Source of the DNA: Bacillota bacterium
GTDB taxonomy: Bacteria; Sysuimicrobiota; Sysuimicrobiia; Sysuimicrobiales; Segetimicrobiaceae
NCBI GenBank assembly: GCA_021324255.1
Contig: JAJPJL010000022.1
Coordinates: 1 to 41,646 of the forward strand
DNA: 41,646 nucleotides
Direction of reading: 5' to 3'
The notes below the pieces were generated by a model, which worked only from the letters and a program-made list of their open reading frames with translations, was not told the DNA's origin and did not search any database. Within the stretch, counting starts at the first letter, position 1. Every line of letters starts with the position of its first letter. A program made the position numbers and the translations under genes. Positions 1-41,646 of this stretch are shown piece after piece.

Positions 1-33
1 CTTACCGGTACTAATCGGTCGAGGGCTTGAAGG
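1..33 (+). rRNA. 23S ribosomal RNA, 3' end (partial)
   Basis: The first bases (CTTACCGGTACTAATCGGTC) match the universally conserved 3' terminus of bacterial 23S rRNA (compare ACCGGTACTAATGAACCGTGAGGCTT in E. coli). The rest of the gene lies outside the window. The exact 3' end is estimated by analogy and could differ by a few bases. A 5S gene follows after a spacer of about 150 bases in which I see no tRNA. Confidence 0.85.
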
Positions 34-181
34 TATGGCCTTAGGGGTAGCTGTATGGAGCTTGCACCGTGGCTCGTAGTCCTTAGGCTAAGGTCCCATT
101 GTGCACGGGGGACCGGGATCCGAACGCTCGAGCCATGGCTGAAATGTGGCGGCGTCCGTGTCTGGACTTCGCCGTGAGGAT

Positions 182-299
182 TCCCGGTGGTGATGCCGGC
201 GGGGCCACACCCGTTCCCATTCCGAACACGGTAGTTAAGCCCTCCAGGGCCGATGGTACTTCGTGGGCAACCGCGTGGGAGAGTAGGTCGCTGCCGGGG
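182..299 (+). rRNA. rrf: 5S ribosomal RNA
   Basis: The stretch holds the conserved 5S core: CCACACCCGTTCCCATTCCGAACACGG, then GTTAAGCCCTCCAGGGCCGATGGTACT, then GTGGGAGAGTAGGTCG. The 5' end TCCCGG pairs with CCGGGGA at the 3' end to form the terminal helix, giving a molecule of about 118 nt. It is the last gene of the rRNA operon and a strong hairpin follows. End positions are judged from helix pairing and may be off by one to three bases. Confidence 0.93.
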
Positions 300-310
300 A
301 TATCTTCAGG

Positions 311-343
311 GTGGGGAAAGCATCGGCTTTCCCCACCTTTCCT
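311..343 (+). terminator. rRNA operon terminator
   Basis: GTGGGGAAAGC (311-321) pairs perfectly with GCTTTCCCCAC (326-336) around the 4-nt loop ATCG, and the pyrimidine tract CTTTCCTTCC follows. It lies just after 5S rRNA and before rpoZ, as expected for an intrinsic terminator. Confidence 0.85.
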
Positions 344-478
344 TCCGTCAATGAACCAAGTGCCTGCCAAAGCCCAGAGCGACGGCGCTGACAGGACGAT
401 ATTGTGGAGCGCGCGCCGCGGGCGCTTTCGTCGCGCGCGTGGGGAGCAGCGCGTTGAGCGCGAGTGGGAGGAGTTAGG

Positions 479-697
479 ATGTCGATGATCAAGCCGCCGC
501 TTGAAACCCTGCTGGACCGCGTCGATAACAAGTACGCGCTCGTCATCGGAGTCGCCAAGCGCGCCCGTCAACTCAAGGAGGGCCATCTGCCCATGGTGGA
601 CGTGGCCAGCACCAATCCGGTCACGGTCGCGCTCGAGGAGATCGCAGCCGGCAAGGTTCGCGCCGAGATGGGGACGGATTCGCAACCGGCCGGCTAA
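479..697 (+). CDS. rpoZ: DNA-directed RNA polymerase omega subunit
   Basis: Small 72-residue protein with the omega pattern: an N-terminal LLDRVDNKYALVIGVAKRAR segment, then ALEEIAAGKV near the C terminus. Omega binds the beta' subunit and helps assemble and stabilise RNA polymerase. The ATG at 479 is preferred because GGAGGAG lies about 6 nt upstream; a GTG at 464 and an ATG at 485 are in frame but worse spaced. In most bacteria rpoZ follows gmk, but here it stands alone behind the rRNA operon terminator and is followed by its own hairpin, so it is probably a single-gene transcript. Family assignment is from sequence pattern; length is normal for short omega subunits. Confidence 0.9.
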   Translation: MSMIKPPLETLLDRVDNKYALVIGVAKRARQLKEGHLPMVDVASTNPVTVALEEIAAGKVRAEMGTDSQPAG

Positions 698-723
698 GCG
701 TCTACTTCAAGTACGGACGCCCA

Positions 724-754
724 CACGAGGCCGGCCGCACGGGCTGGCCTCGTG
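724..754 (+). terminator. hairpin terminator after rpoZ
   Basis: CACGAGGCC (724-732) pairs perfectly with GGCCTCGTG (746-754), and the stem can extend inward with GGCC/GGGCT pairing. GATTTGT follows, so the U tract is weak. It ends the rpoZ unit; from 755 to the end of ald I see only spacer. Confidence 0.65.
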
Positions 755-901
755 GATTTGTACGACCCACCGTTTACACGAGCAGCGTTCCCAAGCGGCG
801 CGAGCTCGATGCGATACACCGTCGTGGCCGTTGCACGCATCACATTTGAAGCGAGTCGAGCACCGTTCCGCATCCTACGCGATGCGCGTCGGCGACCGTC
901 A

Positions 902-2014
902 TCACACGAGCAGCGTCACGAGCGGTGTGTGCTCCATGTGATGGGCGTCGGCGACGGCCCGGTACGTGATGTGACCGTCCGCGGTGTTGACTCCCGCAGC
1001 GAGCGCGGGGTCGTCACGGGCCGCCTGGCGCCAACCCTTCTCCGCCAGGCGTAGCGCGTAGCCGATCGTGACGTTGGTGAGGGCGAACGTCGACGTGCGC
1101 GGCACCGCGCCCGGCATGTTGGTGACCCCGTAGTGCAGGACTCCGAACTTCTCGATCACGGGATGGCTATGGCTCGTGGGTTCCGTCGTCTCGATGCAGC
1201 CGTCCTGATCCACGGCAACGTCCACGACGACCGATCCCGGTTTCATCGAGCGCACCATGGACTCCGTCACGAGGCGCGGCGCCCGGGCGCCGGGAATGAG
1301 CACCGCGCCGACGAGGAGATCCGCGTACGCCACGGCCTGCTCCACCGTCACCGGGTTGCTCATGACCGCGATGGCGCGGCCGTGAAGGACGTCGTCGAGG
1401 TATGCCAGGCGCCTGGGATTCTTCTCCAGCACCGTGACCTGAGCGCCCATCCCGGCCGCGACTTTCGCGGCGTGGGCGCCGACGACGCCGCCTCCGATGA
1501 TGACGACGTTCGCGGGGGCGACGCCCGTTACGCCGCCGAGCAGGATGCCCTTGCCGCCGGCCGTCTTTTTGAGGTACGAGGCGCCTTCCTGGGCCGTCAT
1601 CCGGCCCGCGACTTCGCTCATCGGCGTGAGGAGCGGCAGTTCACCGTCCGGCAGCTGCACGGTTTCGTAACCGATGCCCACGCTGCGGCTCTCCACGAGG
1701 GCCCGCGTGAGCGAGGGTTCCGCGGCGAGGTGCAGGTACGTAAACAGGATCAGGCCCGGTCGCAAATACACAAATTCGTCGGGTTGCGGCTCCTTGACTT
1801 TGAGCACCATCTCCGCCGCCCAGGCGTCCGCGGCCCGGGCGACAATCTTGGCGCCCCGCCGCGCGTACTCGTTGTCGGCGATCCCGCTCTGGTCGCCGGC
1901 GCCGCGTTCGATCAGCACCTCATGGCCCGCCGCGGCCAGCTCGTGCACGCCCGCAGGCGTGACGGCGACGCGCCCTTCCTGATCCTTGATTTCCTTGGGA
2001 ACGCCTACGCGCAT
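902..2014 (-). CDS. ald: alanine dehydrogenase
   Basis: Protein of 370 residues, normal for Ald, which interconverts L-alanine and pyruvate plus ammonia using NAD(H) in the cytosol. The N terminus [15 protein letters not shown] is typical. Substrate-site residues are recognisable as Arg15, Lys74 (in VKEP) and His95 (in YLHLA), and the NAD-binding loop GGGVVG is at about 174-179. [14 protein letters not shown] near residue 305 is also characteristic. It lies downstream of an M20 dipeptidase on the same strand with a 142-nt gap that contains a short hairpin (2069-2087). Shared use in peptide and amino-acid catabolism is plausible, but a single operon is not certain. The start has only a weak, distant purine-rich site. 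Saccharopine or transhydrogenase-alpha relatives are less likely given length and motifs. Confidence 0.95.
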
Positions 2015-2156
2015 CGCGTCCGTTCGTTTACCCCCGTTGTCGCGAGTCTAGCGGCGCCTCGGCCGCGGGCCGGGATGAAGTCCCGGCACGGCGCAAGCGA
2101 CGGGCGACGCGCATGTCACGGCGGAGGAGCAAGGTCCGCCGGACCCGTGACGCACG

Positions 2157-3527
2157 TCACGCCCGGCCGCCGATGCGCTCGAAGAACCGGATGACCGCGA
2201 CGATGCCTTTGTGAAAGTGCTCGAGGTCGAGGCGCTCGTTGGGGCTGTGCGCGTTGGCGTCGGGTGTCGCCCACCCGGTGACCACGGTCGGTATGTTCAG
2301 CTCTTCGATGAAATCGGCCACGATCGGGACCGATCCGCCCATGCGGGTGAACACGGCCTCGCGCCCGAACGCCTCGGAGAGCGCGCGCTGCGCGGCGGCG
2401 ACGGCGGGAAGCGTCGGCGGCATGACCACGGGCTTGGCCCCGTGCCACAGGCGGACGTCGACGCGGGTGCCGCGCGGGGCGAGCGACCGAATATGCGCGC
2501 TCGCAAGCGACCGGATCTCACCCGGGTCCTGGTGGGGCACGAGGCGCATGCTGATCTTGGCCGTGGCCCGGGCCGGGATGACGGTCTTTGTGCCTTCACC
2601 GGTGAACCCGCCGGGCATGCCGTGCACCTCGAACGTGGGCCGCGCCCACATGCGCTCGAGCGGCGTGTAGTCCGGCTCGCCGGTGAGCGCGGTCGAGCCG
2701 ACCTCCTCCCGGAGAAACGCCGCCTCGTCGAACGGCAGCCGGTCCCAGGCGGCGCGCTCCAGGGCATCGGGCGGCGCGACGCGATCGTAGAACCCGGGGA
2801 TCAGCACGTGCCCGTCGGCGTCCTTGATTCGCGTAATGATCTCGGCCAGCGCCTGGAATGGGTTGGGCGCGACCCCGCCGTACAAGCCCGAATGCAGGTC
2901 CCGCGCCGCGCCCTGCACCTCGATCTCGCCGCCGACGATGCCGCGGAGTCCGAGCGCGATGGCGGGAATGCCCGGGGCGAACACGCCGAAATCCAGTACG
3001 AGCGCGGCATCCGCGCGCAGCCGATCGCCGTGCGAGCGGACGTACGCGGCAATGCTCTCGCCGCCGCTCTCCTCCTCGCCCTCGATGATCAGCTTCACGT
3101 TGACCGGCGCCGGCGTCCGCGTCCGGACGTACGCGCGGATCGCCGCGATCAGCGTGAACAGCTGGCCTTTGTCGTCGGCCGCACCCCGCGCGTAGAGCCC
3201 GCCGTTCCGGATCGTGGGCGAGTACGGCGGTGTGGTCCACAGCTCGTCGGGATCGCTCGGCTGGACGTCGTAGTGGCCGTACCCGAGGACCGTCGGACGT
3301 CCCGGCGCCTGCAACCACTCCGCGTAGACGAGCGGGTGACGCGTGGTGGGAATCACGTCGACCGTGAGGCCGATGTCGCGCAGGTGGGTTGCAATCCAGT
3401 CTGCGGCGGCGCGCACATCGTCCCGCCGAGCCGGGAGCGTGCTGACGCTCGGGATCCTGAGCAAGTCGCACAGTTCCCGTTCGAACTGCGCGCGATGGCT
3501 CTGGATGAACTCGAGCGGCGTCGACAT
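2157..3527 (-). CDS. M20-family dipeptidase / metallopeptidase
   Basis: 456 residues with the full M20/M25/M40 metal site: GHYDVQP with His85 and Asp87, RGAADDKGQ around Asp118-119, and GEEESGG with the general-base and ligand pair Glu151-Glu152. A lid domain follows from about residue 190, and a late His occurs in the C-terminal part. Members are cytosolic di-zinc exopeptidases that cleave dipeptides or acylated amino acids; the substrate here cannot be read from sequence. The start ATG is preceded by GGAGGAGGCG. It is close to ald on the same strand, which suits amino-acid use. The stop sits inside a small inverted repeat, CGTGAC-GCAC-GTCACG (about 2143-2158). Confidence 0.92.
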   Translation of the reverse strand: MSTPLEFIQSHRAQFERELCDLLRIPSVSTLPARRDDVRAAADWIATHLRDIGLTVDVIPTTRHPLVYAEWLQAPGRPTVLGYGHYDVQPSDPDELWTTPPYSPTIRNGGLYARGAADDKGQLFTLIAAIRAYVRTRTPAPVNVKLIIEGEEESGGESIAAYVRSHGDRLRADAALVLDFGVFAPGIPAIALGLRGIVGGEIEVQGAARDLHSGLYGGVAPNPFQALAEIITRIKDADGHVLIPGFYDRVAPPDALERAAWDRLPFDEAAFLREEVGSTALTGEPDYTPLERMWARPTFEVHGMPGGFTGEGTKTVIPARATAKISMRLVPHQDPGEIRSLASAHIRSLAPRGTRVDVRLWHGAKPVVMPPTLPAVAAAQRALSEAFGREAVFTRMGGSVPIVADFIEELNIPTVVTGWATPDANAHSPNERLDLEHFHKGIVAVIRFFERIGGRA

Positions 3528-3602
3528 TTCGGAGCGCCTCCTCCGCGGAACATGCCGAGGTTCCGCGCCGGTGCGGAGCGCTCCTGCCGCGCGCCGGACT
3601 CG

Positions 3603-3611
3603 TGCTATAAT
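3603..3611 (+). promoter_or_regulatory. extended -10 promoter for the tRNA-Met / tilS stretch
   Basis: TGCTATAAT is a perfect extended -10 element (TGn plus TATAAT) about 29 nt before the tRNA. No recognisable TTGACA-like -35 sits 16-18 nt upstream, consistent with an extended -10 promoter. Confidence 0.7.
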
Positions 3612-3639
3612 GAACGTCGCGACAGTCGTGGATGCCGTT

Positions 3640-3716
3640 GGCGGCGTAGCTCAGGTGGTCAGAGCACGCGGTTCATACCCGCGGAGTCGGGGGTTCGAAG
3701 CCCTCCGCCGCCACCA
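3640..3716 (+). tRNA. tRNA-Met (CAT anticodon)
   Basis: Complete cloverleaf: acceptor GGCGGCG (3640-3646) pairs with CGCCGCC (3706-3712), D arm GTAGCTCAGG, anticodon stem CGCGG/CCGCG around loop TTCATAC (anticodon CAT), T arm GGGGGTTCGAAGCCCTC, and an encoded CCA (3714-3716). The paired first base G1-C72 and the lack of the GGG/CCC anticodon stem argue against an initiator tRNA. It is therefore elongator Met or, if modified by TilS at the wobble C, a minor Ile tRNA. The latter is notable because tilS is the next gene. Confidence 0.95.
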
Positions 3717-3761
3717 TTGTTCTCGCTCGGCGCCGCCCCCTTCTACCGGCTAAGGTCGCCC

Positions 3762-4793
3762 ATGTTTCCACTGGTCCCGCAGGTCCGCGACACGATCCGC
3801 CGCCACGGCATGCTGGACGGTGGAGAGACCGTCGTCGTCGCGGTGTCGGGGGGCGCCGATTCGACGGCGTTGTTGCGCAGCCTCGCCGGCCTCCGCGGCG
3901 AGCTGGGGGTGCACCTCCGCGTCGCCCACTTCAACCACCAGCTCCGCGACGACGCGGCCGCGGATGCCCTCTTCGTCGGCGAGATGGCGCGCGACCTCGG
4001 ACTGCCCTATCACGAGGGTGGCGCCTCCGCACGGGTGGAAGCCGCGCGCGCACGGCGGTCCGTGGAGGACGCAGCGCGCCGCCTGCGGTACGCGTTTTTG
4101 GTCTCGGTCGCCTCGGCCGCCACGCGCGGGGTGGTCGCGACCGGGCATACGCTCGACGAGCAGGCGGAGACGGTGCTGATGCGCGTGCTGCGAGGGGCGG
4201 GACCGTGGGGTCTGTCGGGCATCCGTCCCGTGCGCACGCACGGCGGGGTGCGCGTAATTCGCCCGCTCATCGACACACCGCGCGCCTCGGTGGAAGCCGC
4301 TCTTCGCGCGGAGGGCCTGACGTGGCGCGAGGATCCGACAAACCGGGATGAAACGCTGCTGCGCAACCGCGTGCGCCGCGTCTTACTGCCTGCGCTGCAA
4401 GGGTATAATCCCGATGTACGGGGCGCGCTCGCGCGGCTGGCCGCGGTGATCCGCGACGAGCAGGAGGCGCTTGACCAGGCGGCGGCGCCGCGCGTCGACG
4501 CGGTGCTGGCGTGCAACGGCGCCGGGGTGCGCGTGGCGCTCGCACCGTTCGCGGCGCTCCCCGCCGCTCTTCAACGGCGCGCGCTCCGAGAAGCCGTCCG
4601 CCGGCTCCGCGGGAACTTGGAGGGCGTTGCGTTCGTTCACCTTGAGGGAACGCGGCATGTCGCGCTCGCAGGCCGTCTCGGGGCGGTGGCCGAGCTGCCG
4701 GGCGGCCTGCGGGCGGTGCGGCGAGAGCAGGTGCTCGAGCTCACGGCCGGCGGTGATCCGCCGAGACATCGGGTTCACCGGGCCGGACCGTAA
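3762..4793 (+). CDS. tilS: tRNA(Ile)-lysidine synthase
   Basis: 343-residue N-type PP-loop ATP pyrophosphatase. The PP-loop SGGADS is at residues 29-34 in VVVAVSGGADSTALL, followed by the TilS patterns RVAHFNHQLRDDAAADA and TGHTLDEQAETVLMR. The enzyme joins lysine to C34 of the CAT-anticodon tRNA-Ile so that it reads AUA. It is shorter than the E. coli (about 430) and B. subtilis (about 470) enzymes, so the C-terminal substrate domains are reduced. The start is the first ATG after the tRNA, with a modest AAGG-containing site; the longer upstream frame is antisense to the dipeptidase and not coding. It sits directly between a CAT-anticodon tRNA and ftsH, the Firmicutes order without hpt. Confidence 0.93.
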   Translation: MFPLVPQVRDTIRRHGMLDGGETVVVAVSGGADSTALLRSLAGLRGELGVHLRVAHFNHQLRDDAAADALFVGEMARDLGLPYHEGGASARVEAARARRSVEDAARRLRYAFLVSVASAATRGVVATGHTLDEQAETVLMRVLRGAGPWGLSGIRPVRTHGGVRVIRPLIDTPRASVEAALRAEGLTWREDPTNRDETLLRNRVRRVLLPALQGYNPDVRGALARLAAVIRDEQEALDQAAAPRVDAVLACNGAGVRVALAPFAALPAALQRRALREAVRRLRGNLEGVAFVHLEGTRHVALAGRLGAVAELPGGLRAVRREQVLELTAGGDPPRHRVHRAGP

Positions 4794-4902
4794 TTAAGGA
4801 AGTCTGACGCGAGGCCGCTGGCGCTGAGCGGAGGTACCGCGGGACGCAGAGGCGCGGATCGTTCGAGACGCATCGCAGAGACGGCGAGCACGCGGCCGCG
4901 TG

Positions 4903-4911
4903 TGCTATAAT
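4903..4911 (+). promoter_or_regulatory. extended -10 promoter of ftsH
   Basis: TGCTATAAT followed by TTTTTC is a perfect extended -10, with no clear -35 at the usual distance. The predicted start point near 4918 gives a leader of about 70 nt before the ftsH GTG. The same nine bases form the tRNA-Met promoter. Confidence 0.7.
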
Positions 4912-4988
4912 TTTTCGAAGAGCTTTCCTTCACATTGCCCCCTGGCGCTCCGGGCCCAGTGGTAGGCGTCCACGAGGAGGTTCCCGGG

Positions 4989-6896
4989 GTGTTCAATAAG
5001 CACGTGCGCAACCTGCTGGTGTGGGCACTGATCCTGGTGGTGGTGCTCTACTTGGTGCTGCCGCTCTACCACCAGCGGGTTCCGCGCGAGGAGATCACCT
5101 ACAGCGACTTTCTCAACAAGGCGCAGGCCGGCCAGGTCAGCCAGGTCACGGTCAGCAATGAATCCGTGTCCGGCCAGCTCAAGGACGGACGCTCGTTCCG
5201 GGCGTACGTACCGGCCAACGACAGCTCCTACATCGGCTTGCTGCAGTCGAAGGGCGCGAGCATCACGGTCGAGCCGCAGTCGCGATCGTCACTATGGCCC
5301 AACTTGCTGACGACCATGCTCCCGTTCCTCGTCCTTGTGGGGCTGTGGATGCTGATGCTTCGCCAGGCTCAGTCGGGGTCGAACCAGGCGATGTCGTTCG
5401 GCAAGAGCCGCGCGCGGCTCCATACCGAGGCCAAGACTCGCGTCACGTTCGAGGACGTGGCCGGCGTCGAGGAGGCCAAGGAGGAGCTCGAGGAGATCAT
5501 CGAGTTCCTGCGGCACCCGAAGAAGTTCCAGGCGCTGGGGGCCAAGATCCCGCGGGGCGTCCTACTCGTCGGGCCGCCCGGCAGCGGCAAGACGCTGCTC
5601 GCCAAGGCGATCGCGGGCGAGGCCGGCGTGCCGTTCTTCTCGATCTCGGGCAGCGAGTTCGTGGAGATGTTCGTCGGCGTGGGCGCGTCCCGGGTCCGGG
5701 ACCTGTTTGATCAAGCGAAGAAGTCGGCGCCGTGCCTCGTCTTCATCGACGAGATCGACGCGGTAGGGCGGCAGCGGGGCGCGGGGCTCGGCGGCGGGCA
5801 CGACGAGCGCGAGCAGACGCTCAACCAGCTGCTCGTGGAGATGGACGGGTTCGACCCGAACGCGGGGATCATCGTCATCGCCGCGACCAACCGGCCGGAC
5901 ATCCTCGACCCGGCGCTGCTGCGCCCCGGCCGGTTCGACCGGCGGATCGTGGTGGACAATCCGGACGCCAAGGGGCGCCGGGCGATCCTGGACGTGCACG
6001 TGCGGGGCAAGCCGATCGCGGAGGATGTCAACCTGGACGTGCTGGCGCGGCGCACGCCGGGGTTCAGCGGGGCGGATCTCGCGAACATGGTGAACGAGGC
6101 GGCGCTCCTGGCGGCGCGGCGGGGGAAGAAGCGGCTGGGGCGCGCCGAGTTCGACGAGGCGATCGAGCGGGTGATCGCGGGCCCGCAGCGCAAGAGCCGC
6201 ATCCTGGGGCCGAAGGAGCGGGAACTGACCGCGTACCACGAGGGCGGGCACGCGCTCCTGGGCAAGCTGCTCCCCCACGCCAACCCGCCCCACAAGGTGA
6301 CGATCCTGCCGCGGGGGATGGCGCTCGGGTACGTGCTCCCGCTGCCGCAGGAGGAGAAGTATACGCTGACCCGGGGGGAGATCCTGGCGAACATCACGGC
6401 GATGCTGGGCGGCCGGGTGGCGGAAGAGATCACGTTCGGGGAGATCACGACCGGGGCGGCCAACGACTTCGAAAAGGCGACCGAGCTGGCGCGGAAGATG
6501 GTCACCGAGTTTGGGATGTCCGACAAGCTCGGCCCGCTCACGCTGGGCACCAAGCATGGGCCGGTGTTTCTCGGGCGGGACCTCGTCGAGAGCCGCAACT
6601 ACTCCGACGAGATCGCCTACGAGATCGACAAGGAAGTGCGGCGCATCATCGACGAGTGCTACAACCGGGCGCGACAGGTCCTGACCGAGCACAAGGAACT
6701 GCTGGCGCGTGTCGCCAAGGCGCTGCTGGAGCGGGAGTCGCTCGAAAGCGACGAGCTGGACGCGCTGATCGCCGGCCAGCCGCTGCCGCCGGATCTCCCG
6801 CCGGTGACGCCGGCCCCGGCGACCCAGGAAGTCACGTCGTTCCCGAGACCCGAGACGCCGATCCCGCCGGCGCTGGCGCCCAAGGCCACGGGCTGA
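4989..6896 (+). CDS. ftsH: ATP-dependent zinc metalloprotease FtsH
   Basis: Membrane-bound AAA+ protease of 635 residues, normal length. Two membrane segments lie at about 9-25 and 104-124 with a short extracytoplasmic domain between them. The AAA+ module carries Walker A GPPGSGKT (195-202), Walker B FIDEIDA (252-258) and the second region of homology around RPGRFDRR. The protease site is HEGGH (417-421) with the third zinc ligand Asp at about 493 in AANDFEKAT. FtsH hexamers degrade misfolded membrane proteins and regulators. GTG 4989 is chosen because AGGAGG ends 8 nt before it and the membrane segment starts right after; the frame is open further upstream without a better start. A strong hairpin follows the stop. 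Confidence 0.97.
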
Positions 6897-6928
6897 CGTT
6901 TCTGCGCGGACGAGCATCCGGTGAAGGC

Positions 6929-6959
6929 GCGAGGGAGGAGCCCACGGCTCCTCCCTCGC
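6929..6959 (+). terminator. hairpin after ftsH
   Basis: GCGAGGGAGGAGCC (6929-6942) pairs perfectly with GGCTCCTCCCTCGC (6946-6959) around CAC. The stem of 14 bp is very stable, but ATCATATG rather than a U tract follows. It most likely ends or attenuates ftsH transcription. Confidence 0.7.
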
Positions 6960-7011
6960 ATCATATGATCCCGGTCGCGATGGAGGCCGATGAGAGTCCG
7001 CGGGGGTGCAG

Positions 7012-7614
7012 ATGAGCCCGGTCATTGCCGTTCCCGATTACGCGGTCGAGTCGCGCGTCGACCTCGAGCCGCGCACCAGCGCCATCGTGGTCGTCGACAT
7101 GCAGAACGACTTCGTGGACCCACGCGGCAGCCTCTGCGTGCCCGGCGCGCAGGCCACGGTGCCGGTCATCGCCCGGCTGCTGCAGGCCTGCCGGTCGCGC
7201 GGCATGCTCGTCGCCTACACACAGGACTGGCACGCGCCGGATGACCCCGAGACGACGTTGTGGGGCGCCCATGCCGTGCCGGACACCTGGGGCGCGGAGA
7301 TCGTCCCGCAACTGGCGCCGGTTCCCGGCGACGTCGTCGTGCGCAAGGTACGCTACGACGGCTTCTACGGAACGCCGCTCGCACACGAGCTACACCGCCG
7401 GCGGATCGACACCTTGGTGATCACCGGCACGGTGAGCAATATCTGCGTGCTGCATACCGCGGGGAGCGCCGCGCTCAGGTGGATGCGCGTGGTCGTCCCG
7501 GTCGATGCGGTCTCGGCGATCACGGAGTTTGATCAGCACGCGGCCTTTCGCCAGATCACGTTCCTCTATCGCGGGACGCTTGTACCGAGTGCTGGGATCG
7601 CGGTAGGCGACTGA
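7012..7614 (+). CDS. isochorismatase-family cysteine hydrolase
   Basis: 200-residue alpha/beta hydrolase of the isochorismatase/nicotinamidase superfamily. The catalytic triad is visible as Asp29 (VVVDMQNDF), Lys112 (VRKVRYDGF) and Cys145 (TVSNICVLHTA), with the cis-peptide region GTVSN before the Cys. The family hydrolyses nicotinamide, carbamoyl groups or isochorismate. The substrate is not decidable here, though the length and the W-x-A segment near residues 73-75 would allow a nicotinamidase-like role. ATG 7012 has GGGGG at 7002-7006 just upstream; GTG 7006 is an in-frame alternative overlapping that site. It follows the ftsH terminator, so it should have its own promoter, which I do not see clearly. 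Confidence 0.88.
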   Translation: MSPVIAVPDYAVESRVDLEPRTSAIVVVDMQNDFVDPRGSLCVPGAQATVPVIARLLQACRSRGMLVAYTQDWHAPDDPETTLWGAHAVPDTWGAEIVPQLAPVPGDVVVRKVRYDGFYGTPLAHELHRRRIDTLVITGTVSNICVLHTAGSAALRWMRVVVPVDAVSAITEFDQHAAFRQITFLYRGTLVPSAGIAVGD

Positions 7615-7676
7615 CCGCGGCGGGGACCTCGGCGGATTACGGCCGAAAACTCAAGCCGCGGGCGAGGGGGTAGACG

Positions 7677-8225
7677 GTGCTCAAGATACGCAGAGAATCC
7701 GGGGCCGGAGCAGCGGGGCCGCGCGCCGTGCGCGCCGCGCAGCGCCGTGCGTTGAGCCGGTCGGCCAAGCTCATCCGCACGCAGGGCCGGACGATCCCGT
7801 GGAAGCACGCGGCGATCTACGCGGCCCTGGTCCTGGCCGCGGCCATCATCGTCGGGGTCTGGGACCATGCCTATGAAGCGAGGCAGGCCGCGCTGCTCAA
7901 GCCGCCGCCGCCGCAGGTCCTGGCCAAGAACCTCGTCGAGGACGTCGTGGGCGCCAACACGGTGAAAAGCGTCACGATGGATCAGCGGGCCGCGACGCTC
8001 GAGATGACCGTTCAGGACGTGCTCATCAAGCCCGGTCAATCGCTCAGCGAGCGGCGGAAGAACGTGACGACGGAGGGAATCCTCGCGATTCAGCTCCTGC
8101 AAAGCAAGCTGCCGCTCAAGGCCGTCACGCTGCACATCGTCGACGGGACGCGCGCGCTGGCCACCGTGACCTCCAAACTCGGCGACAAGGCGCCGACGAC
8201 GCATTTCGCGAGCGCGCTGCAGTGA
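7677..8225 (+). CDS. membrane-anchored protein of unknown function
   Basis: 182 residues. The first 45 are Arg/Ala-rich and cytoplasmic in character, then one membrane segment (about residues 47-66, AAIYAALVLAAAIIVGVW) leads to an outside-facing domain of about 115 residues with alternating hydrophobic strands (TLEMTVQDVLIKPG, LKAVTLHIVDG). There are no Cys residues or known catalytic motifs. The topology is of a single-pass anchor with a small folded extracytoplasmic domain. GTG 7677 follows GAGGGGG with 7-nt spacing. The last 45 bases or so of the gene are part of a sequence repeated, imperfectly, 113 bases downstream. I do not recognise the family. Confidence 0.7.
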   Translation: MLKIRRESGAGAAGPRAVRAAQRRALSRSAKLIRTQGRTIPWKHAAIYAALVLAAAIIVGVWDHAYEARQAALLKPPPPQVLAKNLVEDVVGANTVKSVTMDQRAATLEMTVQDVLIKPGQSLSERRKNVTTEGILAIQLLQSKLPLKAVTLHIVDGTRALATVTSKLGDKAPTTHFASALQ

Positions 8226-8352
8226 CGGGCGGACCGCCGCCATGGTGCTGAGGCTCTAAACGGGCCGCGCGCAGCCGCACTCGCCTCGAAGCCGGCGACA
8301 AGGCGCCGGCGGCGCATGTGGTGGGCGCGCCGCGGTGACGGGCGGATCGCCG
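8181..8352 (+). repeat. imperfect 59-bp direct duplication at the 3' end of the membrane-protein gene
   Basis: Copy 1 (8181-8239) covers the last codons, the stop and a little beyond. Copy 2 (8294-8352) lies in the intergenic region. By hand count 50 of 59 positions agree without gaps; both begin GGCGACAAGGCGCCG and share GTGACGGGCGGA. The 113-nt offset is not a multiple of three, so copy 2 is not an in-frame extension. Confidence 0.7.
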
Positions 8353-8366
8353 GCGCGCCGCCGCCG

Positions 8367-9086
8367 TCAAAACGCGTAGGTGACGCGCACGTTTGCCGTG
8401 ACCGTGATCGTGCCCGGCAGCACCGACGCCGCCGGCTGGGCCGTCACCGCAAACCGCGGAGACGGAACCGCCCCGGCCTGCTCGATGCGGACCAGATGAA
8501 TCGGGCCGGTACCCGCGGCGGCGGCGAGCGCGGATGCGGTCGCCTGCGCGTTCTGCATGGCAAGCCGGAGGGCACGCGTGCGTGCGCCTGAGGAGTCACG
8601 CAGGCCAAACGACGGGCCCTGAAGCTCGTTGGCGCCGGCCGCCACCGCGGCATCGATGACGCGGCCGGCGATGCCGGGGTCGTCGACCGTGATCGTGACA
8701 CGGTTGGTGGCGATGTACCCGGTGATGGGCCCGGTGCCGCCCGTGCCCCGTTGGGGCGACAATTCAACGCCGCTCGTGCGCATATGATCCCGGGGAATGC
8801 CCAGCGCCGCGATCCGCCCGATGACCTCGTCGATCGCCGTGTTGGTTCCGGCCTGCGCGTCCTGCGCGGTCTTACGGAGGGTCTGTACCCCGACCGTGAG
8901 CGTTGCCTCATCGGGCGCGGCGTCCACAGACCCCTCGCCGGTGACCACGATCACGTGCATCGCGCCGCCCCCTACCCGCACAGGCACTCCCTGGGCCGCT
9001 CCAGGTCGCGGCAGCAGTGCAACGGCCGTGACGATCACCAGCCCCAGCGCGCCGGCCGCGGCGCAGATCCTCCCGATCGACGTCAT
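8367..9086 (-). CDS. exported SIMPL-domain (DUF541) protein
   Basis: 239 residues starting with a clear secretion signal: MTSIGR, a hydrophobic run at about 8-25, then a PGAAQ-like cleavage region. The mature part has the SIMPL pattern: VIVVTGEGSVDAAPDEATLTVGVQT, a regular array of TNRVTITVDDPG, and the conserved closing stretch TITVTANVRVTYAF. SIMPL proteins are periplasmic or surface proteins whose molecular role is poorly defined. The start ATG is preceded by AGGAGGAGGAG, an unusually strong ribosome site; the frame upstream of it is not coding. It stands between an inner-membrane orphan (convergent) and an MscS gene on the same strand. Confidence 0.87.
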   Translation of the reverse strand: MTSIGRICAAAGALGLVIVTAVALLPRPGAAQGVPVRVGGGAMHVIVVTGEGSVDAAPDEATLTVGVQTLRKTAQDAQAGTNTAIDEVIGRIAALGIPRDHMRTSGVELSPQRGTGGTGPITGYIATNRVTITVDDPGIAGRVIDAAVAAGANELQGPSFGLRDSSGARTRALRLAMQNAQATASALAAAAGTGPIHLVRIEQAGAVPSPRFAVTAQPAASVLPGTITVTANVRVTYAF

Positions 9087-9339
9087 ACGACTCCTCCTCC
9101 TCGGTATCATGTGGGTCCACGAGTCTGTCACACGTGTCGCCCGAGTGCCCGGCTGAACGCCGGGCGGGACCTGAACTGCGGGCGGCTCCGCCACGATGCC
9201 TCCACGCGACAACCTAAACGAGACGATAGGATTGTTTGGTTCCCTCAGGCGCCGGTTGCGTTGTGGCTCCCGCCGCGGGCCCGGGAGCGGAGCGCGGGGC
9301 CGGGCCGGCTCGCACCCCGCGAGGTTCGACGGCGGCGCG

Positions 9340-10437
9340 CTAGCGGCGGCTATCAGGCTGCGCCGGCAACTGCGGCGGCTCCACGGCGGACGCAACCGGC
9401 CGCTCGAGCTCCACGCGCGTGCGGGGCAACGCCTGCGGAAAGGAGCGCTGCAGGAACGAGACGAGGTGTTCCCGGACGGCGCAGCGCAGATTCCAGAGAT
9501 CGGACGAGTTCGCGGCGCTGACGAGAGCGCGCAGCTCCAACGTGTGCTCCGTGGCGTTGGTGACCTGGAAGCCCGCGGCCTTACGGTCCCAGAGCGGGGA
9601 GGCTTCGATGAACCGCTGGAACTCGTCCCGCACCGGCTGCACCGGCAGCGTGTAATCGGCGTAGAGGAACACGGTGCCCAACAGGTCCGATGTTGTGCGC
9701 GTCCAGTTCTGAAACGGCTGCTTGATGAAATAGGTCACGGGCAGCACGAGCCGCCGGTGATCCCAGATGTGGACCACAACGTAGGTGAGCGTGATCTCCT
9801 CGATCGTGCCCGACTCGCCCTGCACGACCACGATGTCGTCCAGCCGGATCGGCTGGCTCAGCGCGATCTGCACGCCGGCGAAGACCGTGCCGAGGGTGCG
9901 CTGCGCGGCGAAGCCGGCGATGACCCCGACGATCCCCGCGGACGCGAGCAGGCTGGCGCCGATCTGCCGGACCTCCGGGAACGTCAGCAGCATCGTCGCG
10001 AGCGTCAGGACCACGATCAGCGCTTCGATAATCCGTTCGATCACGCGCAGCTGCGTGTAGATGCGCCGCGCGCGGAGGTTGTCCGCGGCATCGAGGCGCT
10101 GGCGCGCGACAATGAGGTCGCGTCCCACCGCCAGGGTGGACGCCAAGACCCAGGCGACGCCGGCGACGACCCCCAGCAGCGCGACGTGCGCGACGACCGC
10201 GCGAACGTCCTCGGGGACCGGCAGCAGGTGCACCACGGACGCGAGGCCCGCCGCCGGGATCAGCACGCGGAACGGCGCAAACCAATGGGAGAGGTGGAGC
10301 GGCAGCCCGGAAACGGAAAATGGTCTGCGGAGGTGCATGCGGCGAATCACGGACACGAACACGGCGTGGAGCACCAGCCCCACGACCGGGACGCCCGCGC
10401 CGATCGCAACGGCGATCACCAGATCCCGTACGCTCAT
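9340..10437 (-). CDS. MscS-family mechanosensitive channel
   Basis: 365 residues. About four hydrophobic segments fill the first 180 residues. The last is the pore-like helix ASLLASAGIVGVIAGFAAQRTLG, followed by the MscS beta-domain hallmark LSQPIRLDDIVVVQGESGTIEEITLTYV and a cytoplasmic alpha/beta domain. Such channels release small solutes when membrane tension rises. The C-terminal 25 residues are Pro/Arg-rich and not conserved. The gene ends with TAG, showing that TAG acts as a normal stop here. About 250 bp separate it from the SIMPL gene on the same strand; that gap holds only short hairpin-forming GC tracts. Confidence 0.93.
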   Translation of the reverse strand: MSVRDLVIAVAIGAGVPVVGLVLHAVFVSVIRRMHLRRPFSVSGLPLHLSHWFAPFRVLIPAAGLASVVHLLPVPEDVRAVVAHVALLGVVAGVAWVLASTLAVGRDLIVARQRLDAADNLRARRIYTQLRVIERIIEALIVVLTLATMLLTFPEVRQIGASLLASAGIVGVIAGFAAQRTLGTVFAGVQIALSQPIRLDDIVVVQGESGTIEEITLTYVVVHIWDHRRLVLPVTYFIKQPFQNWTRTTSDLLGTVFLYADYTLPVQPVRDEFQRFIEASPLWDRKAAGFQVTNATEHTLELRALVSAANSSDLWNLRCAVREHLVSFLQRSFPQALPRTRVELERPVASAVEPPQLPAQPDSRR

Positions 10438-10618
10438 CGCAGATCGCTTTAGTCTCCCATGCAGGCCGGAGGCGGGTCAAGGGGACGCCGCGATCCAGAG
10501 CCCCGCGACGCAGGGGCAGGGACGGCCCCGCGTGAGCACGAACCAGCGTGTTCGGCAGTCGGCCGGCGTCCAGCCCGTTATGCACTTGTCGATGCCATGT
10601 CCCCGGTTGGAGGGTGGC

Positions 10619-10978
10619 ATGTTCGCGCTCAATTTCTACTCCGCGGTCTTTGCGGCCGCCCTGCGCGATGGGAGCAAGAACCTGACCATCCGGTTGGGAG
10701 ACAAGCGCGACAAATACCAGGCCGGGCAGATCGTGTGGGTGACGGTCGGCCAGCGATTCGGGACGCGCCAGCGGATCTTCACGGGCGTGATCGATCGGGT
10801 CGAGACCAAGTTGGTCCGCGACGTGTCGCCCCGTGAGATCGAGCGCGACAATCCGGCCACCCGCGAGCATGCGCACCTCATCGAATTCCTCTCGACGATC
10901 TACGGCCGCAAGGTGGGGCCGGAGGACCTCGTGACGGTGATCCAGTTTTCGCGCGTCATGGACGCGCGCGGCGACTAG
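10619..10978 (+). CDS. ASCH-like small protein
   Basis: 119 residues. The order is an N-terminal FALNFYSAVFAAALRDGSKNLTIRLGD, a basic loop, GQIVWVTVGQRFGTRQRIFTGVIDRVE, then a C-terminal helix and strand (EDLVTVIQFSRV). An early Lys-Thr/Asn-Ile-Arg segment followed by a small beta-barrel resembles ASCH/PUA-like RNA- or nucleotide-binding domains, but the match is by pattern only. ATG 10619 is chosen because GGAGG lies 6 nt upstream, although the frame is open for hundreds of bases before it (antisense to the MscS gene). It is divergent from the MscS gene and 38 nt ahead of folP, so it may lead the folate/biotin operon. It ends with TAG. Confidence 0.65.
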   Translation: MFALNFYSAVFAAALRDGSKNLTIRLGDKRDKYQAGQIVWVTVGQRFGTRQRIFTGVIDRVETKLVRDVSPREIERDNPATREHAHLIEFLSTIYGRKVGPEDLVTVIQFSRVMDARGD

Positions 10979-11016
10979 GCCGCGCGCCGCGCCGGTCCCT
11001 CGGCCCGGCGGCTCCG

Positions 11017-11895
11017 ATGCCGTCGTTTCGTGACGCCGGCGGCGCGCCGCCTCCGATGCGCTGCGGCCCGAGCGTGCTCCGGTTTGGAGCACGAACGTAC
11101 GTGGCGGGCATCATCAACATGTCGCCGGATTCGTTCGCGGGGGACGGCCTCGACGCCGATGCCGGCGCGGCGGCGGCTGTCGGCGAGGCCTGGCGCGAGG
11201 CGGGCGCCGACATCCTCGACGTCGGCGGCCGGTCCAGCCGCCCCGGGGCGCCGCCGGTGCCGGTGGAGGAAGAGTTGCGCCGCGCGATCCCGGCCGTGCG
11301 CAGGCTCGCCGCGCTCGGGCTTCCGGTCAGTATCGACACCTGGTCGGCGGCGGTCGCCGCCGCTGCGATCGAGGCCGGCGCGGCGATGATCAACGACATT
11401 ACCGCGCTGCGCGGCGATCCCGGCATGGCCCCGCTCGCGGCGCGTGCCGGCGTCCCGGTGATTCTCATGGACGGCGACGACCGCCGGGGTGCCGCCGACG
11501 CGGTGGCGGCCACGGTGGGCTTTCTGCGCGACCGCATCGCCGCGGCCCGATCGTCCGGCATCGACGCCGAGCGGCTGATCGTGGATCCGGGCTACGGCTT
11601 CGGGCTCGCGCTCCGACAAAACATGGAGATCCTGCGCCGGTTGGACGAGTTGCGTGTGCTCGGGCGGCCCATCCTCATCGGCACGTCGCGCAAGGGGAGC
11701 ATCGGCAAGGTGTTGAACCTTCCGGTCCATGACCGCCTGGAAGGCACGGCGGCGACGGTGGCCGTGGCCATCGCGCACGGCGCGGACATCGTCCGCGTGC
11801 ACGACGTGCGGGCGATGGTCCGCGTGGCCAGGATGACGGACGCCATCGTCCGCGAGATCCCGGAGCCCCCGCCGCCGGGCGCCGCGGTTCCGTAG
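11017..11895 (+). CDS. folP: dihydropteroate synthase
   Basis: 292-residue TIM-barrel enzyme that condenses p-aminobenzoate with the pterin diphosphate in folate synthesis. Visible motifs are GIINMSPDSFAGDG (pterin loop 1), ILDVGGRSSRPGAPPV (loop 2), MINDITALRG, DPGYGFG and IGTSRKGSIG. Two deviations stand out. Loop 2 has Ser-Ser where STRPG is usual, and the segment normally reading MHM(R/Q)G is LMDGDD here. Core pterin-binding Asn and Asp residues appear kept, so activity is likely. It heads the fol-bir-bio run: folB starts 18 nt after its TAG stop. The start has little Shine-Dalgarno signal, so a few residues at the N terminus are uncertain. Confidence 0.92.
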   Translation: MPSFRDAGGAPPPMRCGPSVLRFGARTYVAGIINMSPDSFAGDGLDADAGAAAAVGEAWREAGADILDVGGRSSRPGAPPVPVEEELRRAIPAVRRLAALGLPVSIDTWSAAVAAAAIEAGAAMINDITALRGDPGMAPLAARAGVPVILMDGDDRRGAADAVAATVGFLRDRIAAARSSGIDAERLIVDPGYGFGLALRQNMEILRRLDELRVLGRPILIGTSRKGSIGKVLNLPVHDRLEGTAATVAVAIAHGADIVRVHDVRAMVRVARMTDAIVREIPEPPPPGAAVP

Positions 11896-11913
11896 CACGC
11901 AGCCGCGCGCGCT

Positions 11914-12276
11914 GTGAGCGATCGAATCATCCTCAGCGAGATGGTGTTCTTCGCGGCGCATGGTGTGCTTCCCGAGGAGCGCGCCGGCGGCCAAATCTTC
12001 GTCGTGGATCTGGAGGTGGAGGCCGACATCCACCGCGCGGGGCACACGGACGATCTGGCGGATACGCTCGACTATCGCGACCTCTACGCCCGCGTGCAGG
12101 GTGTGATGACGGGGGGACCGGTCAACCTGCTGGAAGCGCTCGCGGAAGGCGTGGCGCACCGCGTGCTGGAGGTGGAGCGCGTGACCGGCGTGCGGGTCCG
12201 TGTCCGCAAACCCCACGTGCGCCTCGGGGGCCCGTTGGCCTATGCCGCCGTGGAGGTCGAGCGGCGGCGGCGATGA
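11914..12276 (+). CDS. folB: dihydroneopterin aldolase
   Basis: 120 residues, the standard size. It carries the FolB signature FFAAHGVLPEERAGGQIFVVDLEVE with the conserved His-Gly and Glu, then the DTLDYRDLYARV segment and, near the end, a Lys (VRVRKPHVRLGG) in the position of the catalytic lysine. It converts dihydroneopterin to the hydroxymethylpterin used by FolK. The start is GTG. The stop TGA overlaps the folK ATG by four bases (ATGA), which implies coupled translation. Confidence 0.93.
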   Translation: MSDRIILSEMVFFAAHGVLPEERAGGQIFVVDLEVEADIHRAGHTDDLADTLDYRDLYARVQGVMTGGPVNLLEALAEGVAHRVLEVERVTGVRVRVRKPHVRLGGPLAYAAVEVERRRR

Positions 12277-12929
12277 TCGACGCGGTTCGCCGCGCCCGGG
12301 GGCGCCGCGGCGTGTGGCTGGAGGTCTTATCCGTCGCGGCCGTGCTCGCGATCGGCGCGCTCGCGGCGCGCAGGGTCGCAGGCGGGCGGGCTCGCGCCCA
12401 CGCGTCCCGGCGGCCGCCCGTGCGCGCGTTTCTCGGGCTCGGCTCCAATGTCGGCGACCGCGCGTACTGGCTCGCGGCCGCGATGCGCCGCCTGGAGGGG
12501 GCCGGGGTCCGGATCGCGCGACGTTCCCGGATCTACGAGACCCCGGCCTGGGGAAAGACGGACCAGCCCGACTTCTTGAACCAGGTGCTCGAGGTGGAGA
12601 CGCGGTTGTCCCCCGGGGCGCTGCTGGAGCGCTGTCAGGCCGTGGAGCGCGCGCTTGGCCGGGTTCGCGCCGAACGCTGGGGCCCGCGCACCATCGACGT
12701 GGATCTATTGCTGTACGACGAGGTCGCGGTCAACCGCCCGGGCCTCGTCGTCCCGCATCCGGAGTTGCATCGCCGCGCATTCGTGCTGGTGCCGCTCCTC
12801 GAACTCCGGCCGCGCCTCACGTTGCCGGATGGGCGAGCGCTTGCACCGCTGCTCGACGCGTTGCCCGAGCGGGGGGCGATCAGGCCCCTGGGCGACGGCA
12901 CGGCATCCGACGCCGTGCGGCCGACGTGA
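12273..12929 (+). CDS. folK: HPPK (pyrophosphokinase) with an N-terminal membrane-like segment
   Basis: 218 residues. The kinase domain begins near residue 49 (VRAFLGLGSNVGDR) and keeps RRSRIYETPAWG, DFLNQVLEVET and the signature ERWGPRTIDVDLLLYDE. It diphosphorylates 6-hydroxymethyl-dihydropterin before FolP acts. The first 48 residues are extra: a short basic start, a hydrophobic stretch at about 14-32 (VWLEVLSVAAVLAIGALAA) and an Arg/Ala-rich linker. This looks like a signal anchor, which is unusual for this cytosolic enzyme. The extension has the same high third-position GC as the rest, and the ATG overlaps the folB stop (ATGA), both favouring translation from 12273. A GTG at 12420 would give a standard-length enzyme instead. 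Confidence 0.9.
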   Translation: MIDAVRRARGRRGVWLEVLSVAAVLAIGALAARRVAGGRARAHASRRPPVRAFLGLGSNVGDRAYWLAAAMRRLEGAGVRIARRSRIYETPAWGKTDQPDFLNQVLEVETRLSPGALLERCQAVERALGRVRAERWGPRTIDVDLLLYDEVAVNRPGLVVPHPELHRRAFVLVPLLELRPRLTLPDGRALAPLLDALPERGAIRPLGDGTASDAVRPT

Positions 12930-13729
12930 TGGCCGACGCGTACACGCGCGACCGGATCGCGGGAGCACTCGGTGCCGGCCTCATGGGTCGCCCGTTGCAC
13001 TGGCACGCGACGCTGCCGTCCACGAACGCGGAAGCGATGCGCCTCGCCGCCGCCGGGGCGGCCGAGGGCACCGTCGTCATCGCCGAAGAACAGACCGCCG
13101 GGCGGGGGCGCCGCGGCCGCGGGTGGACGTCGCCCGCGGGCGGCGTCTGGCTGTCCGTGGTCCTGCGGCCGGCGCTGCCGGTGGACCGCCTGCCCTTGAT
13201 CGGCCTGGTCGCCGCCGTCGCGGCGGCGCGCGCGATTCAGTCGGCCGCGGCGCTCCGCGCGAAGGTCAAGTGGCCGAACGACGTGCTCGTGGGCGGGGCC
13301 AAGGTCGCGGGAATTTTGACCGAGGCGGGTCCCGGGCTGGCCTGGGTCGTCCTCGGGATCGGCGTCAACGCAAACGTGCCTGCCGCGCTGCTGCCGCGCG
13401 GTGCGCCGTATCCGGTGACGTCGCTGCTCGAGCAGGCCGGCGGCCCGATCGATCGCGGCCGTCTTGCGGTCGCCCTGCTGCGGGAGCTCGAATGCGGCTA
13501 TGCCGTCCTTCGAGGCGAGGATCGCGAGCGGGTGCTGGCGTCGTGGCGCGTGTGCTCCGACACGCTCGGCCGGGCCGTCAGGGTGGAGACGATGTCGCGC
13601 GTCGTCGAGGGTTTAGCGGTCGATGTCGACCACAACGGAGCGCTCCTCGTGCGGACGCCCGGCGGCATCGAGCGGTTCGTGGCCGGCGACGTCACGGTGA
13701 GCGGCGCCGGGAGTGGCGCGCTGCCGTGA
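12929..13729 (+). CDS. birA: biotin--[acetyl-CoA-carboxylase] ligase
   Basis: 266 residues with the biotin-ligase catalytic core: PSTNAEAM, the biotinyl-AMP loop GRGRRGRGWTSPAGGVW, KVKWPNDVLVGGAKVAGIL and GIGVNAN. There is a small C-terminal beta domain. No N-terminal helix-turn-helix is present, so it is a monofunctional ligase and not a repressor. It attaches biotin to carrier proteins such as the acetyl-CoA carboxylase carrier subunit. Its ATG overlaps the folK stop (TGATG), and its own stop overlaps the bioY GTG (GTGA). Pairing with the biotin transporter supports the assignment. Confidence 0.95.
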   Translation: MADAYTRDRIAGALGAGLMGRPLHWHATLPSTNAEAMRLAAAGAAEGTVVIAEEQTAGRGRRGRGWTSPAGGVWLSVVLRPALPVDRLPLIGLVAAVAAARAIQSAAALRAKVKWPNDVLVGGAKVAGILTEAGPGLAWVVLGIGVNANVPAALLPRGAPYPVTSLLEQAGGPIDRGRLAVALLRELECGYAVLRGEDRERVLASWRVCSDTLGRAVRVETMSRVVEGLAVDVDHNGALLVRTPGGIERFVAGDVTVSGAGSGALP

Positions 13730-14301
13730 GGTCGCCGTCATCGCGGCCGGGGTGGGCGCCCCGCGAGGTGGCGCTGGCCGGCCTGTTCGCGGCGCTGACC
13801 GCGGTCGGCGCCCAGATTCAGGTGCCGCTGCCCTTTTCGCCCGTGCCCGTCGTGCTCAGCAACTTCTTCGCGATCCTCGCGGGACTGGCGCTCGGCGCGC
13901 GGCTCGGGGTGGCGAGCCAGGTCGCGTACGTGGCCGGGGGCGCGGCCGGGCTGCCGATCTTCGCCGGGTTCCGAGGCGGCGTATCCGTGCTCGCCGGACC
14001 GACGGGCGGGTACCTCGTGGGGTTCATCCTGGCCGCGGCGGTGGCGGGAGGGCTGCGCGGGGGACCCGCCGGGACGGCGCGCCGCGCGACATGGTCGGCC
14101 GCCGCCGCCGCCGCGTCGGTGTACGTGCCCGGCGTGCTGTGGCTCGGGGTCGTCACCGGCGCCGGCGCGCACAAGGTGATGCTCATCGGGGTGCTGCCGT
14201 TTCTACCCGGGGACGCCCTCAAGGTCCTCGTCGCCGGTGCGGTGACGCCGTCGCTCGCCCGCATCGCGGCGCGGCGTGGGGGCCGCCCCGCGACGCCATG
14301 A
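13726..14301 (+). CDS. bioY: biotin transporter BioY (ECF S component)
   Basis: 191 residues, six hydrophobic segments. Characteristic stretches are QIQVPLPFSPVPVVLSNFFAILAGLALG, VAYVAGGAAGLPIF, and GPTGGYLVGFILAA (the conserved G-P-T-G-G-Y motif). BioY is the substrate-binding subunit of an energy-coupling-factor transporter. No EcfA or EcfT genes are nearby, so it must share a module encoded elsewhere or act alone. The GTG start overlaps the birA stop by four bases and the TGA overlaps the next ATG (ATGA), so biotin uptake and biotin ligation are translationally linked. Confidence 0.95.
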   Translation: MRSPSSRPGWAPREVALAGLFAALTAVGAQIQVPLPFSPVPVVLSNFFAILAGLALGARLGVASQVAYVAGGAAGLPIFAGFRGGVSVLAGPTGGYLVGFILAAAVAGGLRGGPAGTARRATWSAAAAAASVYVPGVLWLGVVTGAGAHKVMLIGVLPFLPGDALKVLVAGAVTPSLARIAARRGGRPATP

Positions 14302-15290
14302 GCGCAGACCGCCCGCTGCATCGTGGGCTGACCGACGTGGCGGGCATTCGCGTCGGCCATGCGACGGACGCGGCGCACCTCACGGGCTGCACCGTGGTGC
14401 TCTGCGAGGCCGGCGCGGTGTGCGGCGGTGCCGCGCTCGGGGGCGCGCCGGGAACCCGAGAGACCGACCTGCTGCGTCCTGAAAACCGCGTCGATCGCGT
14501 GCACGCGGCCGTGCTTGCCGGGGGCAGCGCGTTTGGGTTGGCCGCCGCCGACGGCGTGGTCCGGCATCTGGAGCGTCAGGGCGTCGGGTTCGACACCCGC
14601 GCGGCGCGCGTGCCGATTGTCTGCGGGGCGGTGCTCTACGACCTTGGGATCGGCAGCGCGGACGTGCGGCCGGACGCGGCGATGGGCGAGCGGGCGTGCC
14701 GGGAGGCGCGCGACGGCCCCGTCGAGGAGGGATGCGTTGGGGCGGGGACGGGCGCCACGGTCGGCAAGGTCCTGGGCATTGTCCAGGCGATGAAGTCAGG
14801 TGTCGGGACGTGGAGCACCCGCCTGCCGGGCGGCGCCGTGGTCGCGGCGCTCGTCGTCACCAACGCGTTCGGTGATGTCGTCGATCATCGGACCGGCGAC
14901 ATCCTGGCCGGCGCGCGGGATCCGGCCACGGGGACGTTCGTGGATACGACCGCGTATCTCGTGGCGCGGGGCGGCGCGGGCCTCGGCCGGTGGGCCGGGG
15001 ACCTGCTCGAGCATACCTGCCTCGGCGTCGTCGCGACGGACGCCGCCCTCACGAAGGCGCAGGCCGCGAGGTTGAGCATCGCCGCCCACGCCGGGTTGTC
15101 GCGCGTCGTTCGGCCCTCGCACACCACGCTGGACGGCGACACGATCTTTGTCCTGGCGGTAGGCGAGCGCGAGGCCGACCTCCTCGTGCTGGAAGCCGCC
15201 GTCGCGGAGACGGTGGCGGACGCCGCGCTGCGATCGGTCCGCCTGGCGCGCACGGCCGGCGGGGTGCCCGGGCTCGCCTCGCTCGGCTGA
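14298..15290 (+). CDS. P1-family (S58, DmpA-like) peptidase
   Basis: 330 residues of the DmpA/OAT fold. Family marks are LTDVAGIRVGHATDAAHLTGCTVVLCEAG near the start, GGAALGGAPGTRETDLLRPEN, AAVLAGGSAFGLAAADGVVRHL, GCVGAGTGATVGKVLG and VVTNAFGDVVDHRTG. These Ntn-like hydrolases act as aminopeptidases on D- or L-amino-acid amides and beta-peptides, often after self-cleavage; the cleavage residue is not certain here. It closes the run beginning with folP, with an ATGA overlap to bioY. Why a peptidase is coupled to folate and biotin genes is not evident. Confidence 0.92.
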   Translation: MSADRPLHRGLTDVAGIRVGHATDAAHLTGCTVVLCEAGAVCGGAALGGAPGTRETDLLRPENRVDRVHAAVLAGGSAFGLAAADGVVRHLERQGVGFDTRAARVPIVCGAVLYDLGIGSADVRPDAAMGERACREARDGPVEEGCVGAGTGATVGKVLGIVQAMKSGVGTWSTRLPGGAVVAALVVTNAFGDVVDHRTGDILAGARDPATGTFVDTTAYLVARGGAGLGRWAGDLLEHTCLGVVATDAALTKAQAARLSIAAHAGLSRVVRPSHTTLDGDTIFVLAVGEREADLLVLEAAVAETVADAALRSVRLARTAGGVPGLASLG

Positions 15291-15322
15291 GCCGGCGCGG
15301 CGGTCCCGCGCGAGTCCCCGCC

Positions 15323-15351
15323 TTGTTGCGCGACGGGGCCTCTGGTACGCT
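15323..15351 (+). promoter_or_regulatory. likely promoter upstream of coaX
   Basis: TTGTTG (15323-15328) and TACGCT (15346-15351) are 17 bp apart, and TGG just before the -10 gives an extended form. It lies in the 266-bp gap between the P1 peptidase and coaX, which otherwise shows nothing recognisable. The predicted leader would be about 200 nt. Confidence 0.5.
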
Positions 15352-15556
15352 ACTGCCTGGCCGAGATCCTTCGCGGGAATCGGACCAGCGAGCCGGCCGT
15401 CAGGGGCCGCCTCCACGGCACGATCCGCGCTGCGTCGCGGCGGCCTGCTCGACCGAGCGTGCGCGGCGATGCGATCGGCGCCGTTTGACCGGTGCGTTCG
15501 GCGTGATGCGCAGTCCGTCCGGTACTCGTCGCAGACTGGAACGGGAGGGACCCTCG

Positions 15557-16360
15557 ATGCTCCTCGCGGTCGACGTCGGGAACACGCTCATCAAGCTCGC
15601 GCTCTATCGCGGCGAGGTCCAGGTCGCCCACTGGTACGCCAAGACCGATCGCGAACGCACCCCAGACGAATACGCGATGCTGTGGAACCAGTTCCTCGGG
15701 TTTCGCGGCTTCGGGTTCGCGGACGTCTCCGGGGTCGCGATCGCCTGCGTCGTGCCCTCCATCACGGAGACGCTCCGCCGTCTCTGCCGGGAGTACTTCA
15801 ACCACGAGCCGCTCGAGGTCGGCCCGGGAATCCGGACGGGCATGCGCATCTTGTATGACAACCCCCGCGAAGTCGGGGTCGACCGCATCGTCGCGGCCAT
15901 CGCGGCCTACGCGCGGCACGGCGGTCCGAGCATCGTCGTCGCGCTCGGGACGGCCACCGTGTTCACCGCCGTGTCCAAGGAGGGGGATTTTCTCGGCGGC
16001 GCCATCGTGCCCGGCGTCGGCATCTCCGTGGAGGCGCTGGTGCAGCACGCCGCGCAACTCCGCAAGGTCGAGCTGGCGCGGCCGCCGCAGATCATCGCGC
16101 GCAGCACCGTCGCGGGGATGCAGGCCGGCGTCTGGTACGGCGTCGTCGGCCAGGTGGAAGAGATCGTCGGCCGCATGCAACGGGAGCTCGGCGAGCGCGC
16201 CGCCGTGGTGGCGACCGGCGGGTACGCGGAGCAGATCGGGCCCGAGTGCCGGTGCGTGGATCACATCGATCCGCTGCTCGGACTCGAGGGGCTGCGCATC
16301 TTGTACGAACGCAACCGCGGCGCCGCGCCGGGAGAAGGAGAGGCTTCGCAACGAGTCTAA
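15557..16360 (+). CDS. coaX: type III pantothenate kinase
   Basis: 267 residues of the ASKHA fold. The phosphate loop is LLAVDVGNTLIKLAL at the N terminus; the central GVDRIVA segment holds the catalytic Asp; GTATVFTAV followed by LGGAIVPGVGIS closes the active site. CoaX phosphorylates pantothenate, the first step to coenzyme A, needs a monovalent cation and is not feedback inhibited. The ATG is preceded by GGGAGGGA. In Firmicutes coaX follows ftsH; here the fol/bio genes lie between. The Asp that commonly precedes GTAT is Ala here, a mild departure. It is 12 nt from the next gene, so the two are probably co-transcribed. Confidence 0.93.
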   Translation: MLLAVDVGNTLIKLALYRGEVQVAHWYAKTDRERTPDEYAMLWNQFLGFRGFGFADVSGVAIACVVPSITETLRRLCREYFNHEPLEVGPGIRTGMRILYDNPREVGVDRIVAAIAAYARHGGPSIVVALGTATVFTAVSKEGDFLGGAIVPGVGISVEALVQHAAQLRKVELARPPQIIARSTVAGMQAGVWYGVVGQVEEIVGRMQRELGERAAVVATGGYAEQIGPECRCVDHIDPLLGLEGLRILYERNRGAAPGEGEASQRV

Positions 16361-16372
16361 GGACATGGCGGC

Positions 16373-17281
16373 ATGAAGCACGTCGTGAGCGTCAGCCTCG
16401 GCAGCAGCACGCGCGACAAACGCGTGGAGACCGAGATCCTCGGCGAACGCTTCGTCATCGAACGCATCGGGACCGATGGAGACATGGCCCGCTTCAGGGC
16501 GCTGGTCCGTGAGCTCGACGGGCGCGTCGACGCGATCGGGATGGGCGGGATCGATCTGTACCTGCGCGCGGGCGCGCGGCGGTACCGGATCCGCGACGCC
16601 GCGCGTCTCGTCGGCGGCGTGCGCCGCACACCGGTCGTGGACGGCGGCGGCATCAAGGCGTCGTGGGAGAAGTACCTGATCCTCGAGTATCTGCCGAGGC
16701 AGGCGGGCGTATCGTTCGCCCGCCGGCGGGTCCTGCTCGTCAGCAGCGTGGACCGGTACGGGATGGCGGAGGCGTTCGTCCAGGCGGGCGCCGAGACGCT
16801 GTTCGGTGATTTCTACTTCGCGCTGGGCGTCCCGGTGCCGATGCGCCGCCTGGCCACCGTGCGGCTGCTGGCGGCCTGCATGCTTCCCATCATCACCAAG
16901 CTGCCGTTTCAGTGGCTCTATCCCACCGGGTCGAAGCAGGAGCGCCAGACGCCCAAGTACCCGCACCTCTTCAGGTGGGCCGAAGTGATCGCCGGGGACT
17001 TCCACTTTATTCGCCGGTACATGCCGGACGATCTGTCCGGCAAGACGATCTTGACGCAGACGATCACCTCCGACGACCGCGCGGCGTTGAGCCGCCGCGG
17101 GCTGTCCGCCCTGATCACGGTCGCGCCGGACATGGATGGCCGGTCGTTCGCCACGAACGTGCTCGAGGGCATCGTCGTGGCGCTGTCGGGACGGCGCAGC
17201 GAGGAGTTGTCCGACGAGGAGTTTGTCCAGTGGATGCTCCGCGCGGGGTTCCGGCCCCGCGTGGATCGTCTCGCGGCGTGA
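16373..17281 (+). CDS. conserved protein of the type annotated quinate 5-dehydrogenase
   Basis: 302 residues. The pattern MKHVVSVSLGSSTRDKRVET, then RIGTDGD, DAIGMGGIDLYL, VVDGGGIKASWEKYL, SVDRYGMAEAF and FGDFYFALGVPVPMR is one I recognise from Firmicutes proteins carried in annotations as quinate 5-dehydrogenase. I see no standard GxGxxG dinucleotide loop, so that name may rest on weak transfer and the reaction should be taken as unknown. The conserved PTGSKQE near residue 183 and a C-terminal helical part are other marks. It lies between coaX and a reductase-like gene (19-nt gap), and the three look like one operon. The start ATG has only a modest AAGGA site. Confidence 0.72.
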   Translation: MKHVVSVSLGSSTRDKRVETEILGERFVIERIGTDGDMARFRALVRELDGRVDAIGMGGIDLYLRAGARRYRIRDAARLVGGVRRTPVVDGGGIKASWEKYLILEYLPRQAGVSFARRRVLLVSSVDRYGMAEAFVQAGAETLFGDFYFALGVPVPMRRLATVRLLAACMLPIITKLPFQWLYPTGSKQERQTPKYPHLFRWAEVIAGDFHFIRRYMPDDLSGKTILTQTITSDDRAALSRRGLSALITVAPDMDGRSFATNVLEGIVVALSGRRSEELSDEEFVQWMLRAGFRPRVDRLAA

Positions 17282-17300
17282 CCGAATCGAGGATGCGGCG

Positions 17301-18443
17301 ATGACCCCGGCGCCCGGCCGGTTCGGGCTCGTGATTCATCCGCAGAACGTCGCCGATTTCGCCAAGAAATTTCGCTTCACGCGCCTGCTGCCCGGTGCGT
17401 GGGTGGAGCGGATGTTCCGGGCCGTGCCCCCGTTTAAGGCGTCTCACATCACCGGGATCGTCTCGGCCACCGGGGCGCGTGCCGAGGGATGGTTCGTGGG
17501 GCTGCCGTGGACCCCGCGGGTGCTGCTCGCGGCGCCGCCGGAAGCCACGCACCGCCGGCTGATCGAGGCCGGCCGCATCGCGGAGCGCCTCGGGGCGGGC
17601 ATCGTCGGGCTGACCGCGTTCACGAAGGTGGTCGGCGACCGGGGTGTGTCGGTGGCGCGCGCCCTCGACGCGGGCGTCACGACGGGCAACAGCCTGACCG
17701 CGGCGACCGCGGTGGAGGGAGCGCTCCTGGCGGCGGCCCGGATGGACCTGGATCCCCGCGCGGCCCGGGTGGCGGTGATCGGGGCCACCGGTTCGATCGG
17801 CGGAGCGTGCAGCCAGATGCTCCTCGGCCAGGTGGGCGAGTTGGTGCTCGTGGCGCGGACGCGCGAGCGCCTCGACCGGCTGGCCGAACGGCTCCGCGCG
17901 GCGGGGACCACGCCGGTCACCGTGACCTCGGACGTGCGCAGCGCGGTCGGCCGGGCCGAGATCGTCATCACGGTGAGCTCGGCGATCGACGTGCTGATCG
18001 AGCCCGAGGATCTGCGTCCGGGCGCGGTCGTGTGCGACGTGGCGAGGCCGCGCAACGTCTCGCGTATCGTGTACGAGCGCCGGCGGGACGTGCTCGTGAT
18101 CGACGGCGGCGTGATCGACGTGCCGGGGCCCGTGGGGTTCGGGCTCGACTTCGGATTCCCGCCGGGTACGTGCGAGGCCTGCATGGCCGAGACCATCCTG
18201 CTGGCGCTGGAGCGGCGGTACGATGACTACACGTTGGGCCCCGAGATCGAGCTGCCAAAAGTGGAGGAGATCCGCGCCCTGATGCGCAAGCACGGGTTCC
18301 GGCTCTCCGGCCTTCGCCGCTTCGAGCGCAAGATCTCCGACCAGGAGCTCGATGAGATCCGGGCGGCGGCGCGCGCGCTGCGGCCGCGCGCCGGGGCGGC
18401 CCCGTCACGCGGCGCGATGGCGCCCAACGCGCGCAATCCGTAG
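17301..18443 (+). CDS. acyl-ACP-reductase-like dehydrogenase (COG5322 type)
   Basis: 380 residues. The Rossmann loop VAVIGATGSIGGACSQML lies near residue 160. Before it, DAGVTTGNSLTAATAVEGA matches the TTGN(T/S)xTA motif of cyanobacterial long-chain acyl-ACP reductase. Near the end, CEACMAETILLALERRYDDYTLG aligns with the segment holding that enzyme's catalytic Cys (FACFAESMLLEFE), followed by a similar helix ending KHGF. These agreements are from memory of the family. It may make aldehydes from acyl thioesters or act on another carbonyl. The next gene, greA, has its own promoter, and this one ends with TAG, so it is probably the last gene of the coaX unit. Confidence 0.72.
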   Translation: MTPAPGRFGLVIHPQNVADFAKKFRFTRLLPGAWVERMFRAVPPFKASHITGIVSATGARAEGWFVGLPWTPRVLLAAPPEATHRRLIEAGRIAERLGAGIVGLTAFTKVVGDRGVSVARALDAGVTTGNSLTAATAVEGALLAAARMDLDPRAARVAVIGATGSIGGACSQMLLGQVGELVLVARTRERLDRLAERLRAAGTTPVTVTSDVRSAVGRAEIVITVSSAIDVLIEPEDLRPGAVVCDVARPRNVSRIVYERRRDVLVIDGGVIDVPGPVGFGLDFGFPPGTCEACMAETILLALERRYDDYTLGPEIELPKVEEIRALMRKHGFRLSGLRRFERKISDQELDEIRAAARALRPRAGAAPSRGAMAPNARNP

Positions 18444-18461
18444 CACTCCGTAGAAATTCCT

Positions 18462-18490
18462 TTGACAAGGTATCCCCAGTCTTGTATACT
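18462..18490 (+). promoter_or_regulatory. sigma-70-type promoter of greA
   Basis: TTGACA (18462-18467), 17-bp spacer, TATACT (18485-18490): a near-consensus promoter, placed 19 bp after the previous stop. The start point would be near 18497, giving a leader of about 105 nt. Confidence 0.9.
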
Positions 18491-18502
18491 ACGCGCGAGC
18501 CC

Positions 18503-18530
18503 GAGGCTGAGGGAGTCGCCCCTCAGTCTC
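18503..18530 (+). other. hairpin in the greA 5' leader
   Basis: GAGGCTGAGGG (18503-18513) pairs with CCCTCAGTCTC (18520-18530) with one G-U pair and a 6-nt loop. It begins about 6 nt after the predicted transcription start, so the greA message would carry a stable 5' stem. There is no U tract after it. It could stabilise the RNA or act in early-elongation control. Confidence 0.65.
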
Positions 18531-18601
18531 GTAGCCACTTATAGCGGGTTTGTGGCCGCGCATGGATCGGATTCGGTGCCCGGGCGGGTGAGTTGATCCG
18601 T

Positions 18602-19075
18602 ATGGACGATAAGGAAACGATTCTAACCCCCGAAGGTCTGCGCAGGCTGGAGGAGGAGCTCGACCATCTCAAGACCGTCCGGCGTAAGCAGGTGGCGGAG
18701 CGCATCAGGCAAGCGAAAGAGTTCGGCGATCTCTCGGAAAATTCAGAGTACGAAGACGCCAAGAACGAGCAGGCGTTCATCGAGGGCCGGATCCTGATGC
18801 TGGAAGGCATGCTGCGCAGCGTCAAGGTCATCGACAACCATGATGTCCGCTCGGACGTCGTGACGATCGGGAGCACCGTCAAGCTGACCGACGAGAGCGG
18901 AGAGGACCTGACCTATACGATCGTGGGATCGGCCGAGGCCGATCCCGCCCGCAACAAGATCAGTAACGAGTCGCCGGTGGGCCGGGCATTGCTCGGCAAG
19001 CGCAAGGGACAGGTCGTGACCGTGCAGGCTCCGGCGGGCGTGACGCGGTACACGGTCAGAGCCATCAAAGGCTAA
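18602..19075 (+). CDS. greA: transcription elongation factor GreA
   Basis: 157 residues, the standard length. The N-terminal coiled-coil starts [22 protein letters not shown] and its tip carries the acidic pair in [14 protein letters not shown], which enters the polymerase secondary channel and stimulates cleavage of backtracked RNA. The C-terminal FKBP-like domain has [24 protein letters not shown] and a final [13 protein letters not shown] 18602 is used; a TTG at 18593 is in frame but unlikely. It has its own strong promoter and structured leader, and a 541-nt gap separates it from clpC. Confidence 0.95.
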
Positions 19076-19616
19076 CCGGCAGAGGCCGCGCCGTCCGGAC
19101 GGGCCCGGCGGGCTCCCCCCACGCGATGTCCCACTCGCGCGTTTGATGGATCCCGCGAGGATCGAACGATAGCCACTTCCTCGGCCGCGCGCCCCCTCGA
19201 CCGTTCCGTCACGCGCCGTTCATCGCAGGCCGTCTCGACGCGCGCAGTGCCTGCGAGGTCGCGGCGCCGGCCAAAATACTCGTCGCGGGCGGCGTCGCCG
19301 CTGGGAACATATAGTAGTGTAGCGTGATTCTTCGACTCGGGCGGAGCACGATATGGCAGGAGTCTCTCGGGGAGCGAAGAAGAGAACGCCCGAACGCGAT
19401 CGCCAGTACGCCGATCCGTCGGGGAATGACCGAGGAGACCACGGGCGTATTGCATGATGGGTACCATCGGCGAGGCTCTGCCGGCACCCGGATCGAGATC
19501 GGCGCGATCCGGGAAGCGAACAGCGACCGTGTATGGATTCGTACCAGTGAGTAGCAGCGGTAGAGGTCGGCGAAAGTTCGCGTTGGGGTCCCGGCAGAGA
19601 GGAGGTTGGCCGCGAG
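19076..19616 (+). other. 541-nt gap between greA and clpC without a recognised gene
   Basis: Firmicutes usually carry ctsR, mcsA and mcsB just before clpC; none is present here. Only short open frames with no family pattern occur: for example 34 codons from an ATG near 19352, and 55 codons from an ATG near 19454 that run into clpC. I see no CIRCE element (TTAGCACTC-N9-GAGTGCTAA) and no convincing TTGACA/TATAAT pair. A good AGAGGAGG ribosome site lies at the end, ahead of clpC. Regulation of clpC therefore cannot be read from this stretch. Confidence 0.6.
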
Positions 19617-21059
19617 ATGTTTGAACGATTCACCGAGCGTGCGCGCCGTGTCATCATCCTCGCTCAGGAGGAGGCCAAGCGGCTCAACCACAGCGCGGTC
19701 GGTACGGAGCATATCCTCCTCGGCATCATTCGCGAGGGCGAGGGCGTGGCCAGCAAGGTCCTCGAGTCCCTCAATATCAATCCTGACCGGGTGCGCGCCG
19801 AGATCGAGAGCGCCATCGGGCGGGGTGAGCGGACGCCGTATGAGGAAGTCGCGTTCACGCCCCGGGCCAAGAAGGTGCTGGAGCTGGCGCTGGACGAGGC
19901 CCGGCGGCTCGGCCACAACTACATCGGGACCGAGCATCTGCTCCTGGGTCTCATTCGCGAGGGCGAGGGTGTGGCCGCCCGCGTGCTCGAGGCCATGGGG
20001 GCCGACCTGGAGCGGGTTCGCTCGCAGGTCGTGTACCTCCTGGGGGAGGAGGGGACCGCGTCGTACACCAAGCAGGCGAGCAAGACCCCGACGCTCGACG
20101 AGTTCGGTCGAGATCTCACGAAGCTGGCCCGCGAAAACAAGCTCGATCCGGTGATCGGGCGTGAACGCGAGATCGAGCGCGTCATCCAAGTGCTCTCGCG
20201 GCGGACGAAGAACAATCCGGCGCTGATCGGCGAGCCGGGCGTCGGCAAGACCGCGATCACGGAAGGCCTGGCGCAGCGCATCGTCCGCGGCGACGTGCCC
20301 GAGGTGCTCAGGACGAAGCGGGTCGTCCAGCTCGATCTGGCGGCCCTGGTCGCCGGCACCAAGTACCGGGGCGAGTTCGAAGAGCGGATGAAGAAGGTCA
20401 TGGAGGAGATCCGCAAGGCCCAGGGCGAGGTGATCCTGTTCGTCGACGAGTTGCACACCCTGGTGGGCGCCGGTGCGGCGGAGGGCGCGATCGACGCGAG
20501 CAACATCCTCAAGCCGTCGCTGGCGCGCGGCGAATTGCAGTGCATCGGCGCCACGACGCTCGACGAGTACCGCAAGTACGTGGAGCGGGATGCCGCCCTG
20601 GAGCGCCGGTTTGCGCCGATTCTCGTGGCGGAACCGGCCGTGGAACAGAGCATCGAGATCCTGCGGGGCCTGCGGGAGCGGTATGAGGCGCATCACGGCG
20701 TGAAGATCAGCGACGAGGCGCTCGTCGCCGCGGCGACGCTGGCGGACAAGTACATCTCGGACCGGTTCCTGCCGGACAAGGCCATCGATTTGATGGATGA
20801 GGCGGCGAGCAAGATCCGGCTCCAGGCGAGCTTCCTGCCGCAGGAGGTGCGGCAGGCGCTCGAAAAGGCCGACCGCGTGCGCCGCGAGAAGGAAGAGGCG
20901 ATCAAGGGGCAGGATTTCGAAAAGGCCGCCGCGCTGCGCGACAAGGAGAAGGTGCTCCGCCAGAAGCTGGAAGAGCTCGAGAGCTCGTGGAAGACGGAGA
21001 AGGGGCGCGACATCACCACGGTCACCGCCGACGACATCGCCGACATCGTGTCCAGCTAG
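19617..21059 (+). CDS. clpC: ClpC ATPase, N-terminal part (ends at an in-frame TAG)
   Basis: 480 residues. Two Clp-N repeats (about 3-70 and 78-145; [22 protein letters not shown] and its echo [21 protein letters not shown]) precede the first AAA+ module with Walker A GEPGVGKT (205-212) and Walker B FVDELH (275-280). The UVR-type coiled middle segment is at 424-454 ([13 protein letters not shown]). The frame stops at TAG 21057-21059, after DIADIVSS. ClpC proteins continue there with WTGIPV, and here TGIPV follows directly in the same frame. If stopped, the product has the adaptor-binding N domain, AAA1 and the middle domain but no AAA2 and no ClpP-binding part. Start: ATG with GGAGG 11 nt upstream. 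Confidence 0.88.
21057..21059 (+). other. clpC: in-frame TAG replacing the conserved Trp codon of clpC
   Basis: The reading is GTG TCC AGC TAG ACC GGC ATT CCG GTG. In ClpC, ClpB and ClpA this place is (W)TGIP(V), so TAG stands where TGG is expected, a single G-to-A change. The frame is kept on both sides and total length with the stop is 821 codons, normal for ClpC. TAG is the natural stop of several other genes in the window. Confidence 0.9.
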
Positions 21060-21071
21060 ACCGGCATTCCG

Positions 21072-22082
21072 GTGATGCGCCTCGTGGAGGAGGAGACGGA
21101 GAAGCTCCTGCGCATGGAGGACTCCCTCCACAAGCGGATCGTCGGGCAGGAAGAGGCCGTGCGCGCGATCTCGCGGGCTGTCCGCCGCGCGCGGGCGGGG
21201 CTCAAGGACGCCCGGCGGCCGATCGGTTCCTTCATCTTTCTGGGCCCGACCGGGGTCGGCAAGACGGAGCTGACCCTGGCGCTCGCGGAGTTCCTGTTCG
21301 GGGACGAGAGCGCGGTCATCCGCATCGACATGTCCGAGTACACGGAGCGCCACACGGTGTCCCGGCTGGTCGGCGCGCCCCCAGGCTACGTGGGCTACGA
21401 GGAGGGCGGGCAGCTCACCGAGCAGGTACGCCGGCGGCCGTACTCCGTCGTGCTCCTGGACGAGATCGAGAAGGCGCACCCGGAGATCTTCAACGTGCTG
21501 CTCCAGATTCTGGAGGACGGGCGGTTGACGGACGCCCAGGGGCGCACGGTGGACTTCAAGAATTGCGTCGTGATCATGACGAGCAACGTCGGCGCGCCGC
21601 AGATCCAGCGGGAGGGCAGCTTCGGGTTCCGCACCGTCGAGAACGAAGCCGCGGAGACGCAGCGCACCTACGATAGGATGAAGACCCACGTGATGGAGGA
21701 GCTGCGGCGGACCTTCCGGCCGGAGTTCCTCAACCGTGTAGACGAGATCATCGTCTTCCGGCCGCTCACGCGCGACCAGATCACGGCGATCGTGGAGATC
21801 CTGATGGAGCGCGTGCGGCGGGAGATCCGCGGGCAGGGGATGGAGCTGATCCTGACGACGGCAGCGCGAGACCTGCTGGCGCAGGAGGGGTTCGACCCGC
21901 AGTACGGGGCGCGGCCGCTGCGCCGGGCAATCCAGCGGCTGGTGGAGGACCCCCTCTCGGACGATATGCTGCGCGGGAAGTTCAGCGCCGGCGACAAGAT
22001 CGTGCTGGACGTCCGGGATGGCCAGGCCGTGTTCGAGAAGAAGCGCGAGCCGGAGCCGGTGTCCGCGGATACGGGATCGTAG
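21072..22082 (+). CDS. clpC: ClpC ATPase, C-terminal part (second AAA+ module)
   Basis: 336 residues from the GTG at 21072 (an ATG follows at 21075). It is in the same frame as the N-terminal part and begins 12 nt after its TAG. It contains a complete AAA2: linker [20 protein letters not shown], Walker A GPTGVGKT (58-65), Walker [14 protein letters not shown], sensor and arginine-finger region [12 protein letters not shown], and the C-terminal D2-small domain with [18 protein letters not shown]. No further stop or shift is seen, so decay is recent or absent. No Shine-Dalgarno stands before the GTG/ATG, and independent starts would rely on reinitiation after the TAG. The alternative is that it is made only by readthrough, or not at all. 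It ends in TAG. Confidence 0.82.
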
Positions 22083-22112
22083 CGCGCATCACGAACGCGC
22101 AGGGTGAGGACG

Positions 22113-22139
22113 GCGGCCCGGGCGATCAGCCCGGGCCGC
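22113..22139 (+). terminator. hairpin between clpC and radA
   Basis: GCGGCCCGGGC (22113-22123) pairs perfectly with GCCCGGGCCGC (22129-22139) around GATCA. No U tract follows, and radA starts 30 nt later, so it may be a leaky terminator or a spacer stem between clpC and radA. Confidence 0.5.
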
Positions 22140-22168
22140 AGCGTATCCCGTCCGGAAGGGAGCGCCGC

Positions 22169-23578
22169 GTGGCGAGGCGGGGAAGCGAGACCGGGCCGGT
22201 CGGGCGGGCCGTCTTCGTCTGCCAGACCTGCGGGTACGAGTCGGCGAAGTGGCTGGGGCGCTGCCCCGGCTGCGGCGGGTGGAACACGTTCGTCGAAGAA
22301 CCCGTCCCCGCGCCGTCCCGCGGCGGCGGTACGGTCGGCGGCCGTGCCGCGGCGGCGGCGCCCCCCGCGGTCGCCACCCCGATCACCGAGGTGTCCCTGG
22401 ACGAGGCTCCCCGGGTGGTCCTGGGAATCGGCGAGGTGGACCGCGTGCTCGGCGGCGGGCTGGTGCCGGGGTCGCTCGTCTTGATCGGCGGAGACCCCGG
22501 CGTCGGCAAGTCGACGCTGGCGCTCGGCATGGCGCAGCGGATGGCTCAGCACGGGCGCGTCCTGTACGTCTCCGGCGAGGAGTCGGCGCGGCAAACGAAG
22601 ATGCGCGCGAGCCGGCTGGAGGCGGATTCGCCCCGCCTCCTCGTGCTCGCGGAGACCGATCTCGCGCGCATCGCGGCGCAGATCGAGGAGACGCGGCCGG
22701 CGCTGGCCGTCATCGATTCGATTCAGACGATGTACCGGCCCGATCTCCCGAGCGCGCCGGGGAGCGTGGGGCAGATCCGCGAGTGTACCGCGGAGCTCCT
22801 CCGGCTCGCCAAGGCCGACGGCGGCCCGAGCATCGTGATCGTCGGGCATGTCACGAAGGAAGGCGCGATTGCCGGGCCCCGCGTGCTGGAGCACATGGTG
22901 GACACGGTGCTGTACTTCGAGGGCGAGCGGCATCACGCGTACCGCGTGCTGCGCGCCACGAAGAATCGCTTCGGGTCGACCAACGAGATCGGCGTGTTCG
23001 CGATGAGCGGCCGCGGGCTCGTGCCGGTGCCCGACCCCTCCGCGCTGTTCCTGGCGGAGCGCGCCGCGGACGCGCCGGGCTCGGCGGTCGTCTGTGCCCT
23101 CGAGGGAACGCGCCCGCTGCTCGTCGAGGTGCAGGCGCTCGTCACCCGCACGCCGTTCGGTATGCCGCGCCGCACGGCGTCGGGCGTGGACTACAACCGC
23201 GTGCTCTTGCTGCTCGCCGTGCTCGAAAAGCGCGCGGGCCTGCACCTCGGAGGTTGCGACGTCTACGCCAGCGTCGCCGGGGGCCTGCGGATCGACGAGC
23301 CGGCCGCCGATCTCGGGATCGCCTGCGCGGTGGCCGGCAGTCACCGCGACCGCGCCACCGCCCCCTCCACCGCGGTGGTCGGCGAGGTGGGGCTCGGCGG
23401 CGAGATCCGCGCCGTCAACCAGATCGGGCGGCGGATTGCGGAGGCTGCGAAGCTCGGCTTTCGCCGCGTGGTGCTCCCGCGCGCCAGCCTGCGCGCCCTG
23501 GAGGCGGACAGCGACGTGGCGGTCGACGCCGTCGGCGTCGACCGCATCGGCGAAGCATTGGAGGCCGTTCTCGGGTAA
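22169..23578 (+). CDS. radA: DNA repair protein RadA
   Basis: 469 residues, normal for RadA/Sms. A four-Cys zinc finger (Cys18, 21, 32, 35 in CQTCGYES...RCPGCGGW) is followed by a RecA-like ATPase with Walker A GDPGVGKS (108-115) and the RadA-specific KNRFGSTNEIGVF. The C-terminal Lon-protease-like domain (VYASVAGGLRIDEPAADLGIACA) lacks protease function in the family. RadA promotes branch migration in recombination repair. GTG 22169 follows AAGGGAG. Its position after clpC is the Firmicutes order. The next gene converges 9 nt away. Confidence 0.95.
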   Translation: MARRGSETGPVGRAVFVCQTCGYESAKWLGRCPGCGGWNTFVEEPVPAPSRGGGTVGGRAAAAAPPAVATPITEVSLDEAPRVVLGIGEVDRVLGGGLVPGSLVLIGGDPGVGKSTLALGMAQRMAQHGRVLYVSGEESARQTKMRASRLEADSPRLLVLAETDLARIAAQIEETRPALAVIDSIQTMYRPDLPSAPGSVGQIRECTAELLRLAKADGGPSIVIVGHVTKEGAIAGPRVLEHMVDTVLYFEGERHHAYRVLRATKNRFGSTNEIGVFAMSGRGLVPVPDPSALFLAERAADAPGSAVVCALEGTRPLLVEVQALVTRTPFGMPRRTASGVDYNRVLLLLAVLEKRAGLHLGGCDVYASVAGGLRIDEPAADLGIACAVAGSHRDRATAPSTAVVGEVGLGGEIRAVNQIGRRIAEAAKLGFRRVVLPRASLRALEADSDVAVDAVGVDRIGEALEAVLG

Positions 23579-23587
23579 GCGGAGGGG

Positions 23588-23989
23588 TTACTTCAGCGTA
23601 AAGATCCCGAGGCTATTGACGCGACTGTGCTCCTTTTTCTGCACCGCCTCCAGATCGAGGTTCGTCACGCTGCACAGCGCCGCCGTATAGAAGAGCACCG
23701 ACCCGATCTCGGTCTCGACGGCCTCCCGGCACCGCTCGCACAGCGCCCCCGAAAGGTGGGTGTCCATGTACGGGCGGACCTCGGCGAGGCTGAGGTCGTT
23801 TGGGAACTGCTGCTTGCCGGCTTTGACCGTGACGCACCCGCAGGCGGTCACGGCTTTGGAGATCGCGCGGCTGACCCGGGCGGTGGACTCTTGCAGCTTG
23901 CTGAGAATATCGAGGATGCTGCGGTGGCGGATCAAGTACTCGTCGACTTGTTCCTGGAATCGCGGCCGAGCTTCTCGCAAGCACGCCAC
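23588..23989 (-). CDS. small Cys-rich conserved protein of unknown function
   Basis: 133 residues, mainly helical: FQEQVDEYLIRHRSILDILSKLQESTARVSRAI, then TACGCVTVKAGKQQFP, then LSGALCERCREAVETEIGSVLFYTAALC, and a closing KEHSRVNSLGIFTLK. Two Cys pairs (CGC and CERC) could bind a metal or form a redox pair. I have seen similar small proteins encoded near radA or ispD in thermophilic Firmicutes, where they are left uncharacterised and sometimes likened to MazG-type helical folds; that is recollection, not proof. The start is a GTG with a GAGAGGGGG purine run immediately before it. It converges with radA and diverges from the ispDF leader. Confidence 0.75.
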   Translation of the reverse strand: MACLREARPRFQEQVDEYLIRHRSILDILSKLQESTARVSRAISKAVTACGCVTVKAGKQQFPNDLSLAEVRPYMDTHLSGALCERCREAVETEIGSVLFYTAALCSVTNLDLEAVQKKEHSRVNSLGIFTLK

Positions 23990-24093
23990 CCCCCTCTCCG
24001 GAACGGCCTCATTATGAAACCGCGCCCAGGGCGTGTCAAGCGACGAGCCGCGGCCGCCGCGGCGGCCCCGGGCGCCGATCGCGCCGGACCTCG

Positions 24094-24102
24094 TGATATA
24101 AT
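24094..24102 (+). promoter_or_regulatory. extended -10 promoter of the ispDF operon
   Basis: TGATATAAT is a perfect extended -10, with no good -35 in the GC-rich bases upstream. The start near 24109 gives a leader of about 130 nt that carries two overlapping mini-ORFs. Confidence 0.7.
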
Positions 24103-24137
24103 GGGGGCCGCGCGATCGGACCGGGGGTGGGACGCGA

Positions 24138-24203
24138 ATGCCGACGATGACGCGCGGCCAACGGCTGCGTCACGCCGCCGCGCGCGACGCGGTGCCTTCA
24201 TGA
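24138..24203 (+). CDS. leader mini-ORF 1 (21 codons)
   Basis: ATG CCG ACG ATG ACG CGC ... CCT TCA TGA, a basic peptide of 21 residues. Its TGA overlaps the ATG of the next mini-ORF (ATGA). It lies between the predicted ispDF promoter and ispDF. GGGGGTGGGA is just upstream. It may be chance or a coupled leader; no similarity is recognised. Confidence 0.35.
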   Translation: MPTMTRGQRLRHAAARDAVPS

Positions 24204-24241
24204 GACGGGTAGTGCGACCCAGGGCCGCCGGCGCCGGATGA
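24200..24241 (+). CDS. leader mini-ORF 2 (13 codons)
   Basis: ATG AGA CGG GTA GTG CGA CCC AGG ... GGA TGA encodes 13 residues, rich in Arg and Ala. It starts inside the stop of mini-ORF 1, and its TGA overlaps the ispDF ATG (ATGA), forming an unbroken chain of overlaps. ispDF itself has no Shine-Dalgarno, so coupling through this ORF would explain its initiation. Confidence 0.35.
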   Translation: MRRVVRPRAAGAG

Positions 24242-25443
24242 GCCTTGAGCCAGCCACGGTCGGCGCGATCGTACCGGCGGCGGGACGGGGCGAGCGGTTT
24301 CGAGGGGCGACGCCGAAAGCACTCGTGCCGATCCGCGGCCGCCCGCTTGTGCAGCATGCCCTCGAAGCCATCCATCGCGTCGACGAGGTCGTCGCGATCG
24401 TCGTGGTCGGACCCGCGCATGTGCTGGACGCGATGCGGGAACTCGTGGCGGCCGCGCGTCTGGACAAGGTGACGGCGGTCATCGCCGGCGGCGCCGACCG
24501 GCAGGCCTCGGTGGCCCGAGGCCTCGAGGCGCTGCCGGCCGCCGCGGATCTGGTGCTGATCCACGACGGGGCGCGCCCGTGCGTCACGCCGGGACTGGTG
24601 CGGGCGGTGGTGGCGGCGGCGGCTACGGCGGGGGCCGCCACGGCGGCTGTGCCGATCGAAGACACCGTCAAGCGCGGGGAGGACGGATGGGTCACATCGA
24701 CCCTGGACCGGACGCAGTTGTACCGTGTTCAGACGCCGCAGGCGTTCCACCGGGCGGTGCTCGAGCGAGCGCACCGCGAGGCCCTGCGCAGCGGCTTCCA
24801 CGGTACCGACGACGCGGCCCTGGTGGAGCAGCTGGGGCACCCCGTGCGGTTGGTCGCCGGGGACGCCGGCAATCTCAAGGTCACGGTGCCTGAAGATCTG
24901 GCCGTCGCCGAGGCGTTGCTGGGCCGCGGCGGCGGACCGGCGGATGCGGTGCGCGTCGGTCTCGGGTTCGACGCGCACCGGTTCGCCGGCGGACGGCGGT
25001 TGATCCTCGGCGGGGTCGAGATCCCGTGGCCTCGCGGCCTCGACGGCTGGTCGGACGCGGACGTCGTGGCCCACGCCGTGATGGACGCCCTGTTGGGCGC
25101 GGCGGGCTGCGGTGACATCGGGCGGCATTTCCCGCCGGGGGATCCGGCCTACGCCGGCGCAGACAGCCTCCAGCTCCTCGGCCGTGTGCGCGACCTGCTC
25201 GCCTCGCGGGGCTGGCGGGCCGCCCACGTCGACGTGGTGATCATGGCCCAGGCGCCGCGCCTCGCCCCGTACGTGCCGGCGATGCAGGCGTCGCTGGCCC
25301 GGGTGCTTCGCCTGGACGGCTCCGCCGTCAATCTCAAGGCGACGACCCTGGAGGGGATGGGCGCCTTGGGACGCGAAGAGGGCATCGCCGCGCAGGCCGT
25401 GGCGACGCTCGCGCCGCTGCCCGCCGTCGGCCGGAGCGAGTAG
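24238..25443 (+). CDS. ispDF: bifunctional IspD/IspF of the MEP isoprenoid pathway
   Basis: 401 residues joining two enzymes. Residues 1 to about 235 are IspD (MEP cytidylyltransferase): VPAAGRGERFRG, GGADRQASVARGLEAL, LIHDGARPCVTPGLV and LYRVQTPQAFHR. From about 239 comes IspF (MEcPP synthase): VGLGFDAHRFAGG with the Asp-x-His zinc ligands, GWSDADVVAHAVMDALLGAAGCGDIGRHFPP, and the closing MGALGREEGIAAQAVATL. Steps 3 and 5 of the pathway are thus on one chain; IspE, which acts between them, is not here. Fusion is known in several bacteria. No ribosome site precedes the ATG; it overlaps the stop of a mini-ORF. The gene ends in TAG, sharing one base with the next GTG. Confidence 0.96.
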   Translation: MSLEPATVGAIVPAAGRGERFRGATPKALVPIRGRPLVQHALEAIHRVDEVVAIVVVGPAHVLDAMRELVAAARLDKVTAVIAGGADRQASVARGLEALPAAADLVLIHDGARPCVTPGLVRAVVAAAATAGAATAAVPIEDTVKRGEDGWVTSTLDRTQLYRVQTPQAFHRAVLERAHREALRSGFHGTDDAALVEQLGHPVRLVAGDAGNLKVTVPEDLAVAEALLGRGGGPADAVRVGLGFDAHRFAGGRRLILGGVEIPWPRGLDGWSDADVVAHAVMDALLGAAGCGDIGRHFPPGDPAYAGADSLQLLGRVRDLLASRGWRAAHVDVVIMAQAPRLAPYVPAMQASLARVLRLDGSAVNLKATTLEGMGALGREEGIAAQAVATLAPLPAVGRSE

Positions 25444-25817
25444 TGCGCCCCGAGGTCCCGGCCCGTGATCGCGCCCCGCGCCGGCTCGCGCGCACTCGTG
25501 AGAAGTATCCGCGCAGCGCGCAGCTCGTGCTGATCGAGCGCCGGGTCGTGCACGAGCCCGTGACGGTGGAGCTCGAACCGGGCGAGCGGCATCCGACCCC
25601 GGCCGGATTCTGGCGCGGGACCAGGTTTCACGGCGTCGTCCGCGTCCTGGAGCGCCGTGCCGAGCTCGGCGCCACCTACCTGCGCGTCCTCGCCGATCGC
25701 GGGTGCTTCGATCTGCGCCGCCTGACCGTCGCGGATCCGCGGACGTGGCGGACCGAAGCCCGGTGGGAGCTGATCGCGGAGCTCGCGGCGATCCCGCTTC
25801 CCCGGCGCTCACCGTGA
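25443..25817 (+). CDS. small hypothetical protein
   Basis: 124 residues, very Arg-rich (the first 25 are basic and probably disordered). The core RRVVHEPVTVELEPGERHPTPAGFWRGTRFHGVVRVLERRAELG, then YLRVLADRGCFDLRR, has the look of the small beta domains called DUF6504 in actinobacteria (a W-R-G-x-R-x-x-x-V-x-x-V-L pattern). The match is only suggestive. The GTG start shares one base with the ispDF stop, and cysS follows within 20 nt, so it is translated as part of this operon. It has no Cys pair, membrane segment or catalytic motif. Confidence 0.7.
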   Translation: MRPEVPARDRAPRRLARTREKYPRSAQLVLIERRVVHEPVTVELEPGERHPTPAGFWRGTRFHGVVRVLERRAELGATYLRVLADRGCFDLRRLTVADPRTWRTEARWELIAELAAIPLPRRSP

Positions 25818-25833
25818 CGGCGTGGAGGGAGCC

Positions 25834-27443
<1,610 letters not shown>

Positions 27444-27459
<16 letters not shown>

Positions 27460-28235
27460 GGCCCGACGCTCCCGGCGAGCGCGTGGTGCTCGGCCGCCGG
27501 GCCGTGCTCGAGATGCTGCGCGCGGGCCGTCCCGTGTCGAGGGTGCTCGTGTCCGGGGACGCGCGCCAGGGACCGCTCGGCGCAATCGTCCGCGAAGCGC
27601 GGGCCCGCCACGTGCCGGTCGATACCGTGGACCGGCGGCGGCTTGACCTGCTCGCGCACGACGTTCGGCACCAGGGCGTTGCGGCCATCGCCGCGGAGCG
27701 GGCGCTGGCGTCCCTCGATGAGATCCTTGCGGGTATCCGCCGGCGCGGCGAGCCGCCGTTTCTGATCGCCCTCGACGGCGTCCTGGACCCACAGAATCTG
27801 GGCGCGGTCATCCGGACCGCGGAGGCCGCCGGCGCCCACGCTGTCGTCGTGCCCCGCCGGCGCGCGGCGGGGCTTGGGCCCGCCGTCACGCGGGCATCGG
27901 CCGGGGCGGTCGAACACCTGCCGGTATGCGGCGTGCCCAACCTCGTCGCGGCGCTGGAGCGCCTCAAGAGGGAGGGGATCTGGGTCACCGGCGCGGACGC
28001 GGGAGGCTCGGAACTGTTCGATACAGGGTCGCTCGTCCCTCCGATCGTGCTCGTCGTAGGAGGCGAGGGGCGGGGACTGCACCGGCTGGTGCGGGAGCGT
28101 TGTGACCGCGTGGTGCGCATCCCGCTCTGGGGACGCGTCGCGTCATTGAACGTCTCGGTGGCCGCGGCGCTCCTCCTCTATGAGGTGGCGCGCCGAAGGG
28201 ATGCAAGCCGGACAATGCCGCGGACGTTACCGTGA
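27444..28235 (+). CDS. rlmB: 23S rRNA (guanosine-2'-O-)-methyltransferase / TrmH-family RlmB
   Basis: 263 residues of the SPOUT (TrmH) class. The N-terminal L30e-like substrate domain begins VVLGRRAVLEMLRAGRPVSRVLV and has RHQGVAAI. The knotted methyltransferase domain shows the three family motifs: ALDGVLDPQNLGAVIRTAEAAGAHAVVVP, IVLVVGGEGRGLHRLVRERCD, and IPLWGRVASLNVSVAAALLLYE. It methylates the ribose of a guanosine in 23S rRNA. The GTG start overlaps the end of cysS by 16 nt, which suggests coupling; an in-frame GTG near 27483 would be shorter by about 13 residues. Confidence 0.92.
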
Positions 28236-28264
28236 CGCAACGGGCGAAATGTATCGTGTTGGTA

Positions 28265-28293
28265 TTGACGCGATGTACGGGCGTTCGTATAAT
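28265..28293 (+). promoter_or_regulatory. sigma-70-type promoter of sigH
   Basis: TTGACG (28265-28270), 17-bp spacer, TATAAT (28288-28293), 29 bp after rlmB. The leader to the sigH GTG is about 150 nt and shows no gene. Confidence 0.88.
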
Positions 28294-28448
28294 GACCATG
28301 GCGTTAAGGGCGGCGAAGGGTTTCGTGAAGAGGGATGTGGCAGTGGGCGTCCGGCGTACTCGGGTCGCCGTAGCGGGTTGACTGAACCGGTCGCGATGCG
28401 GAACAGCAAGGCAGCGAGAGGGCGACAACCCGGGCGGAGGCGAGAAGC

Positions 28449-29093
28449 GTGGTAGTTGCGCGCAGGCCGATAGCAATTCCGTCATACCAGGAAATGGTCG
28501 ATGAACAGCTTGTTGATTGTGCAAAGAGTGGAGACGAATTCGCCGCTGAGTTCTTGATCAATAAATACCGCAATTTCGTCCGGGTCAAAGCCAAAGCGTA
28601 CTTCCTCATCGGGGCCGATCGCGAAGATATCATCCAGGAAGGCATGATCGGCCTCTACAAGGCGATCCGAGACTTTCGTCGAGAGAAGCTCTCTTCGTTC
28701 CGCGCGTTCGCCGAGTTGTGCATCACCCGCCAGATCATCACCGCCATCAAGACCGCGACCCGGCAAAAGCACATCCCGCTCAACTCCTACATCTCGCTCA
28801 ACAAGCCGATCTACGACGAGGACTCCGACCGGACGCTGCTCGACGTCATCAGCAGCATCAAGGTCTCGGATCCCGAAGAACTGGTGATCAATCAAGAAGC
28901 CTCCCAGACGATGCGGGAGCGCATCCGTAAGAACCTCAGCGACCTGGAGTGCCGCGTCCTGACCGCCTACCTGGAAGGTAAATCCTACCAGGAGATGGCT
29001 ACGGAGTTGCACCGGCACGTCAAGTCGATCGACAACGCGCTCCAGCGCGTGAAGCGGAAGCTCGAGCGCAACCTGGAAGGCGAGGAAGAGTAG
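28449..29093 (+). CDS. sigH: RNA polymerase sigma factor SigH (sigma-30 type)
   Basis: 214 residues. Region 2 is complete: AAEFLINKYRNFVRVKAKAYFLIGADREDIIQEGMIGLYKAIRDF, then region 2.4 FRAFAELCITRQIITAIKTATRQKHIPLNSYISLNKP, almost word for word the B. subtilis SigH core. Region 4 ends with SYQEMATELHRHVKSIDNALQRVKRKLE. In sporulating Firmicutes it drives stationary-phase and early sporulation genes; in non-sporulating relatives it serves stress or competence. GTG 28449 is preceded by GGAGG at 8 nt. It has its own strong promoter and a terminator after it. Codon GC looks lower than in its neighbours. Confidence 0.95.
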   Translation: MVVARRPIAIPSYQEMVDEQLVDCAKSGDEFAAEFLINKYRNFVRVKAKAYFLIGADREDIIQEGMIGLYKAIRDFRREKLSSFRAFAELCITRQIITAIKTATRQKHIPLNSYISLNKPIYDEDSDRTLLDVISSIKVSDPEELVINQEASQTMRERIRKNLSDLECRVLTAYLEGKSYQEMATELHRHVKSIDNALQRVKRKLERNLEGEEE

Positions 29094-29157
29094 ACCCGAG
29101 GGTTCGGTAGGGGCCGGCGGCCCCGAACCCCGCGGCCTGCTCTAAGGGCAAAGGCAT

Positions 29158-29183
29158 CGGGCCCCGCGAGCGCGCGGGGCCCG
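29158..29183. terminator. bidirectional hairpin between sigH and moaA
   Basis: CGGGCCCCGCG (29158-29168) pairs perfectly with CGCGGGGCCCG (29173-29183). A second, weaker inverted repeat (GGTTCGG...CCGAACC, about 29100-29129) precedes it. The genes converge on this spot. Confidence 0.7.
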
Positions 29184-29232
29184 ACGTGTTCACGCGGTGC
29201 TTTGGAGGGCACGGATGCCGTCGCCGCCGCGG

Positions 29233-30207
29233 TCAGCCCCCGATCTGCGACATCACACGGCGCCTCGGGATGACGTTTCTCGCGAGGCCGTGTCCCCACG
29301 GCTTGCGATAGGCCGCAGCGCGAAACCGTTCCCGGATCTCCTCGAACGAGGCGCCGGCGCGGAGCGGCGTGCGCAGGTCGGCCTCGTCGTCCCGGAGCAG
29401 GCAGAGCCGAAGCTTCCCGTCGGCCGTGAGCCGGAGCCGTCCGCACTGTGCGCAGAACGGCTGGCTCACCGCGCTGATGAACCCGAGCGTTCCCGGCGCG
29501 CCCCGCAGCCGGTAGGTGCGCGCGGGGTCGTAGCCTGAGACGTCGATGGGCTCGAGCGGCCCGAGCGCTGCCGCGATTCGCGCCATCGTTTCCGTGCTCG
29601 GCACGTACGCGCTCTGCTGAAAGCCGGCGACGCTCCCAAACGGCATCATCTCGATAAACCGCACCGCCCACTCGTGGCGCAGCGTGAGCCCGGCGAGATC
29701 GACCACCTCGCCCTCGTTGTAGCCCCGGACGACGACGGCGTTGAGCTTGATCGGCGAGAGCCCCGCCGCGCGCGCGGCGTCGAGTCCGTCCAGGACGTCC
29801 TGCAGACGGCCCCAGCGCGTGATGCGGCGAAACTTCTCGGCGTCGAGGCTGTCGAGGCTCACATTCACGCGATCGAGCCCCGCCTCCGCGAGCGGCCGGG
29901 CGAGCTGCGTGAGCCGGATGCCGTTGGTCGTCATCGCCACGTCGCCGATCCCCGGGATCGCGGCGATCCGGCGCACGAGATCGACGAGCCCCGGACGCAC
30001 GGTGGGCTCCCCGCCGGTCAGGCGAACCTTGCGCACCCCCAGGTCCGCGGCCGCGCGCATCACGATCAGGATCTCGTCGTCGGTGAGGAGCTCCTCGCGC
30101 GGCTTGAAGACCATCTCCTCCGGCATGCAATACACGCACCGCAGATTGCAGCGGTCCGTCAAGGAAATGCGCAGGTCCCGAATTTCACGGCCGTATTGAT
30201 CCTGCAT
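29233..30207 (-). CDS. moaA: GTP 3',8-cyclase (molybdenum cofactor synthesis)
   Basis: 324-residue radical SAM enzyme. The SAM iron-sulfur cluster is bound by Cys20, Cys24 and Cys27 (RCNLRCVYC). Then come LTGGEPTVRPGL and MTTNGIRL; the second, C-terminal cluster is held by FCAQCGRLRL and RLCLLRDD. The protein ends RRRVMSQIGG, whose Gly-Gly tail is essential in the family. It makes the first cyclic intermediate of molybdopterin. ATG 30207 has GGGAG at about 7 nt; an in-frame GTG at 30243 gives 12 extra Arg/Ala residues and is less likely. No other moa, moe or mog gene is near. Confidence 0.96.
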   Translation of the reverse strand: MQDQYGREIRDLRISLTDRCNLRCVYCMPEEMVFKPREELLTDDEILIVMRAAADLGVRKVRLTGGEPTVRPGLVDLVRRIAAIPGIGDVAMTTNGIRLTQLARPLAEAGLDRVNVSLDSLDAEKFRRITRWGRLQDVLDGLDAARAAGLSPIKLNAVVVRGYNEGEVVDLAGLTLRHEWAVRFIEMMPFGSVAGFQQSAYVPSTETMARIAAALGPLEPIDVSGYDPARTYRLRGAPGTLGFISAVSQPFCAQCGRLRLTADGKLRLCLLRDDEADLRTPLRAGASFEEIRERFRAAAYRKPWGHGLARNVIPRRRVMSQIGG

Positions 30208-30311
30208 TGGCACTCCCGCGGCGCCGCCGGCACGGCGGCGCACGCCTCACATCGCACCTTCCTCTCGATTATAACCGATCGGGCCCGCCGGCGGTCTTTG
30301 GACTCGCCGCC

Positions 30312-30341
30312 TTGCCCGGCTGGCGCGGCCTCTGCTATGCT
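30312..30341 (+). promoter_or_regulatory. promoter of tRNA-Thr
   Basis: TTGCCC (30312-30317) and TATGCT (30336-30341) are 18 bp apart, with TGC before the -10 giving the extended form. The tRNA begins 18 nt later. Confidence 0.6.
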
Positions 30342-30358
30342 ACGAGGTGCGCACGCGA

Positions 30359-30435
30359 GCCCTCGTAGCTCAATGCGGCAGAGCACCTCACTTGTAATGA
30401 GGGGGTTACCGGTTCAAGTCCGGTCGAGGGCTCCA
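30359..30435 (+). tRNA. tRNA-Thr (TGT anticodon)
   Basis: Acceptor GCCCTCG (30359-30365) pairs with CGAGGGC (30425-30431); the D arm is AGCTCAATGCGGCAGAGC; anticodon stem CCTCA/TGAGG encloses CTTGTAA (anticodon TGT); T arm ACCGGTTCAAGTCCGGT; CCA is encoded at 30433-30435. All stems are intact. Confidence 0.96.
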
Positions 30436-30535
30436 GCGATCAAGGATCGTTCATTTCGAATCCGTGTTCGGCTGGTGAATTTGTCCGTCCCATAGTAAGC
30501 TCAAACGGCGGGGGCGTCGTGGGAGGTGGCTGCGA

Positions 30536-30748
30536 GTGACCAGGATGACGCCCGAGAATTGGGAGCAGTTTGCCGACACCGTCAAGCGAATCGACCCCGA
30601 AACAGGCCAGCGATATGTCCGGCTCTACGTCAACGGCACGGAGCAATGGGAAGAAGTGAAATTAGTGCCACTCGATGATCTGCTCAGGACGTCCCTCGAC
30701 GAGTTCATGCCGGCCCGTGTGTCAGCCCGCACCAAGGCGTGGTGGTAG
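30536..30748 (+). CDS. small acidic hypothetical protein
   Basis: 70 residues: TPENWEQFADTVKRIDPETGQRYVRLYVNGTEQWEEVKLVPLDDLLRTSLDEFM and a basic tail ending KAWW. It looks like a compact alpha/beta domain with no catalytic motif or membrane segment. GTG 30536 follows GGAGG by 9 nt; ATG 30545 is an alternative. It sits 100 nt after tRNA-Thr and may share its transcript. Base composition is less GC-rich than average here, but codon use is orderly, and the ribosome site supports translation. I do not recognise the family. It ends head to head with the ROK kinase stop. Confidence 0.6.
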   Translation: MTRMTPENWEQFADTVKRIDPETGQRYVRLYVNGTEQWEEVKLVPLDDLLRTSLDEFMPARVSARTKAWW

Positions 30749-31720
30749 TCAGTAGGTTCTTGCGCCGCCTGGTCGTGGGTGCGCCGGGCGTCGAGGCGTC
30801 ATGTCGAGGACGACGCGAGCCGCGCCGAAGAGCGCGCTCAGGTCGATGAACGTGCCCGGCATGATCTTCTCGAGTCCCGGCACGGCCGCCAACTCGCGCC
30901 GTAGCGGTCCCGCAAACAGCCGGAACGACTTCGCGATCGCGCCGCCGAAGACCAGCGCCTCGGGCCGGGCTCTCTCGACGGCCGGGCGGAGTGCCCGCGA
31001 GAGCTCCTCGCCGAACTCGGCAAAGACCCGCCGGGCCGCGGGTTCCCGCTCCCGCGATGCTCTGCGCGCGATCTCGGCCACGTTCACGCCCCGGGCGCCG
31101 GCAAGCGCGCGATAGCGCGCGATGATCGCCGCCCGCGAGACCGCGTCCTCGACGATGCCGCCGCGGTACGGTTGATCCCAGACGCTGTGCAAGGGCGTCC
31201 CGTCCGCGGTGACCACGGGCCGCCCATTTGCGATGACCGCCGACCCGACGCCCGTGCCGAGCGTGACGGCCATCACGCGGCGATGCCCGCGGGCCGCACC
31301 GCGCCACGTCTCTCCCAGCAGAAACGCCACGGCATCGTGCACGAAGCGGATCGGCACCGCCGGATCGAGCCGGAGCCGCGCCCGCAGGCGTGCGCGCAGG
31401 TCGAGGCCGAAGATCGCGCCGAACTTGTGCCGCATCCGGCTGACGCCGGCGCCGTAATCGAACGGCCCGGGTATGGCGATGCCGACGCCCGCGGGGATCC
31501 ACCCCACGCGGTCCGCGGCCCGCAGCTCGAGGTCGATGGCGCCGGCCAGCCGCTGGATGATATGGGTACGGGACCCCAACGAATCCAGCGGCGTCCGCGC
31601 AAATGATCCGCGGCCCACGCGGCCGGACGGGCTCACGAGCGCCGACTTCACCGACGACCCGCCGACGTCCAGGGCGACCGCGGCTCTGATGACGCGCGCA
31701 GGGGATGTCCCGGGCGGCAT
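30749..31720 (-). CDS. ROK-family sugar kinase / polyphosphate-glucokinase-like
   Basis: 323 residues from ATG 31720. ASKHA fold: phosphate-1 loop VALDVGGSSVKSALVS, substrate loop GVGIAIPGPFDY, catalytic-Asp segment IRFVHDAVAFLLGE, phosphate-2 MAVTLGTGVGSAVI, and adenosine motif ALVFGGAIAKS. The ROK zinc finger (CxCGxxGC) is absent, which points to the glucokinase or polyphosphate-glucokinase branches rather than NagK/Mlc types; the substrate is not certain. The frame is open far upstream, but that part would be low-complexity and overlaps a better coding frame, so the start just before the ASKHA domain is used. The mini-protein gene ends 14 nt before it. Confidence 0.85.
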   Translation of the reverse strand: MPPGTSPARVIRAAVALDVGGSSVKSALVSPSGRVGRGSFARTPLDSLGSRTHIIQRLAGAIDLELRAADRVGWIPAGVGIAIPGPFDYGAGVSRMRHKFGAIFGLDLRARLRARLRLDPAVPIRFVHDAVAFLLGETWRGAARGHRRVMAVTLGTGVGSAVIANGRPVVTADGTPLHSVWDQPYRGGIVEDAVSRAAIIARYRALAGARGVNVAEIARRASREREPAARRVFAEFGEELSRALRPAVERARPEALVFGGAIAKSFRLFAGPLRRELAAVPGLEKIMPGTFIDLSALFGAARVVLDMTPRRPAHPRPGGARTY

Positions 31721-31734
31721 CGGGCTCTGCGGGA

Positions 31735-31917
31735 CTACGGTCGTCTCACGATCCGGCGCCGCACGAGACCGCGCAGCGCGCGGTACCAAATCCGAAACGA
31801 CCACACCACGCTCCAGCGGTACAGCCACAGCGCCAGTCGCCACGTGCCGGGCCGGAGCAGCAGCCAGGCGTTCCGACGGAGCACGAACGGCCAGAGCCAC
31901 AGGCGCCAGATCCGCAT
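31735..31917 (-). CDS. Trp/Arg-rich mini-protein
   Basis: 60 residues with nine Trp and fifteen Arg. It starts MRIWRLWLWPFVLRR and ends with an Arg-rich tail; Trp and Arg/Leu alternate as in amphipathic membrane-surface helices. By hand count all but about seven of its 60 codons end in G or C, the codon habit of real genes here, and no gene competes on the plus strand. GAGG lies 8 nt before ATG 31917; an ATG at 31926 is a second choice. It is 14 nt upstream of the ROK kinase on the same strand and opposite a polysaccharide (Wzz/Wzy-like) pair. It may be a peripheral membrane peptide for envelope sugar work; the function is unknown. Confidence 0.62.
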   Translation of the reverse strand: MRIWRLWLWPFVLRRNAWLLLRPGTWRLALWLYRWSVVWSFRIWYRALRGLVRRRIVRRP

Positions 31918-32088
31918 CACCGGCATCCTCAGAGGTACTTTCCTTGGAAAATTTCCCCGGTCCTCCGGCAGGAGAACCCCCGCGTTCGGGCCAAGTAGCC
32001 ACCCTCGAATAACCCTGATGGTGTTCCGCAGCTCCGGGAGATACGCTGGGACCGGCACCGTGGGCGCGCCGTCGGCTGCGGGGAGCTC

Positions 32089-32889
32089 ATGACGATCAAC
32101 GAGCTTTGGCGGGCGCTCGGCCGCCGGTGGCGGATCGGCGTCGCGGTATTTGCCGCGTGCACGGCCGCGGGAATTGTCGCCGCGGTCGTGGTACGGCCGG
32201 CCTACGAAGCCACCGCGATTTTCCAGGTCGAGCAGCTCGCCGACATCGGCGGCGCCGCTTCCTGGGACACCCCGCATTCGGTGCGGCCGCGGCTCAACGT
32301 CGACGTCCTGGAACGGTGGCTCGGGCAGTCCGATGTGCTCGACCGTATCGCGGCGCGCGCCGGCATGGCGGGGCGCTTGACGCCGGGCGAACTCCACCGC
32401 GATTTGCTGATTGTTCCCGCAGGAGACATCGGCCTCTACGAGGTGATCGTGCGCAACCCGTCGCCCGAGGCAGCGCAGCGCGTGGCGGACGCGGCCGCGG
32501 TGGTCCTCGCCGATCGCGCCGCGGGATTTGCGGCGTTGGAGCAGGATACGACGCTCGCGCGGCTGCGGCGGACGCTCGCCGAAGCGCAGGCGATGGCGAC
32601 CCCGCCCCGCACGACGGCCGCGGCGGCGGACGGATCGGCGCCCGCCCAGGTGCGCCGTCAGGCCGCGCGCGACGCCGTCACAACCTTGGAACGGCAGATC
32701 GTCCTGCTCGAGGCCAACCGCCGGGCCTCCCCGCCGGAGGCGACGATCGTCCAGCGCGCCGCCCGGCCCGAGGTTCCGGTCACCCCGAGCCGCCTCTTGT
32801 ACGCCTGGTTCGGGGTCACCTCCGGACTCGTGCTCGCGATCGCGGCCGTCGTGATCGCGGACGGGCTCGGGTGCTCAAGCGCCGGGTGA
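32089..32889 (+). CDS. Wzz-type polysaccharide chain-length protein
   Basis: 266 residues. One membrane segment near the N terminus (about 15-36, following MTINELWRALGRRWRIG), an extracytoplasmic domain with coiled-coil tendency at about 130-225, and a second membrane segment at about 242-262. PRLNVDVLERWLGQSDVLDRIA and VRNPSPEAAQRVADAAAVVLAD fit the Wzz/capsular-export domain. No tyrosine-kinase domain is fused. Wzz proteins set the length of surface polysaccharides. It overlaps the following Wzy-like gene by four bases (GTGA), a strong sign of joint work. Confidence 0.85.
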   Translation: MTINELWRALGRRWRIGVAVFAACTAAGIVAAVVVRPAYEATAIFQVEQLADIGGAASWDTPHSVRPRLNVDVLERWLGQSDVLDRIAARAGMAGRLTPGELHRDLLIVPAGDIGLYEVIVRNPSPEAAQRVADAAAVVLADRAAGFAALEQDTTLARLRRTLAEAQAMATPPRTTAAAADGSAPAQVRRQAARDAVTTLERQIVLLEANRRASPPEATIVQRAARPEVPVTPSRLLYAWFGVTSGLVLAIAAVVIADGLGCSSAG

Positions 32890-34406
32890 GTACGCGCCGC
32901 GACGCGCGGCCGCGGCGCGTGGTCATCGTCGCGGGTCTGGGAGCCGCGACGGTGATTGCGCTCCTCGGGTGGGGGTGCGCGCTTCCCGCGCGGGGGTGGT
33001 TTGCCCTCGGGATGGCGGCGGTCACCGCGCTCCTCTGGCTTCCGTTCGGCGTGGCTGCCGCGCGCGGCCGGCTCGATCCGTTTGAACCCGCGGTCGTGGT
33101 GGCGTTGTTCTACGCCGTGGGCTTCCCCGCCGGCGCGGCGATGGCGCTCGTCGCCGGCATCGAGTTCGATCCTGCGTGGTCGCTGGCCTGGTTCCCGGCG
33201 GCCCTCGGCGTCGCGGCGGTCGGTCTCGGTGCCTGGTTCTGCGGCTACTACACCGGGCCCGGCGCCGGGTTTGCCCGGGCGCTCCCCGCGATGCCGGCGC
33301 AATGGGCAGGCCGGCGCGTCGCGGCCTGCGCCGCGGCGCTGGCGGTGGTGGGTTGGGGTGCGCAGGTCCTCTTTGTGTTCAAAGGCGGGTACCTCCACAC
33401 GTTCCGCACCCAGATCACCGCCCAGTGGTCGACGACGGCCGGCTGGCTCGCCGGGTTCGCGCTCGTGGCCCTCGTGCTCGTGGCGGTCAGGCACTTCGAG
33501 CTGGTCCGGGCGCACGCGCGCTCCCCCTTCTGGCAGACCGGCTTCTGGCTGTTGTTCGGCGCCCAGCTGGCGTACGCGCTCCCGAGCGGCTGGCGCCAGC
33601 CGGCGCTCGCGGCGTTGCTCGTTCCCCTCATCGCCGCGCACTACATGCTCGGCCGCATCCGCTGGAAGCTCGTTGTCGCGGCGGGCCTCCTCGCGATCCT
33701 CTTCATCTTCCCGGTGCTCAACGTCTACCGCACCGCGCTCGCCCGCGAGGCCAACACCAACCTGCTGCATCCTTCCCGGGCGTCGATCGGGGCGCTGTGG
33801 CACGCCGCGTCCGCGGCGTCGCACACGCTGGCGGGCCTCGGCGCGGGCGGGTTCGCGTCGTTGTCGGTGCGCACGTTTGTCGAACGGCTGAACATGGTGC
33901 AGATCGTCGCGGCGATCGTGCGCCGCACCCCGTCCGAGTGGCCGTTCGAGTGGGGCAGGACCTTTGAGCCGTTCTGGACGTCGCTGGCGCCCCCGCGGTT
34001 CCTCGTGCGCAAGCCGGCGGCGAGCGTGGGGGGCGTCGCGTTCGCGCACCAATATCACCTGATCCACCCCGACGATACCCTCACGTCGGTCGCACCGACC
34101 CGCCTCGGCGAGCTGTATCTCGACTTTTGGCTGCCCGGTGTCGTCGCCGGCATGTGGATCGAAGGGGTGCTCGCCCGGCTCGTCTACACGTACCTGGTCG
34201 GGGCGTCCCGCGTTTCGCCCGGGGGCGTGGTGCTCTACACGCTCTGGGTGTTGACGTTCGTCGAGTTCACGGCGTTCGCCGACTACGCGCTGATGCTGAA
34301 GCAGATGGCGGTGGTGTGCCTGCTGCTCCTGTGGATGGCGTCGCCGGCGCGCGAGCGGCATCCAGCCCCGCTGCCGCTCGGCGCCGCCCCGGAGGTCGGT
34401 CGCTGA
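32886..34406 (+). CDS. Wzy-like oligosaccharide polymerase (multi-pass membrane protein)
   Basis: 506 residues with about ten to twelve hydrophobic segments. A long extracytoplasmic region lies in the second half (about 300-410), including LGELYLDFWLPGVVAGMWIEG, the type of stretch found in O-antigen and repeat-unit polymerases. These flip-side enzymes join repeat units in the Wzx/Wzy pathway. GTG 32886 overlaps the stop of the Wzz-like gene (GTGA); GTG 32871 would overlap more. No glycosyltransferase or flippase is in this window, so the pair may serve a locus elsewhere. Confidence 0.8.
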   Translation: MSTRRDARPRRVVIVAGLGAATVIALLGWGCALPARGWFALGMAAVTALLWLPFGVAAARGRLDPFEPAVVVALFYAVGFPAGAAMALVAGIEFDPAWSLAWFPAALGVAAVGLGAWFCGYYTGPGAGFARALPAMPAQWAGRRVAACAAALAVVGWGAQVLFVFKGGYLHTFRTQITAQWSTTAGWLAGFALVALVLVAVRHFELVRAHARSPFWQTGFWLLFGAQLAYALPSGWRQPALAALLVPLIAAHYMLGRIRWKLVVAAGLLAILFIFPVLNVYRTALAREANTNLLHPSRASIGALWHAASAASHTLAGLGAGGFASLSVRTFVERLNMVQIVAAIVRRTPSEWPFEWGRTFEPFWTSLAPPRFLVRKPAASVGGVAFAHQYHLIHPDDTLTSVAPTRLGELYLDFWLPGVVAGMWIEGVLARLVYTYLVGASRVSPGGVVLYTLWVLTFVEFTAFADYALMLKQMAVVCLLLLWMASPARERHPAPLPLGAAPEVGR

Positions 34407-34461
34407 GCCCGCCGGCCACGGAGGCCGCGGTGATGGGCACCGGTCCGCCGCGCCGAGGGAC

Positions 34462-35589
34462 TTATCCCCTGCGCGCGACCGGCTCCCGGTGATCCGTCCC
34501 GATGGTCCGCCAGGCCGTCCGCTGCCAGTTGTCGCGTGCGCCGTCCGCGGGGAGCCATGTCGGCAGCGGCATGAGCAGGCGGGACGCGAGCGCGTTGACG
34601 TAGGGTTCATACATGTCGCGCAGCTCCCCCAGGCGCGCCATCGATGCCTCGTCCTCCCGCATCCTCCAGCCGGCGTCCCGGAGGCTGGCCCACAGGCGCC
34701 TGCGGTCGGTCTCCGGCAGGCGGTCCCGGTCCGGGTACAGCGGCGGCGTGTTGAAGACCTGACAGAGGTCCACCACGGCGTGGCGCGCCATGGCAAACGC
34801 GAGCGGTGCCCGGTTGATCGACGGCGCCTCGATGCCCGACACCATGACGGCGCAGGCGTCCAGCACCGCCGTCAGCGCGGCGAGCCACGACTGATTGTCG
34901 TGCTGCGATCGAAAGTACCCGAGCACCGGGTAGGAGACCATCGTTTCCAGGAGCTCCGCGGACCAGATTTCCCACTCCTCGAGGAACGACGCGAGCAGGA
35001 CCTCCCGGTCGGCGGTGCCGAGCCGGCGCAGCAATTCGCCGGCGGCCGGCGGCGAGCCGGCCCAGGCGTCCAGCACCGAGACGCGCACCTCCCGGCGGGA
35101 GAAGGCCTGGTAGAGCACGGGCAGGTACGCGATCACCATGGCGAGGAAGCCAAAGCCGACGCCGGACTCCGCGACCGTGATCGCGCGGGCGGCGGCTGAC
35201 CGCGGGATGACATCCCCGAGGCCCAGCGTAAAGAATGTCGTCCCGCTCAGGTAGATGTCCGTACCGAGGCCGATTTGCCGTTGCGGCGCGGCCAGCTGCG
35301 ACCCAAATCCCACATGCACGAGGGCGAAGCCGACGATGAGGCTCAGGGCCCACGCGGCGAACAAGACGAGCATGGAGAGCGGCCCGAAGTAGCTGAGAAA
35401 CGCCTCGCGGCGTCCGCGATGGCGAATCGCGTGCGAGGCCATGCCCCATAGTCTCCAGCCGGATCGATAAAAGAGGCGTGCGAGCCGCACGCGCCGGGTC
35501 ACCCGCCGCGGCAGCACCACCGTTTCAAAGGCCTCCCACAGGATGGCGAGGATGATCAGAACGCCGGCGACACCGGCCACGGTCGTCAT
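34462..35589 (-). CDS. two-TM potassium channel family protein
   Basis: 375 residues. A hydrophobic start (about 3-22), then two further membrane segments around residues 77-97 and 135-160, with the pore loop TTFFTLGLGDVIPRS between them. The filter TLGLGD takes the place of the classic TVGYGD. A cytoplasmic alpha-helical part of about 200 residues follows, with several Trp and no RCK (GxGxxG) domain. It would pass monovalent cations, with selectivity uncertain. ATG 35589 follows GGGGGAG; the much longer open frame upstream is antisense to nothing real and low in complexity, so it is left out. It faces the Wzy-like gene tail to tail. Confidence 0.85.
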   Translation of the reverse strand: MTTVAGVAGVLIILAILWEAFETVVLPRRVTRRVRLARLFYRSGWRLWGMASHAIRHRGRREAFLSYFGPLSMLVLFAAWALSLIVGFALVHVGFGSQLAAPQRQIGLGTDIYLSGTTFFTLGLGDVIPRSAAARAITVAESGVGFGFLAMVIAYLPVLYQAFSRREVRVSVLDAWAGSPPAAGELLRRLGTADREVLLASFLEEWEIWSAELLETMVSYPVLGYFRSQHDNQSWLAALTAVLDACAVMVSGIEAPSINRAPLAFAMARHAVVDLCQVFNTPPLYPDRDRLPETDRRRLWASLRDAGWRMREDEASMARLGELRDMYEPYVNALASRLLMPLPTWLPADGARDNWQRTAWRTIGTDHREPVARRG

Positions 35590-35672
35590 GCGCGCATGCT
35601 CCCCCGCATGGGTTGAGACCCGCACGGCAACGGTACGGCGCTGCGACGCCGAGATCCGGCGGGGTGGCGGTC

Positions 35673-36218
35673 TTACCCGCGGCCCGGCGACGCGGGACCC
35701 GCGCGGCGCGCGGACGTGTGCCCGGGCGGCCGGCGCGGCTCGTCGGCCGTCCGCGGCGCCACCCGTTGCTGGCGCGCGCCGTCCCTCCGCCGCGTCAACG
35801 CACGCCCGGCCCCGGCCGGCGCCGCGCCTCCGGCGCTGAGCACCGCCGGCCCCGGCGCCGCTCCCTGAGGCGCGGCCTCGCCGTGGCCGCCGGGCGGACG
35901 ATCGTGCGGCAGATGCCGCCGCGCCCAGCGGTCGATCGCCTGAACAACCTCGTCCAGTTCGACGCCGCGCGCCGTGAGCTCGTAGCTCGTGCGCGGCGGC
36001 ATGAGCGAGTGGACTGTCCGGCGCACGATCCCGAGCGATTCCAGCTCCTCGAGGCGGTCGGCGAGCGTCGTCGTATTGCACCCGCCCACCGCGCGGCTGA
36101 GATCGTTGAAGCCGCGCGGACCGTCGAGCAGCGTCCGGACGATGTGGAGCACCCATTTTTCCTGGAGCAGGTTGATGGCCCGGGCCGCCGGGCACGGCGG
36201 TTCGTCGGTCCGTTTCAT
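35673..36218 (-). CDS. HxlR-family transcriptional regulator
   Basis: 181 residues. The winged helix-turn-helix occupies residues 8-105: CPAARAINLLQEKWVLHIVRTLLDGPRGFNDLSRAVGG, then TTTLADRLEELESLGIVRRTVH and TSYELTARGVELDEVVQAIDRWA, all typical of HxlR. The C-terminal 70 residues are Ala/Pro/Gly/Arg-rich and probably disordered, an unusual tail. The usual family Cys is present at the start of the domain. ATG 36218 is chosen as it matches family starts; an ATG at 36236 adds six residues. It is divergent from yceI, with an AT-rich repeat region between them, so it likely controls both. Confidence 0.88.
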   Translation of the reverse strand: MKRTDEPPCPAARAINLLQEKWVLHIVRTLLDGPRGFNDLSRAVGGCNTTTLADRLEELESLGIVRRTVHSLMPPRTSYELTARGVELDEVVQAIDRWARRHLPHDRPPGGHGEAAPQGAAPGPAVLSAGGAAPAGAGRALTRRRDGARQQRVAPRTADEPRRPPGHTSARRAGPASPGRG

Positions 36219-36259
36219 ACGGGGTAACCATAACATTGGAAGACGCTAAGATCAAGCAC

Positions 36260-36287
36260 TTGACTATATTATGTACTTTATATTATG
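36260..36287. promoter_or_regulatory. AT-rich promoter/operator region with a tandem repeat, HxlR-yceI
   Basis: TATATTATG occurs twice (36265-36273 and 36279-36287), start to start 14 bp, each preceded by a related ACT/CTT stretch. TTGACT at 36260 and TATTAT at 36281 could form a promoter toward yceI (15-bp spacer, below optimum). TATAGT on the minus strand could serve the regulator. The low GC contrasts sharply with the surroundings. Confidence 0.6.
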
Positions 36288-36341
36288 CTGCATGGCGACA
36301 CGGCCACACCACCCGGCAGCGCCGGCGCGAGGAGGGACGCA

Positions 36342-36899
36342 ATGCCCTGGACGATCGATCCGAAACATTCGCATCTCGATTTTGCCGTGAAGCACCTCGG
36401 CATCTCCACGGTGCGGGGACGGTTTACGAAGTTCCGCGCGGACATCGAGGAGTCGAACCAGACGCTGCGCAGCGTGACGGTGACCGTGGACGCCACCAGC
36501 ATCGACACCGGCGAGCCGCAGCGGGATCAGCACCTGCGCTCGGGCGATTTCCTCGACGTGGAGCACTACCCGGAGATCCGCTTCGTCAGCACCGGCATCA
36601 CCGCCCGCGGCCAGGGACAATACCGCGTCGAGGGCGAATTGACGATGCGGGGCCAGACGCATCCCGCGAGCTTCGACGTCGAACTCTCCGAGGCCATGAA
36701 GGACCCGTGGGGCAACTACCGCGCCGCCGCGACCGGCAGGGGCAAGCTCAGCCGCCGGGACTGGGGCCTGACCTGGAATCAGGCGCTCGAGTTCGGCGGG
36801 TGGATGGTCGGTGATGAGGTGCGGTTCTCCTTCGACCTCGAGGCGGTGATGCCGGCGCCGGACCGCGACACGGTAGCGTCTCGGACGCGCGGCGCCTGA
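36342..36899 (+). CDS. YceI-family lipid-binding protein
   Basis: 185 residues: PWTIDPKHSHLDFAVKHLGISTVRGRFTKFRADIE, then SIDTGEPQRDQHLRSGDFLDVEHYPEIRFVST and GELTMRGQTHPASFDVEL, the hallmarks of YceI. The lipocalin-like barrel binds polyisoprenoid-type lipids. No signal peptide is seen, so it is probably cytoplasmic. ATG 36342 follows GGAGGGA at 5 nt; the open frame before it is the operator region. Together with the divergent HxlR gene it forms a regulator-target pair seen in many genomes. Confidence 0.93.
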   Translation: MPWTIDPKHSHLDFAVKHLGISTVRGRFTKFRADIEESNQTLRSVTVTVDATSIDTGEPQRDQHLRSGDFLDVEHYPEIRFVSTGITARGQGQYRVEGELTMRGQTHPASFDVELSEAMKDPWGNYRAAATGRGKLSRRDWGLTWNQALEFGGWMVGDEVRFSFDLEAVMPAPDRDTVASRTRGA

Positions 36900-36990
36900 G
36901 TCGTAGGTCGGGGGCGCTTCCTCGGTCACCCCCGCCCGCGGGCACGTCGGGAGCGCGCGGCTGCACCTGCAGCATGGGAGGGAGCCACAG

Positions 36991-38001
36991 GTGAAGGCCA
37001 TTGTCCTGCACGCCGCCGGAGAGCCGGATACGCTTCGGCTGGAGGAGGTCCCCGACCCGGTGCCGTCCGCCGGCCAGGTCGTGGTCAGGCTCCATGCCGC
37101 CGCGCTCAACCATCGCGATCTCTTCATCTGCCGCGGGCAGTACGCGGGGCTGCGGTTCCCCGTCGTGCTCGGGTCCGACGGCGCGGGCGAGGTCGCCGCG
37201 GTGGGGCCCGGCGTGGCCGGCGTGCGGCGCGGCGATGCGGTGGTGATCAATCCCAGCCTCGACTGGGGCGACGATCCACGCACTGAAGGAAGCGGGTTTC
37301 GCATCCTCGGACTGCCGGACAACGGGACCTTTGCGGAGATGGTCGCCGTTCCGGCCGCCAACGTCGCGCCGTGCCCCTCCGGCCTGTCCGCGGACGAGGC
37401 GGCGGCGCTCCCCCTCGCCGGCATGACCGCGTATCGGGCCGTCGTCACGCGCGGCGGCGTGCGGCCGGGCGAGACGGTCCTGGTGACGGGCATCGGCGGC
37501 GGCGTGGCGACGTTTGCGTTGCTGATCGCGCGGCAGGCGGGCGCACGGGTCCTCGTCACGTCCGGCAGCGACGCCAAGCTGGAGCGTGCGCGGACGTTGG
37601 GCGCCGATCAAGGGTTCAACTATCGGACGCAGGACTGGGTCAAGGCGGTCAAGGCCGCCACCGGCGGGGCGGGCGCGGATCTCGTCATCGACGGGACGGG
37701 CGGGAAGCCGTTCGACCAGACGCTGGACGCCGTGCGGCCCGCTGGCCGGGTCGTCACCTACGGCGCGACGCTGGGGCCGGCGCCCGAGCTTGCCGTGCGG
37801 CGCGTGTTTTGGAAACAGCTGGACGTCCTGGGGACCAAGATGGGGTCGCCCGATGACTTCCGGAACATGCTTGCGCTGTTCGGCCCGGGGTGCCTGCGCC
37901 CCGTGATCGACCAAACGTTTCCACTGGCCGAAGCCGGGCGGGCGCTGCTGCACATGGCGGGCGCGGCGCAGTTCGGCAAGATCACGCTCCGCGTCGCCTA
38001 G
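36991..38001 (+). CDS. MDR-family zinc-independent oxidoreductase (quinone reductase type)
   Basis: 336 residues. GroES-like N domain (MKAIVLHAAGEPDTLRLEEV, AALNHRDLFICRGQY, LGSDGAGEVAAVG) and an NADPH-binding Rossmann domain (VLVTGIGGGVATFALLIARQAGARVLVTS). The catalytic-zinc Cys at the position of the usual C-x-(G)-T-D is replaced by NHRD, and the four structural Cys are missing, as in quinone oxidoreductases. It reduces quinones or enones with NAD(P)H. The GTG start follows GGGAGGGA. It is followed by a hairpin and the convergent small membrane gene. Confidence 0.9.
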   Translation: MKAIVLHAAGEPDTLRLEEVPDPVPSAGQVVVRLHAAALNHRDLFICRGQYAGLRFPVVLGSDGAGEVAAVGPGVAGVRRGDAVVINPSLDWGDDPRTEGSGFRILGLPDNGTFAEMVAVPAANVAPCPSGLSADEAAALPLAGMTAYRAVVTRGGVRPGETVLVTGIGGGVATFALLIARQAGARVLVTSGSDAKLERARTLGADQGFNYRTQDWVKAVKAATGGAGADLVIDGTGGKPFDQTLDAVRPAGRVVTYGATLGPAPELAVRRVFWKQLDVLGTKMGSPDDFRNMLALFGPGCLRPVIDQTFPLAEAGRALLHMAGAAQFGKITLRVA

Positions 38002-38012
38002 CGCCGCCGCCT

Positions 38013-38050
38013 ACGGGGATGCCGACGGGAGCGGCAGGCGCATCCCCCGT
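38013..38050. terminator. hairpin between convergent oxidoreductase and membrane gene
   Basis: ACGGGGATGC (38013-38022) pairs with GCATCCCCCGT (38040-38050) with one bulged C; the loop can fold further (GCCG/CGGC). It could stop transcription from both sides. Confidence 0.5.
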
Positions 38051-38059
38051 GCGCACGTC

Positions 38060-38422
38060 TCAGTAAAACGTGTGCCGCGCGATCCGGCGGTCTTCCAGGA
38101 TTTCACGCGACTTCACCGCCGAATACACCATGGCAAAGGGCAGCAGGACGCCGCCGGAGAGCGCGATCAGCAGGATCAAGATGATCGCGTGAAACCAGAT
38201 CCCCTCGGCGACGAACCAGATGGGTCCGAGAAAGAACGCCCACCAGTTCCACCCGAGCTTCGGCGGCGTACGGTGGCCCAAGACGTCTCGTGCCACGAAT
38301 TCGGCCGGAGAGGCGCCGATGCGCAGCGGCTGATAGTGGGACAGCGCCTGCGTCAGCCACACGAAAAAGACGAGCAGCCCGAACAGGATGAGCGCAAAGA
38401 CCACAACGGCAGACGCTTCCAC
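38060..38422 (-). CDS. small membrane protein (DUF2628-like)
   Basis: 120 residues. An N-terminal membrane segment (about 5-24, VVVFALILFGLLVFFVWL) is followed by a short loop, then LGWNWWAFFLGPIWFVAEGIWFHAIILILLIAL. The WxxFFxGPxWF motif is that of DUF2628-type proteins, which have no assigned role. A last membrane-interfacial region ends in a basic tail. GTG 38422 has GAGGTG a few bases upstream; the frame continues upstream but loses the pattern of a membrane protein. It lies between two divergent and convergent metabolic genes with no evident partner. Confidence 0.75.
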   Translation of the reverse strand: MEASAVVVFALILFGLLVFFVWLTQALSHYQPLRIGASPAEFVARDVLGHRTPPKLGWNWWAFFLGPIWFVAEGIWFHAIILILLIALSGGVLLPFAMVYSAVKSREILEDRRIARHTFY

Positions 38423-38568
38423 ACCCGCACCTCGCCGGCAGCCGCGGTACGCACCCTGCGCCGGTACGCAAGGTCGTGCGCAGTAGTATTTCGGCGCGCG
38501 GCGGCGAATTCCCTCACCGAGAGCGCCGTGACGGGCGCGCATCCCGGACAGGATAGAGGGGTGAACGC

Positions 38569-39351
38569 ATGGCCGAAGGAACATTCGCGGGGCGCGGCGT
38601 GATCGTGACCGGAGCCGGTGCCGGGATCGGGCGCGGCATCGCGGGAGCGTTCGCTCACCAGGGCGCGACCGTGGTCGGAGTCGACATCAACGCCGACGGG
38701 GCGGCGGAGACCGCGAGGCTGTTCGCGGAGGAGCGCGGCACCGTCGTCGCGGTCGGCGGCGACGTGGCCACGTCCGGCGGCGTAGAGCACATCCTCCGGG
38801 AGGCGCTGCGGCACCTGGACCGGATCGACGTGTTGGTCAACAACGCCGGCGTCTACCCCAACTGTCCGGTCGTCGAGATGCCCGACGAGCAATGGGACTG
38901 TGTCATCGAGACGAACCTCGGGGGCACGTTTCGGATGTGCCGGGCGGTCGCCCGCCACATGATCGAGCGCGGCACCGCCGGCCACATCGTCAACATCGCA
39001 TCGGGCGCGTACAAGTCGGCTCGCCGGGGCGCATCGCACTACTGCGCCAGCAAGGCCGGGATCGTGATGCTGACCAAGGTGCTGGCGCAAGAACTCGCGG
39101 AACACCGGATTCACGTCAACGTGGTCTCTCCGGGGCTCATCGACGTCGGCCGGCGAGGCGACGTGAACCCGGCGTATAAGGACACCTTGCTCCGCAACAT
39201 CCCCTGGGGACGCATGGGGGAGCCCGCGGAGATCGCCCAGGCCGTGCTGTTCATGTCGTCGCCCGCGGCATCCTACGTGACCGGCGCGGTGCTGGACGTG
39301 GACGGCGGGTCGGGCGGGGGGCGCTTCTTCCTCCCCTACAGCCGCGGATGA
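38569..39351 (+). CDS. short-chain dehydrogenase/reductase
   Basis: 260 residues of the classical SDR fold. Cofactor loop TGAGAGIGRG with an acidic VDIN at the end of the second strand, which favours NAD; VNNAGV; catalytic Ser in VNIASGAYKSA, Tyr and Lys in HYCASKAG; and the closing TGAVLDVDGGSGGG. Substrates cannot be read from sequence, though a sugar- or polyol-type alcohol is likely from the context. ATG 38569 follows GAGGGG. The next gene starts inside its stop (ATGA, 39348-39351), so the two are translationally coupled. Confidence 0.92.
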   Translation: MAEGTFAGRGVIVTGAGAGIGRGIAGAFAHQGATVVGVDINADGAAETARLFAEERGTVVAVGGDVATSGGVEHILREALRHLDRIDVLVNNAGVYPNCPVVEMPDEQWDCVIETNLGGTFRMCRAVARHMIERGTAGHIVNIASGAYKSARRGASHYCASKAGIVMLTKVLAQELAEHRIHVNVVSPGLIDVGRRGDVNPAYKDTLLRNIPWGRMGEPAEIAQAVLFMSSPAASYVTGAVLDVDGGSGGGRFFLPYSRG

Positions 39352-40442
39352 CGCCGGACGGCGCGGCGCGCAGCGCGGGACGCCGGCCGGCCCCGGCGCG
39401 CGGTGGGGGGACCGCGGTGTTCGATCCCGCGGCGTTTTTGCCGCGCGGGTGGTACGACGCCCTGGTCGACCTCCGGGTCCGCCGCCCCGAGGCGGCGCAG
39501 GCGGAAGCGGAGGCGCGCACGAGACGCGCCGCCGTGGCCCCGGACGGCCGGTTGCTGGTCCTCGCCGCCGATCATCCGGCGCGCATGGTGACGCGCGCCG
39601 GCAGCCATGCCACGGCCATGGGCGACCGGTGGATGCTTCTGAGCCGTGTGCTGCGCGTCCTCACGGCGCCCGGCGTCGACGGGCTGATGGCGACCCCTGA
39701 TATCGTCGAGGAGGTGCTCCTGCTCAGCCATCTGGCCCGGCGGCGGACGGGACACGGCTGGCTCGACGACAAGCTGATCCTGGGCTGCATGAACCGGGGT
39801 GGATTGTCGGGAACGGCCTTTGAGATCGATGATCGCATGACGGCCTTCACGCCGGGCGGCATGGTGCGCCTGCGCTGCGACGGGGCCAAGCTCATGGTGC
39901 GGATCGATCCACAGGACCCGGCGACCGTGGCCACGCTCGAGGCCTGCGCTCATGCGATCGATGCGTGTCACGCGGCGGGCCTGACGGTGTTCCTGGAGGC
40001 GTTTCTTGTGGATCGTTCGCCCGCCGGGCCGCGTCCGCGTACGGATGCGGAAAGCCTGATCCGGGCGGCCGGCGTGGCGGCCGGGCTCGGCACGTCCACG
40101 GCGCACACGTGGCTGAAGCTGCCGTACGGGCAAGGCTACGACCGCGTCGCCGCGGCGACGACGTTGCCGATCCTCATGCTCGGCGGTGAGGTGCGCGAGG
40201 ACCCCGGAGTGGTGCTCGACGAGTTCGCCGCCGGCATGGCCGCCGGTCCGACCGTGCGCGGCGCGCTCGTCGGCCGCAACATCTCGTTCGCGCCGGACGA
40301 GGACCCTCGTGCGCTCGCCGTGGCCGCCGCCGCGGTCGTGCATCGAGGCGCCTCCGGCGAGGAGGCGCGTGCGCTGGCGGCGGCGGAGCGGGGACGCGAG
40401 ATCAACACGATCGCACAGCTCGGCGCGGCGCCGGCTCAGTGA
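39348..40442 (+). CDS. Cgl0159-type (beta/alpha)8 aldolase
   Basis: 364 residues. Signs of the family: LLVLAADHPARMV near residue 70, DGLMATPDIVEEVLLL, DDKLILGCMNRGGLSGTAFEIDDRM, GAKLMVRIDPQDPATVATLEAC, and STAHTWLKLPYGQGYDRVAAATTLPILMLGG, with the Lys of WLKLP a candidate Schiff-base residue. These proteins are relatives of class I fructose-bisphosphate/deoxyribose-phosphate aldolases, found in inositol and sugar-acid catabolic clusters of actinobacteria. The start overlaps the SDR stop by four bases, so dehydrogenation followed by aldol cleavage is a natural reading. The first 40 residues are low in complexity. Confidence 0.8.
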   Translation: MTPDGAARSAGRRPAPARGGGTAVFDPAAFLPRGWYDALVDLRVRRPEAAQAEAEARTRRAAVAPDGRLLVLAADHPARMVTRAGSHATAMGDRWMLLSRVLRVLTAPGVDGLMATPDIVEEVLLLSHLARRRTGHGWLDDKLILGCMNRGGLSGTAFEIDDRMTAFTPGGMVRLRCDGAKLMVRIDPQDPATVATLEACAHAIDACHAAGLTVFLEAFLVDRSPAGPRPRTDAESLIRAAGVAAGLGTSTAHTWLKLPYGQGYDRVAAATTLPILMLGGEVREDPGVVLDEFAAGMAAGPTVRGALVGRNISFAPDEDPRALAVAAAAVVHRGASGEEARALAAAERGREINTIAQLGAAPAQ

Positions 40443-40494
40443 CCGCCGGGCCGTTCGCGGCGCGGAGTCCGCGCAACCGGCACGGAGGTGTCGC

Positions 40495-41487
40495 ATGATC
40501 CGGGTGGGCGTCATGATCGAAGGCCAGGAGGGTCTGACCTGGGACCGGTGGCGGCGGATCGCCGAAACGGCCGAGGCGGCGGGGTTCGAGTCCGTGTGGC
40601 GCTCGGATCACCTCTTCTCGCTGTTCGGCGTGGAGACCCGCCCGGGCCTGGAAACGTGGACCTCGCTCGCGGTGCTCGCGGCCACGACACGGCGCGTACG
40701 ATTCGGCCCGCTCGTGTCGCCGATCACGTTCTATCACCCGTCCGTCCTGGCCCGCCACGCCGCCGCGGTGGATGTCCTCTCCGGCGGCCGCCTGGAGCTC
40801 GGCCTCGGCGCCGGGTGGCACGACGGCGAGCACCAGGCGTTCGGCATCCCGTACCCCCGGGTCGGGGAGCGGATCCGGCGCTTGGACGAGGCGGTGCGCG
40901 TCATCCGCGGGCTGTGGGGCGAGGGGCCCGCCCATTTCTCCGGACGATACTACAGGCTCGACGGGGGGATTGGGTGGCCCAAACCCGTGCAGCGGCCGTC
41001 GCCGCCGTTGATCATCGGCGGCAAGGGCCGGCGACTGCTCGAGGTTGCGGCGCGGCACGCGGACGAGTGGAACTGCGGCGGATCGCAGCCGCCCGCGGCG
41101 GTGCGCGAGCGGCGCACGGAGCTCGAGGCCGCGTGCCGCCGTATCGGGCGCGACCCCGGGGAGATTCGCTACTCGTGGATGGGAGCGTTCATGATCGGGA
41201 AGTCGCGCGCCGAGCTGGAGCAGCGCGCCCGCAAGATCCAGGAGTACGTCGTGACCCGGGCGGCCACGCCGGCGCAGGAACTGCCGGACGTGCTGCGGGC
41301 GGCGGGGTGGCTCGTCGGCGCCCCGGCCGAGATCGCGGAACAGATCGCGGCGCTTGCCGCCGAGGGCATCGAGCGCGTGATGCTGCAATTCTTCGACCAG
41401 GACGACCTCGACGCGCTCCACATGGTGGGAGAGGAAGTGATCCCGCGGCTCCGGGATGTTGCCGCCGTGCGCACAGGCGCGGTGTAG
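40495..41487 (+). CDS. LLM-class flavin-dependent oxidoreductase
   Basis: 330-residue luciferase-like (beta/alpha)8 barrel. Visible: GVMIEGQEGLTWDRWRRIAETAEAAGFESVWRSDHLFS, RVRFGPLVSPITFYHPSVLARHAAAVDVLSGGRLELGLGAGWHDGEHQAFG, RIRRLDEAVRVIRGLW and PPLIIGGKGRRLLEVAARHADEWN, all typical of F420-dependent members. It may use F420 or FMN; sequence alone does not decide. ATG 40495 follows GGAGG. It is 52 nt after the aldolase and probably in the same operon. TAG ends the gene. Confidence 0.9.
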   Translation: MIRVGVMIEGQEGLTWDRWRRIAETAEAAGFESVWRSDHLFSLFGVETRPGLETWTSLAVLAATTRRVRFGPLVSPITFYHPSVLARHAAAVDVLSGGRLELGLGAGWHDGEHQAFGIPYPRVGERIRRLDEAVRVIRGLWGEGPAHFSGRYYRLDGGIGWPKPVQRPSPPLIIGGKGRRLLEVAARHADEWNCGGSQPPAAVRERRTELEAACRRIGRDPGEIRYSWMGAFMIGKSRAELEQRARKIQEYVVTRAATPAQELPDVLRAAGWLVGAPAEIAEQIAALAAEGIERVMLQFFDQDDLDALHMVGEEVIPRLRDVAAVRTGAV

Positions 41488-41530
41488 GTCCCGATAGCCG
41501 CCGGGACCGGTATTCGCGCGCCGCGTTCGA

Positions 41531-41560
41531 TTGACAGGTCCGGCGATGCCCCACTACAAT
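41531..41560 (+). promoter_or_regulatory. sigma-70-type promoter of tRNA-Tyr
   Basis: TTGACA (41531-41536), 18-bp spacer, TACAAT (41555-41560): near consensus. The start point is predicted near 41567, 13 nt before the tRNA. Confidence 0.88.
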
Positions 41561-41579
41561 CACGCAGGAACAACGGTCC

Positions 41580-41646
41580 GGGGAGGTACCCAAGCGGCCA
41601 AAGGGGGCTGACTGTAGATCAGCTGGCGGAATGCCTTCGGAGGTTC
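41580..41646 (+). tRNA. tRNA-Tyr (GTA anticodon), cut by the window edge
   Basis: Acceptor GGGGAGG at 41580, then TACCCAAGCGGCCAAAGGGGG (D arm of a class II tRNA), the anticodon stem CTGA/TCAG around CTGTAGA (anticodon GTA) and a long variable arm (CTGGCGGAATGCCTTCGG). The T arm begins GAGGTTC at the last bases; the 3' half of the T arm, the acceptor 3' strand and CCA lie beyond the window. Confidence 0.93.

Follow-up and report, generated by a model that had tools for sequence, protein, structure and literature searches.

A lone in-frame TAG at a conserved tryptophan codon of clpC is very probably a private nonsense substitution in one draft genome

Introduction

Bacterial ClpC, an Hsp100/Clp AAA+ unfoldase with ClpP as its partner, carries its domains in the order Clp_N-AAA1-UVR/M-AAA2-D2-small. 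A divided form is known from plastids: in Nannochloropsis and other eustigmatophytes, clpC is present as three genes, clpN, clpC1 and clpC2 (PMC3999925, PMC4603697). A ClpC made as two polypeptides is therefore not a new kind of thing, and the suggestion of a first-pass annotation of the locus described here, that separately made ClpC rings would be new, has to be withdrawn. A further kind of case with which an interrupted clpC can be compared is the lone nonsense substitution of draft metagenome genomes, be it a consensus error, a strain polymorphism or a recent pseudogene, in which a single base is changed in one genome only and the gene is otherwise free of decay.

The window analyzed here, a whole stretch of 41,646 nucleotides, makes up contig 115 in the draft genome G000 (142 contigs, 3.74 Mb, 94.85% complete, 3.72% contaminated). 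The genus is represented in the comparison by two further genomes, G001 and G002, and the sister genome G001 served as the reference for codon changes. The clpC gene in the window has the domain order of bacterial ClpC and is 82-99% identical to the full-length clpC genes of its order, but differs from them in having one nonsense codon at Trp481. Its likeness to the plastid type is that AAA1 and AAA2 would again be on separate polypeptides. There, however, separate genes are fixed across a clade, whereas here one base is changed in one draft genome, the halves lie next to each other in one frame, and separate genes conserved in the lineage are not found. From the lone nonsense substitutions of draft metagenome genomes it differs in no feature that we tested: the change is private and of a single base, there is no other decay, and comparable cases occur elsewhere in the genome, in several unrelated genes and with all three stop codons.

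Results

The reading frame at 19617-22082 on the plus strand is clpC. It runs over 821 codons, and its sole interruption is a TAG at codon 481 (21057-21059, plus strand). The context of this codon is GTGTCCAGC-TAG-ACCGGCATTCCGGTGATG, and the protein motif reads VSS-stop-TGIPV where Trp481 of VSSWTGIPV is expected. The lone stop is real in the assembly. The 5' part of the gene (19617-21059, plus strand), defined by its open reading frame, by Pfam and by comparison with G001, comprises 480 codons, ends at the TAG and encodes the N domain, AAA1 and the UVR/M domain; Pfam assigns Clp_N (repeats), AAA, AAA_lid_9 and UVR to the 480 residues before the stop. The 3' part (21060-22082, plus strand; open reading frame and Pfam) continues in the same frame with AAA2 and the D2-small domain, which Pfam matches as AAA_2 and ClpB_D2-small within the final 340 residues, and ends at the natural terminator, which is also TAG (22080-22082). 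All ClpC domains are thus present, yet not in the one open frame of a functional bacterial ClpC. The frame, the Pfam domains and the TGG of the orthologues described below bear out the first-pass description of a clpC undamaged apart from a TAG at a conserved Trp, and the Pfam domains divide at the stop as it had stated, with the N, AAA1 and middle regions on one side and AAA2 on the other. The neighbors, both named by reading the translations of their open reading frames, are a greA-like gene upstream (18593-19075, plus strand) and a radA-like gene downstream (22169-23578, plus strand). Among the named genomes of the species collection, an Armatimonadetes metagenome genome (MNEU01000082.1) comes closest, with 74% identity across the AAA2 half.

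No relative shares the stop. Codon 481 is TGG, with no internal stop in the gene, in 28 of 28 order-level orthologues whose motif was read in frame, both other genus members among them; a 29th (L020) is full length, its motif string being unmatched. In the survey of the class (43 genomes, 41 of them with a strong clpC match) none shows the stop, and wherever another member has a complete clpC it is a single unbroken gene. Stops reported in the clpC genes of G031 and G034 are the ordinary terminator near codon 820, and those in G019 and G022, where the matches likewise reach the query's end, are probably the ordinary terminator too. There is no second clpC in the G000 genome. TGG in all sister genomes together with the lack of a second clpC is the combination that, according to the first-pass annotation, would mark the stop as an error or a private mutation.

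Comparison with G001 shows both halves of clpC to be without decay and points to purifying selection on each. In the first half (480 codons), 82 codons have changed synonymously and none non-synonymously; in the second the counts are 53 and 9, at a dS of about 0.25-0.27. When polarized on the family, the changes are divided between both lineages and fall mostly in variable columns; among the columns that are at least 90% conserved, V518I is the only residue specific to G000. From this pattern the substitution, if real, would be recent. The constraint is mostly older than the mutation, however, and therefore does not show that the interrupted gene is still functional.

A TAG is the kind of stop to be expected here. 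Few codons other than TGG become a stop through a single G-to-A change. In clpC, 222 single-base changes could create a stop, and 170 of them yield TAG; with transitions alone it is 28 of 36, and across this GC-rich genome about 64% of such changes. The position is more striking: only 7 of the 222 are located 15 codons or less from the AAA1/AAA2 joint. This is nevertheless a modest coincidence, and one noticed after the fact.

The clpC stop also has company. A tblastn comparison of 1.05 Mb of G000 with 0.71 Mb of G001, together with a codon-usage scan of 1.29 Mb of G000 for stops with coding-like codons on both sides in one frame, brought out three further genes in which a lone stop breaks a conserved frame that is open throughout the rest. 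A DapA-like gene (L185 about 14873, G000:C10 about 74873; also L273; minus strand) has TAG for AAG at a Lys that is kept in five relatives in the motif YFKEASG, and that, going by the family, is presumably the Schiff-base (catalytic) lysine. A gene for a periplasmic binding protein (L139 about 6520, G000:C15; also L279; minus strand) has TAA for CAA, the residue being Gln in G001 and G002 and His in other relatives, and a fused ABC ATPase gene (L130:11325, G000:C6; also L287; plus strand) has TGA for TGC, a Cys in all five relatives. Each of these stops is one base off the codon of G001, and the relatives are intact. The lone-stop background of G000 thus extends to at least four genes and all three stop codons, and clpC is not special among its genes. 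Because the scan is insensitive, the true number is probably higher.

Same-frame gene junctions returned by the codon-usage scan were set aside by eye, and the same scan in 0.71 Mb of G001 gave four candidates, all judged by eye to be such junctions. Many in-frame stops from the tblastn comparison were discarded as probably due to wrong-frame open reading frames in GC-rich DNA. Four lone stops in 1.29 Mb of G000 versus none in 0.71 Mb of G001 corresponds to about 0.17 by simple proportion; this is not significant, so an elevated error rate in G000 is not proven. When the two genomes were compared for frameshifts, two candidate splits turned up in G001 and none in G000. Nonsense changes make up 2.5% of substitutions, and four cases with an assumed coding fraction near 0.85 imply a rough and probably low rate of about 1.5e-4 per base, which could lie within the supply of draft consensus errors or segregating alleles.

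Discussion

The in-frame TAG codons of clpC and of the DapA-like gene, both conserved genes, might suggest that this organism decodes TAG as an amino acid, but the residues replaced differ (Trp and Lys), and lone TAA and TGA stops occur likewise. TAG is moreover a major terminator, ending 230 of the 623 called genes that have a stop (about 37%), RF1 is intact, and none of the 45 tRNA genes, all typed in a genome about 95% complete that may lack a tRNA gene, has a CTA anticodon; the tRNA-Trp has its normal CCA. These counts already contradict a reassignment, which we consider next to impossible. Global recoding of TAG, which the first-pass annotation had also dismissed, is excluded by the tRNA set, by RF1, by terminator use and by the mixture of residues and stops, and the suppressor tRNA that it had thought worth looking for is absent from the 45. 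We also rejected pyrrolysine as the residue at the TAG that replaces Lys in the DapA-like gene, PylS being absent (match of 22.8 bits versus a cut-off of 178). Readthrough or suppression of UAG to give full-length ClpC would fit the continued constraint on two halves in one frame, but most of that constraint predates the mutation. The tRNA set, RF1, the PylS score and the share of genes ended by TAG argue against it as well, as do an ordinary RNA fold 3' of the stop (z -0.74, no better than shuffles) and the conservation of the stop in no relative. Above all, the lone stops replace four different residues and include all three stop codons. A reassigned codon is thereby excluded, and programmed readthrough, or any device specific to clpC, becomes unlikely. 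We therefore regard readthrough as very improbable here.

The location of the stop at a domain joint, with start codons 13-16 bases beyond it, and the split clpC of eustigmatophyte plastids (PMC3999925, PMC4603697) make it tempting to imagine a two-ring ClpC assembled from two products of the gene, one with N-AAA1-M and the other with AAA2, the latter begun anew at GTG 21072 or ATG 21075. However, no ribosome-binding site is visible by eye upstream of either start, the joint shows no shortage of synonymous changes, and in the intact relatives the GTG-ATG pair is just part of the coding sequence. The stop is also found in one genome only, and other genes carry similar lone stops. The chance of such a restart seems to us very small, and it would be far-fetched to see in this strain a first step toward a bacterial parallel to the divided plastid gene, with two polypeptides forming a working unfoldase.

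Among the three options of the first-pass annotation, then, error or recent loss is favored by the TGG of the sister genomes, the lack of a second clpC and the other lone stops, while we found nothing to support readthrough or two subunits. The clpC TAG is very probably a lone TGG-to-TAG substitution private to one draft genome, be it an error, a minor-strain allele or a recent mutation. We infer that a consensus error or a minor-strain allele fixed by metagenome assembly has somewhat better than an even chance of being the source; a private nonsense mutation of very recent date, by which the sampled strain would have lost active ClpC, is possible but less likely. A stop at a suggestive domain joint of a draft genome thus needs to be weighed against the background of lone stops in that same genome.

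Were the stop real, translation would end after the AAA1/M part, the AAA2 ring would not be made, and ClpXP and ClpB would be expected to take over the load. ClpX, ClpP and ClpB are intact in the genome, so a loss of ClpC is conceivable. A stop both real and stable would mean the loss or splitting of ClpC where the lineage otherwise has it nearly universally. Elsewhere in the comparison set, the relative G006 has, besides a full clpC, two partial clpC matches with 92% and 88% identity (G006:C43:8882-10816 and G006:C24:4348-5697), which are possibly strain or contaminant fragments, or paralogues.
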